Both the position numbers and the translations under genes were made by a program. The notes beneath the pieces are model-generated. The model made no database searches. It worked only from the letters and a program-made list of their open reading frames with translations, and was not told where the DNA came from. Source: a bacterium (GTDB taxonomy: Bacteria > Patescibacteriota > Patescibacteriia > SG8-24). Taken from it: a stretch of DNA of 56,591 bases. This document shows, one piece after another, positions 1 to 56,591 of the stretch; the first letter of the stretch is position 1; each line of letters opens with the position of its first letter. The stretch covers positions 1 to 56,591 of the forward strand of contig JAHFIV010000003.1 in assembly GCA_023246225.1 (NCBI GenBank), written 5' to 3'.

Positions 1-8
1 TCAATCAC

Positions 9-689
<681 letters not shown>

Positions 690-696
690 GTTCGTA

Positions 697-2418
697 TTAT
701 TTTGTCGTAGAACCAAGAACAACATCATCACCATCAGCGAGACCAAGAAGCACCTCTGCGTACTCGTTGTCTTCAACGCCGACTTTCACATCGATCTCCA
801 TCAGCTTACCGCCCACCAATTTTTGTACGTACGCGCGGTTCTGTTGTTGCTTCAGTGCGCGAAGCGGCAATCGCAACACGTCGGTTCGTCGTGCGGTTTC
901 AATCGCAAGATTTGCAGTCATACCCGAACGAAGACGCTCATCTTCATTATCGAACACTATTTTTGTTTCATAAAAAATCACGCCTTCTACCACTTTTTCA
1001 GAAGGATTGATAAACGCCACCTTGCCGGTCCACACTTGTTCAGGCGCAAACGCGTCGAGCGTAATCCGCACCGGTTGACCGACCGCAACGCCAGCGATGT
1101 CAACCTCTGAAACGTTCGTAACGATTTCGAATTTTCCTTTTCCGTTCATCGTCACCGCAACAGTGCCCGGTTGCACCGTTTCCCCAACCTCGATCGGCAC
1201 CTCTGTAATCACCCCATCGATCGGCGCAACGATCACCCGTTTTATGTAATCGATCTCCAGACCGGTGAGCGCCGCAACCGCAGATGCGACTTGCGCACGC
1301 TGACTGGCAATCACCTCTGGCCGATTGCCACCTTTCTTTAAATTCAAATCTGCCCGCCCCTGTGAAAGTGCTTTTTCATTTGTATCCACAGCAAAGGTCG
1401 CGCTCGAGAGCGCAGCGATCGCACTTTGCAATGTAATCTGTGACGCCGTCACATCGGCAGCATTTATTTTTGTTTGAAGGTCTAAACTCTGTTTGTCTAC
1501 GCTAAGTGTCTGCATCGCAGCATTTATATTTGAAAGTGCGGTGCTCACATTCTGCTGGTACGTCGCAAGTGTCGTTGCAGATACTCCGCTCGCATAGCTG
1601 AGCACGTCACGAGAAGCTTCAAGATGTTTTTTGATGCCACCTAGATCAGCGATCGCTGGGGCGTATGCCTGTAATGCAGCATCGCTATTTGCCGAAATCT
1701 TCACTGAAGAAACAATATTTGAAAGATCGTTCAGTTTAGTCCTTGCATCAACACGTGTGGACGTCGCGGCAATTTCCGCAGATTGATTGATCGTCCCGAA
1801 GGTCAAAAAATCGTTTGTGGTAAATATCCCACTCGTGAGACGAGACATCGCATCGGAAGCTGCGGTTGATGCGTTATCATAATCAAGAAGAAATGTCGCA
1901 AGTTTTCCACTTATCTGCGTATCTGCTTTTGCGATCGCGTTCGCGTTATTGATCTGCGCATTCGCAAGCGCTTTTTCTGCATCAGATTTCGCAGCGATCG
2001 AGGCGTCGCGTTTGGATGTCGCTGTCGCAAGTGCCGTTTCTGCGAGTGCAAGCTCCTGCGAAGTCGAGCCAGCAAGGAGTTCGTCAAGTCTTGCTTGCGC
2101 AGAAGCGATCACCGCTCGTTGTGACGCGATTTTTGCGCCAACATCACTCGCATTCAATGCAACGAGCACGTCTCCTGCTTTTACCTGCTGACCTTCGATC
2201 ACACTGACCTTCACAATCTTCCCAGACACCTCTGGTTGCAACGCGATTTTTTTGAACGGCGCAATCGAACCTGTGACCGATACCTGGTGCACAACGTCTC
2301 CTTTTGAAATATTCGCTGTTTCGTAGGTGGTTTTCGGACGAGTGACTTTATAGATACCACCGATGACCACCACCGCAGCGATGATCCCTCCGATCAACAA
2401 TTTTTTACTTCGTTTCAT
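697..2418 (-). CDS. HlyD/MacA-like periplasmic adaptor (membrane fusion) protein
   Basis: N-terminal TM, biotinyl-lipoyl-like halves (GSIAPFKKIALQPEVSGKIVKVSVIEGQQVKAGDVL), long coiled coil, APIDGVITEVPIEVGETVQPG; adjacent to the ABC ATPase. Confidence 0.9.
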   Translation of the reverse strand: MKRSKKLLIGGIIAAVVVIGGIYKVTRPKTTYETANISKGDVVHQVSVTGSIAPFKKIALQPEVSGKIVKVSVIEGQQVKAGDVLVALNASDVGAKIASQRAVIASAQARLDELLAGSTSQELALAETALATATSKRDASIAAKSDAEKALANAQINNANAIAKADTQISGKLATFLLDYDNASTAASDAMSRLTSGIFTTNDFLTFGTINQSAEIAATSTRVDARTKLNDLSNIVSSVKISANSDAALQAYAPAIADLGGIKKHLEASRDVLSYASGVSATTLATYQQNVSTALSNINAAMQTLSVDKQSLDLQTKINAADVTASQITLQSAIAALSSATFAVDTNEKALSQGRADLNLKKGGNRPEVIASQRAQVASAVAALTGLEIDYIKRVIVAPIDGVITEVPIEVGETVQPGTVAVTMNGKGKFEIVTNVSEVDIAGVAVGQPVRITLDAFAPEQVWTGKVAFINPSEKVVEGVIFYETKIVFDNEDERLRSGMTANLAIETARRTDVLRLPLRALKQQQNRAYVQKLVGGKLMEIDVKVGVEDNEYAEVLLGLADGDDVVLGSTTK

Positions 2419-2429
2419 ATTTAAAAAAT

Positions 2430-2891
2430 TTATTCGCAAAGAGAATCACTCTCGGGAGCGAACGCGACGTGCAGTTTCCGTGCAGCGCGCACGAGTATTT
2501 TTCTTTCGCTCTCAGTAAATTCTTTCAACGCGCTCTTTATTTTTCCGAGCGCGGCACGGCGCGCTTGCCACTCAAGCTTCGTGCCGTCTTTGGTGAGTAC
2601 AAGCATGTGCTCCCGACGATTCGTTGGGTTCACTTTTCTGGTGACCAATTTCTTTTCGAGAAGTACGTCGATCGATCGGCTGACCGCAGCCTCAGTGAGT
2701 CCGCGCGCGCCCGCGATCGCTTTCTGCGTGGTACCTGATCGTTTCGCAAGCACACGCAAAATAAAAAATTGTGAAAACGTAAGATCGAATCGTTCGGCGA
2801 GCAAACGGTCAACGCTTCGATCCATCGCGAACACCGCCTTATGCAGGGCGATAACAAACGGTTCAACGTAGTCTTGCTGTACGAGTGGCAT
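2430..2891 (-). CDS. MarR-family transcriptional regulator
   Basis: winged-helix pattern LTFSQFFILRVLAKRSGTTQKAIAGARGLTEAAVSRSIDVLLEKKLVTRKVNPTNRREHMLVLT. Confidence 0.88.
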   Translation of the reverse strand: MPLVQQDYVEPFVIALHKAVFAMDRSVDRLLAERFDLTFSQFFILRVLAKRSGTTQKAIAGARGLTEAAVSRSIDVLLEKKLVTRKVNPTNRREHMLVLTKDGTKLEWQARRAALGKIKSALKEFTESERKILVRAARKLHVAFAPESDSLCE

Positions 2892-2936
2892 AAATACTCC
2901 ACCACCTTACATCAATGATGGTTAACATGTCAACTA

Positions 2937-3974
2937 TCATTGCAGATGAGCGGCGTTCTTCTCGCAGCCACGATGAATGATTTTCTCTCTCATCGTATGA
3001 GAAAGTGCCGAGGCTCGGCAATGACAAGTGAGACCGAGATACGATGGGAGATTCTTTTCGTCCACCTTTCGTAACATGCGTCGTTTTGTTGTTGTTCGAA
3101 GAATACGAAAATTCGGAAAACAGATGTACCCAAGAAAATCAACGCCCCGGTGGTACCGTTTTAAGATGATCTTTTTCGGATGGAGAGAAAGACGGAGGCG
3201 GGTTTCAAGAAATTCCCCTATAACAGGGAGCAGCTTCTCTAAGAACGCGCGATCGTGGTGGAGCAAAACAAAATCATCGCAATACCGCACATACTGTCGC
3301 ATAACGATATAATGCTTCACGAACTGATCGAGTTCATTCAAATACACATTCGCAAAAAGCTGCGAGGTGAGGTTGCCGAGAGGAAACCCTCCATCAGAAA
3401 AACTTCTTACGACATCAGCGATAAGTTCCAGCGTTTTCTGGTCGTGGATGGTCCGACCGATTATTGAGAGCAAAATTTCCTGATCGACCGAGGCAAAAAA
3501 TTTCGCGATATCGAGCTTAAGTACCCAAACCGTTTTCGTATTATTTCTCGAAAGTTTCCACGCCATCCTCGAAAAACGATCGACCGCACGATGAGTCCCC
3601 TTTCTCTTACGACATGACCATGAATCAAAAATGAATTGCCGCTCAAAGAAAGGCTCGATGACGCGGACGATAGCATGGTGAAGTAAACGATCCGCCACTG
3701 AGGCCTTATGTATCTGGCGACGTTTTGGATCGTGCACAACAAAAGCTTCGTAACTCCCATGCTGATACGTGCCGCCACGAAGTTGGTCATAAAGCTTGAA
3801 GATGTTATCTTCAAGTTTCAATGCAAACTCCTGCATGTCACGTCGTCTCATTTTTCCTCGCTGGAACTCATTCCATGCCGCAAACAAATTCTCTAATGAA
3901 ATAATCCGTTCAAAAATTGTTTTATGAATACTCTGACCCCCCCCGATGCAACTTTGTCCCTTCCGATTTTCCAT
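2937..3974 (-). CDS. Reverse transcriptase of a diversity-generating retroelement (start uncertain; ORF open to 4019)
   Basis: FERIISLENLFAAWNEFQRGKMRRRDMQEFALKLEDNIFKL, KASVADRLLHHAIVRVIEPFFERQFIFDSWSCRKRKGTHRAV, KLDIAKFFASVD, GGFPLGNLTSQLFANVYLNELDQFVKH, RYCDDFVLL catalytic motif, GVDFLGYICFPNFRILR; adjacent TR and two VRs. Confidence 0.95.
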   Translation of the reverse strand: MENRKGQSCIGGGQSIHKTIFERIISLENLFAAWNEFQRGKMRRRDMQEFALKLEDNIFKLYDQLRGGTYQHGSYEAFVVHDPKRRQIHKASVADRLLHHAIVRVIEPFFERQFIFDSWSCRKRKGTHRAVDRFSRMAWKLSRNNTKTVWVLKLDIAKFFASVDQEILLSIIGRTIHDQKTLELIADVVRSFSDGGFPLGNLTSQLFANVYLNELDQFVKHYIVMRQYVRYCDDFVLLHHDRAFLEKLLPVIGEFLETRLRLSLHPKKIILKRYHRGVDFLGYICFPNFRILRTTTKRRMLRKVDEKNLPSYLGLTCHCRASALSHTMREKIIHRGCEKNAAHLQ

Positions 3975-4313
3975 ACTTTCTATGGCTTTCTCCGCCGGCT
4001 TGCGGTAGTACTGGACCATGTTCCCAAAAAATCACGCTACACTCTCGGCGCAAAGATTGATACCACGTCACTCGACGTTTTCTAACTCATCCTCAGAGCC
4101 AACCAGGCACGTGGTGAACAACGTCTCGCATTGCTCCACGAAACAAGCGTCGCGCTCGATCTTCTCAAAATCCTCATCCGCCTCGCAAAAGACACGAAAT
4201 CGCTCTCAGAAACACACTACATCTTGCTCCAAGAACCGCTCCAGAAAACCGGAAAAATGCTCGGCGGATGGATAAAAAATCCAGAGGCTTCACGAACAAA
4301 GAATCCCGCGTGA
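3924..4313 (+). pseudogene. avd: Avd-like four-helix-bundle DGR accessory protein, interrupted by in-frame TAA at 4083-4085
   Basis: Hand translation from ATG 3924: MNTLTPPDATLSLPIFHTFYGFLRRLAVVLDHVPKKSRYTLGAKIDTTSLDVF*LILRANQARGEQRLALLHETSVALDLLKILIRLAKDTKSLSETHYILLQEPLQKTGKMLGGWIKNPEASRTKNPA*; pattern typical of Avd/four-helix-bundle proteins on both sides of the stop. Confidence 0.85.
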
Positions 4314-4326
4314 ATGCGGGTTCTTT
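4298..4326. other. GC-rich hairpin directly beside the TR 3' (IMH-like) end; could also terminate avd
   Basis: aaagaatcccgc-gtgaat-gcgggttcttt, 11-bp stem with one bulged T. Confidence 0.7.
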
Positions 4327-4330
4327 GCGA

Positions 4331-4444
4331 GAGACGATCGAGAGGACGGAAACCGATGTTCTCGTTCCGGTTGTCGGCGTCGTTCCAGTTGACGTTCGAG
4401 AGACCACCGTTGTCCGAGTTCCCACCGTAGAGACGGTTCCGGCT
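4331..4444 (-). other. DGR template repeat (TR)
   Basis: Sense strand reads R N R L Y G G N S D N G G L S N V N W N D A D N R N E N I G F R P L; nine AAC codons; near-identical to VR1 and VR2 except at A positions. Confidence 0.96.
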
Positions 4445-4537
4445 CCCTTGCGCGTCATGCCATCTGCGGCAGCACGATTTCATCACCGTTTCCGGCGTAG
4501 TCATCGTTGTATAAGTATGTGGCGACGTATCTTTTGT

Positions 4538-4560
4538 GCGCGTCGTCTCACACGACGCGC
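4538..4560. other. Perfect 9-bp hairpin upstream (in TR sense) of the template repeat
   Basis: gcgcgtcgt-ctcac-acgacgcgc. Confidence 0.7.
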
Positions 4561-4681
4561 CCGCGCAAGCATCACGCACATCGTTTCTCTTAAAAATGGC
4601 GAACCGGATGTCCGTAGACCCAGTTTCATTAGCCAAAAAAATTCTATCGCCCAAAGGTCCAAAGGTCAAAGGCCAAAGAAC

Positions 4682-7498
4682 CTATTTTTTTGAAGAGAAA
4701 CGACCGAGAGGACGGAAACCGATGCGCTCGTAACGGTCGCCGGCGTCGCGCCAGTCGACGCCCGAGAGACCACCGAAGACCGAGTACCCACCGCAGAGAC
4801 GGCTCCGGCTGTCATATACGTCTTCAAACCACTCATACGTATCGGTGTTTCCCCATTCGGGATACAACGCATTGCCAAGATAATTGTTGTCAATCGCTCG
4901 CGGCAAATGAAACGCCTCGACTGGAATGCCGATCGCATGAGCAAGAGCACTTCGAAGCGCCGGTTGCTCCAAATCTTGAGGACTCAAATTAAAACGCGAA
5001 CCAGGAATTTTGTAATTCTGAACGAACTGTCTATTTCGAAAATCTGCAAGTACAGGTTCAAAAATATCATCAGTATATCGTTGATCGCCATTTTGATACT
5101 GTGGCTTACGGCGTGTATCTACAAGAAGCCATGCGCCAGAAAGTTTGGCAGCGTCAGGTGGAAGTTTCCCCGTCTTTATCGCGTCAAAAAACTCAATCCC
5201 GTATTGCTCTCCAGGAGTAAATTTTTTACCGGGTTTATTTTTCCAACCAGGAAAATTGCTGTCTTCCTTCATTTCTACCGCGGGCACAAAATGCAACTCA
5301 AACCCTTTTTCTTTCCATTCTTTATACTTTTCTGGAGTGGCCTCTGGAGGGAGTGGTGGCACTTCGATCTCTGCGCCAAAAAACTTTTTAATCGTTTCGC
5401 GCTCGCGGTTTATGAGTTCGCGGAATTCTCCTCGGGATTCATGGCCTTCGATACGACGCCGTGCTTCAGGCGGTAGTTTCCCCATGTCAAGCCCATCGAG
5501 AATCGCTTGAGGATCCACGGCCTCCCATGCAAGAAATTGCTCCACGGAAACCAAACGAGTTTTCTCCTTGCGTGCATCCTCCGAATGCACGACGAACTCC
5601 CCTGCGTCAGTGCGTCCAAGCACACGCCAACGCTTCGCCTGTGCACCAGAACCCTCGATACGACTCGCGTCGACCGGCGCTTCCGCGGTCCCCTCGATTG
5701 TATACTTCACGCTTTTCCCTTTAATCACCGCATTACCGTCGGTGATTTTCGGGGTGATCAATTCCTCATAGCGAACACGCGGAGAAAAAAGTCCGATTTC
5801 GCGAGGAGTAAGGACATGGAACTCTGCTTCGGGCTTTTTCTCTCGCGCATCTACCTTTTTGCCAAGCAAGTTAAAATGACCAAAAAAATCTCGCACAAGT
5901 TCGGCATCCGCTTGTGTAATGTCAGCTTCTGCAAGTTTTGCCTCTATTTTTTCTACGAGAAGCTCTTCGAGCGAACCGGTGTATCCTTCCTCAGCAGCAC
6001 GATGAAGCCAGCCGAGGACGACGCCTGGATCCAGCACAAACTTTGCAAGAAATTGCGCCTCTCCCCTATCCTTCAGCACGGTTTCTTGACGAGAAAGACT
6101 CTTGTAGAGCTCCGACAATCCACTCGCGAATCGCCAAACCGCGCCGCCTTTTTTCGGATCCTCATCGAGTTCCCGAATTTTCTTTTTGCCCTCGACACGA
6201 TATTTCCACGCAGGTGAAAGTTCGTCGGTTGCAAAACGAAGACGACGATTCTTGTCCATGAGCGCAGCGAGCATCGCTTCGTAAAGTTCAGGGTTGTTTT
6301 CGCTCTGTTCGGGATAAGGAACGGTCACCGCAGCACCAAATTCTCTTCTCACCGCTACATCGATCGGTTCACGGTCATATCGATCAGAGGATGGGTTACC
6401 GGCCGCCACAAAAAGATAGTTGGGCTGCACATACTGCTCGCCGATGAGCGGAAGGCTCACTTTGTGCCCTGGACGAACACCGGAAACCGTTTTAATGATT
6501 TCCATCTGCACTGCACGCTCGCGTTCATTGAACTCGTCATCAAAATATAAGCCGCCTTGATGACGCGGCTTAACGTCTGCACTCGTTTCTTTGCCGGTCA
6601 GCGCCTGTGCGAGCGCTTTAAAATCAAGTTGAGTCACCATCCCCTCGCCCACACCCTGCTTCACGAGAGAATCTTGCAACCGCGTCGATGGACCACCTTG
6701 CGCCCTGAACGGTTCCATGCCCGTGAGAGACTTCGCGGTCGCCCGCACAAGTGTCGACTTACCTGTCCCCGACTCGCCAAGGAGAAGTACCGGGCGACCG
6801 GTAAGTGCGACGGTTTCGATCTGCTCGAGTATGTCACGACGGCTCGGAAGCCACATGAATCCCTGTGACTCAAATTCAGCGCTGTACCCGGACACGCGCT
6901 CATAGGAAGCCTGGGCAGCGAGGAGAGGAAATTCTGCAAGCATCTCCGTCATATCCCTACGCGCCTTGGGTAACTCGCGAGTAATCTTTTGATACGCAAA
7001 CTTATCCATCTCGCTCACCCGACCGCCCCGCTGTTCGAAGAGTCGACGGCTCGCTGCGTCAAAATCCTCCTCGAGACCACGAACATGCTCACGCAGCGCG
7101 CGAAATTTCTCATAGCTCCCGTTCATCAATTTTTTCTCCTCAGCGTGTCGATCGATTTCAGCAAGGTACGTCGCCTTGGTCTCCGGATCGTTGTACAGCG
7201 AGAGGAAAAACCCTAGTTTCTGATTATCTTTTTCTTCATTTTCGGCGAGGTTCTCTTTGCTCCCCGCATGCGCAACATCGGATTTCACTTCTTGAAACAT
7301 GCTCCACAACATTTCTGCGCGGTGTGCTGGCGAAAGAAAGTCTGCGGGAGTGGCGGCTGATTCTTTCCCCGGAACGATATGACGCTGTTCCAAAAAGAAA
7401 CCGATCGGATCAGCAGCAAGCTCATCTCTGTGCTCGACCATGTGGCCAAGTCCTTTTTCGGATTGTTCACTAGACGATCTCTGTTCAGACATACTCAT
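4682..7498 (-). CDS. MoxR/AAA_5-type ATPase with DGR-diversified C-terminal domain (VR1)
   Basis: P-loop LLLGESGTGKSTLVRA, Walker B-like GGLYFDDEFNE, VAAGNPSSDRYDREPIDVAVRREF; C-terminus ...SRLCGGYSVFGGLSGVDWRDAGDRYERIGFRPLGRFSSKK carries VR1. Confidence 0.93.
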   Translation of the reverse strand: MSMSEQRSSSEQSEKGLGHMVEHRDELAADPIGFFLEQRHIVPGKESAATPADFLSPAHRAEMLWSMFQEVKSDVAHAGSKENLAENEEKDNQKLGFFLSLYNDPETKATYLAEIDRHAEEKKLMNGSYEKFRALREHVRGLEEDFDAASRRLFEQRGGRVSEMDKFAYQKITRELPKARRDMTEMLAEFPLLAAQASYERVSGYSAEFESQGFMWLPSRRDILEQIETVALTGRPVLLLGESGTGKSTLVRATAKSLTGMEPFRAQGGPSTRLQDSLVKQGVGEGMVTQLDFKALAQALTGKETSADVKPRHQGGLYFDDEFNERERAVQMEIIKTVSGVRPGHKVSLPLIGEQYVQPNYLFVAAGNPSSDRYDREPIDVAVRREFGAAVTVPYPEQSENNPELYEAMLAALMDKNRRLRFATDELSPAWKYRVEGKKKIRELDEDPKKGGAVWRFASGLSELYKSLSRQETVLKDRGEAQFLAKFVLDPGVVLGWLHRAAEEGYTGSLEELLVEKIEAKLAEADITQADAELVRDFFGHFNLLGKKVDAREKKPEAEFHVLTPREIGLFSPRVRYEELITPKITDGNAVIKGKSVKYTIEGTAEAPVDASRIEGSGAQAKRWRVLGRTDAGEFVVHSEDARKEKTRLVSVEQFLAWEAVDPQAILDGLDMGKLPPEARRRIEGHESRGEFRELINRERETIKKFFGAEIEVPPLPPEATPEKYKEWKEKGFELHFVPAVEMKEDSNFPGWKNKPGKKFTPGEQYGIEFFDAIKTGKLPPDAAKLSGAWLLVDTRRKPQYQNGDQRYTDDIFEPVLADFRNRQFVQNYKIPGSRFNLSPQDLEQPALRSALAHAIGIPVEAFHLPRAIDNNYLGNALYPEWGNTDTYEWFEDVYDSRSRLCGGYSVFGGLSGVDWRDAGDRYERIGFRPLGRFSSKK
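4697..4810 (-). other. DGR variable repeat VR1
   Basis: Ungapped alignment to TR (offset 366); by hand count 16 substitutions at TR adenines plus one A-site change shared with VR2 near the 3' end; one internal non-A mismatch (cgg>cgt). Confidence 0.95.
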
Positions 7499-7554
7499 GC
7501 TTGAAGTACGAAATTTGATCGGACCAAAGGTCAAAAGACCGAAGGCCAAAGAAC

Positions 7555-8538
7555 CTATTTTTTTGAAGAGAAACGACCGAGAGGACGGAAACCGACGTCC
7601 TCGTGCCGGCCGGCGGCGCCGACCCAGTAGACGTACGAGAGACCACCGCCGTCCGAGTTCCCACCGTAGAGACGGTCCCGGCTATCGGCTGTTTTGTCTT
7701 TGAGCCATTCAAGAGTGGTGGTGTTTCCCCATTCAGGCATATGCATGTGCATGAGGAGACTGTTTTCAATTGCGTAGGGAAGGTCGAGGTCTTTGACGTT
7801 CACGCCTAAGGACGCAGCAAGCGCGGTCTGTACCTCTGGCTTTTCAAAATCAGAGCCGCGGATGCCGAAACGGGACTTGGGGTTGGGAACAGCATCGTAG
7901 GGCTCAATGACGGGGTTTGCTCCTCTGCGGAGCGTCTCAAGCGCTTTGCCGATCACCTCATCGTTTGGATATATTTGTGCGCCATTGTCATAGTTCGGTT
8001 TTTGCCTGGTATCGACAAGCATCCATCCCCCAGGGAGTTCGCTGTGGATTTCTTCAGGACCTTTTTCTGGTTTCTTCGTCCATCCAGGGAGCTCTTTCCA
8101 CTTTTTTTTGCCATCTGGGCCGGTTTCACTGAGAACAACGGGGGGAAGATAGTGGAGTTCAAACCCTTTTTCTTTCCATTCCTTGTACTTTTCTGGAGTG
8201 ATCTCTTGTGGGAGTGGCGGAATTTCGATCTCTTTGCCGAAAAGGGTTTTGAGTGCTTCTTGCTCGCGATTGATGAGTTCACGGAATTCAGGACCGGTCT
8301 CCGCAGCCTCCTTCACTTCGATCATCCCCTTCATTTCATCGACCAGGTTCTTAAAACGAAGCTCCTCGGCGGGGGTCGAGGCGCGACTTATGATTTTATC
8401 GCGAAGTGTGGCGATTTCTTCGGCACGCTTCGTGAGTGCAACGGTTTCATCAGCCGACCAGTCGAGTGGAACTGAGGGCTCCGTCGACGGCACCATTCTC
8501 GCTGGCTCCCGCGTCGGTTGTCCTTCGGGATGTGGCAT
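7555..8538 (-). CDS. DGR target protein with C-terminal variable domain (VR2), paralogous to the C-terminal domain of the MoxR protein
   Basis: Shares FRELINRE..., PPLPxExTPEKYKEWKEKGFELH, LVDTRxKPxYxNG, PEWGNT and SRxRLxGG...GFRPLGRFSSKK with the MoxR protein C-terminus. Confidence 0.92.
   Translation of the reverse strand: MPHPEGQPTREPARMVPSTEPSVPLDWSADETVALTKRAEEIATLRDKIISRASTPAEELRFKNLVDEMKGMIEVKEAAETGPEFRELINREQEALKTLFGKEIEIPPLPQEITPEKYKEWKEKGFELHYLPPVVLSETGPDGKKKWKELPGWTKKPEKGPEEIHSELPGGWMLVDTRQKPNYDNGAQIYPNDEVIGKALETLRRGANPVIEPYDAVPNPKSRFGIRGSDFEKPEVQTALAASLGVNVKDLDLPYAIENSLLMHMHMPEWGNTTTLEWLKDKTADSRDRLYGGNSDGGGLSYVYWVGAAGRHEDVGFRPLGRFSSKK
7570..7683 (-). other. DGR variable repeat VR2
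   Basis: Ungapped alignment to TR (offset 3239); by hand count 14 substitutions, all at TR adenines, plus the one A-site change shared with VR1. Confidence 0.95.
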
Positions 8539-8539
8539 A

Positions 8540-11122
8540 TTATTTTTTCTTCGGTTTTCCTTTCACGCGCGCAGGGTAGAGCGCCTGAAAAACCGCGATG
8601 GTATCCGCAGCGACCGCAGGTGCGAGTGTACCGAGTGTTTCGATAACAGAAGCGTTGGGAGCATAGATCGCTTTGATCGGCTTCGCCGCGGCGGTCATAC
8701 CATAACCGTACACAACGGTACCAGCTTCACGAAGCTCTCGCAAAGCGGTTTTCGTTGCCGAAGGATTATTCGAACCACCGTCGAGGAACGCCGCAACGAA
8801 CGCGATCGGTGGCTGTTCGCCTGGTTTATGCTGCGTTTTATCCCAAACCCCACGCTCGCTCAAAATCTTTGTCTTGATCTCCGCGAGCGCCGCATGATCT
8901 GGCGTGCCGCCACCCGCGGTGCGCATAAGGGCTTGGTACAGCGCGAACTGTTCTTTTGGTCCCCATGTTCCCGCAAGCGGAAGGTCGGTCGAGACGTCGC
9001 CGTGGATACTGGTAAGCTGAATACGAATAGGGAGCGGAGCGGTGAGACGACCCTGCGACTGCCGAGAAAGAAACGCGCACTGCATGAGCGAATCCACATA
9101 GACCATCACGGCGTCACGTTGGAGATCGGCTTTGACACGGCCGGACTCGGGGTCGATTTCAGACATGGAACCAGAGAGGTCGGCCATCAGATAGACATCG
9201 ATGCCACCGAAAAGTTTTTGTCTTTTTTCGCGCGTACGGATGCGCTCAAAGCCAGACACATCACGCTCGCCAGCCTTGTGGTCGATCATTGCGAGCGCGG
9301 GATCGGTAAGTTCGTCGCCTTCGCTCATTCTGACCGGTCCTTGGTACTCACGCTTTTCTCCTTTACGACTCTGGACAAGCTGACGCCACGCCGCGATCAG
9401 TTTTTGCTGAATGCGCTCTCCTTTTTCGTCTTTCATTTCGCGCACGCGCTGAAACATCTCGCGAACTTCTTTCGCTTGCTGTTCCGAGCAACCGGCTTCG
9501 CGCGCGAACGTTTCGGTGACGCGTGCTTCGCTTGTCTTATTTTCTTCGCGCGCATTGTCTTCGGATCGCTCAAGAGATTCGATCAATTCTTCAAGATCCT
9601 CATCGCTCATGATCTCCGCTTCTTGTTCGCCATAGTCCCCCTCACCGGCAGGTTCTTGTTCTTCGTCCGGCCGTTCTTCGTCGAGCGTTGGGTCGTCCTT
9701 CGGTGTCGCGTCAGGATGGAACCATTGTCCAGTATCAGCATCATACACTTCGAGCCAGGCGTGACCGGTACCGCTCGTCATCATCGCCTTCTCAGCCGAC
9801 GCAGCCTTTTTGACATAATGACCGGTCGCGAGACGGCACGGAATGCCCGCTTTCCGAAGTACCGCCGCACCGACAGTGTTCGCCACATCGCAATCGGCTT
9901 TCTTCTCTTGCCAAATGCGTTCGAAGTATGCCGCAGGGTCCGCACGATAGACTGCGTTCATGCTGCTGTCGTTCGAGTAGTCCAAATGCTCACGCACGAC
10001 TTTGAGAAGAAATCTTGCGCGGCCGGCGGCAGAAAGTTTTGTCGCCGCAAGCTCGGTAATTTTTTGTTCGAGCTCAGTAGGGAGACGCGCAGCGATTTTT
10101 TTATCAATTTCCGTTGGCGGCATTTGCGGTGGTGTGCCTTCCTCGCGTTTTCCTATATTGAGACTATAACTAAAAACTCCATCGGCATCGATTTGGAGAT
10201 GAACGTTACCGTTGCCGTCTTCGGTGAGATGGATAGCGTCCGGTGGTGCCGAGGTTTGGAGGGTTCGCGTGTTCACGCTCCAGCCATACGGAACTGGGAT
10301 CGCAATCTTCTGCCGACCACGCACTCTTCCTGTAAGGAGTCGAGAAGAAAGTGTCTCGATTTCCTGCTCGACGAGCGGTTTCTCAACAGTCGGCGCCTTT
10401 TTCCATTTCAGCTCTGCCTCGTCCCATTCGCTGTACAAATTTTGTCGAAAATAACCACCATGAAAAGGAGTGACGGTAAAGTAGGCCTTTGATTCGCCTT
10501 TTTCTTTTTCTTTGGAGAGCTCATCCATCGACGGCGCAAACTCGTCGGTTTCTGGAGGAGGGAGGGAGTCGTCCTGCGGTGCAGGAACGGATTCTTGTTG
10601 TTCTGCATCCGTTTGTTCGGGTTGTTCTGTAGATTCTTTTTGCGCTTCTTCTTCGGGTTCGGGTGGGGATACATCCTGATCGGCGAGCCATTCAACCATT
10701 GAAGAAAGGTGATTTTTCCAAATGTCCACCTTCGTTGCAAATGGCACGTCGTGGGAGGTGAGCAGCTCAAGCGCATTCGCCGGCCCTTCGCTTGTAGCGA
10801 TTGTTTTGAGTCCCTCGAGAAAATCATGCGCCACTGGATCGGCATCGACAGCGGGCACAGCGTTCGGAGTTTCAAGAGCAGCGGCAACTGCGCGAAGAAA
10901 CGCATCAACTCGCGGCAAACCGGTCTCTTTCATTTTTGGCGGCTTGCCGAGCATCGCCGACTCCACAAGTTCACGAAACGGTTTTGGCACCTCCTTTTTC
11001 CATGTCCGATACGCCATCGCCTGTTCGCGGGTATGTATCGCAAAAGCCGGCCTCTCTTGCTCAGAAGTTTCGCGATGCTCCAGCGAAGGCTCGGGCGGTG
11101 ATGTTGGTGAACGATTCGGCAT
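8540..11122 (-). CDS. Transglutaminase-like + von Willebrand factor A (vWA) domain protein
   Basis: Transglutaminase triad context KKADCDVANTVGAAVLRKAGIPCRLATGHY / GHAWLEVYDADTGQWFHPDATP; MIDAS DLSGSMSEID; start codon of the next gene follows its stop with one intervening base. Confidence 0.9.
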   Translation of the reverse strand: MPNRSPTSPPEPSLEHRETSEQERPAFAIHTREQAMAYRTWKKEVPKPFRELVESAMLGKPPKMKETGLPRVDAFLRAVAAALETPNAVPAVDADPVAHDFLEGLKTIATSEGPANALELLTSHDVPFATKVDIWKNHLSSMVEWLADQDVSPPEPEEEAQKESTEQPEQTDAEQQESVPAPQDDSLPPPETDEFAPSMDELSKEKEKGESKAYFTVTPFHGGYFRQNLYSEWDEAELKWKKAPTVEKPLVEQEIETLSSRLLTGRVRGRQKIAIPVPYGWSVNTRTLQTSAPPDAIHLTEDGNGNVHLQIDADGVFSYSLNIGKREEGTPPQMPPTEIDKKIAARLPTELEQKITELAATKLSAAGRARFLLKVVREHLDYSNDSSMNAVYRADPAAYFERIWQEKKADCDVANTVGAAVLRKAGIPCRLATGHYVKKAASAEKAMMTSGTGHAWLEVYDADTGQWFHPDATPKDDPTLDEERPDEEQEPAGEGDYGEQEAEIMSDEDLEELIESLERSEDNAREENKTSEARVTETFAREAGCSEQQAKEVREMFQRVREMKDEKGERIQQKLIAAWRQLVQSRKGEKREYQGPVRMSEGDELTDPALAMIDHKAGERDVSGFERIRTREKRQKLFGGIDVYLMADLSGSMSEIDPESGRVKADLQRDAVMVYVDSLMQCAFLSRQSQGRLTAPLPIRIQLTSIHGDVSTDLPLAGTWGPKEQFALYQALMRTAGGGTPDHAALAEIKTKILSERGVWDKTQHKPGEQPPIAFVAAFLDGGSNNPSATKTALRELREAGTVVYGYGMTAAAKPIKAIYAPNASVIETLGTLAPAVAADTIAVFQALYPARVKGKPKKK

Positions 11123-11248
11123 AAATACCTCGGGGACCTCTGCGAAAGTATGGCAGAGTTGCGCGGTTATTTCAAAAAACCATTCCCGGTTGACCGCGCG
11201 GCTGTTTTTGGATAGTATTCTCCAGTTATGAACCCATAGTGAGTTTCT

Positions 11249-12205
11249 ATGTTCCGCTGGTCCGACCTCGAAAACCCGATCGTTGCGCTTTCGCCGATGG
11301 CCGATATGACGGACTCGGCGTTTTGTCGTCTCACGAAGCACATCGGTGCGCCTGTCGTATTTCGCGAAATGATCAGCGCAGAGGGACTCATACACGGAAG
11401 TGAAAAATCGTTTCGCATGGGCGCGTTTCATGCAGAAGAGCGCCCGCTGATCCAGCAATTATTCGGCGCAGATCCGAAAAGTATGGCGGACGCCGTAAAG
11501 ATGATCGATGATGCGTATCATCCTGACGGCTTCGATGTGAACATGGGGTGCCCGGTGTACAAAATCACGTCGAACTTTAACGGGGCTGCGCTGATGAAAG
11601 ACGCCGCGCTCGCGACAAAAATTATCCGTGCGATGAAATCTGCGACACCGTCCCCTGTGTCGGTGAAACTTCGCCTTGGATGGTCGCGACCCGACGAAGT
11701 GCTTGAGTTTATTAAAGTCGTAGAGAGCGCCGGTGCAGACCTCGTGACAATCCATGGAAGAACAAAAGAGCAAGGATATTCCGGCGTCGCAGATTGGGAG
11801 ATGATCGGTCGTGCAAAAGCGCGCGCGTCGATCCCCGTGCTCGCGAACGGCGACATTCACACTCCCGAGGCCGCAGTGAAAGCGCTCGCCGTTTCTGGTT
11901 GCGACGGCGTACTGATCGCACGCGGCGCGCTCGGCAATCCGTGGATCTTCACACAAATGCACGCAGCGCTCCGTGGTGCACCGTGGACCGTACCGACGCT
12001 TGCGGAACGGATCGCGGTCGTGCGCGAACATGCGCGTCTGCACGTGACGCAATACGAGGAGCATCACGATCTCACCACATTCCGCAAACACCTCACGTGG
12101 TATTTCAAAGGAATCCCCGGCGCAAAAGCGCACCGTGATCGATTAGTAAAAGTCACGACGCTCGAAGAGCTCGACGTCATTCTTGATGAGCTCAGAAGTT
12201 CCTAA
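11249..12205 (+). CDS. dus: tRNA-dihydrouridine synthase
   Basis: PIVALSPMADMTDSAFCRL, DVNMGCPVYKI, TIHGRTKEQGYSG, IPVLANGDI, GVLIARGALGNPW. Confidence 0.95.
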   Translation: MFRWSDLENPIVALSPMADMTDSAFCRLTKHIGAPVVFREMISAEGLIHGSEKSFRMGAFHAEERPLIQQLFGADPKSMADAVKMIDDAYHPDGFDVNMGCPVYKITSNFNGAALMKDAALATKIIRAMKSATPSPVSVKLRLGWSRPDEVLEFIKVVESAGADLVTIHGRTKEQGYSGVADWEMIGRAKARASIPVLANGDIHTPEAAVKALAVSGCDGVLIARGALGNPWIFTQMHAALRGAPWTVPTLAERIAVVREHARLHVTQYEEHHDLTTFRKHLTWYFKGIPGAKAHRDRLVKVTTLEELDVILDELRSS

Positions 12206-12245
12206 AAGAATTTTTAATACACACACCATAGTCGCACTATAAAAA

Positions 12246-12271
12246 ACGACCTGTCTGCAAAGACAGGTCGT
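12246..12271. terminator. Intrinsic terminator (possibly bidirectional)
   Basis: acgacctgtct-gcaa-agacaggtcgt perfect stem. Confidence 0.75.
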
Positions 12272-12300
12272 AGGATGAAGCGCGCCACACGGCGCGTTAT

Positions 12301-12888
12301 TTATTTTTCGTGCGGGATCGTCACGCTCAGTTCGAGAACCCCCATGACGACGTTACATTCTCTGTCTGACTCTGGAGGCCAGTCTCCGCTCATAAAGACC
12401 CAGAGACGATGGTTCCTCGGCGATAATACCCGTGTCGATCGTACGTATCGTGACATCGAGGTGTCACGATACCGCACTACTGCGCGACCAAGGCTTTGAT
12501 CGATCGACATCTCATCGATCACCATAAGCGCCGCCAGATGTTCTCTGAAGAATTCGATAAAATCGCTCATGGTGGCGGCAAGGTCGTCCCAAGAGACACG
12601 ATTAATCTGCAAGGTTATGCGCCCATCGAGCTCCGCGTTATGAAACGCGAGCATATCGGAACTATCAAGACTGGTATCGATAACCCATCCCGGCGGAGCT
12701 CTGAACTCGATTCCCCCGAAACTAACCCTCTCACCATCCTCCCTCTTCGCTCCGGGCAGAACGGTCGGTGCGGAGCTGGACGCTGCCACCGGTGGTATCT
12801 CAACCACGATCGGCGCCACCACCACTGACGGCTCCCTCACGCAACCAAGAAACATCGCAACAACAACGAGAATAACGAACTTTCTCAT
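12301..12888 (-). CDS. Putative lipoprotein, paralogue of next gene
   Basis: signal peptide and lipobox MRKFVILVVVAMFLGC; PPGW and GDWP motifs. Confidence 0.7.
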   Translation of the reverse strand: MRKFVILVVVAMFLGCVREPSVVVAPIVVEIPPVAASSSAPTVLPGAKREDGERVSFGGIEFRAPPGWVIDTSLDSSDMLAFHNAELDGRITLQINRVSWDDLAATMSDFIEFFREHLAALMVIDEMSIDQSLGRAVVRYRDTSMSRYVRSTRVLSPRNHRLWVFMSGDWPPESDRECNVVMGVLELSVTIPHEK

Positions 12889-12914
12889 CACGACTCTCTT
12901 TCTTCGTTCAGACA

Positions 12915-13490
12915 CTATCGTGGCGTTTCGATCATCATCACTCGCACACTCGATGCAAATTCCGACATGATACGATTGCAATCGTTTCGCACCACAAGCA
13001 CTTCACCAGGCCATTCTCCACGCAACGTGACGACTATCTGTGGATGCGCTCGCGGGAAAAACACAAAGACTTGTCGTTCACGCTCGCATTGATTCCCGAT
13101 GCAGTACCACCGTGCCATCTGCCGACGAGAGAAAGCGTCCCAACGCTGCAGCGGACTCGCGTCCCCGCGCGAGGCGATCTCCTCTTGCATTTCTCTCTCA
13201 ACGTTCTTGCTCACCGCATCGACATCAACCTGATCGACAAACTCCTCCATTCGCAAGGAGATGACCGCATCGAGAACGGTCGAATGGACTTCTGTCGCAT
13301 CTTCCTTCGCGTTGAAACGTGCGCTCCAACCTTTGGGAGTGGTGAAATCGAGATAGAATGTCGTGCGTGGCGAACTGGGCACAACCGGCATTGCGGGCAG
13401 CGAAGCGATCGCTGCGGGAGTCACGACCGGCCGCTGCTCATGAGAACAGCCGAGAAATACCGCGACTACACAAACGATGAAATTTCGCAT
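12915..13490 (-). CDS. Putative lipoprotein, paralogue of previous gene
   Basis: MRNFIVCVVAVFLGC lipobox; FTTPKGW and GEWP motifs. Confidence 0.7.
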   Translation of the reverse strand: MRNFIVCVVAVFLGCSHEQRPVVTPAAIASLPAMPVVPSSPRTTFYLDFTTPKGWSARFNAKEDATEVHSTVLDAVISLRMEEFVDQVDVDAVSKNVEREMQEEIASRGDASPLQRWDAFSRRQMARWYCIGNQCERERQVFVFFPRAHPQIVVTLRGEWPGEVLVVRNDCNRIMSEFASSVRVMMIETPR

Positions 13491-13599
13491 AGTGAACCTC
13501 GTTTCTCTGGGAAAAGAACTTACTGCAACATAAGCATATTTTTATGCTGAATGTCAATGGTGCGCAGCGTCGTGCTATTTGCTATGATAAAGAAAGACT

Positions 13600-14796
13600 A
13601 TGGCTGCAAAACGGTCCATGCAATCGCAAGGAAAACCATTACCGAAATGGAACTTTTTTGCGCATCCCCATTCACTCAACCAACAAATAGCGATCGGTGC
13701 AGGTATTTTGACAGTGGTCACCGTGGTGGGGTATCTCGCCCATGGACAAAACATTACCACACCGCAATCGACGTTCGCTTCTTCGTACAGCAAGGCCGCG
13801 AGTCGCGATAAAGAACGGTATGCGCAGCTCGCAACACTGAGCGAAGCGCTCGATGCATATAAAAAAGAAACAAAAGAATATCCTGCATCACTCACCGCGC
13901 TCGCACCAACATACCTGCACGAAATTCCGAAAGATCCTTCCACGGGACAACAGTTCGGCTATCAAGGTGATGCGACAAAATTCACGGTGAAATTCGGGCT
14001 TGAGCAAGGAACCACCACTCTGCCCGCCGGCGAACACACACTTTCTGAAAAAGGATTCGACTCGCCAGCACCAACCTCAAAAGAAATTTCAAAAACTGAA
14101 AATGCAGCGACCACCGTCACAATCCCCACAGTTCCGACAAGTCCTGTGACCACAACACATTCTGTATCAGACGCCGAAGCCCCACCACAACAAAAAAAAT
14201 CCCCAACACCGCTCGTGGTTGATTCTGATAATGATGGCCTGTCAGATGCACTAGAGATACAAATCGGCACAGATCCGCACTCACCAAATATTCTTTCGAG
14301 CACACAGCTCGCCTACCAAAATACTTCACCACCGAGTGCTGCACCGTCTGACGCATCACCTGCTGGACCATCGTCTACTACAACTACCGCCACCGCTTCT
14401 GCACCTTTAAAATCACTGCAAAAATCTTTAGGCTTTCTCGATACGCTCTCTAAAATTGTCGAGGAAAATTTTCAGCCGCTTCCTCAAAAAAACGACGCTG
14501 TGCTGAACCCTGAAATACCCACGAAAGAAAAAACGACAACAGCTCCTCCACATAAAATCTCCGCAGAACTTGCAACCGCAGCAACAACGATCAACATCAA
14601 CACCCCGGAGATGAATCAGATGAAAACGGAGGTTGTGCAAACCACACAGTCACCGGAACTCGGGCAAGCGGTAAAAAATTTCTGGTCGCTACTCCAAGAA
14701 AAAATTGGGCAATTTTCAAAAACAATAATTCTCCAATTTGTCACGCTTCTTCGAACGGTGTGGAATATATTGGTGGCGCTCGTCACTGCAAAATAA
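13600..14796 (+). CDS. Membrane-anchored protein with GspG-like segment and a TSP3-type calcium-binding repeat
   Basis: N-terminal TM; LSEALDAYKKETKEYPASLTALAPTYLHEIPKDPSTGQQFGY; VVDSDNDGLSDALEIQIGTDPHSPN. Confidence 0.75.
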   Translation: MAAKRSMQSQGKPLPKWNFFAHPHSLNQQIAIGAGILTVVTVVGYLAHGQNITTPQSTFASSYSKAASRDKERYAQLATLSEALDAYKKETKEYPASLTALAPTYLHEIPKDPSTGQQFGYQGDATKFTVKFGLEQGTTTLPAGEHTLSEKGFDSPAPTSKEISKTENAATTVTIPTVPTSPVTTTHSVSDAEAPPQQKKSPTPLVVDSDNDGLSDALEIQIGTDPHSPNILSSTQLAYQNTSPPSAAPSDASPAGPSSTTTTATASAPLKSLQKSLGFLDTLSKIVEENFQPLPQKNDAVLNPEIPTKEKTTTAPPHKISAELATAATTININTPEMNQMKTEVVQTTQSPELGQAVKNFWSLLQEKIGQFSKTIILQFVTLLRTVWNILVALVTAK

Positions 14797-14798
14797 TT

Positions 14799-15281
14799 AT
14801 GATTGAAAACGAACGATCGTTTCTTGTTGCAAAAATACCACCGTTCGATGACACAAAAATAAAAAATATCGAACAACACTACCTCACTGAGGGCAAAGAA
14901 CCGTTACGACTTCGCCGCGCAGATCGAACGTTTGAACTCACAAAAAAATTGACGATCGATCCCACTGATCCGTCACGAAAAGACGAGCTCACCATTCCAC
15001 TCTCTGAAGAACAGTACAACCGTCTAGTGACGCTTTCGGTGCGATCTCTTACAAAACGACGTCACCTCATCCCTCTTGTGAACGGTCTCACTGCTGAACT
15101 CGACGTATTTCTCGGTCCGCTCGAAGGATTCGTAAAAGTCGAAGTGGAATTTCCAAATGAAGATGCACGAAGCGCGTTCACTCCCCCGGAATGGTTTGGA
15201 AAAGATATCTCTCAAGAAAAATGGTCATCAAATTCCTGGCTCGCCGGAAAATCATTCGCTGATGTACGACAGTATTTATAA
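14799..15281 (+). CDS. CYTH-like domain protein
   Basis: IENERSFLV..., LRLRRADRTFELTKKL, AELDVFLGPLEGFVKVEVEFPNEDARSAF. Confidence 0.75.
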   Translation: MIENERSFLVAKIPPFDDTKIKNIEQHYLTEGKEPLRLRRADRTFELTKKLTIDPTDPSRKDELTIPLSEEQYNRLVTLSVRSLTKRRHLIPLVNGLTAELDVFLGPLEGFVKVEVEFPNEDARSAFTPPEWFGKDISQEKWSSNSWLAGKSFADVRQYL

Positions 15282-15308
15282 AAGATGGCCGCGGTGAGCG
15301 GCCATCTT

Positions 15309-16346
15309 TTATTCAGCGTGCTCGAGATAATGCCGAAACTCTTTTTTATATATATCGAGAAGCGCCATGAGCACAGCGAGAGTGAGTGGCCCCAAAATGA
15401 ATCCCGAAAATCCGTAGAACTCAAAGCCGCCCAAAATGGACAACAGTACCAGCAGTGGGTGGATGTTCGTTTTGCTCTGTACTAATTTTGGCTGCAAAAA
15501 ATTATCGACCGTTCCAATCACCGCTGTAGCAACAACAGCAAGTCCAACAGCAGCACTAAGATGCCCCGCAAAAAAAAGATACGCAATCGCAGGCACAAGA
15601 ACGATAGCGGATCCAAAGATCGGAATAAATGCAGCGAACCCAGTCATCGTTCCCCAAAACAATGGTGCAGGAACACCAAAAATCCAAAAGAAAATACCGG
15701 TCAGCATTCCTTTAAGAATACTGACGATCAATATTCCATTCATCACCGCACTCACTGCGGTAATAATGCGTGTAAACACCAACTCATCGTGTTCGTCACC
15801 AAGAGGCGAGAGTGCTTTGAGACTCGTTTTCACACGGGCGCCATCTTTAAGAAGATAGTACGCCGAAATAACGACTACAACGAGACCAACAAAAACGTTC
15901 ACGAGGTTTGAGAAAAACTTAAAAAGATTTTTTGAAAGCGCTTCTGCAATTGACTGAACGATTCGCACACCTTCATCCAGCATCGCGGGAATTTGTGCAT
16001 GCATCGTGGGTGGGAGAACGGTGCGCAAAAGACGAGAAAGAGTTTCGCTGTCGATGTGCCCTTTGATGTTGGAAAATAAACCAAGCAGTTCTGTCGAAAG
16101 CGAAGCGATAAAAAATGCGAGCGGTAAAAGCACCGCCGTTGCTATCAGAATGATCGTCAAAAATGCAGAAGCGGTGTCAGACTTGAGGATGCGATACAAA
16201 CGATGATAGATCGGGCGAGAAATGATAGCGAGCACTCCCCCGAATGCAAGCAGGGTAAGATACGGCCAAAAAACCATGAGCGTCAACGCAAGGCTTAAAG
16301 CCAAAAAGATAAGAAAAAAATAGACCTGAAATTTTTTGTAACTCAT
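15309..16346 (-). CDS. AI-2E/PerM family transporter
   Basis: multi-TM; GIFFWIFGVPAPLFWGTMTGFAAFIPIFGSAIVLVPA, DNFLQPKLVQSKTNIHPLLVLLSILGG. Confidence 0.9.
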   Translation of the reverse strand: MSYKKFQVYFFLIFLALSLALTLMVFWPYLTLLAFGGVLAIISRPIYHRLYRILKSDTASAFLTIILIATAVLLPLAFFIASLSTELLGLFSNIKGHIDSETLSRLLRTVLPPTMHAQIPAMLDEGVRIVQSIAEALSKNLFKFFSNLVNVFVGLVVVVISAYYLLKDGARVKTSLKALSPLGDEHDELVFTRIITAVSAVMNGILIVSILKGMLTGIFFWIFGVPAPLFWGTMTGFAAFIPIFGSAIVLVPAIAYLFFAGHLSAAVGLAVVATAVIGTVDNFLQPKLVQSKTNIHPLLVLLSILGGFEFYGFSGFILGPLTLAVLMALLDIYKKEFRHYLEHAE

Positions 16347-16374
16347 GATGAACTAAGTATAGCAAAAAATCGGC

Positions 16375-17145
16375 TCACTGTCTATGACGAAAAATGGTGG
16401 CGACAATTCCGAGAACCACCGCCACAACTAAAAGTATCACGAGGCCGTACCCGAAAAATACAGTAAGCGCGCTCGCAATCTGCACGGACCATACTCTCAA
16501 AATAAATGTGTGCGCTGGTGCGAAGTGAAAAATAACCCACTGCGCAGCGAGAAGCATCGCTCCAAAAAATGCCACCCCTTCCAAGGCGTGAATCAAATCT
16601 GTTCGTGATGGCGCAACATGTGCAGAGATCGAGAATAGCAGGTACAAAAATACGTAGCTCTTCCACGACGATAGGTTGATGACGCTCATGATAGAAAAAG
16701 CAAAACGTCCGTATTCTTTTAAAGCGCGGAGGCACACATCGATAAATCCGGCTGGTGTTCCTGCAAAAGAAAACGCAATCCGCGCTGTCGAGGGAAGAAA
16801 AATATGTACTAATAAAAAAATCACCGCAGCACCACCAAAAAAAGGTGCTCCAGCAACGATCGTTCGGCGAATCGCACTTTTTGGTCGATCATGTGCAACG
16901 TATCCAAGCACCATCTCATTCCCCTCTTGCTGCGGCGAAAAAAATTTCACCTGATGAATTTTTGTGCGAGTAAGTATGCATCCGATGACGTGTGAACACT
17001 CATGCACAACAACTCCCGGCCACATGAGCAAAAGATACAAAAATTTTCCAAAAAAACGATAGGCTGTCCGATTAACAATGCTTCCTACAAACGAAAGTAG
17101 GAACATCTGCACGAATACTGGCGCAAACACGAGGAGGATGTCCAT
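16375..17145 (-). CDS. Integral membrane metalloprotease-like protein (M50-like)
   Basis: VVVHECSHVIGCILTRTKI (HExxH) in a multi-TM context. Confidence 0.75.
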   Translation of the reverse strand: MDILLVFAPVFVQMFLLSFVGSIVNRTAYRFFGKFLYLLLMWPGVVVHECSHVIGCILTRTKIHQVKFFSPQQEGNEMVLGYVAHDRPKSAIRRTIVAGAPFFGGAAVIFLLVHIFLPSTARIAFSFAGTPAGFIDVCLRALKEYGRFAFSIMSVINLSSWKSYVFLYLLFSISAHVAPSRTDLIHALEGVAFFGAMLLAAQWVIFHFAPAHTFILRVWSVQIASALTVFFGYGLVILLVVAVVLGIVATIFRHRQ

Positions 17146-17242
17146 GCAAACACGGGTCTAAAACCTATCCGGAGGCTCCCTTGACAAAGCTGTTGCGGAC
17201 GATATCTCACTGACGGTACCATAAAAGTGGAGGACCTGTTCT

Positions 17243-17683
17243 ATGTCAATAGGAAAGTATGTAAAATACACCCTTATATTGTTATATCTGGCGCAGCTTA
17301 TAGTGGTTTTTCATGAACAGCTGGCCCGCTTTTATAGGAGCGCACTTCAGACGATGCACCGTGAAACCGCTGCACAGGAAGAAAAAGGATGGTCAGGAAC
17401 GTTTGTTACTCTTCTTATTCCCGCACCAGTACAAACCATACACACACTCGCCTCATCACGAACTGAAATATTGACCACAGACGCTACACACCACAACGAG
17501 CCAGAGTATCATCAAGATGATAGTCGTCATGATCGCACGCGAAAACAGAAAAAACCGATGCGATACGAGTTCCTCCTTTTAAATCTGTTCCCGATGCTCC
17601 GTGTTCATCGCGCCGCACCGTCGACAAGCGAAGCGCGTGAAAACGTGCGCTGTGATGCGTTTAGACTCGCGCACGTCGCGTAA
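17243..17683 (+). CDS. Hypothetical protein with N-terminal TM
   Basis: ORF with SD-like gtggagg upstream; YVKYTLILLYLAQLIVVF. Confidence 0.5.
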   Translation: MSIGKYVKYTLILLYLAQLIVVFHEQLARFYRSALQTMHRETAAQEEKGWSGTFVTLLIPAPVQTIHTLASSRTEILTTDATHHNEPEYHQDDSRHDRTRKQKKPMRYEFLLLNLFPMLRVHRAAPSTSEARENVRCDAFRLAHVA

Positions 17684-17702
17684 AATGCAGCCATACTCTT
17701 TT

Positions 17703-17862
17703 GTCATCTTGAACTTGATTCAGGACCAAGAAATGTAAAAAAGACCAAACGAAAATCGTTTGGTCTTTTTTACTGGATTCCGGGTCACGGCCCGGAATGA
17801 CAAAAGAGGAGGCCGGAATGACAATAAATGACTGGGTCCTGAATCAAGTTCAGGATGACAAC
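17703..17862. repeat. Family-1 palindromic element, copy A (nested/chimeric)
   Basis: outer 25-bp arms gtcatcttgaacttgattcaggacc/ggtcctgaatcaagttcaggatgac around aaaaaagaccaaacga-aaa-tcgtttggtctttttt and ggattccgggtcacggcccggaatgaca. Confidence 0.9.
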
Positions 17863-17869
17863 AAAAAAT

Positions 17870-18853
17870 TTAATCAGCAAAACTTTCCGTAATCATGAGC
17901 CCGTACGGTGGCGCGCTCTGAATGCCGATACCGATCTTTGTGAATTCTTTTGAGAGAATATTTGCACGGTGACCCGGACTTTGCATGAGTGCGCTATGTC
18001 CTTCTGATACACCAGGAGCGAGCGCAATATTTTCACCGAACAATTGAAAGGGATACCTCGCCACGTCGGCTCGATCAACCGGCGATCTTCCTTCTGGCGT
18101 GATGTGAGAAAAATATCCTCGCGTCAACATGTCTGCAGAATGTTTGCGGCTGATGTCAGAAAGTTTTTCGTCCCAAATAAGCGCCGCAAGTCCATTCGCT
18201 ATTCTCTCCGCATTCGTAAATGCAAACAGGCGCTGCTCATCCTTGTTTGAAATAGTGAAGGCCGTAGTTTTAAATGGCAGGGCGATCGATTCAACGTTCT
18301 CCTCTGCCACCTTCCCCTCTTTGATGTCTGTCGGAAGCATTTCTTTAAAGAACGTTCCAAAATGCGCAGTGAGCGTTCGATCGAGCACTTCAGTCGCGGA
18401 ACGGAGCGCAAGTCCGGAATGCGATGCGACGACATCAGTTTTGAGTGCGGGTGGAATCGGTGAGGAAAGAACAAAAGTAAAAAGAACAAACAAAACAAAC
18501 AAGCCGTACGCTGCCCCAGGAATCACTCCGAAAAAATGATTGACGTTTGACGCACGGAACCGTTCTGGAACACGGTAATGCAACCACGGCTCCACAAAAG
18601 CAAACAAATATTTAACAACAACGCAGAGGATAACGAACACGAATGATTTCGCAAGCGGAGAGCCGAGGTGCGTATGTTGCACCAAAAAACGCGAAAGTAT
18701 CGGCGACAATGCGAGCGCAAGAATCAACGAAGCGATAAGACTGATCGTTTCGATGAGGAGCATGAACAAACCACGTCGCCACCCATCGTAAACGTACCAG
18801 AGAAGTATGGCGAACGAAGCGACGTCAATAAATGTTGATCCGAAGATTCCCAT
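17870..18853 (-). CDS. CvpA-like membrane domain fused to CAP/SCP-like extracellular domain
   Basis: CvpA-like TM N-terminus; FTNAERIANGLAALIWDEKLSDISRKHSADMLTRGYFSHITPEGRSP...FGENIALAPG...SPGHRANILSKEFTKIGIGI. Confidence 0.88.
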   Translation of the reverse strand: MGIFGSTFIDVASFAILLWYVYDGWRRGLFMLLIETISLIASLILALALSPILSRFLVQHTHLGSPLAKSFVFVILCVVVKYLFAFVEPWLHYRVPERFRASNVNHFFGVIPGAAYGLFVLFVLFTFVLSSPIPPALKTDVVASHSGLALRSATEVLDRTLTAHFGTFFKEMLPTDIKEGKVAEENVESIALPFKTTAFTISNKDEQRLFAFTNAERIANGLAALIWDEKLSDISRKHSADMLTRGYFSHITPEGRSPVDRADVARYPFQLFGENIALAPGVSEGHSALMQSPGHRANILSKEFTKIGIGIQSAPPYGLMITESFAD

Positions 18854-18856
18854 ATT

Positions 18857-20125
18857 TTAGTGATGGTGCGGACTAACCTCCGCGGAATGCACCGTACGCG
18901 TGGCAAAATGCCGAGCTGCGATCAACGTTGAAATCGGTACCGCGAGAATTAAACAAATACTGCCGACGAGCGTACGCGTAACCTCCTCGGCGATCACTTG
19001 GCCGTTCGCAATAAACCAAAGCGGCTGACTGTTGTGCGCAGAAAATAACATAAACAGTGGAAGCGAGGCGCCCGCATACGCGAGAAACAACGTATTCGTA
19101 AGCGATGCGATATGTTCTCTTCCGACGGAAATGCCGCGGCGATATAGTTCGCGAAACCCGAGATTAGGGTTTGCTGCTTTCAATTCTTCAATCACTGCAA
19201 CTTGCGCAGTGGTGACATCATCGAGAATACCGAGCACGCCGATCAAAATGCCCCCAAGGAGCAATCCCTTGAGATCGATCTCTGCGAATCCCCCTCCTTG
19301 AAGAAAATACGCAGATTCACTACCGAGTCCGGTCAATTGCGCGCCGTTCACAAAAAGAAGTTCAACAACAACAGAAATCACGAGTGTCAGAAGCGTACTC
19401 GCCACCGCGATCGTCGTGCGTCTGTTGAATCCATGCGCGAGATATAAAGAAAAAAGCGCGGCGGCAAACGTTGCAATGAGCATCGTGACAAACGCGGGTC
19501 CGCCGGACATCACACGCGGTACCGCCCACGCGACGATAATAAGTACCGTCATTGCGAGTCCAAAAATCGAAGTGAATCCGCGCCATCCACCAAAAAAAAT
19601 CGTCGCAGCAAGAAACGCGGCGATCATCCACCATATCGCGGGTACACGATAACGATCGGCGATGTGATACGTGGCTTTGCCTTCGACATCTGTCGTTTTT
19701 ACGATCGCAATTTGATCACCAGGCGCAAGCTTTGCATCTTTAAGTACCGTATCGAGATCGTTATCTTCGATCTGCACTTCTTTTCCTTTCTCGGAGCCAC
19801 CAGTAATACGTGCGGTGTACGTACGAAAATGCACGTTCGTTCCCGCGTCACCCACATCTTTCGTGACGTCCTTTTCTAGTGAAATAATTCGACCGTGTAA
19901 AAAAACATCCGGCGGTAAATCTTTCACCACCGCAACTCCTGCTGCATCGAGTTTTGCTTTGCTTGTCTGCGTATCAAACTGCTCGCTCGCAGACTTTAAC
20001 TCGGTGAGATTTTTATTGAGATTGCTGTCGACTTCCGTAGTAGCGAGTACGGGTATGGCAAAAAAACCTAAGCACACGATTGAGAAGAGGACGCCAAAGA
20101 ATCTCTGTTTCTGCCTTATGGCCAT
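18857..20125 (-). CDS. YibE/F family protein
   Basis: multi-TM; GILDDVTTAQVAVIEELKAANPNLGFRELYRRGISVGREHIASLTNTLFLAYAGASLPL. Confidence 0.88.
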   Translation of the reverse strand: MAIRQKQRFFGVLFSIVCLGFFAIPVLATTEVDSNLNKNLTELKSASEQFDTQTSKAKLDAAGVAVVKDLPPDVFLHGRIISLEKDVTKDVGDAGTNVHFRTYTARITGGSEKGKEVQIEDNDLDTVLKDAKLAPGDQIAIVKTTDVEGKATYHIADRYRVPAIWWMIAAFLAATIFFGGWRGFTSIFGLAMTVLIIVAWAVPRVMSGGPAFVTMLIATFAAALFSLYLAHGFNRRTTIAVASTLLTLVISVVVELLFVNGAQLTGLGSESAYFLQGGGFAEIDLKGLLLGGILIGVLGILDDVTTAQVAVIEELKAANPNLGFRELYRRGISVGREHIASLTNTLFLAYAGASLPLFMLFSAHNSQPLWFIANGQVIAEEVTRTLVGSICLILAVPISTLIAARHFATRTVHSAEVSPHHH

Positions 20126-20180
20126 ATAAAGGCATGATACCGCATTCAGAGAAGGAAACGAAAAACTCCGATCTTACCTT

Positions 20181-20304
20181 GTCATTCCGGCCTCCGAGCC
20201 GGAATCTAGAAAATACAAAGACCAAACGAATCATGTTTGGTCTTTTTTTACGTTCTGGATTCCGGGTCACGGCCCGGAATGACAAAGAGGGGGTCCGGGA
20301 TGAC
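20181..20304. repeat. Family-1 palindromic element, copy B
   Basis: gtcattccggcctccgagccggaatc...agaccaaacga...tttggtctttttt...ggattccgggtcacggcccggaatgaca. Confidence 0.9.
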
Positions 20305-20311
20305 AAACGCA

Positions 20312-21349
20312 TTACTGCAAAACGATGTGTTCCCAAGGAAACTCGTCTCTTCCAAAATGTCCGTACGCAGCGGTTTGTCGATAGATCGGACGACGAAGCG
20401 ACAACCGTTCCGAGATCGCACGCGGTCGAAAATCAAAATGCTGTTTCAAATATGGCGTGAGATCTTTTCCATCGCCCGCTGTCGCACGAAGCATCACCGG
20501 TTCCTCGCGACCGATCGCATACGCAACTGACACCAAACAATTTTTTGCAAAACCGTTCGCCACAATATTTTTTGCAGCGAACCGTGCCATGTACGACGCA
20601 GAGCGATCAACTTTCGTAGGATCTTTTCCAGAAAATGCGCCGCCGCCGTGCGGAATCAATCCACCATACGTGTCGACCATCAGCTTGCGCCCCGTGAGTC
20701 CGGTGTCTGCAGAAAACCCACCGCGCACAAACGCGCCGGTCGGATTCACGAGCACCTGTACGTCTTCAAGATCGTACACGGTCGCGGAGATCAAATGCTT
20801 CACGAGCAGTTTACGCATCTCCGTGATCGCCATGTCTTCACGATGCTGACAAGAAATCAAAAGCGTGGTGACACGACCGCGGTCCATCGTCACCTGCGTT
20901 TTACCGTCAGGACGAAGCCAAGAAAATTCCGGATGATTGCGTCGAAGATTCGTGAGACCGAACGCAAGACGATTTGCGTACACAACTGGCTGCGGCAAAA
21001 ATTCCGGCGTCTCGATGGTGGCGTACCCGTACATGATCCCCTGATCCCCCGCTCCACCATGATCCACACCGATTGCGATGTCTGGCGACTGCTCTTCGAT
21101 GTTCGTAAACACCTCGAGATCGTCGTGATATCCGATTTCCTTATACACCCGCTGCGCGATCAGTGCGGGATCGATCTCTGCGGTCGAGGTCACCTCGCCG
21201 CCGATCATCAATGCACCGTGCGATCCGAAAACCTCAACCGCCACGCGACTTGCAGGGTCATGTGTGAGATACGCGTCCAAAATTGCATCAGCGATTTGAT
21301 CGCAGACTTTATCCGGATGCCCTTCGGTGACAGATTCAACGGTTTTCAT
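20312..21349 (-). CDS. metK: S-adenosylmethionine synthetase
   Basis: ESVTEGHPDKVCDQIADAILDA, GDQGIMYGYATIETPE, HGGGAFSGKDPTKVDRSA. Confidence 0.96.
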   Translation of the reverse strand: MKTVESVTEGHPDKVCDQIADAILDAYLTHDPASRVAVEVFGSHGALMIGGEVTSTAEIDPALIAQRVYKEIGYHDDLEVFTNIEEQSPDIAIGVDHGGAGDQGIMYGYATIETPEFLPQPVVYANRLAFGLTNLRRNHPEFSWLRPDGKTQVTMDRGRVTTLLISCQHREDMAITEMRKLLVKHLISATVYDLEDVQVLVNPTGAFVRGGFSADTGLTGRKLMVDTYGGLIPHGGGAFSGKDPTKVDRSASYMARFAAKNIVANGFAKNCLVSVAYAIGREEPVMLRATAGDGKDLTPYLKQHFDFRPRAISERLSLRRPIYRQTAAYGHFGRDEFPWEHIVLQ

Positions 21350-21518
21350 AGAGGAATGCTCTCACGAGGATGATAGGCAAACTTAACTTATCCCCTCTAT
21401 TTCCGCAAGAAAATTGCCGGTTGACATTAGAAAGATCGCTGTTAGGATAGAGGTATCTCAAGATAGCACAGGGCCGTCACGAGGTAAGGCTCATTGCCAA
21501 CCCAGAGGAGTAATAGTC

Positions 21519-23636
21519 ATGGTACCCACAAAGCACGAGAGAGACGACGTCTGCCGCATCGGCATGATGTCTCGCATCGACTACGGCAGCGACGGGTTCC
21601 GACTGGGCTACGTCGAACTCGCGAAGACCGACTTCCAGAAGGAAGACGTGCACTTCGTCATCCTCGCCGGCGGCCTCGTCTCCGCAAGAGACGTCCGCAA
21701 AAACGAAGCGCGTTTCAAGCGCGAGGAGCGGGAGCTCAAGAAGCAGATCCGCGAGCTCACGAAGCGTCTCAATGACGACGAGGACGACGATCTCCGCACG
21801 GAGCTCGACACCGCAGCCGATTCGCTCGAGCAGGTGCAGAAGAAGATCGCGGCGTATCGCCCCGAGGCGATCGCGGCGCGGCTTGCAAAGCTGCTGCCCG
21901 TGTTCGCGAACGCGAAGGGTGATGCGCTGAAGCTCCACATCGTCGTGAGTCCCGTCTACGACGGCGCTCTCGGCGAGGAGGCGGCACAGCTGCTCACGAC
22001 TCTGCGTACGGACATCCGGGCGTACAAGCCGGGAAGCGACGAATTCCACCTCCGACAAGCGAAGAAGCGCCTCGAGGTGCTCACCCCCACGGTTTCTCCG
22101 TGGCGCGGTGATCACGCCTCGACCGGCGTGCAGCGCGTGCTCAAGGACGCAAGCAACATCCGCACCGCGCGGTCACCCGATCTGCAGGTGACGGGATGCT
22201 TCGGCGTCACGCTCACCAAGCCAGAAGGTGCGAATCCGCGTCCGTGGCTGTCGCTCCCCGTGCTGCACAAGCTGCAGGGAGTGCGCGTCTCCGAGAGCCA
22301 GATCGGCGTCCGCGTGATCGAGATCTACGCAGATCAGATCAACCCCGTCGTCCGCACGTACTCCTACAAGGATTACGTGGCGAAGGAGCAGACGTACATC
22401 GAGCTGCCGCGCGATGCTTCGCCGACCAAAAAGCGAATCATCAAAGCGATCAGCAACGGCGGCGAAATGTCGCTCAGCATGCTCGTCCAGAACACCGGTC
22501 TCACACGAGACGTCGCGGAGCGTACCGCGATGTCGCTCGTCAGCAAGACCGGCAGACTCCGGAAGGGCTGGCCTGGCCTGGTGTTCTACCCGGACAGCCA
22601 TCGCTGGGACTTCGACCCGCGCTGGAAGCAGACCAAGCTCCGCTTCCCGCCCCTGAACGGCAACGTGGTCGTGGAGAGCCTCGTCGCTGACGGATGCCTC
22701 CACGCAGGATCGGTGCAAACCGACTACAAACACTTCATCGAGGAGATGCCACGCGTGGTTCTCGCGACCGGTGCAAACTGGATCGTGCACGCAGGCGACC
22801 TGATCGAAGGTCTCAAGCACGACCTCGTGCTCCGTGGCGAAGTGTTCGGCGGTCTGAACTGCACCACGCAGGAACGACTCGCAGGAGAGATGATCGCGAA
22901 GGTCACCTGTACGGTGTTCGAAAAGCGATTCCCCCCCACGCTCGCTGCGCGGCTCACCGAGACGAAGGGTGCTCTACTCTCCGACGCTGCGCTCGCGAAG
23001 TGTGTCGAGGAGTCGCTCCCGACGAACGTGCTGATCCCCGGTAACCACGACGAGTGGGTACTCGGGTACGGCAGCGAGCCGCTCGTGACGCTAGCCAGCA
23101 CCGCAGCCGACCGGATCACCTCGAGCATCGAGGACATGCTGATCGAAGCGGGTCTGTGCCTCATGAAGGTTCGCGAGATCGTGAAGCGCAAAATCCTCGT
23201 ACTCCCGAACTTCGGCAGGTTCAGCATGCCGTCGGGTATCCGAGTGAGCGTGCAGCACCCGCACATGGGGAACACCACCACCGAGAGCATTCGCCTTCAG
23301 GGGATGCTGCGCGTGGCGGCGAGCCACAAGAGCACGCCCGGTTGCCAGGTGGTGATCGGTGCGAACTTCCACACCGGCCTCCACATGGAGGTGTACGATC
23401 CGGCGCTTGGACCGCGTGTCGGGCTCCAGCTCGGCACCGGCAAGCACGGCACGGACTTCGAAATCCGGAAGCTGAAGATCGTCGATCACGGTTTCGCCCA
23501 CCTCACCATCCGCTCGGTGGATGGTCGCGTGGTCGGATCAGAAGTCGCGTTCTACGGCAACGATCCGGCAAAGGCCGACCTGCTCGATCCGAAGGACATC
23601 TACAACGGTGTCCTGAAGAAGTACAACCTCGGGTAA
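21519..23636 (+). CDS. Large protein with coiled coil and C-terminal metallophosphoesterase-like domain
   Basis: cagaggag SD upstream of ATG 21519; WIVHAGDLIEGLKHDL ... NVLIPGNHDEWV ... GANFHTGLHMEVYDP. Confidence 0.75.
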   Translation: MVPTKHERDDVCRIGMMSRIDYGSDGFRLGYVELAKTDFQKEDVHFVILAGGLVSARDVRKNEARFKREERELKKQIRELTKRLNDDEDDDLRTELDTAADSLEQVQKKIAAYRPEAIAARLAKLLPVFANAKGDALKLHIVVSPVYDGALGEEAAQLLTTLRTDIRAYKPGSDEFHLRQAKKRLEVLTPTVSPWRGDHASTGVQRVLKDASNIRTARSPDLQVTGCFGVTLTKPEGANPRPWLSLPVLHKLQGVRVSESQIGVRVIEIYADQINPVVRTYSYKDYVAKEQTYIELPRDASPTKKRIIKAISNGGEMSLSMLVQNTGLTRDVAERTAMSLVSKTGRLRKGWPGLVFYPDSHRWDFDPRWKQTKLRFPPLNGNVVVESLVADGCLHAGSVQTDYKHFIEEMPRVVLATGANWIVHAGDLIEGLKHDLVLRGEVFGGLNCTTQERLAGEMIAKVTCTVFEKRFPPTLAARLTETKGALLSDAALAKCVEESLPTNVLIPGNHDEWVLGYGSEPLVTLASTAADRITSSIEDMLIEAGLCLMKVREIVKRKILVLPNFGRFSMPSGIRVSVQHPHMGNTTTESIRLQGMLRVAASHKSTPGCQVVIGANFHTGLHMEVYDPALGPRVGLQLGTGKHGTDFEIRKLKIVDHGFAHLTIRSVDGRVVGSEVAFYGNDPAKADLLDPKDIYNGVLKKYNLG

Positions 23637-23648
23637 TCACCCGCTCTG

Positions 23649-23678
23649 CCCCGCACCTATTCTTGGTGCGGGGTTTTT
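23649..23678 (+). terminator. Intrinsic terminator
   Basis: ccccgcacc-tattctt-ggtgcggggttttt. Confidence 0.9.
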
Positions 23679-23692
23679 CATTGACCACCTTT

Positions 23693-23850
23693 ATCATCCC
23701 GGGCCGTGAGCCGGGACCCAGGCATTTTTTGTCATTCCGGCCTCTCTTTTGTCATTCCGGCCTCCGAGCCGGAATCCAGAATCGTAAAGCCAAACGATTT
23801 CCGTTTAGCCTTTTTTATTTTTCTAGATTCCGGATCAAGTCCGGAATGAC
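23693..23850. repeat. Family-1 palindromic element, copy C
   Basis: gtcattccggcctccgagccggaatcc...gccaaacgatttccgttta...attccggatcaagtccggaatgaca. Confidence 0.85.
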
Positions 23851-23945
23851 AGAAAAAAGAAAGCAGAGGCGAAGCTGCATTGACCGAAAAAGATTTTCCT
23901 GCTGGAATGCAGAGGTTCCCAAAGGTCTTTTTAAAGGAGTACACG

Positions 23946-24971
23946 ATGCGATATTTTAGTCTTGCTGCGCTCGCCGCAGTTTCTCTCGCGGCGGCGTGGC
24001 CGAGTTGTGCCGGAGCAACGAAGAGCTCATCGGTCGCGCAGTCGCAAAACACGCCAGCGCCGACTGCGACTCGTGTGCACGACACGATACCGATGATCGT
24101 TTTCGACTCTCCGTACGAACAACGAGCACAGGTGTACCGCGGGCAGCTCCACGCGCACACGACGAACTCCGACGGTACGCAGTCGCCCGCAGCGGTGATG
24201 ACCGCGTATCGCGCAGCTGGTTACGACTTCGTAGCGATCACCGATCACAACGTGCACACCTCGGATCCGAAAGTCTCCGGCGTGCTGTTCATTCCCGGCG
24301 TCGAAAACGATCACGGATGTCAGCATGAAAACCGAATCGATGTGGGTTCGATCGCGCCAGGCGCACGAGTGTCGCAAGACGTGATCGATCGCGCAAGAAG
24401 CGAAGGATCGTTTGTGCAGATCAATCATCCGGACTGGCCAGGCTCGTATCCAAAAAATCCGTGCTGGTCAGACAAAGCACTTCTCGCACTGCACGATTAC
24501 GACGCGGTCGAAGTATGGAACGCAAGCGATGACGATACGAACAACAACGCGGAAATTCGCATCGACACACTGCTCTCCGAAGGGCGTCGCACGTTTCTCA
24601 CCGCAGTCGATGACTGTCACGACGTGCGCGCTGCATACTGCATGACGTCGTCGGTGTACGTGTTTGCAAACGCGCTCTCGAAGAGCGAGGTGATGACCGG
24701 TTTGCGGCAAGGAAACTTCTACGCAAGCTCGGGCGCACTGATCTCGGAGATCCTCGTAGATCGTGGTGTGATCACCGTCACTGTGCCAACGCCATCGCAG
24801 ATCGAGTTCATCGCAAACTGTGGAAGGGTGGTAAAAAATGCACCGAACGTTCTCGGTGCAAACTACGCAGCGAACGGGAGTGAAAAAACCATTCGCATGC
24901 GAGTGACCGCACCAAATCGGCGGAGAGCGTGGACGAATCCGCTATACGTCGTCACAAAACAAACGCAGTAA
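23946..24971 (+). CDS. Secreted PHP-domain metal-dependent phosphoesterase (CehA-like)
   Basis: signal peptide; YRGQLHAHTTNSDGTQSPAAVMTAYRAAGYDFVAITDHN, IPGVEND, QINHPDWPGSY. Confidence 0.85.
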   Translation: MRYFSLAALAAVSLAAAWPSCAGATKSSSVAQSQNTPAPTATRVHDTIPMIVFDSPYEQRAQVYRGQLHAHTTNSDGTQSPAAVMTAYRAAGYDFVAITDHNVHTSDPKVSGVLFIPGVENDHGCQHENRIDVGSIAPGARVSQDVIDRARSEGSFVQINHPDWPGSYPKNPCWSDKALLALHDYDAVEVWNASDDDTNNNAEIRIDTLLSEGRRTFLTAVDDCHDVRAAYCMTSSVYVFANALSKSEVMTGLRQGNFYASSGALISEILVDRGVITVTVPTPSQIEFIANCGRVVKNAPNVLGANYAANGSEKTIRMRVTAPNRRRAWTNPLYVVTKQTQ

Positions 24972-24975
24972 TATT

Positions 24976-25003
24976 GGTCCGATTCTTCTTGAGTCGGACT
25001 TTT
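24976..25003 (+). terminator. Intrinsic terminator
   Basis: gtccga-ttcttcttgag-tcggacttttt. Confidence 0.65.
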
Positions 25004-25033
25004 TAATGAAGAAAAGTAGTATACTAATAAAGT

Positions 25034-25603
25034 ATGCCCGCAAAATTCCTAAGCAGCTCTATCCGTGCAGCAGACATCCCCAAAAGCAACAAACCACAGA
25101 TCGCGATGGTGGGGCGTTCTAATGTGGGAAAATCCTCGCTCATCAACCATCTCGGAGGCACAAAAAATCTTGCACGTACCAGTGCAAAGGCGGGTCTCAC
25201 GCAAACGATTAACGTCTACGACTTCGATCGTTTCCATCTCGTGGACTTGCCGGGGTACGGATTCTCGCGCGCGCAAAGATCGCAAGGTCGCGGATTCGAA
25301 GAAATGATCTCTGCATACCTCTCAGATTCTGCACTCCTCGTACTCGTGCTGCTAATCATCGACAGTCGCCTCGGATTCACAGAGAGCGACCGCCACGCAC
25401 TCGATCAATTAAAAAACGGTGGCGTTCCGTTTGTCGTGATATTCAATAAGGTCGACAAACTTTCCAAGTCGGCGATGACGGTCGCGTTACGTAATCTCCA
25501 AGCAGAGTTTGGTGATGTGCGTTTTATCCCTCACTCGATCGATGGTGCACTCGGCGAAATTCGCGACGCCATTGAAAAAGCGACGCGACAACCGCGAGTA
25601 TGA
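25034..25603 (+). CDS. engB: Ribosome biogenesis GTP-binding protein YihA/YsxC/EngB
   Basis: IAMVGRSNVGKSSLINHL, VDLPGYGFSRA, VVIFNKVDKL. Confidence 0.94.
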   Translation: MPAKFLSSSIRAADIPKSNKPQIAMVGRSNVGKSSLINHLGGTKNLARTSAKAGLTQTINVYDFDRFHLVDLPGYGFSRAQRSQGRGFEEMISAYLSDSALLVLVLLIIDSRLGFTESDRHALDQLKNGGVPFVVIFNKVDKLSKSAMTVALRNLQAEFGDVRFIPHSIDGALGEIRDAIEKATRQPRV

Positions 25604-27783
25604 AAAAAATATTGAAACTGTTCATAGCAATTTTGCTTCTGCTCCCGAGCGCGGCTGCGGCGCAAGATGTGTTGCCCGGTTTCAATCCAAACATTCTCAT
25701 TCCCGACACCGCGTTCAATGATACAAAAACATTCGGTGGACCGGAAGGCATTCAGCGATTTCTTGAAATAAAAGGAAGCGTGCTGGCGAACACCTCACCC
25801 GATTTTTTAGCGAAGCTCGCTGAGCCGAATAATACCGCACTCAAAACTTCGCTCGGCGACCCTGAACCGAACCTCGGCCGGCTACGCACAGCAGCGGAAC
25901 TTATTTGGGATGCCTCGCAAGCGAGCGGATTAAATCCGCAAGTCATTCTTGTCACACTGAACAAAGAACAAGGGCTGATCGGCAATACGATCGCGCCCGA
26001 TCGTCTCGGACGCGCACTAAACCATGCAATGGGATTCGATTGTCCTGATGGGAGTAGTTGTGGAAACTTATTCCCCGGTTTTTACTACCAACTTTTCGGT
26101 AACGCCGACACAGAAGGAAACCGATATCTCGGCGCAACGAAATCGTTAATGAAATCGTTTACCACTCCTGGTGGAAGAGGACCGACGATTGCTGGTGCTC
26201 CAGCAAAAGTTGGTCAGGATGTGACGCTTGGGAATACACTTGGTGATTTCAATGGAATTTTCCTGCAACAAATCGTCACTCTCGGTAACCGCGCAACCGC
26301 AGCGCTCTACCGCTACACTCCGCACGTATTTAATGGCAACTATAATTTCTGGAAATTTTTTACCTCTTGGTTCCGCTATCCAAACGGTACGATTTTAGTC
26401 TCAACATTTGATCGCACCTATTTTATTATCGAAGATGGAGAACGACAGCGTCTCCCCTTCTTCGTCGCTGATATTCGCAAGCTCGATCTCAAGGCAGCGA
26501 TCACCGCATCACCAACAGAACTCGACAGTTACCCCGTTGGTCCTACCTACGGCCCACCAGATAACACTGTCGTACAGGCGAGTGATGCGCAATTCGTCTT
26601 TCTTGATGGGATCATGCATCCGGTAACACATTTTGTTTTGAAACAGCGCGCGCTCGATCACGCAACGATTCTACCGCTCTCTGATGCAGATAGCGGGCTA
26701 TTCGTACCAGGATTCCAACTCACCCCGAGCGATGGAACCGTACTCCGAGGGATCAGCAATCCAAAAACGTATCGTGTACATAACGGCATCCTCCAGCAGT
26801 ACAGCGCGTTTACTTTTGCGCAGCGTGGCGCGGCAAAAATTTTACAAAAAATTCCTGACGAAGAAATCGCGCTCTATCCAAAGAATGGATATGTTCCACC
26901 TCTCGACGGCACCGTCGTGCGCAGCGCGACAAGCGAAGGCGCATATCTCGTAAGTCAGGAGCGACGATTACCGCTCACTCCAGAACTATTTAAAAATCGT
27001 GGCTACACCGCAAAAAGCGTGGTGATGTTCACAAGCAACGAAGAACTCGCTTCGCTCCCACTCGGTCCATCAGCAACCCCCGCAGAAGGAACATACTTCT
27101 CTTATGGCAATGCGCGCGAGATGTTCGTATTTAAGGACGGCGCAAAACATCCGATATCACCGTTCGTTGCAAAAAATCGTGGCATCAAAGCAGACTATGT
27201 CTTCGAGTCGAGTATCGCAAACTTCTGGCCTGACGGCATCGCGCTTCCTCCACACGACGGCACGCTCCTAAAAAGTGATTCAGCATCGAGTGCATACATC
27301 GTGATCGGTGGTCAACTTCGACCGCTCACCATGGAGATGTTTCGGCACCACGCCTTCAGTTTCAAAAATGTACTAACGATGCCCGACGAAGATTTCAGCG
27401 CGCTCGCGAAGGGCGGCTTCGCGCCACCCGCAGAGAATACGTATTTCTCTACCGCAAAATCTGGTGGAAAATTTTACGTGTATCAAAATGGCATGAAGCG
27501 ATACATCGCTCCGTTTGTTGCAACCCAAAGAGGAATGACGCCGGATTTCGTGTTTACTGGAGGAATCGAGGCTGATTGGGCGGACGGCGTCGCTGTCACA
27601 CCTCGAAATGGCACGCTCCTAAAAAGCAATTCCTCTTCGACAATATATGTGGTGGTAAACAACGAACTACGACCGCTCTCGCCGACCGCCTTCAAAAATC
27701 ATGGCTACGCCATAAAAAATGTAAAAGTATTACCCGATTCGGACGTTGACGTTCTTCCTCACGGTGCACTGATCGCTAAATAA
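25600..27783 (+). CDS. Secreted repeat protein (signal peptide, N-terminal domain, tandem degenerate repeats)
   Basis: signal peptide MKKILKLFIAILLLLPSAAAA; recurrent units such as DGTLLKSDSASSAYIVIGGQLRPLTMEMFRHHAFSFKNV and NGTLLKSNSSSTIYVVVNNELRPLSPTAFKNHGYAIKNV. Confidence 0.8.
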   Translation: MKKILKLFIAILLLLPSAAAAQDVLPGFNPNILIPDTAFNDTKTFGGPEGIQRFLEIKGSVLANTSPDFLAKLAEPNNTALKTSLGDPEPNLGRLRTAAELIWDASQASGLNPQVILVTLNKEQGLIGNTIAPDRLGRALNHAMGFDCPDGSSCGNLFPGFYYQLFGNADTEGNRYLGATKSLMKSFTTPGGRGPTIAGAPAKVGQDVTLGNTLGDFNGIFLQQIVTLGNRATAALYRYTPHVFNGNYNFWKFFTSWFRYPNGTILVSTFDRTYFIIEDGERQRLPFFVADIRKLDLKAAITASPTELDSYPVGPTYGPPDNTVVQASDAQFVFLDGIMHPVTHFVLKQRALDHATILPLSDADSGLFVPGFQLTPSDGTVLRGISNPKTYRVHNGILQQYSAFTFAQRGAAKILQKIPDEEIALYPKNGYVPPLDGTVVRSATSEGAYLVSQERRLPLTPELFKNRGYTAKSVVMFTSNEELASLPLGPSATPAEGTYFSYGNAREMFVFKDGAKHPISPFVAKNRGIKADYVFESSIANFWPDGIALPPHDGTLLKSDSASSAYIVIGGQLRPLTMEMFRHHAFSFKNVLTMPDEDFSALAKGGFAPPAENTYFSTAKSGGKFYVYQNGMKRYIAPFVATQRGMTPDFVFTGGIEADWADGVAVTPRNGTLLKSNSSSTIYVVVNNELRPLSPTAFKNHGYAIKNVKVLPDSDVDVLPHGALIAK

Positions 27784-27822
27784 AAGAGGTGTAAAGGTGT
27801 AAAGATAAAAAGGTTCATTTAT

Positions 27823-28033
27823 TGTCATTCCGACCCCGCCTCTGTCATTCCGGGTTTCTTCTTTGTCATTCCGGCCTCCGAGCCGGAATCTAGAAAAATA
27901 AAAGAGACCAAACGATTTCCGTTTGGCCTTTTTTTACGTTCTGGATTCCGGGTCACGGCCCGGAATGACAAAACAATGACTGGGTTCCGGCTCGGAGGCC
28001 GGAATGACAACAGAAGAGGAGGTAGGAATGACA
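27823..28033. repeat. Family-1 palindromic element, copy D
   Basis: gtcattccggcctccgagccggaatc...gaccaaacgatttccgtttggcc...ggattccgggtcacggcccggaatgaca...ggctcggaggccggaatgaca. Confidence 0.9.
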
Positions 28034-28059
28034 CTATGCGTTGGGGTGACTACCTCTCC

Positions 28060-30195
28060 CTATACCTCACGTAAAAAAGATTTCTTCTTCAACTCGCTGT
28101 TTACTTTTTTCATCCTCCCTTTCATCCCTGCAAATGGATCTTGCGGTACGTCGTCAGCCATCACACCCACCTCAACCCCATCGTCTTCATAAAAATCTCC
28201 GGAATCAGCGTCATCGGTGACCCGCGAGTTTCTAAAACTACTGAATCCCCAGCCACTTTTTTCAACGAGACCAAGGTCGAGATGCTTCGCGTTCGCTTCC
28301 TCCAAAAAAAGTGAGGGTTGTTCGATACCGAACGCCTCACGCCCAACCGCAGCAGGCCAACAAAGATACAAATTTCTCTTTGCGCGCGTTACCGCGACAT
28401 AAAATAATCTTCGCTCTTCTTCCAATCCCCCATCTTCAATGGCAGCTTTACGATTAGGAAAGCTGGAATTCGTCAGATGTAACAAAAACACCGTATCCCA
28501 CTCCAAACCTTTCGCCTGATGAATAGTAGAGAGCACAACTTTTGGCATCTGACGCTGCATCGCTTTGCTTCGCGGAGTCTTGAACGTTGCATCATCAAGT
28601 GAAACATCTGCGAGAAGATCGGCAGCGCGTTCATAATTTTCAGCGAACGTCGCGAGCTGCTCCACATCCTCAAGACGCTCACGCCAATTTGGAAACTGAT
28701 TTTCAAGATATTCAACGTACGATGACTTAAGCACCGCTTTCACCAGCTCCGCTGGTTTTTCTCCAGCGCCATGCATTTTTTCGAGCGTGGCACGCAAATC
28801 CTTCCAACCACGCGCCGCTCGCGCACCGAGTCTTTGCTCGACCGGGGAAAGAATCGCACTTGCAATCGATCCCGCTTCACGCATCATGCTAAAAATTTTT
28901 GCTGCCATAACTTCCCCGATCCCCTGCTGCAGTGTCAGCACACGAAGCCACGCCGCTTCATCTTGAAAATTCGCCGCGATGCGAAGAAAGCACACCGCAT
29001 CTTTCACATGCGCACGCTCAAAAAATTTCACACCGCCACGATAATCATACTCGAGTCCGCGTTTCATGAGCTCAAACTCAAGCGCTTGCGAATGAAACGC
29101 GGCGCGAAAAAGCACCGCAATTTCACGCGGAGCGATACCTTCATCGATAATCTTTTCGATACGCATCGCCACAAACGCCGCCTCCTGCGCCGCAGAACCG
29201 GTCGGGACCACGGCAGGCTTCACACCGGACGGTTTTACACTACGGAGCTCTTTCGAAAACTGCTCAACATTTTTATTAATGACATCATTCGCGAGCGCAA
29301 GAATTTCTGGCGTCGAACGATAATTCGTTTCTAATTTAAAAATACGTGCACCGGGATAGTGTTTAGGAAAATCAAGAATGTTTCGCACATCAGCTGCGCG
29401 AAACGAGTAGATACTTTGCGCGTCGTCACCGACGACGAGCACGTTCCGTGATGATCCCGCAAGCAAACGCACAAGAGACGCCTGGAGAGGATTCGTATCT
29501 TGATACTCATCAACAAGCACATACTGAAAACGTCCGGAAATTTTTTCTCGCACCGTGACATCGTTCACAAGAAGATGGTGGAGTCGCACAAGAAGGTCAT
29601 CAAAGTCCATCGCGTTCGCCTTCCGTTTTTTTGCATCATATCCATCGATTACGCGACGGATGTCCGGAAGGAGTGGTACAAATTTTGGATGCTTGATCGC
29701 CACCGCTTCATCTAATGGGATCATCGCGTTCGCTGTATAACTTTGCAACTCTTTTATCACACCAGGCGACGGAAAGCGCTTGCCTTCCTGCAGTAGTCCG
29801 AGCTCACGCGTCGTCGCTTTCACTAAATCGCGCGCGTCTTCTTCATCAAGAATAGAAAAACTAGCGTCATATCCAACATGCGTTGCAAAGGCGCGCAAAA
29901 AACGGTTAGCGATCGAATGAAACGTGCCACCACACACTCCTGGGGTACCGCCGAGAAATTTTGAACCGATGAGTTCGCTGATGCGGGACATCATCTCTCC
30001 CGCAGCCTTGTTCGTAAATGTGAGCAAAAGTATCCGCTCCGACGAAACACCGCTTCCAATCAAATGAGCGACGCGGTGCACAATGGTGCGAGTTTTTCCT
30101 GAACCCGCACCCGCAAGGACAACGCAAGGACCGTCGCCGTGTTCGACGACGTCACGCTGCTCTGCATTAAGGCCGGCAAGATAGGGACTTTCCAT
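28060..30195 (-). CDS. UvrD/PcrA-type superfamily 1 DNA helicase
   Basis: LNAEQRDVVEHGDGPCVVLAGAGSGKTRTIVHRVAHL, LLTFTNKAAGEM, YVLVDEYQDTNPLQ, VVGDDAQSIYSFRAAD, LSTIHQAKGLEWDTVFLL. Confidence 0.95.
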   Translation of the reverse strand: MESPYLAGLNAEQRDVVEHGDGPCVVLAGAGSGKTRTIVHRVAHLIGSGVSSERILLLTFTNKAAGEMMSRISELIGSKFLGGTPGVCGGTFHSIANRFLRAFATHVGYDASFSILDEEDARDLVKATTRELGLLQEGKRFPSPGVIKELQSYTANAMIPLDEAVAIKHPKFVPLLPDIRRVIDGYDAKKRKANAMDFDDLLVRLHHLLVNDVTVREKISGRFQYVLVDEYQDTNPLQASLVRLLAGSSRNVLVVGDDAQSIYSFRAADVRNILDFPKHYPGARIFKLETNYRSTPEILALANDVINKNVEQFSKELRSVKPSGVKPAVVPTGSAAQEAAFVAMRIEKIIDEGIAPREIAVLFRAAFHSQALEFELMKRGLEYDYRGGVKFFERAHVKDAVCFLRIAANFQDEAAWLRVLTLQQGIGEVMAAKIFSMMREAGSIASAILSPVEQRLGARAARGWKDLRATLEKMHGAGEKPAELVKAVLKSSYVEYLENQFPNWRERLEDVEQLATFAENYERAADLLADVSLDDATFKTPRSKAMQRQMPKVVLSTIHQAKGLEWDTVFLLHLTNSSFPNRKAAIEDGGLEEERRLFYVAVTRAKRNLYLCWPAAVGREAFGIEQPSLFLEEANAKHLDLGLVEKSGWGFSSFRNSRVTDDADSGDFYEDDGVEVGVMADDVPQDPFAGMKGRMKKVNSELKKKSFLREV

Positions 30196-30198
30196 AAG

Positions 30199-30361
30199 GG
30201 AACCTCTGAAAAACTATATTCCGAAGCGGGAAACGAGATATTTTTTCTGTCCCGCTTTGATGACGCGCCGCAGGCGATGCAGAGCATCGTCGAGGACGCG
30301 GCGTCAAAGCGGGCGGGAAAAATAGCCGTTTTCCGCCGGAAGAGAGTTTTGAGGAGGTTCC
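30199..30361. repeat. Family-2 long imperfect palindrome, copy 1
   Basis: ggaacctctgaaaaactatattccg...agcatc...gaagagagttttgaggaggttcc; centre gatgcagagcatc. Confidence 0.85.
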
Positions 30362-30404
30362 TAAGCAATAGAGAGCGTACTACGACGGATAAAAAAGGAC
30401 AAAA

Positions 30405-31307
30405 TTATTGCAAGCTGTTGCTGTATGCCTTATGCACACCATCAAAATACACACCAAACGCCGACGCACAACGAGAAGAGAGCTCTTTACCAAACCCCTC
30501 CTTGTCACAGCCCATAGTACCAACTTCTTTTAATATCGATGCTCTCGCCACACCGTTCTTTGATGCAAGCTCGCACACGCTTTTTTCTACGGTATCTGCA
30601 TCACACATATGTACATCTTTATTTACCGCCGCAAGAAAAGTCATACACTGATGCGCCCCGTCAACACTCGACGTACAGTACCCTTCGTCGTTAGACATCA
30701 CCGCACGCATCAAATAACACAGATCTCTGAACCTCCCACGACGATCTGCGTCTCCTTCTTTTAATACATCGTTCAACATATACGCATCACATTCCGCATC
30801 GTTCTTTTTTGTGGTTCGTAGCGTCACTGACCCATTGCTTTTTTGCCACTCGCTCACACACCGCTCATTAGCTCGGGCGTTGTAGTGATACACAACGCCG
30901 CAAGCGTTCATCGACCAAGTAAACCTCGATGGTTTTGCGATAACCGATAGGACCACACCCACATACGCGATAATACCAAGGAAACCGAGTACAAAAAATT
31001 TCTTGTTACGTGGAGGATGTATCGGGTGTCTTCGTGCAAGAAAAAAAGTATCCACTACAAAAACAAGAGAGGTCGCTAAAGAACCTTGCGGAAAAAAAAT
31101 AACGATGACTGACAATGTGATAAGTGCAAACACCAAACGCGTGTACGCCTCCACTACGAGATACGCGCTACCAGGAAGAACACCGTTCCCTGCCGCGAGC
31201 GCGAACGGGACCAACCAACGATAGAGAAAGGTTCGCAAAGAAAAATTACGCATATCATCGTAGATACCGTGCTTTGTTCCGAATATGCTCATCAAATGTT
31301 GATGCAT
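30405..31307 (-). CDS. Membrane protein with Cys-rich C-terminal region, unknown function
   Basis: TM segments then CxxL/C-rich tail; start uncertain, overlaps mltG 3' end. Confidence 0.6.
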   Translation of the reverse strand: MHQHLMSIFGTKHGIYDDMRNFSLRTFLYRWLVPFALAAGNGVLPGSAYLVVEAYTRLVFALITLSVIVIFFPQGSLATSLVFVVDTFFLARRHPIHPPRNKKFFVLGFLGIIAYVGVVLSVIAKPSRFTWSMNACGVVYHYNARANERCVSEWQKSNGSVTLRTTKKNDAECDAYMLNDVLKEGDADRRGRFRDLCYLMRAVMSNDEGYCTSSVDGAHQCMTFLAAVNKDVHMCDADTVEKSVCELASKNGVARASILKEVGTMGCDKEGFGKELSSRCASAFGVYFDGVHKAYSNSLQ

Positions 31308-32298
31308 AACGCACAGCACCGTCTTTATCAGTGAGAAAAAACCAATAATTGTTCGGCTCAGGGTCGATTGCGGCACGAACCGAAGAGAGGCTGGGGTTAT
31401 CGATCGGACCGAGAGGCAGTCCAGGATACTTATAGGTGTTGTACCGCGAAACATTTTTTGTATCCTGGAGAAGCACGGACGCATGATCTTTGCCGGTCAC
31501 ATAATTTACCGTGGAGTCAGCCTGAAGCGCCATCCCCCTCGCAAGGCGACGCCAAAAAATATCGGCAACTTTTCGTTTGTCTTCATCACCACGCACTTCT
31601 TTCTCGATAACGCTCGCCATCGTCACTACTTGATACATCGAGTGACTATGCACAGCGAACTCCGCACGTAACTCTGGTGTAATTTTTCGATCAAAATTCG
31701 TAAGAAGAGTTTTTACTAACTCCTCCGCCGTTGCATCTTTAAAAATGCGATAGGTGTCAGGAAAAAGATATCCTTCGAGGCTGACGTAGGATGGTTTTTC
31801 TTTAAGAAACAAAAATGTGTTGGAAAAATCATCAGGTTTCGGTGCAGTTGCTGCGGACAGCGTGCGATGATCGGTTGCGGGGAGTCCTGTCACTTCATAA
31901 AAACGATTCGCTTGCGCGTATCCTGCGGCTTCGAGTGCTTTTTTAATATCTCGTAAATCCCATCCTTCAATAATCTTCAGTGTAAATTCACTCGCGCGTA
32001 CGCCACCCGAAGAAAGTCGAATGATAATTTCTTCGTACGAATTTACATCGGCAAGTGTGTACGTGCCTGGCTGAAGATGCGTTGCGAGACCGCTCGTCTT
32101 TAAAGCAATTTTAAACAACAAACGACTCCTCACAAAACCGCGCAACACGAGGCGGTCGATGATCTTCTGGGCTGAGTCGCTCGACTCCACTACAAATGTC
32201 GCGTCTGACGGTGTGCCCGGTGTACCAAAATACAGTGCGGTCCACGCGAGCGCTGCGACCACAAGAATACTTACTATAATGAAGGATGACCTGCGCAT
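31255..32298 (-). CDS. mltG: Endolytic transglycosylase MltG (YceG-like)
   Basis: LEGYLFPDTYRIFKDATAEELV, MASVIEKEVRGDEDKRKVADIFWRRLARGMALQADSTVNYV, YNTYKYPGLPLGPIDNPSLSSVRAAIDPEPNNYWFFLTD. Confidence 0.95.
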   Translation of the reverse strand: MRRSSFIIVSILVVAALAWTALYFGTPGTPSDATFVVESSDSAQKIIDRLVLRGFVRSRLLFKIALKTSGLATHLQPGTYTLADVNSYEEIIIRLSSGGVRASEFTLKIIEGWDLRDIKKALEAAGYAQANRFYEVTGLPATDHRTLSAATAPKPDDFSNTFLFLKEKPSYVSLEGYLFPDTYRIFKDATAEELVKTLLTNFDRKITPELRAEFAVHSHSMYQVVTMASVIEKEVRGDEDKRKVADIFWRRLARGMALQADSTVNYVTGKDHASVLLQDTKNVSRYNTYKYPGLPLGPIDNPSLSSVRAAIDPEPNNYWFFLTDKDGAVRYASTFDEHIRNKARYLR

Positions 32299-33395
32299 TA
32301 TAAATATTTTTGAAGTTTTCGATCGCGCTCCATCGTACTAACAATTTTTTTCACATCTTGCGCGCGATCACGCGGACACACCAGTATCGCGTCTTCGGTT
32401 TCGATGATGATCATGTCACGAACGCCGGCAGTCGCCACAAGTTTTCCAGAAAAACTATAGATAAGATTTCCACCAGAGTCGACGCCTACATGCGCACCTT
32501 TCACTACATCAGTTTCTGGATCATCTGCGAGGATATCACGCACCGCGCGCCAATGACCGACGTCTGCCCAACCGAAATCTGCGGGGATTACAAAAAGTTT
32601 CTCTTCCTTTTCAAGAATACCATAATCGATACTTACAGAAGGTAGCCGTGCAAACAGCGCGCGTCGCGTCGGGGCCATGTTTCGTTTCGTGAGTAACGGT
32701 GCAAGATCGCGAAATGTCGCCGCATGCACTGGAAGATGCGTGTCGTACAATGAAAGAAAGTGCCGCACTGAACCGACGATCAAGGTGGGGTTCCAAAGAT
32801 AGCTCCCGTCGGTACAATATCTCTCCGCGGTCATGAGATCCGGTTTTTCGACGAAGCGCGCGACATCGAACGCGTCGTAGCGTTTGCCATCTTCAGTCAC
32901 TTCGAGTTTCGGCGTACCGATGCGAATATATCCATATCCTGTTTCAGGATACGTGGGGGTGATGCCCACAAGAGCGACGTGGTCAGGTGTCGCCGCGACC
33001 GCCGCGGCGACAGCACGAAGTGTGCGAAGATATTCGGTCGTATCGCGCACGTACGCATCAGAATTTACCGTCACAAACAACGCGTGCGGATCACGCTGTG
33101 CGATGTGTAACAATGCGTAGCCGATCGCAGCAGCGGTATCTCGGCGTTCGGGTTCAACGATAAAATTTTCTGCCGGCAGTGACGGCACCTGCGCACGGAT
33201 GAGGTCGCGCTGCGACTGCGCCGTTGCGATGTAGATGTCTTTTGCGGCAAATCCTTTGCGAATCCGCGCATACGTCGCGCGAAGCAAGGTCATCTCACCG
33301 ATAATCGGCAGCGCCTGCTTCGGTGTGTGCTGCCGCGATACCGGCCACAAGCGCGTTCCGCCACCACCAGCAAGAATGATCGCTTTTATTTTCAT
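32298..33395 (-). CDS. Mannose-1-phosphate guanylyltransferase-like
   Basis: IILAGGGGTRLWPVSRQHTPKQALPI, FVEKPDLMTAERY, ILEKEEKLFVIPADFGWADVGHW. Confidence 0.93.
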   Translation of the reverse strand: MKIKAIILAGGGGTRLWPVSRQHTPKQALPIIGEMTLLRATYARIRKGFAAKDIYIATAQSQRDLIRAQVPSLPAENFIVEPERRDTAAAIGYALLHIAQRDPHALFVTVNSDAYVRDTTEYLRTLRAVAAAVAATPDHVALVGITPTYPETGYGYIRIGTPKLEVTEDGKRYDAFDVARFVEKPDLMTAERYCTDGSYLWNPTLIVGSVRHFLSLYDTHLPVHAATFRDLAPLLTKRNMAPTRRALFARLPSVSIDYGILEKEEKLFVIPADFGWADVGHWRAVRDILADDPETDVVKGAHVGVDSGGNLIYSFSGKLVATAGVRDMIIIETEDAILVCPRDRAQDVKKIVSTMERDRKLQKYL

Positions 33396-33982
33396 AATCG
33401 TTTCCTCTTGATGAACCACGCAGTAAAAAATTCCACATCATGCAACAAGATGCCAAAATACTGTACAACGATCGCCCAAAATAATCCGACAAAAATTCCG
33501 ATGATCACATCGAGTGGGTAATGCACACCGACATACACACGCCCGAGCGCAACGGCAGCCGCGCACACAAGCAAAACGAGACCGAAAGGAAGATCAACAA
33601 ATAAAATTGAAAAAGCGAGCGCAAATGCAACAGAAGAATGACTTGATGGAAAAGCGTGGGCTGATAACGGGGCGGGTATCAAACGATGTACGTCGAGCAG
33701 CGCGACAAACGGACGCGGACGAAAAAGAAAAAGGCTGAACACCCAATTACCGATAAAAGCGAGTGTACCAGCGAGCACCGCGCGAAAATCCGCAGCTTCA
33801 AGAATCGCGGCGAAATCGCGCGATTCCGGTCGCCGCATAACGATGAAAACGCGAGCGAACACCGCAACAAACATCACAAGAATCAGATACCGCGCGCAAA
33901 AAATACCCACGGCATCGATCGCAGGATATTTCCCCGCTACATTGTTCAGACGTCGAAACGCCTCGGCATCAAAACGGATCAT
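33392..33982 (-). CDS. PAP2-superfamily phosphatase (undecaprenyl-diphosphatase-like)
   Basis: SHAFPSSHSSVAFALA and GRVYVGVHYPLDVIIG motifs. Confidence 0.88.
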   Translation of the reverse strand: MIRFDAEAFRRLNNVAGKYPAIDAVGIFCARYLILVMFVAVFARVFIVMRRPESRDFAAILEAADFRAVLAGTLAFIGNWVFSLFLFRPRPFVALLDVHRLIPAPLSAHAFPSSHSSVAFALAFSILFVDLPFGLVLLVCAAAVALGRVYVGVHYPLDVIIGIFVGLFWAIVVQYFGILLHDVEFFTAWFIKRKRL

Positions 33983-34022
33983 AGAGAGATTCTGAACAGG
34001 CTCTTAGTGTACCATTCTTCTT

Positions 34023-34652
34023 TTATTTTGGGGCGCGGGTCTTCTCTGAAAAATCGCACCACTTGGCAACCGGACACATCCAACACTTCGGAACACGCCC
34101 ACAAATTTCTCGACCAAACGGAACCATCACTTTGTTGATACGTATCCAATGACGCTTAGGGATGCGCGCACGAAGCGCACGTTCTGTTTTTTCTGGTGTG
34201 TTCTCCTTCGTCCATCCAAGACGGTTTGCGATACGAAACACATGCGTGTCAACAGCGATCGCCGGAATACCGAATGCGTACGCGAGTACGCACGATGCAG
34301 TTTTTCTTCCGACCGCAGGCAATGCGACAAGCGCGTCCATATCTTTCGGCACGCGACCTTTATATTGCGTCGTGAGCATCTTTGCGAGCGCGACGATATT
34401 TCGTGCCTTGCTGCGATACAAACCTATCGTGTTTAAAAGACGCGCGACATCGGCTTCACGAGCGCGAGAGAGTGCTGCGGGAGTTTGGTATGCGGTGATC
34501 ACGCGACGAAACGCTGGCTCTGTTTGTGTATCGCGCGTACGCGCAGAGAGCGCAGTAAACAAGAGCACCTTCCACGGAGTCGCTTTTGCTGCCTCTGCAG
34601 GTTCCCGGTAACGACGCGTGAGCACACGCATGATTTCATCTGCATGCAGCAT
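34023..34652 (-). CDS. nth: Endonuclease III
   Basis: VALPAVGRKTASCVLAYAFGIPAIAVDTHVFRIANRLGW; Fe-S Cys CGRVPKCWMCPVAKWC. Confidence 0.94.
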   Translation of the reverse strand: MLHADEIMRVLTRRYREPAEAAKATPWKVLLFTALSARTRDTQTEPAFRRVITAYQTPAALSRAREADVARLLNTIGLYRSKARNIVALAKMLTTQYKGRVPKDMDALVALPAVGRKTASCVLAYAFGIPAIAVDTHVFRIANRLGWTKENTPEKTERALRARIPKRHWIRINKVMVPFGREICGRVPKCWMCPVAKWCDFSEKTRAPK

Positions 34653-34675
34653 ACAAGAAAACTTTGGACATTAGA

Positions 34676-34706
34676 GAACCTCTAGAAAACTATGTTCCAG
34701 AGGTTC
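34676..34706. repeat. Family-2 palindrome, minimal copy
   Basis: gaacctctagaaaactatgttccagaggttcc. Confidence 0.75.
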
Positions 34707-34707
34707 C

Positions 34708-36291
34708 TTAGATGAGCGAGCCACCGGTCATCTCGTCTGGCTGCGGAACACCGAGAATTTTGAGAATCGTTGGCGTAGTATCAGCGAGCATGCCAACAGG
34801 AGACATGAGCGATAGATCACCGAGCGGTGCGTCGCCGGATGGCGCGGCCTGCCCACGCCACTGCTCACCGATCACCAAAAATGGCACCGCGTTCGTACTG
34901 TGTTCTTTATCGAGCACGCCAGTCTGAAGATTGAGCACCTCTTCACCGTTGCCGTGATCCGCAGTGACAACCACCACTCCTCCGAGCGGCAACGCTGTCG
35001 AAACAATTTTTCCGAGAGAAGTATCGACTATTTCTGCGGCGCGCTTCGTCGCGTCAAAATTTCCGGTATGACCGACCATGTCAGCGTTCGCGAAATTCAC
35101 GATGATTACGTCGTATTTCCCCGCTTGTATCTCCTTCACGATGCGCTCAGTAATTTTTGGTGTCGACATCTCCGGCGCTTGATCGTACGACGATACGCGC
35201 GGTGATGGAATAATCACGCGCTCCTCGCCCGGATATTCTTCCTCGCGCATGCCGTTCAAGAAAAAAGTTACGTGCGCGTATTTTTCTGTCTCCGCAATGT
35301 GCAGTTGCGTAAGTCCTGCGTCAGACAACACCTTCGCAAGACAGGTCGAAATCATTTCCGGAGGGAATGCGACCTTTGTAGGGAGACCGCGTTCATACTC
35401 TGTCATGGTAGTGAACGACAGATCCTTCATGAACGTCCGCGGAAAATTCTTGAACTCTGGCAAACAAAAAGCGGAGGAAATCTGACGCGATCGATCTGGA
35501 CGAAAATTTGCAAACACCACTGCGTCGCCATCCTTGATTGGACCACTCGCTTTTCCATCCTTAGTGATCACCACAGGCTCAAATTCTTCGTCGTACACTT
35601 TTTTTGCGTATGACGCTTCGATCGCAGCAAGTGGATCATCAAACGTGGGAACACCTTCAGCGCCGATCATTGCGTGGTACGCCTTCTCCACGCGATCCCA
35701 ACGATTGTCGCGGTCCATCGCATAAAATCGTCCAGAGATCGAGCCCACTCGACCGACGCCAACCTGTCCCATCTTTGCAACCAAATTTTTTACGAAATCA
35801 ATACCAGTATTGTAGATCGTGTCACGACCATCAAGAATCACATGCACAACAACATCGCGCAGTCCCTGTTGACTTGCGAAATCGAGCAAGGCGGAAATGT
35901 GTTCATCTGAACCGTGTACGTTTCCTGGACTGACAATACCAAGAATGTGAAAGGTGGAATTTTTTTTCTTGACGTGCGTGGCAGCATCAAGAAACGCCTG
36001 GTTCTTCAAAAATTCTCCCGATTGAATCGCAAGATTGATGCGCGGAAACGATTGGTAGAAAATTTTTCCTGCACCGATCGTCAGATGCCCGACTTCAGAA
36101 TTACCCATCTCACCCCACGACAATCCGACCGCTTCGCCGGATGCACGAACGGTGACTGTCGGAAACGTCGTGACGAGCTCATCAAAAACAGGAGTACTCG
36201 CTGCAGCGAGAGGATTTCCCTCTCCCGACGGAGCGACACCCCATCCATCAAGAATAACGAGCACGAGCGGTTTCGGGCGCGATGCGGACAT
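34708..36291 (-). CDS. gpmI: 2,3-bisphosphoglycerate-independent phosphoglycerate mutase
   Basis: VLVILDGWGVAPSGEGN, GNSEVGHLTIGAG, HILGIVSPGNVHG, VTADHGNGEEV. Confidence 0.95.
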   Translation of the reverse strand: MSASRPKPLVLVILDGWGVAPSGEGNPLAAASTPVFDELVTTFPTVTVRASGEAVGLSWGEMGNSEVGHLTIGAGKIFYQSFPRINLAIQSGEFLKNQAFLDAATHVKKKNSTFHILGIVSPGNVHGSDEHISALLDFASQQGLRDVVVHVILDGRDTIYNTGIDFVKNLVAKMGQVGVGRVGSISGRFYAMDRDNRWDRVEKAYHAMIGAEGVPTFDDPLAAIEASYAKKVYDEEFEPVVITKDGKASGPIKDGDAVVFANFRPDRSRQISSAFCLPEFKNFPRTFMKDLSFTTMTEYERGLPTKVAFPPEMISTCLAKVLSDAGLTQLHIAETEKYAHVTFFLNGMREEEYPGEERVIIPSPRVSSYDQAPEMSTPKITERIVKEIQAGKYDVIIVNFANADMVGHTGNFDATKRAAEIVDTSLGKIVSTALPLGGVVVVTADHGNGEEVLNLQTGVLDKEHSTNAVPFLVIGEQWRGQAAPSGDAPLGDLSLMSPVGMLADTTPTILKILGVPQPDEMTGGSLI

Positions 36292-36324
36292 ATTTGCGTT
36301 ACGCTACCATATCCTCTGCGCACT

Positions 36325-37584
36325 TTACAGAGAAACCTCGTCCTCAATCTCCATGAGACGATTGTATTTTGCCAACCGTTCACCACGCGAAAACGAACCG
36401 GTTTTGATGAACTCTGCTCGCACTGCGACCGCAACGTCAGCGATGAACGCGTCGGGAGTTTCTCCTGACCGATGTGAAATCGCGACCTTGTACCCGTGCT
36501 TCTGCGCAAGAAAAATCGCATCCATCGTTTCCGAAAGTGAACCGATCTGATTGTTTTTAATGAGAATCGCGTTCCCAACATGACGTGAAATCCCCTGCTC
36601 CAGACGACGAACGTTCGTCACAAACAAATCATCGCCAACGAGCGTCAACTTCTTTCCCAATTTTTTTGTGAGTGTCTCCCAATTATCCCAATCATCCTCT
36701 GCGAGCCCGTCCTCGATCGACATGATCGGATATTTTTTCAACCACTTTTCGTACATGAGGATCATCCCCGCCGCATCGAGCGATTTTCCGTCCACTTTCA
36801 TCACATACCGGCGCTTTTTTGCATCGTAAAACTCCGACGCGGCGATGTCCGCACCAAGCGCAACCTCTTTTCCTGGAGCATAGCCGGCTTCTTCGATCGC
36901 ATCGAGAATGAAATCAAACGCTTTTTCATTTTGTGCAAGCTTCGGTGCATACCCACCTTCGTCACCGACAGTGGTCGCAAACCCCTCTTTCTTAAGAATT
37001 TTTCCAAGCGCATGAAAAATTTCGCTCCCCGCACGAACTCGTTCGCGCATCGTCTTCAGTCGTGGAATCACCATCGTCTCCTGTATATCAAGAGAAAAAT
37101 TCGCGTGCGCGCCACCGTTTAACACGTTCACCATCGGAAGTGGCATCGGATAATCCGTACCTTTGATACCGAACGTTGTGCGAAGCGACTTGTAGAGCGG
37201 TACACCACTCGCAACCGCCGAAGTTCGCGCTGCAGCGAGCGACACGCCGAGTATCGCGTTCGCACCGAGTTTGGATTTGTTTTCTGTGCCATCGATATGG
37301 AGCATCGCTTCGTCGATTCTGCGCTGCTGCGACACTTCCATGCCTCGCATTTTTTTTGCGAGCACGTTGTTAACGTTCGCTACTGCCTTGAGTACACCAT
37401 TTCCACCATAACGATTCGGATCAGCGTCGCGAAGTTCAAGCGCCTCATGTGAACCGGTCGATGCGCCGGACGGTACCGATGCCTTTGCCGAAAAACCACC
37501 TTCAACGGTCACCTTTACTTCTACAGTCGGATTACCACGGGAATCCAGAATCTCTCGCGCTTTAATTTCGGTAATTTTTGGCAT
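36325..37584 (-). CDS. eno: Enolase
   Basis: AREILDSRGNPTVEVKV, SVPSGASTGSHEALELRD, LPMVNVLNGGAHA, MSIEDGLAEDDW, VAISHRSGETPDAFIADVAV. Confidence 0.97.
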   Translation of the reverse strand: MPKITEIKAREILDSRGNPTVEVKVTVEGGFSAKASVPSGASTGSHEALELRDADPNRYGGNGVLKAVANVNNVLAKKMRGMEVSQQRRIDEAMLHIDGTENKSKLGANAILGVSLAAARTSAVASGVPLYKSLRTTFGIKGTDYPMPLPMVNVLNGGAHANFSLDIQETMVIPRLKTMRERVRAGSEIFHALGKILKKEGFATTVGDEGGYAPKLAQNEKAFDFILDAIEEAGYAPGKEVALGADIAASEFYDAKKRRYVMKVDGKSLDAAGMILMYEKWLKKYPIMSIEDGLAEDDWDNWETLTKKLGKKLTLVGDDLFVTNVRRLEQGISRHVGNAILIKNNQIGSLSETMDAIFLAQKHGYKVAISHRSGETPDAFIADVAVAVRAEFIKTGSFSRGERLAKYNRLMEIEDEVSL

Positions 37585-37621
37585 AGAAAAACAGTACTAA
37601 CGGGACTTATCTGCATCTCAA

Positions 37622-38452
37622 CTATTCAATCTCGTAGGTCAAGTTCACGGTAACGATGATCTCATTGCTCCCTGGCGCGATACTCGGCGCAGGCGCAGCG
37701 TCTGCCGCCATGCTGCCCATACCTCCTTTTCCGTAAAAAATCGGCGGCGGCATCGTTCCGCCTTGTGATTCATCGAACGAAATCACGCGACGCAACTTCA
37801 CATCTGCAACTGTCGCAAGTGCCTTCGCTTTTTCTTTTGCATTTTTCAACGCCTTGGCGCGCGCTTCTTCTTTTAACTTCTCCGGATCATCAACCGTGAA
37901 CTGAATCCCACCGATTTGATTCGTGCCGAGCGCTCCCGCCTTGCCGAGAATGTCACCGACCTTATCAAGATTGCGAATCTTTACGTGCACAGTCTGCGCG
38001 ACGGTGTAACTGCGCAGCGTCTGCTTGCCGTCGTTCCAGTTGTAATTCGGATACACGTTGTAGGCGGTCGTTTGAATATCGTTCTTGTCGACGTTCGCGC
38101 CTTTCAACTGCTCGACCAACTGATTCATGATCCGCGTGTTCTCTTTTTGTGCCTCGGCGACAGTGGATTTTTCAATGGTTGTACCGAGATCAACTCCCGC
38201 AACATCAGGAATACCGATAACTTTTCCTTCACCAGACACCGTGATCACGTTACGCTCGATCGGTACGCCGATAAAATTATACTGACGCGCTTCGTTTCGC
38301 GCCTTGAATCCGAGCCACGCAGTGAGCGCGAGAAGCGCGAGACACATGCAGATCAATTTTGCCTTCTTTCGCTCGTGCCAATCGTTCATGCCAGTGCTCG
38401 GTTCACGTTGCTCACCGCAACATCCACTTTTTTCGTTGTGCATATCATGCAT
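37622..38452 (-). CDS. SIMPL-domain (DUF541) protein with N-terminal TM
   Basis: ITVSGEGKVIGIPDVAGVDLGTTIEKSTVAEAQKENTRIMNQLVEQLKGANVDKNDIQTTAYNVYP. Confidence 0.87.
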   Translation of the reverse strand: MHDMHNEKSGCCGEQREPSTGMNDWHERKKAKLICMCLALLALTAWLGFKARNEARQYNFIGVPIERNVITVSGEGKVIGIPDVAGVDLGTTIEKSTVAEAQKENTRIMNQLVEQLKGANVDKNDIQTTAYNVYPNYNWNDGKQTLRSYTVAQTVHVKIRNLDKVGDILGKAGALGTNQIGGIQFTVDDPEKLKEEARAKALKNAKEKAKALATVADVKLRRVISFDESQGGTMPPPIFYGKGGMGSMAADAAPAPSIAPGSNEIIVTVNLTYEIE

Positions 38453-38461
38453 AAAAACAAA

Positions 38462-39646
38462 TTATTTTTTTAAAACTTTAACGCCGGGTAATGTTTCTCC
38501 CGCAAGGAACTCGAGCATCGCGCCGCCGCCAGAAGATACGTGGTCCACAAACTGCGCCATCCCCGTTCGCTCCAAACATTGCACCGTTTCTCCCCCACCG
38601 ACCACACCGAACGCTTCCCCCGAAGACCGCGCGGCGATCACCCGTCCGAGCGCGAGAGAACCGTGGCTAAATTTTTTCACCTCGAACAATCCGACCGGTC
38701 CGTTCCACACTATCGTTTTCGCTTTTTTTAAAATGGTAGACCAAGCACGGATCGTTTCGACTCCCACATCGATGATAAATTCATCACGCCGTACTTCTTT
38801 TGGTTTCCGCACGATCGGCTGCGCGCGATCATCAAGTCGCTTCGCGGTGAGTACATCGATCGGGATCAGTACGTTCTTTTTTTTGAGAAAACGTTTTGCA
38901 ATTTTCACCTCTGCTGCTGTAACCGTGGAGCGTCCGGTTTGAAATCCTTTCGCGCGTAAAAATGCATTCGCCATTCCTCCACCAACCAAAACAGTGCTTG
39001 CCAACTTTTGCATGCGCTCGATCACCGGAAGTTTGTCGGCAACCTTTGCGCCACCGAGCAGCACCACGAACGGCCGCTTCGGACGCTGTAACAATTTACT
39101 GAGTTGTGTCACCTCTGTTTCCATGAGAAATCCAGCGACAGAAGGGAGAAATGCAGCGATACTGGTGATCGATGCATGATCGCGGTGCGCGTCAGCGAAC
39201 GCGTCGTCGACATACAGGTCGCCAAGAGATGCAAGCCGTCGTGCAAAACCTGCGTCATTCATTTTTTCTCCTTTGTAAAAACGAATGTTCTCCAACATCG
39301 CGATGCCGCCGTCTTTCAACGGGGAAAGTGCGCGTTCCACTTTTCCTACTTGTTCAAGATTCTCTTTTACAAACAGCACGTTCTCGCCGAGTCCTTTCGC
39401 AAGATAATTCGCAACCGGCGCAAGAGAAAATTTTTTTTCACGTCCTTCGGGTCGACCGAGATGCGCAACGATGATCGTTTTTGCTCCGCTCTTTCGTAAA
39501 AAATCGATCGTGGGAAGCGCGGCGAGAATACGTGAATCGGCGTCGCTCTTCACCTTTCCGTGAGCGATCGGCACGTTAAAATCCACGCGTAAAAGCACCC
39601 GTTTCCCCCGCAAATTCTTCTGCATTTTCAGCGTCTTTAGCGACAT
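38462..39646 (-). CDS. pgk: Phosphoglycerate kinase
   Basis: KRVLLRVDFNVP, LGRPEG, MLENIRFYKGEK, VVLLGGAKVADKL, GVVGGGETV. Confidence 0.96.
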   Translation of the reverse strand: MSLKTLKMQKNLRGKRVLLRVDFNVPIAHGKVKSDADSRILAALPTIDFLRKSGAKTIIVAHLGRPEGREKKFSLAPVANYLAKGLGENVLFVKENLEQVGKVERALSPLKDGGIAMLENIRFYKGEKMNDAGFARRLASLGDLYVDDAFADAHRDHASITSIAAFLPSVAGFLMETEVTQLSKLLQRPKRPFVVLLGGAKVADKLPVIERMQKLASTVLVGGGMANAFLRAKGFQTGRSTVTAAEVKIAKRFLKKKNVLIPIDVLTAKRLDDRAQPIVRKPKEVRRDEFIIDVGVETIRAWSTILKKAKTIVWNGPVGLFEVKKFSHGSLALGRVIAARSSGEAFGVVGGGETVQCLERTGMAQFVDHVSSGGGAMLEFLAGETLPGVKVLKK

Positions 39647-39656
39647 ATGATGCTTA

Positions 39657-39817
39657 GGAACCTCTGGAAAATTATATTCCAAACGGGAAACGAGATATTT
39701 TTTCTGCACGCTTCGATGAAGCGCCACAAGCGATGTGGAGCATCGCTGAGGACGCGGCGTCGGAGCGTGCGGGAAAAATAGCCATTTTCCGTTGGAAGAG
39801 AATTTTCCAGAGGTTCC
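39657..39817. repeat. Family-2 long imperfect palindrome, copy 2
   Basis: ggaacctctggaaaattatattcc...gaagagaattttccagaggttcc; interior very similar to copy 1. Confidence 0.85.
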
Positions 39818-39980
39818 ATGGAGCAGTATACCACAAAAAACCGAAGCAAACCGGTCATTTTTGCATCATTTGCCGACTACTCTTGACAAAAAACGCCAAT
39901 TCGAGTATGTTGTTCCAGAACAAGATCGCGCCGCGTTTGGCACGATCACCCCAACCCCGAGAGAAGAAGGAGACCGACCC

Positions 39981-40241
39981 ATGGGAGGCTCGAGCTACGA
40001 CACGGACGCAAACGAGAAAGTCAAGAACAACACCGGCGGCGACGCGAAGGCGGGCAGCACCGAGACCATCGTGACGCCCGCGAGCGACACGGCGGCGAAC
40101 GACGACGGAACCAAGACCGGCGGCGGCCCGGCGAACACCAACGACGCGACCCAGACCGGCGGCGCCCCCGTGCCGAAGCCCACCGACAAGGGCTCGGTCG
40201 CCAGCGTCACGCCGGAGGACGACCCGCCCGAAGCGGCCTAA
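39981..40241 (+). CDS. Small low-complexity, probably disordered protein
   Basis: SD gagaagaaggag; promoter TTGACA-17-TATGTT at 39883-39911; T/G/A/P/D-rich 86 aa; strong terminator follows. Confidence 0.65.
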   Translation: MGGSSYDTDANEKVKNNTGGDAKAGSTETIVTPASDTAANDDGTKTGGGPANTNDATQTGGAPVPKPTDKGSVASVTPEDDPPEAA

Positions 40242-40268
40242 CCCACAACCGCACCGGCGGCTACAATG

Positions 40269-40308
40269 ACTCCCCCTCGAGAGCTTCTCGAGCGGGAGTC
40301 TTTTTTAT
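40269..40308 (+). terminator. Intrinsic terminator
   Basis: gactccccctcgagagcttctcgagcgggagtcttttttat. Confidence 0.88.
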
Positions 40309-40329
40309 CGAGCCGCAGTACATTCTTTT

Positions 40330-40459
40330 GTCATTCCGGCCACCTCTTTTTTTGTCATTCCGGGCCGTGACCCGGAATCCACAAAATAAAAAGACCAAAC
40401 GAGAAATCGTTTGGTCTTTTTTTACGTTTCTGGATTCCGGGTCACGGCCCGGAATGACA
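40330..40459. repeat. Family-1 palindromic element, copy E
   Basis: gtcattccgg...gaccaaacgagaaatcgtttggtc...ggattccgggtcacggcccggaatgaca. Confidence 0.9.
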
Positions 40460-40463
40460 ATAC

Positions 40464-41777
40464 CTAATCATTCCGCGTATACAACACTGTCCCCCGCCAC
40501 CACAACCGCACCGCGGTCCACGGGGGAAGAATGCCCAGGAAATACATCAACGTCGCTGCTTCGTGTAAAAACCACGCAACACTTCCTTTGAACTTGCGTC
40601 CGAAAGCGGTCGCGACCGCGTACTTTCCACCGAGCGGAACGACCGCGGGAAATTTCGGGAAACGAAATGCGACCGCGTCACCGCCAGAGACGCGCGACAA
40701 AACACTCTTGCCTGAAGTCTCCCCCATCGCAATCGCTGCCTGCGCGAGCCACGGCACCGGCTGCTTCGTCGAAGGATCGATGAGAAGCGCGGAATCACCG
40801 ATGACGTACACGTTTTGTTTGTTCGGCGCTTCGAGCGTCGGACCGACCTCCACACGAAACCCGCGCGCATCGAGCGACAGGCCGAGTGCTTCGAGCGAGG
40901 ACGACCCACGAATCCCACCGCACCAAAGAACGAGATCTGCGTCCAACACTTTTTCTCCCTCTTTTTGAAAATCACAGAGCAACTGATCGGTCGTTTCGCC
41001 CGGTTTGCATGCACGCGGCACGATCGTGACGTGTCCGAGCGCAACTTTTTTTACCGCGCTATCCAAATGCAAATGCACACCGAGGCGCATCAATCGTTCA
41101 CGCGCAAAATCCGAAAGCTCCGCACCCATCGCACCGAGCACGCGCGGCGACGCCTCAACAACCGTGATGTGAAAATCACCGACTTTCAGATGCCCCTTCA
41201 CCATGTGCTTACGAAGCAACATCGTGAGCTCGCAAGCGAGTTCGATTCCTGTGGCACCACCGCCACCGATCACAATGTTCAGCGTCTCACGCTTCCCCAT
41301 CTCCTTCATGTGCAGCATGTCGTGCACACGCTGGCGCACACGATCGGCATCATGCACAGTTTTGAGAATCAATGCATGTTCTTTCATGCCTTCGATGCCA
41401 AAATAATTTACCTCTGCACCGAGCGCAACGATCAGATCATCGAATCGCACGGGCGACATCACACCAAGTTGCACTTCGCGACGCTCCCAATCGATACCGA
41501 CCACGTGATCGTGCACGAAATCGACGCCCCATTGAGAAAAAAGTGACGCGCAATCGACCGTCACACCGGTGTGCAACAACTTCGCTGTACCAAGATTTTC
41601 GTGCTCAACAAAACCGCTCGCCGCTTCATACAAGAGCGGTGTAAAAACATGCACCGACGAACGGTCGATTACGGTCACCTGCACACCGTCACGATGCGCA
41701 GCGGCGATAGTACGCGCAGCGGCGATGCCACCGAATCCAGCACCGAGAATCACGACGGAATGTTTTTTGGTAGACAT
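40464..41777 (-). CDS. ndh: Type II NADH dehydrogenase-like FAD-dependent oxidoreductase
   Basis: VVILGAGFGGIAAART, HVFTPLLYEAASG, NIVIGGGGATGIELACEL, NVYVIGDSALL, FKGSVAWFLHEAATLMYFLG. Confidence 0.88.
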   Translation of the reverse strand: MSTKKHSVVILGAGFGGIAAARTIAAAHRDGVQVTVIDRSSVHVFTPLLYEAASGFVEHENLGTAKLLHTGVTVDCASLFSQWGVDFVHDHVVGIDWERREVQLGVMSPVRFDDLIVALGAEVNYFGIEGMKEHALILKTVHDADRVRQRVHDMLHMKEMGKRETLNIVIGGGGATGIELACELTMLLRKHMVKGHLKVGDFHITVVEASPRVLGAMGAELSDFARERLMRLGVHLHLDSAVKKVALGHVTIVPRACKPGETTDQLLCDFQKEGEKVLDADLVLWCGGIRGSSSLEALGLSLDARGFRVEVGPTLEAPNKQNVYVIGDSALLIDPSTKQPVPWLAQAAIAMGETSGKSVLSRVSGGDAVAFRFPKFPAVVPLGGKYAVATAFGRKFKGSVAWFLHEAATLMYFLGILPPWTAVRLWWRGTVLYTRND

Positions 41778-41785
41778 AGAGGCTC

Positions 41786-42679
41786 TTAGTAGATGACGTG
41801 CAGAAATGAAATCTCCGGCGGCTGAAACAACCGTGCGCGCGGACCGGACTCGCCGACTCCCGGAGTGATGAACAAAGTGATCGCACCCACAGAAAACGCT
41901 CCACGATCATAGTGATTGCCGAGTTTAGTCGGAATGCGCGGTACCGGACCGATGAGCGGTAGTCGTATCTGGCCACCGTGCGTGTGTCCCGCAATCACGA
42001 GTGGGACGTCATGTACCTCGGCTTGTTGTTCTGCGTCGGGATTATGCACGAAAAGAATAGGAATTTCGTTTGCATGCACTTCAGCGAGCGCTTTTTGCAT
42101 ATCAGGCTTGCCGTACTGAATGTCATCGAGACCGACGATGCGAAATGTCTGGCCATTTTTTTCGATCGGCACCGAACGATTGACGAGCGTTTGCACACCG
42201 TACGAACCCAACGCCTTTCGTACATCGACCGCTCCTGCGCGATAATCCCAGTTGCCGAGCGCTGCGTATGCACCGAGCGTGGAGCGAAGATCGCGCAGCG
42301 GTGGGAAAGCAGCGGTCCCCGCGATCGTTGTCGCGAGATCACCTGCGAGGAGCACTGCATCAGGATGGAGTGCGTTGATCCGATCGACAACTTTTCGCGT
42401 CCATTCAAGATGGCGGTATTTTCCGAGATGCAAATCTGAAATCACCGCGAGGTCGAGCGATCGTCCGGTGGCCTGTGAGCCCGCAGCGCGGAGATCGACC
42501 GAGTATTCCTTCACCACAAGCGATCGCGGTGCGATGAAACTCCCGTACGCCACAACCACCCACACAATCCCCGCGATAAAATGCAGCGGTCCCCATCCGT
42601 TTTTTCGCGTCACCACAAACCACACCGGCACCGCGCCGATCACGAACGCAATGACGAGATCAAAAACAAATTCGTACAT
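41786..42679 (-). CDS. Metallophosphoesterase (YkuE-like)
   Basis: LAVISDLHLGKYRH, DAVLLAGDL, AALGNWDY, LVIAGHTHGGQIRLP. Confidence 0.9.
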   Translation of the reverse strand: MYEFVFDLVIAFVIGAVPVWFVVTRKNGWGPLHFIAGIVWVVVAYGSFIAPRSLVVKEYSVDLRAAGSQATGRSLDLAVISDLHLGKYRHLEWTRKVVDRINALHPDAVLLAGDLATTIAGTAAFPPLRDLRSTLGAYAALGNWDYRAGAVDVRKALGSYGVQTLVNRSVPIEKNGQTFRIVGLDDIQYGKPDMQKALAEVHANEIPILFVHNPDAEQQAEVHDVPLVIAGHTHGGQIRLPLIGPVPRIPTKLGNHYDRGAFSVGAITLFITPGVGESGPRARLFQPPEISFLHVIY

Positions 42680-42695
42680 GAAAAAATTGAACGTC

Positions 42696-43718
42696 CTACC
42701 TCAGAGAGCGACCAACGAGCGATGCCATCTCTCCAAGGCGACACGAATACCCCCATTCATTGTCGTACCAAGCGATAACTTTCACAAAATCACCATCAAC
42801 TACTTTTGTGAGTTCAAGATCGACGATCGACGATCGCATGTCGCCCTTGAAATCCGACGACACGAGCGGTTCTTCGGTCACGCCGAGGATTCCTTTCCAT
42901 CGTGCGCTCTTCGCTGCTTTTTTAAACACCGCATTGACCTCTTCGACCGTTGTTTTTTTCTTGAGAAGAAACGTGAAGTCAGAAAGTGACACGACCGGAA
43001 CCGGCACACGGAGCGCGATGCCGTCGAATAATCCCTTGAGTTCAGGGATCGTTTCAGTTACTGCGATCGCCGCACCGGTCGATGTCGGAATAATGTTCGC
43101 CGCGGCCGCGCGCGCACGACGGAGATCGTTCGACTTCCCTCCCGGTGGTGGACCGTCCACCAAATTTTGCTCCGCAGTGTACCCGTGCGTGGTCGTCATG
43201 AGCGCTTTCTTCACCCCGAACGTCTCATGCATAATCGCTGCAACCGGCGCGATGCAGTTCGTGGTGCACGATGCGTTGTTGATGATCTTCGGTTTGCCCG
43301 CACCTGTCGGATTCACGCCGAGCACGTGCGTCGGCACGTTGCCGCCTTTCGCCGGCGCAGAAATAATCACGCGCTTTGCGCCCGCAGTGATGTGCTGTCC
43401 CGCACCGACCGCGTCCGTAAATCTGCCGGTGCACTCAAGCACCACGTCGATCTTTTCTTTTTTCCACGGCAACTGCGTTGGATCTTTTTCTGCATACACG
43501 CGAATTTTTTTCCCATCGACTATGATGTGATGCTCATCATAACTCACCTCGTGATCGTACGTGCCAAAATTTGTGTCGTGTTTTAAAAGATACGCGAGCG
43601 CCTTGATGTCCGTGAGATCGTTCACGGCGACAAACTCCAAATCTTTCAACCGACCGAACGATGCGCGAAAAGTGATGCGACCGATGCGACCAAAACCGTT
43701 AATGGCGATGCGTGTCAT
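42696..43718 (-). CDS. gap: Glyceraldehyde-3-phosphate dehydrogenase
   Basis: RIAINGFGRIGRITFRA, NNASCTTNCIAPVA, AWYDNEWGYSCRL. Confidence 0.97.
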   Translation of the reverse strand: MTRIAINGFGRIGRITFRASFGRLKDLEFVAVNDLTDIKALAYLLKHDTNFGTYDHEVSYDEHHIIVDGKKIRVYAEKDPTQLPWKKEKIDVVLECTGRFTDAVGAGQHITAGAKRVIISAPAKGGNVPTHVLGVNPTGAGKPKIINNASCTTNCIAPVAAIMHETFGVKKALMTTTHGYTAEQNLVDGPPPGGKSNDLRRARAAAANIIPTSTGAAIAVTETIPELKGLFDGIALRVPVPVVSLSDFTFLLKKKTTVEEVNAVFKKAAKSARWKGILGVTEEPLVSSDFKGDMRSSIVDLELTKVVDGDFVKVIAWYDNEWGYSCRLGEMASLVGRSLR

Positions 43719-43761
43719 ACAGGCAATGAGGTGAGTTTATGTACAAAAAGTATAACAAAAA

Positions 43762-43785
43762 ACGGACGCAAATGCATGCGTCCGT
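43762..43785 (-). terminator. Intrinsic terminator
   Basis: acggacgca-aatgca-tgcgtccgt, T-tract on minus strand. Confidence 0.85.
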
Positions 43786-43793
43786 GTCGTCGT

Positions 43794-44312
43794 TTACTCG
43801 GTTGCTGCCGGCCGGTACTTCCACAACCGGTGCTTCTGCCAGAACTCCACGAACACCTCGTAGGTGAAGCCGCTGCAATCGTCCTCCTTGAGAGAGAAGA
43901 CGTCGACCCACTCGGCCTTTCCCTCATCGATGTCACCCGCGGTGATGTCGGTCGTGGTCGTGGCGCACTCCCAGATGTGCGCGAACACCTGGTACGCTTG
44001 ACGCTCCGGATCGAAGTAGAAGAACGCCTCCTTCACACCAAGGTAGTCGCCCGGCTCGACCGTGAGACCGGTCTCCTCGAGCACCTCACGCTGCAACGTC
44101 TCGAGCAGCTTCTCTCCGCGATGAGTGCCGCCGCCAGGCAACGAGAACAGACCGTTGTACTTGCCGCGGATGAGGAGGATCTCTCCCTTTTCGAAGCGGC
44201 AGATCACCGCGTACGCACCCGGACGAAGCCGGAGATCCGATCGCTTGACCAGCCTCTGATCCCCGATCACGGTGAGGCACGAAACTTCTCCGTCTTCCTT
44301 TCCTGTGGACAT
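43794..44312 (-). CDS. NUDIX hydrolase
   Basis: Nudix box GGGTHRGEKLLETLQREVLEETGLTV; SD aaaggagg upstream of MSTGKED. Confidence 0.9.
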   Translation of the reverse strand: MSTGKEDGEVSCLTVIGDQRLVKRSDLRLRPGAYAVICRFEKGEILLIRGKYNGLFSLPGGGTHRGEKLLETLQREVLEETGLTVEPGDYLGVKEAFFYFDPERQAYQVFAHIWECATTTTDITAGDIDEGKAEWVDVFSLKEDDCSGFTYEVFVEFWQKHRLWKYRPAATE

Positions 44313-44369
44313 GCGGTCCTCCTTTTGTACGAGATCGCACACGGACCATGACGAAAGGCCAGGGAAATG

Positions 44370-45032
44370 TCAAGCGGCATCCTTTCCTTCCCACTCCGCA
44401 AAAAACTTTTCAAGAAACTGCTCCATATACACGTGACGTTCCTCCGCGATCGCGCGGCCCGTCTTGGTTTGCATGCGATCCTTGAGCAACAATAATTTTT
44501 CGTAAAAATGATTAACGGTCGTTCCTTTGCTCGTTTTATATTTTGTAAAATTTGCATGCATCTCCGGCGGGACGTTCGGATCATACATCACCCGATTCGC
44601 GTGACCACCGTACGCGAACGCACGCGCGATCCCGATCGCGCCGAGCGCCTCGAGACGATCGGCGTCTTGCACCACTTTTCCTTCGAGCGTACGCATCGTC
44701 GTCACGACACCCGCTCCTTTAAATGAAATGTCGGTAACGATCTCCGCAACGCGATCGATCGTCTCCGCATCCGCATCGAGACTTTCGAGCCACTCACGTG
44801 CTTTGCGTGGGCCGACCGCGTCATCACCATCATGAAATTTCCAATCAGCAACGTCATGAAGCAGCGCCCCGAGTCGCGTCACGTACGGATCCGCACTTTC
44901 ACGTGCGCCGATTGTTGCGGCGAGATTCGCCACACGATAAATGTGCCACCAATCATGTCCCGATCCCTCACCTTCGAGGAGCGAACGAACGTATTTCTCG
45001 GTCTGTTCGAGAATTTCAGGATTATTTTGCAT
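44370..45032 (-). CDS. HD-domain phosphohydrolase
   Basis: GHDWWHIYRVANLA, LGALLHDVADWKF, VVQDADRLEALGAIGIARAF. Confidence 0.92.
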   Translation of the reverse strand: MQNNPEILEQTEKYVRSLLEGEGSGHDWWHIYRVANLAATIGARESADPYVTRLGALLHDVADWKFHDGDDAVGPRKAREWLESLDADAETIDRVAEIVTDISFKGAGVVTTMRTLEGKVVQDADRLEALGAIGIARAFAYGGHANRVMYDPNVPPEMHANFTKYKTSKGTTVNHFYEKLLLLKDRMQTKTGRAIAEERHVYMEQFLEKFFAEWEGKDAA

Positions 45033-45080
45033 ACGGGCGGAGTATACCAAAACTCCCAAGATGCGCTTGCGGATAAAGCG

Positions 45081-45113
45081 AAACCCCCGTCCGCGAGCGC
45101 GGTACGGGGGTTT
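45081..45113 (-). terminator. Intrinsic terminator-like hairpin
   Basis: aaacccccgt-ccgcgagcgcggt-acgggggttt. Confidence 0.75.
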
Positions 45114-45131
45114 GATGATGGCGACGCGGAG

Positions 45132-45449
45132 TTACGTCGACTTTCGCCGAAGCGAGCAACCCGTGGCCGAGTTCTTGTATGCGGGGTTCTTCTCGAACGC
45201 GTTGCGCAGATCGATGAGGGTGAACCCTTTGCTGAGCTGCAGCGTGATGAAGTCGCGAGCGGCTTCGAGCACCGCCATGCTTTCGACGTCGGCTGAGGAG
45301 TGCGCGATACCCACCTCTACGACGTCTCCCATGAGCATCACAACGAGAGAGAACTCATCGCACGTACCCGGATCGATGTACGCCGCGACGAAACGAAGGC
45401 TGTTGCCCTCCGTATCGACCAGAATCCAGTCTTTCGCACCTTCGGCCAT
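45132..45449 (-). CDS. Hypothetical protein (orphan, own promoter and terminator)
   Basis: SD caaggag before MAEGAKDW; promoter TTGACA-17-TATTGT (minus) at 45489-45517. Confidence 0.65.
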   Translation of the reverse strand: MAEGAKDWILVDTEGNSLRFVAAYIDPGTCDEFSLVVMLMGDVVEVGIAHSSADVESMAVLEAARDFITLQLSKGFTLIDLRNAFEKNPAYKNSATGCSLRRKST

Positions 45450-45561
45450 GACGAATCTCCTTGTTCTGTCCCACAATCAGGACAGAAAACAATACTAAAT
45501 ATTTCGTAAAATGTCAAGCCACGTCGCTCGCGAGCGACGTGGCAAGCCTCGCATCCGCATT

Positions 45562-45688
45562 GTCATTCCGGCCCCCGAGCCGGAATCCAGAAAAATAAAA
45601 AAGACCAGACGAACATCGTTTGGTCTTTTTTTACGTTCTGGATTCCGGGTCACGGCCCGGAATGACAGAGGAGGAGGCCGGAATGACA
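45562..45688. repeat. Family-1 palindromic element, copy F
   Basis: gtcattccggcccccgagccggaatcc...gaccagacgaacatcgtttggtc...ggattccgggtcacggcccggaatgaca. Confidence 0.9.
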
Positions 45689-45700
45689 AGGAAAATATCC

Positions 45701-46294
45701 TTATTCTCCGAGCGCAAACCGACTGAACCGCTTGATCTGCACATTCTCCCCCGTCTTCGCGATCATCTCTTTCAGCAACTCTTCAACTGTTTTGTCTTCA
45801 TCTTTGATGAACGCCTGGTTGAGCAAGCATACCTCAGAAAAATACTTTTCCATTTTTCCGGATGCGATCTTCTCGATCACTTCTTTCGGCTTCGAAGATC
45901 CTTCAAACTCCGCCATCGCGAGTTCTTTTTCTTTTTCAAGCACTTCAGAAGGAATCTGATCAGAGCTCACATACAACGGATTCGTTGCGGAGACTTGGAG
46001 CGCAACTTCATGCACGAACTGTTTGAACTGTTCGGTGCGCGCAACGAAATCGGTTTCGCACAGCACCTCGACAAGTACACCGACGCGACCCGCGCCATGA
46101 ATGTACGAGTCAACCAATCCTTCTTTCGTTGCACGCTCGCCCTTGCTGCCCGCCTTCGCAATACCTTTCTTGCGAAGTTCTTCGGCGGCTTTTTGCATGT
46201 CGCCCCCAGCCTCTTCGAGCGCTTTTTTGCAATCAACGATCCCCGCGCCGGTCATTGCGCGAAGTTCTGCGACCGTTTTGGAATCGATAACCAT
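45701..46294 (-). CDS. tsf: Elongation factor Ts
   Basis: VAELRAMTGAGIVDCKKALEEAGGDMQKAAEELRKKG, VLVEVLCETDFVART. Confidence 0.96.
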   Translation of the reverse strand: MVIDSKTVAELRAMTGAGIVDCKKALEEAGGDMQKAAEELRKKGIAKAGSKGERATKEGLVDSYIHGAGRVGVLVEVLCETDFVARTEQFKQFVHEVALQVSATNPLYVSSDQIPSEVLEKEKELAMAEFEGSSKPKEVIEKIASGKMEKYFSEVCLLNQAFIKDEDKTVEELLKEMIAKTGENVQIKRFSRFALGE

Positions 46295-46329
46295 AGAATG
46301 TACGAAGTACTTTTTTAATCACTACTCAG

Positions 46330-47088
46330 CTACACGCCGACAGGAGCGTCTGTAGCCACAGCTTTCAACTTCTCCTTGTCGATATCGATCGATTTCTGCG
46401 CGCGAATCGTACGACCTTCTTTCACCGCTTCTGCAACGAGCTTCGTCATCAACTCGATCGTCTTCACCGCGTCGTCGTTCGATGGGATCGGGTACGCAAC
46501 GAGATCAGGGTTCACGTTCGTATCAACGAGCGCGACGATCGGAATTTTTCGCGTCTGCGCTTCAGCGACTGCGGTTTTTTCTTTCATGATGTCGATGATG
46601 AACAGCGCATCTGGTGGACGAACAACGTCTTTAATACCACCAACTTTGTTCTCAAGATCCGCGATCTCTTTTGCAAAATTCGACTGTTCTTTTTTGGTGT
46701 ACTTCGCAAGCGCACCCGAAGCCTGCTTCGCTTTGAGATCGTTGTAATGACGCACGAGGTTCATCACCTCACCGTAGTTCGTGAGTGTCCCACCGAGCCA
46801 ACGACCGGCGATGTACGGCGCACTACAATCGATCGCATATTTTTTGACGATCTCGCGTGCTTGGCGCTTGGTGCCAAGAAAAAGGATCACACCGCCACGT
46901 GCGGTGGTGTCACGCACGAAATCGAGCGCTTCTTTCAATTTTATCTGCGTCTTTTCGAGATCGACGATGTGAATCCCGTTGCGCGCACCAAAAACGTATT
47001 CTTTCATCTTAGGATTCCACTTGGATTCGCGATGTCCGAAGTGCACGCCGGCCTGGAGCAACTCCAAAAGTGAGGGAACTTGTGGCAT
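46330..47088 (-). CDS. rpsB: 30S ribosomal protein S2
   Basis: LLELLQAGVHFGHRESKWNPKMKEYVFGARNGIHIVDLEKT, GRWLGGTLTNY, ALVDTNVNPDLVAYPIPSNDDA. Confidence 0.97.
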   Translation of the reverse strand: MPQVPSLLELLQAGVHFGHRESKWNPKMKEYVFGARNGIHIVDLEKTQIKLKEALDFVRDTTARGGVILFLGTKRQAREIVKKYAIDCSAPYIAGRWLGGTLTNYGEVMNLVRHYNDLKAKQASGALAKYTKKEQSNFAKEIADLENKVGGIKDVVRPPDALFIIDIMKEKTAVAEAQTRKIPIVALVDTNVNPDLVAYPIPSNDDAVKTIELMTKLVAEAVKEGRTIRAQKSIDIDKEKLKAVATDAPVGV

Positions 47089-47197
47089 ATAGAAATAAAA
47101 AAATGATTCCTTAGACCTCTGCGACGCAAGCGCACGAACCCCTTTCTGTTGAGAGGGGCAGGATCGTCCGCCAAATACGCGACGCATGTGGGATTAA

Positions 47198-47362
47198 GAA
47201 CCTCTAATAAGTTTCTCTTTACCGATCGGCTGCCTGAGGATTTTTCGTCACAAACGGGAGCAGATGCCGAAGGAGTAGCAGAGCTACTTCGAGTGCATCT
47301 GAAACCGTTTGTGACGGAAAATCAGCGGCAGACGAGTCGGGAGAGAAACTTATTAGAGGTTC
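47198..47362. repeat. Family-2-like long imperfect palindrome, copy 3 (divergent interior)
   Basis: gaacctctaataagtttctc...gagagaaacttattagaggttc. Confidence 0.82.
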
Positions 47363-47401
47363 AACTGGCGGTACTCTACAGTCCACCGAGAAAAAAAGCA
47401 A

Positions 47402-47425
47402 GGCCCGCACAGTATAGTGCGGGCC
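47402..47425 (-). terminator. Intrinsic terminator
   Basis: ggcccgcac-agtata-gtgcgggcc, T-tract on minus strand. Confidence 0.85.
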
Positions 47426-47441
47426 AGCAACAGTAGCGAGA

Positions 47442-47993
47442 TCAGTCGTGGAACGGCGGAAAAACCCGATGGCGATCGTACCGCGGGACGATGTCGGGGT
47501 AGGCGACGACGCGGATCATGTCGCCATCGACGGTCACGTCGCGCGGATCGATGCCGACCTCAGCAAGGAAACGAGGCTCATGAACGATGGCGCTCCGGAT
47601 CGCCGACGACCGGCCCTTGGTCTTGGGAGAGATGATGAACTCGAGGGCGTTCTTTCTCTTCCTATAGAACAGGACGTCACACGGCGCGATGTTCTGCAGA
47701 AGCGCTGCGAGTCGCTTGCGAATGCGGTTCGTCGGCGTCCCTATGACTCCGTACCTGGCGAGAGGGCGACACACGAACGCAGCGTCACCGCGCAAACCGT
47801 TTTCGATCTGATCACCACACGTGACGATCACCTCTGTGGCTTCGAAGATCGGGCGAGCGATGCGTTCTCGCGTCGCCGCGACATCAGATCGCACATGACC
47901 ATAATGCGGACTGAAGTGTGGGCGATCACCCCACACCCAATCCACCAAAGACACGAATGCGCAGTCCGAACCGGCCATCTCTTGCTGCAACAT
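47442..47993 (-). CDS. Hypothetical protein, apparent paralogue of 48160-48444
   Basis: RLAALLQNIAPCDV...FLAEVGIDPRDVTVDGDMIRVVAYPDIVPR; promoter TTGACT-17-TAGGTT. Confidence 0.65.
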   Translation of the reverse strand: MLQQEMAGSDCAFVSLVDWVWGDRPHFSPHYGHVRSDVAATRERIARPIFEATEVIVTCGDQIENGLRGDAAFVCRPLARYGVIGTPTNRIRKRLAALLQNIAPCDVLFYRKRKNALEFIISPKTKGRSSAIRSAIVHEPRFLAEVGIDPRDVTVDGDMIRVVAYPDIVPRYDRHRVFPPFHD

Positions 47994-48159
47994 CGCACAC
48001 CTCCTGTATCGAGTGAAAAACCATCGTCGCTCGCCCTGCCAATCAAAGTACAGCGACCAAACAACCTACCATAAATGTTGGCGCGAGTCAAGAATGAAAT
48101 CCCAGAAAAAAAGCAAGCCCCGCACCGTGATGGTGCAGGGCCTTTATGGAGTTGCGCGG

Positions 48160-48444
48160 TTACGCCGCGCGCGGATCCTCCTCGCGGACGGGCACCGCGA
48201 TGTAGGTCTGCTCGCCGCAGATCTCGATGTTGCGCAGGTCGATGCCGAGCTCCTGCATGAGCTCGGTGTCGCCGCTGATGGCGGTCTTGACGTGCAGCAG
48301 GTTCTTCTGCCACTGCGGCACGACCACGATGCGCAGCGTGCCGCCGACCGTGCCGTCACAGCTGATCTTGCATGCCTTGCAGTTGTCGACCGACTGCAGG
48401 AGCGCTCCGAGTCTGTTGACCACGCTGAAACCTGTCTGTCTCAT
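48160..48444 (-). CDS. Hypothetical protein, apparent paralogue of 47442-47993
   Basis: RLGALLQSVDNCKACKISC...LMQELGIDLRNIEICGEQTYIAVPVREEDPR; promoter TTGACA-17-TAGCCT; SD aaggaga. Confidence 0.7.
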   Translation of the reverse strand: MRQTGFSVVNRLGALLQSVDNCKACKISCDGTVGGTLRIVVVPQWQKNLLHVKTAISGDTELMQELGIDLRNIEICGEQTYIAVPVREEDPRAA

Positions 48445-48561
48445 TTGTCTCTCCTTGTTGCGTCCAGTCCACGATTCTTAACTAGGCTATCACATTTTAG
48501 CTTATTTGTCAACCCGGTGTACTCAAAGTCCGACGACAAAACCGCTCCGAGGAAAATGAAA

Positions 48562-48589
48562 AGCGCGGCCGTTGTCGAACGGCCGCGCT
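48562..48589 (-). terminator. Intrinsic terminator of the microprotein gene
   Basis: agcgcggccgtt-gtcg-aacggccgcgct, T-rich on minus strand. Confidence 0.8.
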
Positions 48590-48612
48590 CAAAAGCTGCT
48601 GCTCCCCTTTCC

Positions 48613-48714
48613 TCACCACGAGTGGTTGGGAAGAAAGTTGAGGCAGGCGAGAAGGCCGAGAACGACGATCAGACCGATCGTCGAACTGACCGCCCAGGAC
48701 GGAATTGTGACCAT
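48613..48714 (-). CDS. 33-aa single-TM microprotein MVTIPSWAVSSTIGLIVVLGLLACLNFLPNHSW
   Basis: SD aaaaggagctc upstream; minus-strand promoter TTGACA-17-TATAGT at 48795-48823; terminator downstream. Confidence 0.65.
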   Translation of the reverse strand: MVTIPSWAVSSTIGLIVVLGLLACLNFLPNHSW

Positions 48715-48838
48715 GAATGAGCTCCTTTTTATTCGGCTGGATACCCAACCGAGGGGTTGCAGCGTTTCACCGCTGATGTCACTTTGACAAAATCACTATA
48801 GCACAAAAATGCCTATTTGTCAATGATATTTGACAAAT

Positions 48839-50560
48839 TTATTGCATCGCAGCGGCCCCGAGCATCTCTACTTCTTTTTGACTGACCGGGAGACTTACGC
48901 GCGCCACATCGGGAATTTTCCCCGCGCCGCATCCCTCCGGGTCGACCCACTCCACGATCTTCGTTTCACGATTCGCGACATCTTCTGGGCTGTACACTTT
49001 ACGATCTATTCTTCCGATATCAATGCCGATCGCTTTGCCGTTCGTCGCATGCCAATGCGCCGCGTTGCAGTCCGGTCCGGTGCCGACAAAAAATTGCCGC
49101 GCGGGGAAAAAATTTCCCCCGATCACAAGCATGTCCGCAAACGCGGTGTTGCTCGCATTGCGCGCTTCGAAATACGCGCTGCTTTCCATGTCTGGCGGTT
49201 TGTAGTTGATCTCCTTGAGATGTTGCAACCATTCTTCTGTTGGCGATTCCGCAAAGATATATCGAATGCTCGTGCGGTTGCCGCCATCGTATCGATACTG
49301 CACGACACGCGCACCGCTCACAAAATACACATCGAGTCTCCCCGCTTCATGTGTTTCTGGATCGTGGATGCCGATGAATGACTTGCCGCCTGCGGACCAC
49401 GCGCCGACCGCCGTAACCATGTGTCCACCTTTGCGCACATAATTCTGACCGTTCGCATCAGTCTTCCCGAACTCGAGATCCAACTCGACATCCTGTCCCT
49501 TCGCAAGCTCCTCAGCGATCTTCTTCACCGAGTCGTGATCAAATGGGACACCGACCTGATGCGAGACGATCGGGATGTGACGGTCTGTCGTGAACTCCGC
49601 TTTCCCCGGCAAAAAATTCTGTTGCGTATTGACTCCATGCGGCGTCCAACGCATGTCGCGTTTGAACTCTTCGATCGTGGCGTGCACGGACGGTGGCATT
49701 TTTTCTTGAAAACCGTACTCATTCGCGAGCCAGATCATCGAATTTGCCGTTGAGGTCGGAACGCATTCGTTCGTTTTTTGATTGATATCCGGAACGCCGC
49801 GGTGCATCACACTGAAATCCGCAGGTGCAGGTGGTGCTGCAGGAGGTGCTCCCGCATTCGCACCACCGTTCGCCGCACCCCCTTCTCCTGCGCCCGATTC
49901 CATAATCCCCGCACTCTCACGCGCAGTGCGTGCCGTTTCGTTCGGTTTAAACGATCGTAACTCAGCATCCGTAAACGACAGTTCCCCTGACTCATCATCT
50001 TCTGAAGAAGCAACGGGTGGAACGGGTCCAGTGGAAGTCTCTGGGTTAAAATCTGCGATACCGCTCACATCGTCCGCCTGCACCGAGGCAACGCTGAACG
50101 CTTTCGCTGCGGATTCTTGTGGTGTGTCGCCCTTCCAACTCTCGAGCGCACTCGCGGTCAACACGATCATCGCTTTGAAATTTTTTCGCGTCTCGATGGA
50201 GAGATCGGGAATCGATATGCCGTAGCCGTTCCCCTCGGTGGCGATGACGACGGCGTACATGTTTTTCACCACCCATTCTTCTTGACGTCCGTTCGCGCTG
50301 TCATACGCGGAAAATTTTCCATCGTTGTTAAAATCGATCGCCACATTCGCATAATGATACTTCGCGCTATCTGCGGCGAACGGCACGCTCACGACACCCC
50401 GCGGAGTCTTCTCATGGTTCATCACCGTACGAAAAACGATCACGTTATCGCTGATCAATGTTCGATCCACCGCCTTCCCACTGCTAAAATTTTTAAACGT
50501 CAATCCGATAATGACGAGAATGATCGCCACGGCGGCGATAAAAAAGTTGCGATGTTTCAT
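48839..50560 (-). CDS. Membrane-anchored papain-like (C39-like) peptidase domain protein
   Basis: N-terminal TM; GVPDINQKTNECVPTSTANSMIWLANEYGF, KGGHMVTAVGAWSAGGKSFIGIHDPETHE. Confidence 0.75.
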   Translation of the reverse strand: MKHRNFFIAAVAIILVIIGLTFKNFSSGKAVDRTLISDNVIVFRTVMNHEKTPRGVVSVPFAADSAKYHYANVAIDFNNDGKFSAYDSANGRQEEWVVKNMYAVVIATEGNGYGISIPDLSIETRKNFKAMIVLTASALESWKGDTPQESAAKAFSVASVQADDVSGIADFNPETSTGPVPPVASSEDDESGELSFTDAELRSFKPNETARTARESAGIMESGAGEGGAANGGANAGAPPAAPPAPADFSVMHRGVPDINQKTNECVPTSTANSMIWLANEYGFQEKMPPSVHATIEEFKRDMRWTPHGVNTQQNFLPGKAEFTTDRHIPIVSHQVGVPFDHDSVKKIAEELAKGQDVELDLEFGKTDANGQNYVRKGGHMVTAVGAWSAGGKSFIGIHDPETHEAGRLDVYFVSGARVVQYRYDGGNRTSIRYIFAESPTEEWLQHLKEINYKPPDMESSAYFEARNASNTAFADMLVIGGNFFPARQFFVGTGPDCNAAHWHATNGKAIGIDIGRIDRKVYSPEDVANRETKIVEWVDPEGCGAGKIPDVARVSLPVSQKEVEMLGAAAMQ

Positions 50561-50671
50561 AAAAGAAAGATGATTTCCTTAAAAGTGTAGCACAACATCG
50601 CAATGATGAATGCGACCACCATGAAACACCTGAACACTCGACTCACACGCAAAATATTCTCCATAAAAAAT

Positions 50672-50700
50672 GCGCTCGCCACAGAGGACGAGCGCTTTTT
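50672..50700 (-). terminator. Hairpin downstream of 50711-50989
   Basis: gcgctcg-ccacagagga-cgagcgc with A-run preceding on plus (T-run on minus). Confidence 0.8.
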
Positions 50701-50710
50701 TAGATGACGA

Positions 50711-50989
50711 TTACAGGCCGAGCTTTTTGTAGGCCTCCCTATACAACCGGTCATGCTCGGGCATGAGCGCGGTGATCGCGCTCTGCACCCTGTCGATGTC
50801 GCCGAGGGCTTTGACCACCGCACGACCGCCGTAGAAGTGCCAGTCGACGCGCTGTCCGGAGCGCTCGGCGACTTGCTTCACCCATCCCTCCATTGCGTTT
50901 GAGGGGATAGTGTGGGTGACGAAGACTTCTTCACCGTTTTCGAATATGTCTTGATCGCAGCGCGGTGGGTCAGGACCGTCGGTTGCCAT
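50711..50989 (-). CDS. Small hypothetical protein
   Basis: strong SD aaggaggtttgccaATG; promoter-like TTGACA upstream at 51065-51070. Confidence 0.65.
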   Translation of the reverse strand: MATDGPDPPRCDQDIFENGEEVFVTHTIPSNAMEGWVKQVAERSGQRVDWHFYGGRAVVKALGDIDRVQSAITALMPEHDRLYREAYKKLGL

Positions 50990-51065
50990 TGGCAAACCTC
51001 CTTGTGGGTGGGGTGTTTCATCCTAGTCCAGGACTGGTGAGCACGATAGCGTAAATACAATGATT

Positions 51066-51081
51066 GTCAAGGCGCCTTGAC
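51066..51081. promoter_or_regulatory. 16-bp perfect palindrome containing outward-facing -35 hexamers of divergent promoters
   Basis: gtcaaggcgccttgac; plus TTGACT-17-TAAAAA; minus TTGACA-16-TATCGT. Confidence 0.6.
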
Positions 51082-51176
51082 TTTTTTCCACCTTGCTGAT
51101 AAAAAACGCTGTCAGGTTCCTCATGGTGGGGCGCCTGTATGCAACCCAAAACCCGAAAAAAGGGAAGGGTGACACC

Positions 51177-52496
51177 GTGACACAGCCACACAAAGCGAAA
51201 CCGAACGCCATGGCGTTCTACAACCCGCAGGGATTCGTCCCTGCTTTCAAGCAGGCCAAAGCGTTCGCCGGCAAAGGCGGCCGCGTAGCCACGCTCCCCG
51301 ACATCATCGAAGCACGCCTCGCGTCCAAGCCCGGCGACGTTCCGTGGGAGAGCTACTTCACGAGCATGTCTGCCGAGTACGTCGGTCTTTCGAAAGCGGG
51401 CCATCCGATCGCGATCGTCGCGCACGGCATCGGTCCGATGGCGACGCTCGACGGCGTGCTCGCAACCTACGAACACGAGTTCAGGGACAAGAACCGCGAT
51501 CGCCGCGGCGGCCGCATCACGCAGGCGGAATTCCTCAAACTCGAAAGCGGCGAATACGGCGAGGTGGACGTCATCAGTCTCGAATCCACCTGGGGCTGGC
51601 GGGAATACCAGTTCAGCGGACACGCGATCACCTGCAAGGAGATCGAGGAGGAGCCGCTGTGGCAGGCGCGACTCGGAAACAGGTGGTTAGAATACGCTCG
51701 TTACCACGCCGCGCACGCCAGTGAATGGGAGAGGAAGAACAGCCTCGACTACCCGCGTCCGTGCATCCTCGCGATGGACGGGGCAAACAACTGCAGCTAC
51801 AACAATCGCGAGATGTTCGATCACTGGATGAAGGAGACTCCAGGAACAGCGATCGCGCATCTCCTTTCGATCGGCCAGCTCATGCGCTCGCATCATCAAT
51901 ACTACAAGTACGATTACCGAATGATGGAGAACCGCACAAGCCTCGCGTCCGACGTGAGCGCGCACGAGTGGTGGAACGGTACGCGGCTGCTCGGGATCCA
52001 ACCCGGGAGCAACGACCTCATCGTCCATCCCGGTCTCCCGCCCTACCACGAGCTGGTGAAGAAACACCTCGACAAACTCTGGGGCGCAAATCCCAAAGGC
52101 GAGAGGGAAACGAGCAACGGCTTCTGGCATCTCCTCAAGATCGGGAAGCAAAACTTCACCGAATACCCGAAGCAGGGTGAACAGATGGACCTCGGCGAGC
52201 CCGAGTTTCTCGTCACGGCGATCAAGCGTGTCGGTACCCCGCAACAGTTCCGAACGACGATCGGCGGCTACCACGGGTTCGTCAAATACGGCATCAACGA
52301 AGTGCGCCGGCTCGCGCCGCACGGAGCAAACGCCTACACGGTTGGCGAGTTCGAAATCGAGTCGACCGACGGCAACCCGACGCACCACGTCGCTCCCGTC
52401 ACCTTCTACAAAGTCACGGCAGATACCTCCCGGCGGCTCGTTCGCATGAACCACATCTACCGCGACTTCGAACTGATCATGAAGCTCGTCGACTGA
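51177..52496 (+). CDS. Hypothetical protein of unknown family (start uncertain, GTG 51177 with gggaaggg SD favoured)
   Basis: long ORF with GC-rich codon bias, promoter upstream, strong terminator downstream. Confidence 0.7.
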   Translation: MTQPHKAKPNAMAFYNPQGFVPAFKQAKAFAGKGGRVATLPDIIEARLASKPGDVPWESYFTSMSAEYVGLSKAGHPIAIVAHGIGPMATLDGVLATYEHEFRDKNRDRRGGRITQAEFLKLESGEYGEVDVISLESTWGWREYQFSGHAITCKEIEEEPLWQARLGNRWLEYARYHAAHASEWERKNSLDYPRPCILAMDGANNCSYNNREMFDHWMKETPGTAIAHLLSIGQLMRSHHQYYKYDYRMMENRTSLASDVSAHEWWNGTRLLGIQPGSNDLIVHPGLPPYHELVKKHLDKLWGANPKGERETSNGFWHLLKIGKQNFTEYPKQGEQMDLGEPEFLVTAIKRVGTPQQFRTTIGGYHGFVKYGINEVRRLAPHGANAYTVGEFEIESTDGNPTHHVAPVTFYKVTADTSRRLVRMNHIYRDFELIMKLVD

Positions 52497-52502
52497 TCTC
52501 CC

Positions 52503-52540
52503 ACGCGTCCAGTGAACCTCTCGGTTCGTTGGACGCGTTT
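52503..52540 (+). terminator. Intrinsic terminator
   Basis: acgcgtccagtgaacc-tctc-ggttcgttggacgcgttttttat. Confidence 0.88.
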
Positions 52541-52564
52541 TTTATTTTTAATTTTTCGGCACAG

Positions 52565-52727
52565 GTCATTCCGACCCACTCTTTGTCATTCTAGCCTCTC
52601 TTCTTCTGTCATTCCGGCCTCCGAGCCGGAATCCACATAATAAAAAGACCAAATGTGATTACGTTTTACTTTACGTTTCTGGATTCCGGGTCACGGCCCG
52701 GAATGACAAGGAGTGGCCGGAATGACA
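52565..52727. repeat. Family-1 palindromic element, copy G (central hairpin decayed)
   Basis: gtcattccggcctccgagccggaatcc...agaccaaatgtgattacgttttac...ggattccgggtcacggcccggaatgaca. Confidence 0.88.
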
Positions 52728-52796
52728 GAAATAAAATTCCCAATAATAAAAAATGACCGCCATGCATGATGCAGGACGGTCGGTGTGTGACGGCTT

Positions 52797-53573
52797 CTAG
52801 CCGCCGTTCGTTGCGGTGGTCGCAGCGCGCGACGTGCCGGAGCTTCCTCCGCTCGCGGTGGGCGCTGCGCTGCTGCGCGCGCTCGCCTTCCTCGACGCCG
52901 CGGCCGTCTTGACGTAGGTCACGCAGAGCGTCACCTCGACCCGGGCCTCGCCCGCGTGGAGCTCGACCGGCGGGGGCGCTCCTCCTCCGGAAGCGGACAT
53001 TGCAGCGAGGCGCATGGGTTGGTTGCCGGCGGACTCGCGGTTGTTCTGCCTGACCTCGTAGCTGGAGAGCTCGTAGCTCCCCCTGTCGAGACCGAGCACC
53101 GCGCACTGGCTCGCGAACTTCGCGTCCAGCTTCGCCTTCGCGTCGGCGAGCGCTGCTGCGTGCAGCGGGGTGATGTTCTGCAGCTTGTACTGCGGCGTCG
53201 CGACCTCCGCCAGGTTGACCGAGGACAGCGCGTCCTGGATCTCGCTCGCGCGGTCGACGTCGGACGTGCTGAACGAGATGACGTAGGTGGCGGCGTAGCC
53301 GGTGCTCACGTTCTTGTTGGTCTGGTTGTCGTAGTGTTGCGTCACGTTGACGTCGCACGTGGTCGTGCGTCTGGCCTTGTCGATTTTGACGCCGTCGCGC
53401 TCGAACCTGGCGATCTCGGCGTTCACCGCGTCGATCGCGGGCCGTGCGTCCGCCTTGGCCTTCTTGGTGTTCTTGCCGGCGCCGGTGACGGTGATGCGGA
53501 ATGCGACGGTGTCGTACTTGGCCTTGGCGACGCCGGTGGCGTCGACGGTGGTGAGCGGGTTCGGTGTGGTCAC
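52797..53573 (-). CDS. SIMPL-domain (DUF541) protein, second copy, soluble
   Basis: TTVDATGVAKAKYDTVAFRITVTGAGKNTKKAKADARPAIDAVNAEI...VNVTQHYDNQTNKNVSTGYAATYVISF; promoter TTGACT-17-TAGGTT. Confidence 0.8.
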   Translation of the reverse strand: MTTPNPLTTVDATGVAKAKYDTVAFRITVTGAGKNTKKAKADARPAIDAVNAEIARFERDGVKIDKARRTTTCDVNVTQHYDNQTNKNVSTGYAATYVISFSTSDVDRASEIQDALSSVNLAEVATPQYKLQNITPLHAAALADAKAKLDAKFASQCAVLGLDRGSYELSSYEVRQNNRESAGNQPMRLAAMSASGGGAPPPVELHAGEARVEVTLCVTYVKTAAASRKASARSSAAPTASGGSSGTSRAATTATNGG

Positions 53574-53729
53574 GGTGACCTTCTCTTTCTTTCCTTGCGG
53601 AAGGTGTGCAACGACCGACTATCGATCAATGCAGGAAAAACCTAGCAATGCACCCAGATACAGTCAAGGGCTCTTGCGCAACTCAAGAAGTCATGTTAAC
53701 GTATCCCCCGTTATAGCTTTGCCTCATTT

Positions 53730-53996
53730 ATGAAGAAAGAAACTCATCCAACCTATTACCCTGACGCAAAGGTGATCTGCGCATGCGGCAACGAATTCAC
53801 CACCGGCTCAACGACAAAGGAGCTTCAGATTGAATTGTGCTCAAGCTGCCACCCGTTCTACACGGGCAAACAGAAGCTGGTCGACACCGCTCGTCGTGTG
53901 GAAAAATTCCACGAACGCGCAACAAAAAAGACCGGTACCACCGCCGCAAAAAAGGCGAAGACCGCTGCGCGAAAAGCCAAGAAGAGCGCGAAATAA
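53730..53996 (+). CDS. rpmE: 50S ribosomal protein L31
   Basis: [55 protein letters not shown]. Confidence 0.95.
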
Positions 53997-54043
53997 GGGA
54001 ACCTGATAAAGTGATGGAGTGGTGACGCTTCGTCACTTTTTGT

Positions 54044-55141
54044 ATGGGAATCTCTGAAAAAATAATCGAACAAAAAAAGACGCGCGCAAAAGAACTGGAG
54101 ACGCAACTCGCTGATCCAGCGACTTTTGCCGATTCTTCGAAGTTGAAAAAACTGCATCAAGAATACGCAGATGTAAAAGAGTGTCTCGATCTCGCAGAAC
54201 GGTACGATGAGGTGCACGCCGCACTCATCGAAGCACAAAAAACAGCGAGCGAGGCAGACGATGCGGAACTCAAAGAAATGGCCGCAGAGGAAGTGACACG
54301 GCTCACTACAGAAGAAGAGATCGTACGCACCGACCTTGAAGCAGCACTCGTTCCTCCAGAACCGATGGACAGCAAAAACTGCTTTTTTGAAATTCGTGCA
54401 GGAACCGGCGGTGATGAAGCGTCGCTGTTCGCCGCAGAGTTGTTTCGGATGTACTCACGATTCGCGGAACGACGTGGATGGAAAACAAAATTGTCGTCAT
54501 CGAGTCGCACCGACCTCGGCGGACTGAAAGAAGCGATTTTTCTTGTTGAAGGAACGAATGCGTTTCGCGATTTGAAATACGAAAGCGGCGTGCATCGCGT
54601 GCAGCGAGTTCCTGAAACAGAAAAAGCGGGTCGCATTCATACATCGACCGCGACGGTTGCGGTGATGCCTGAAGTTGAAGACATCGATATCAAAATCGAT
54701 CCAAAAGATATTCGCATCGATACGTTTCTTGCAGGCGGTCATGGTGGTCAAGGTGTACAAACGACGTACTCAGCGGTGCGAGTGACGTATCTTCCCACCG
54801 GGATGATCGTCCAGTGTCAGGACGAACGATCACAAACGCAAAACAAAGAAAACGCGATGAACATTTTGCGTGCGCGGTTGTTCGCGCTCGCAGAAGAAAA
54901 ACGCCGTGCAGAAGAAAAACTTCTCAGACGCGGACAGGTCGGCACCGGCGAACGCTCAGAAAAAATTCGCACCTACAATTTTCCTCAGGATCGCATCACC
55001 GATCATCGCATCAAAAAATCGTGGCACAACATCAACGAGGTGCTCGACGGAAAATTAGATCCGCTTATCACCGCCGTGCGATCTGCGGCGATGAACGGTT
55101 TGCCGGTTGCTGGCGAATCTTCTGACGATGACGAAGAATAG
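54044..55141 (+). CDS. prfA: Peptide chain release factor 1
   Basis: EIRAGTGGDEASLFAAELFRMY, GVHRVQRVPETEKAGRIHTSTATVAVMPE, GGHGGQGVQTTYSAVRVTYLPTG. Confidence 0.95.
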   Translation: MGISEKIIEQKKTRAKELETQLADPATFADSSKLKKLHQEYADVKECLDLAERYDEVHAALIEAQKTASEADDAELKEMAAEEVTRLTTEEEIVRTDLEAALVPPEPMDSKNCFFEIRAGTGGDEASLFAAELFRMYSRFAERRGWKTKLSSSSRTDLGGLKEAIFLVEGTNAFRDLKYESGVHRVQRVPETEKAGRIHTSTATVAVMPEVEDIDIKIDPKDIRIDTFLAGGHGGQGVQTTYSAVRVTYLPTGMIVQCQDERSQTQNKENAMNILRARLFALAEEKRRAEEKLLRRGQVGTGERSEKIRTYNFPQDRITDHRIKKSWHNINEVLDGKLDPLITAVRSAAMNGLPVAGESSDDDEE

Positions 55142-55162
55142 AAATAGGCTCTAAGCTCTTCT

Positions 55163-55849
55163 ATGCAAGCAGTGATCATGGTTGCAGGACTCGGCACACG
55201 CCTGCGTCCGCACACCCTCACCACCCCAAAACCGATGCTCGTGGTCGCTGGTCGACCGATTCTTGAGTGGACGCTCGCAACACTTCCTCCTTCGATTGAT
55301 GAGGTGGTTCTGGTGGTGGGATATCTCAAAGAAAAAATCATCGCGCATTTTGGGAACGAGTGGAGAGGAAGACGAATCGTGTACGTGGAACAAAAAGAAC
55401 TCAAAGGTACGGGACATGCGATACATGCGTGTCGCGATATTTTGCGTGGAAAGTTTATCGTGATGAACGGTGATGATCTGTACACCTCTCAGGATGTCGC
55501 CACTGTTGCCTCACACGATCTCGCCGTACTCGCAAACGAAACACGCGTCGCTGGAAGATATGGCGCATTCAAAACCGATGCAGACGGCCGAGTGACCGAT
55601 ATCATTGAAGGTGGTGAAGTGCAGCCGGGCGGTCTTGTGAACGCAGGTCTGTACGCGCTCGACACTCGTTTTTTTGATTATCCACTCGTGCCGATTCGTG
55701 ACGGTGCAGAGTTCGGCCTCCCGCAAACGCTCGTCACTGTCGCCAAAGATCATCCAGTCAACGTTGTTCGCGCGACGTTTTGGATGCCGATCGGTTATCC
55801 GGAAGATCTCGTAAAAGCGACCGCTATTCTCGAATCGCGCACCGCATGA
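55163..55849 (+). CDS. Sugar-phosphate nucleotidyltransferase
   Basis: AVIMVAGLGTRLRPHTLTTPKPMLVVAGRPILEW, GTGHAIHACRD. Confidence 0.92.
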   Translation: MQAVIMVAGLGTRLRPHTLTTPKPMLVVAGRPILEWTLATLPPSIDEVVLVVGYLKEKIIAHFGNEWRGRRIVYVEQKELKGTGHAIHACRDILRGKFIVMNGDDLYTSQDVATVASHDLAVLANETRVAGRYGAFKTDADGRVTDIIEGGEVQPGGLVNAGLYALDTRFFDYPLVPIRDGAEFGLPQTLVTVAKDHPVNVVRATFWMPIGYPEDLVKATAILESRTA

Positions 55850-56591
55850 CCGTTCATGAAGCACTGCGATTTGGTGCAAAAAAACTTCGCGAGCACCGCT
55901 GCGCAGGTTCGTCACCGCTTCGCGAAGCCGAAGAATTGCTCGGATCGATCATTCACCTTTCTCGCGAGACGCTTTTTACACACCCTGAACACACACTCAC
56001 TGCGCAACAACTCTCGAAATTTAAAAACGCGCTCGTAAGACGACTGCGCCACGAACCGATCGAGTACATCACCGGCACCGCACACTTCATGGGTCTCGCT
56101 TTACGCGTCACACGAGACACGCTCATCCCTCGACAAGCGACCGAAATTCTCGTGGAGGCCGCGCTTGCTTGTGTCGCGCAAATGCCGCAACCTCTTTTCC
56201 TCGACATCGGTACCGGTTCTGGGTGCATCGCTGCAGCGATCGCCTCGCGTCGTCCCGATGCGCGTGTTGTTGCGATCGATACTTCATCGGCCGCGCTTCG
56301 CATCGCAAAAAAAAATGCGCGCGCACTCAACCTCACGAACCGTGTACGTTTCGTGAAAGCCGATCTACTCCCCCGCAAACTTCCTCCAGCAAAAACCACG
56401 GTCGCCGTTGCGAACCTTCCGTACATCCCCGCTGCGGCGATGCGACGTCTTCCAAAAGAGATCGCGGGCTACGAACCAAAAAATGCTCTCCATGGTGGAA
56501 CGGATGGTCTCGATCTGTATCGCGCGTTACTTCTCCGACTTTCAAAGGCACATAAAATCGGTGCACTTTTTGTTTTTTTTGAAATTCTCCC
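55846..56591 (+). CDS. prmC: Release factor glutamine methyltransferase (truncated by window end)
   Basis: FLDIGTGSGCIAAAIASRRPDARVVAIDTS, VANLPYIP (NPPY-like motif); close to prfA. Confidence 0.92.
   Translation, partial: MTVHEALRFGAKKLREHRCAGSSPLREAEELLGSIIHLSRETLFTHPEHTLTAQQLSKFKNALVRRLRHEPIEYITGTAHFMGLALRVTRDTLIPRQATEILVEAALACVAQMPQPLFLDIGTGSGCIAAAIASRRPDARVVAIDTSSAALRIAKKNARALNLTNRVRFVKADLLPRKLPPAKTTVAVANLPYIPAAAMRRLPKEIAGYEPKNALHGGTDGLDLYRALLLRLSKAHKIGALFVFFEIL

What the first reader, a model, noticed from the sequence alone, without database searches (positions are those of the whole stretch)
4682..11122. DGR-diversified MoxR/vWA/transglutaminase operon: a candidate undescribed sensor or conflict system
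Three consecutive minus-strand genes encode (1) a transglutaminase + vWA protein, (2) a stand-alone C-terminal-variable protein, and (3) a MoxR/AAA_5-type ATPase fused to a homologous variable C-terminal domain. Genes 1 and 2 are separated by one base. MoxR-type ATPases commonly pair with vWA proteins as chaperone or remodelling modules, and vWA-MoxR associated conflict systems are known. Placing the hypervariable ligand-binding-type domain directly on the ATPase, with a second free copy beside it, suggests a retroelement-tunable recognition module that gates an ATPase/vWA machine, with the transglutaminase-like domain as a possible effector or crosslinker/protease. The function is inference.
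Basis: partly seen in the sequence, partly recalled or inferred. Interest (0 to 1): 0.93.

Follow-up and report, generated by a model that had tools for sequence, protein, structure and literature searches.

The report
Self-mutating ATPase–protease operon in Patescibacteria
A tiny-genome bacterium carries a retroelement that rewrites the tip of an ATP-driven machine paired with an enzyme-bearing partner protein, and the same set recurs across its phylum, which suggests an intracellular sensor-and-effector system that can keep changing what it recognises.

Summary
A TR/VR/RT set of a diversity-generating retroelement (DGR) flanks the operon. In the window, 32 of 35 TR-to-VR mismatches fall on template adenines. 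Both VRs lie at the 3' ends of genes: the free one and the AAA_5 ATPase.

The upstream protein has an invariant Cys-His-Asp transglutaminase-type triad and a MIDAS-type vWA domain. Its model best matches NorD's vWA, TgpA and the midasin MIDAS domain. The ATPase is closest to midasin, NorQ and CbbQ, the natural partners of such vWA domains.

The TG-vWA + ATPase pair recurs in 24 Patescibacteria loci. The VR is on the ATPase in 8, in three separated clades. Ten of 12 evaluable TG-vWA genomes have a DGR RT beside it. In other lineages the neighbouring gene carries leucine-rich or tandem repeats, so the recognition module looks exchangeable.

Not shown: the C-type-lectin fold (model failed), any activity, or a defence role. 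VR-bearing AAA ATPases in CPR bacteria, and DGR-diversified MoxR–vWA conflict systems elsewhere, are already reported. Apparently new: the TG-vWA partner, the VR on the MoxR-type ATPase within such a pair, and the modular sensor. Avd here carries a stop codon. Verdict: new variant of a known kind.

The parts
8540..11122 (-). TG-vWA protein (860 aa): N-terminal helices, beta-rich domain, transglutaminase-like domain (triad Cys411, His454, Asp471), vWA domain with MIDAS-type motif (D648-L-S-G-S652)
   Evidence: Pfam Transglut_core E 1e-13; triad invariant in 24 homologues; model mean pLDDT 79; Foldseek to NorD vWA, TgpA, Rea1-MIDAS
7555..8538 (-). Free DGR target protein (327 aa) with variable C-terminus
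   Evidence: ORF; homologous to the ATPase C-terminus; carries VR2
7568..7683 (-). VR2, at the 3' end of the free target gene
   Evidence: 15 of 16 TR mismatches at adenines
4682..7549 (-). MoxR-clade AAA_5 ATPase fused to a variable C-terminal domain (955 aa); Walker A G258-K264, Walker B D338-E339, N385 and R402 conserved; variable domain about residues 640-955
   Evidence: Pfam AAA_5; invariant motifs in 17 homologues; profile hits midasin E 2.5e-30, NorQ 6e-7, CbbQ
4695..4810 (-). VR1, at the 3' end of the ATPase gene
   Evidence: 17 of 19 TR mismatches at adenines
4329..4444 (-). Template repeat (TR)
   Evidence: Matches only the two VRs in the whole genome
3960..4298 (+). Avd-like accessory gene on the opposite strand, broken by an in-frame TAA at 4083-4085
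   Evidence: 42% identity to an Avd of a relative, 1 TAA inside
2937..4019 (-). DGR-type reverse transcriptase (360 aa) with LGxxxSQ and YCDD motifs
   Evidence: Pfam RVT_1 E 9e-21; motifs read from the sequence

Best explanation
A Patescibacteria MoxR-clade AAA ATPase + vWA machine with a retroelement-tuned recognition domain. Shown by sequence: the TG-vWA protein and the ATPase form a conserved operon pair; a DGR rewrites the C-terminal domain of the ATPase and of a free paralogue; no component has a predicted membrane segment, so recognition is probably cytoplasmic. Inferred: the ATPase forms a NorQ/midasin-like ring that displays several copies of one variable domain; the free copies add a second specificity or act as a soluble sensor or decoy. 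Ligand binding at the variable face changes ATP-driven remodelling of the vWA domain, which switches the attached Cys-His-Asp transglutaminase-like domain (peptidase or cross-linker) on or off. Most likely use: an intracellular sensor-effector against invading elements, as proposed for the ternary MoxR-vWA systems.
For: Operon pair in 24 loci. Full-length TG-vWA in 13 of 381 sampled Patescibacteria genomes; DGR RT adjacent in 10 of 12 evaluable ones, although RT matches occur in only 134 of 364 genomes. VR on the ATPase in 8 loci and on separate genes in others: 347 of 364 mismatches at TR adenines over 19 pairs, 329 of those 347 at codon positions 1 or 2. ATPase nearest to midasin/NorQ/CbbQ; vWA nearest to NorD and Rea1-MIDAS, TG nearest to TgpA, so both halves match known partners. 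TG triad invariant in 24 homologues; ATPase motifs invariant in 17. No strong hydrophobic segment. The same TG-vWA+ATPase core occurs beside LRR proteins (L080) or a tandem-repeat protein (L067) instead of VR proteins.
Against: No biochemical or phenotypic evidence. The fold of the variable domain could not be confirmed. No known defence gene was identified in the operon (PADLOC gave only RT and generic P-loop matches). Avd is interrupted in this assembly, so this copy may no longer diversify unless an intact Avd elsewhere in the genome (G000:C20) serves it. Several relatives keep TG-vWA+ATPase with no DGR, so the machine does not need one.
Confidence: 0.5

Rival explanations
1. A cell-interaction system: the variable domains mediate contact with the host cell of these epibionts, and the ATPase/vWA/TG proteins assemble or cross-link a surface structure.
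For: CPR bacteria depend on hosts, and CPR DGRs have been proposed to mediate host interaction (PMC8867640; PMC10907252). TgpA, the nearest TG structure, is a periplasmic domain.
Against: No signal peptide or strong hydrophobic segment by simple hydropathy in the window proteins. The variable domain is fused to an ATP-dependent AAA ring, which needs cytoplasmic ATP.
Confidence: 0.2
2. A chaperone/maturation machine: as NorQD or CbbQO remodel a client enzyme, the ATPase and TG-vWA remodel or activate a housekeeping client; the variable domain only tunes client choice, with no conflict role.
For: The closest solved machines (NorQD, midasin, CbbQ) are maturation or assembly factors. Many relatives lack any DGR.
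Against: Patchy distribution (absent from 11 relatives in its order), fast divergence (22-37% identity between operons), and repeated DGR association are unusual for housekeeping.
Confidence: 0.2
3. Chance adjacency or hitch-hiking: common CPR DGR targets landed next to or fused to an unrelated operon.
For: DGR RTs are common in the phylum (134 of 364 genomes), and stand-alone VR proteins of the same family occur elsewhere (L041-L051).
Against: RT adjacency in 10 of 12 evaluable TG-vWA genomes; VR on the ATPase in 8 loci spread over three separated clades of the TG-vWA tree.
Confidence: 0.05

Closest known systems
DGR-associated VMAP ternary conflict systems (Kaur et al. 2020, PMC7159879; Dore et al. 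2024, PMC10907252)
   Same: MoxR-clade ATPase + vWA protein + DGR-diversified domain + a peptidase-type domain; proposed cytoplasmic sensing for several.
   Different: There the variable domain is on the vWA protein, the peptidase is on VMAP, and gene order is VMAP-MoxR-vWA. Here the variable domain is on the ATPase and on a free protein, the TG is on the vWA protein, no VMAP was found, and gene order is TG-vWA first. Hosts are Patescibacteria rather than multicellular bacteria.
[quoted passage not shown] 2017, not held; cited in PMC10907252)
   Same: DGR variable region at the C-terminus of an AAA ATPase in CPR bacteria; very likely includes relatives of this gene.
   Different: As summarised there, no TG-vWA partner and no MoxR/midasin assignment are mentioned; the original paper could not be read.
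NorQ-NorD, CbbQ-CbbO and midasin AAA-vWA machines
   Same: Nearest solved relatives of the ATPase and of the vWA domain.
   Different: No DGR, no transglutaminase domain on the vWA protein, known maturation or assembly clients.
TgpA transglutaminase of Pseudomonas aeruginosa
   Same: Nearest solved structure for the TG domain (E 3e-10).
   Different: TgpA's domain is periplasmic; here the TG is fused to a vWA domain in a protein with no predicted export signal.

Membership tests
Diversity-generating retroelement | RT of DGR type next to TR | tested here: met
   RVT_1 E 9e-21; RT 2937-4019, TR 4329-4444; LGxxxSQ motif read from the sequence
Diversity-generating retroelement | TR-to-VR changes confined to TR adenines, VR at the 3' end of the target gene | tested here: met
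   32 of 35 mismatches at A, both VRs at gene 3' ends
Diversity-generating retroelement | Accessory protein Avd | tested here: not met
   Homologue present but interrupted by TAA at 4083-4085; an intact copy lies on another contig. Avd is typical rather than universal, so the DGR call stands
Diversity-generating retroelement | Variable domain with C-type-lectin fold | tested here: inconclusive
   VR region pLDDT about 30; no family or fold hit
VMAP ternary conflict system | MoxR-clade ATPase with vWA partner | tested here: met
   and synteny
VMAP ternary conflict system | VMAP protein | tested here: not met
   No VMAP family match in the operon proteins by Pfam, NCBIfam or PADLOC
VMAP ternary conflict system | MoxR N-terminal WxhapG and PsWRxa motifs; order VMAP-MoxR-vWA | tested here: not met
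   Motifs absent; order is TG-vWA, target, ATPase
MoxR-clade (midasin/NorQ-type) AAA ATPase | AAA_5 core with Walker A/B, sensor and arginine finger | tested here: met
   AAA_5; G258-K264, D338-E339, N385, R402 invariant in 17; midasin/NorQ/CbbQ hits
MoxR-clade (midasin/NorQ-type) AAA ATPase | Helix-2 insert and hexameric ring | not tested
Transglutaminase-like superfamily | Cys-His-Asp triad in the TG core fold | tested here: met
   triad invariant; TgpA fold match
Transglutaminase-like superfamily | Transglutaminase or peptidase activity | not testable with these tools
   Needs biochemistry

The most novel reading that the evidence does not exclude
A modular bacterial immune-receptor machine: one conserved AAA-ring + TG-vWA protease core to which lineages attach different recognition modules (DGR-rewritten domains on the ring itself, leucine-rich repeats, or tandem repeats), giving Patescibacteria an intracellular receptor whose specificity is generated by targeted mutation, analogous in logic to NLR receptors.
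Probability: 0.3. Interest if true: 0.85.

Novelty: new variant of a known kind. Interest (0 to 1): 0.62.

Why it matters
DGRs are enriched in CPR/Patescibacteria, yet their targets were said to lack recognisable domains, with function unresolved (PMC8144416). A conserved ATPase-vWA-transglutaminase partner gives one set of these targets a concrete, testable output and extends DGR-coupled MoxR-vWA systems to single-celled, genome-reduced bacteria, whereas the reported association is with multicellular bacteria. If the sensor really is exchangeable for LRR or repeat proteins, this would be a simple natural platform for retargetable protein-triggered proteases.

Tried and rejected
Fold of the variable domain: AlphaFold on 17 homologues gave pLDDT 60, VR region about 30; Foldseek, PDB profile, Pfam and PHROGs gave nothing, so neither the lectin-like reading nor its opposite is supported. 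The resemblance of the TR peptide (...GGxxxxGGLSxVxW...IGFRPL) to FGE/CLec C-termini is from memory only. Membership in the VMAP systems was rejected (no VMAP, wrong motifs and order). A viral or plasmid origin was sought: no TG-vWA relative in IMG/VR, phage or plasmid collections. The single-protein scans found nothing; the alignment-based scan did. Paul et al. 2017 is not held, so priority could not be checked. The second DGR RT in the genome (C17) sits at a contig edge without a detectable TR/VR pair. G140 has TG-vWA near a contig end with no ATPase found and is counted as an exception.

Full report
Observation. The window is a whole 56.6-kb contig of a 1.1-Mb genome. Downstream on the same strand lie the template repeat (4329-4444) and a reverse transcriptase (2937-4019), which the finding did not include. 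In the two variable repeats 17 of 19 and 15 of 16 mismatches to the template are at template adenines, against an adenine content of 22%. No adenine change falls on codon position 3. The template matches nothing else in the genome. This is a DGR with two targets.

The parts. The first gene encodes a transglutaminase-like domain (Pfam E 1e-13), whose Cys411, His454 and Asp471 are invariant in 24 homologues, and a vWA domain that Pfam misses. Its model (mean pLDDT 79) matches the NorD vWA domain from NorQD complexes (E 5e-11), the TgpA transglutaminase domain (E 3e-10) and the midasin MIDAS domain (E 5e-9). The ATPase keeps Walker A, Walker B, the sensor asparagine and an arginine in all 17 homologues aligned, and its profile hits midasin (E 2.5e-30), NorQ and CbbQ first. 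The two proteins are therefore independently nearest to the two halves of known AAA-vWA machines. None of the window proteins has a strong hydrophobic segment.

Comparative genomics. None of 11 other genomes of the order carries the operon. In a sample of 381 Patescibacteria genomes, 13 carry a full-length TG-vWA. One of these contigs (G278, 4 kb) is too short to judge; of the other 12, 10 have a DGR RT beside the operon, in G283 only as a fragment, while RT matches of any kind occur in 134 of 364 genomes. A scan of GTDB genomes with the TG-vWA alignment returned 59 loci; the full-length matches are all from Patescibacteria or unnamed bacteria placed among them, the remainder share mainly the TG domain. 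Counting the window and merging duplicates, TG-vWA and the ATPase are adjacent in 24 loci. In 8 of these the VR lies at the 3' end of the ATPase gene: window, L064, L065, L068, L073, L085, L086, L048. Over 19 TR/VR pairs in 11 loci, 347 of 364 mismatches are at adenines and 329 of those 347 at codon positions 1 or 2 (sums mine). On the TG-vWA tree the VR-bearing ATPases fall in three separated clades mixed with DGR-free members (some deep branches are long, so exact placement is unsure).

Exchangeable sensor. Several relatives carry TG-vWA and ATPase with no DGR in view (L069, L070, L072, L077, L080, L082, L083). L080 (Gracilibacteria) is followed by leucine-rich-repeat proteins (LRR_6, E 1.5e-35). 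L067 has a TG-vWA 58-61% identical to those of L061 and L065, whose next gene is a VR target; in L067 the next gene begins with a similar short N-terminal stretch (E 3e-5 in a small comparison) but continues into tandem repeats. This suggests, but does not prove, that the recognition module is swapped while the core stays.

Mechanism. Shown: conserved pair, DGR targeting of the ATPase, intact catalytic residues. Inferred: an AAA ring displaying variable domains, ligand binding coupled to remodelling of the vWA protein, and control of the attached TG-like enzyme, which could cleave or cross-link proteins. A conflict role is the favoured use by analogy with the MoxR-vWA ternary systems (PMC7159879, PMC10907252), at about even odds.

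State of this copy. The Avd homologue on the opposite strand has an in-frame TAA at 4083-4085. An intact Avd lies on contig C20 and a second DGR-type RT on C17, so diversification may be lost, may be helped in trans, or the stop may be an assembly error.

Known and new. Dore et al. state, citing Paul et al. [quoted passage not shown] Kaur et al. describe MoxR-vWA systems with the DGR domain on the vWA protein and, rarely, a transglutaminase-like peptidase on VMAP. Roux et al. report that CPR clade-2 targets lack recognisable domains. No held paper mentions a TG-vWA partner in CPR. Hence: new variant of a known kind.

Limits. The lectin-like fold could not be confirmed; no complex was modelled; the taxon of the window is known only through kinship labels; loci at contig ends limit some counts.

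Noticed in passing
window 3960-4298 (+): Avd-like gene on the strand opposite the RT, interrupted by TAA at 4083-4085; relatives have intact Avd in the same place.
   Followed up: yes
G000:C17:70-1005 (L154/L166) and G000:C20:18-332 (L170): A second DGR-type RT (54% identical) and an intact Avd, each at a contig edge of the same genome.
   Followed up: partly
L080:14400-17329: Three tandem leucine-rich-repeat proteins directly behind TG-vWA + ATPase in a Gracilibacteria genome.
   Followed up: partly
L067:8728-9276: Tandem-repeat protein (about 29-31-aa units) with an N-terminus like the free VR targets, in the VR-target position behind TG-vWA; cut by the contig end.
   Followed up: partly
L151 (G267:C3:4896-8160): A vWA-part homologue (645 aa) directly adjoining a DGR RT and Avd; possible further variant.
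   Followed up: no
L053:7272-13353: vWA (619 aa) + related ATPase (810 aa) + a 587-aa ORF, without TG or DGR.
   Followed up: no
L087-L090, L092-L095: Long TG proteins (mostly 1024-1095 aa; 914 aa in L095) in Levybacteria, Roizmanbacteria, Peregrinibacteria and others, with no detected ATPase partner.
   Followed up: no
L040, L046, L065, L076: RT gene split or truncated in several loci, suggesting frequent DGR decay or assembly errors.
   Followed up: no
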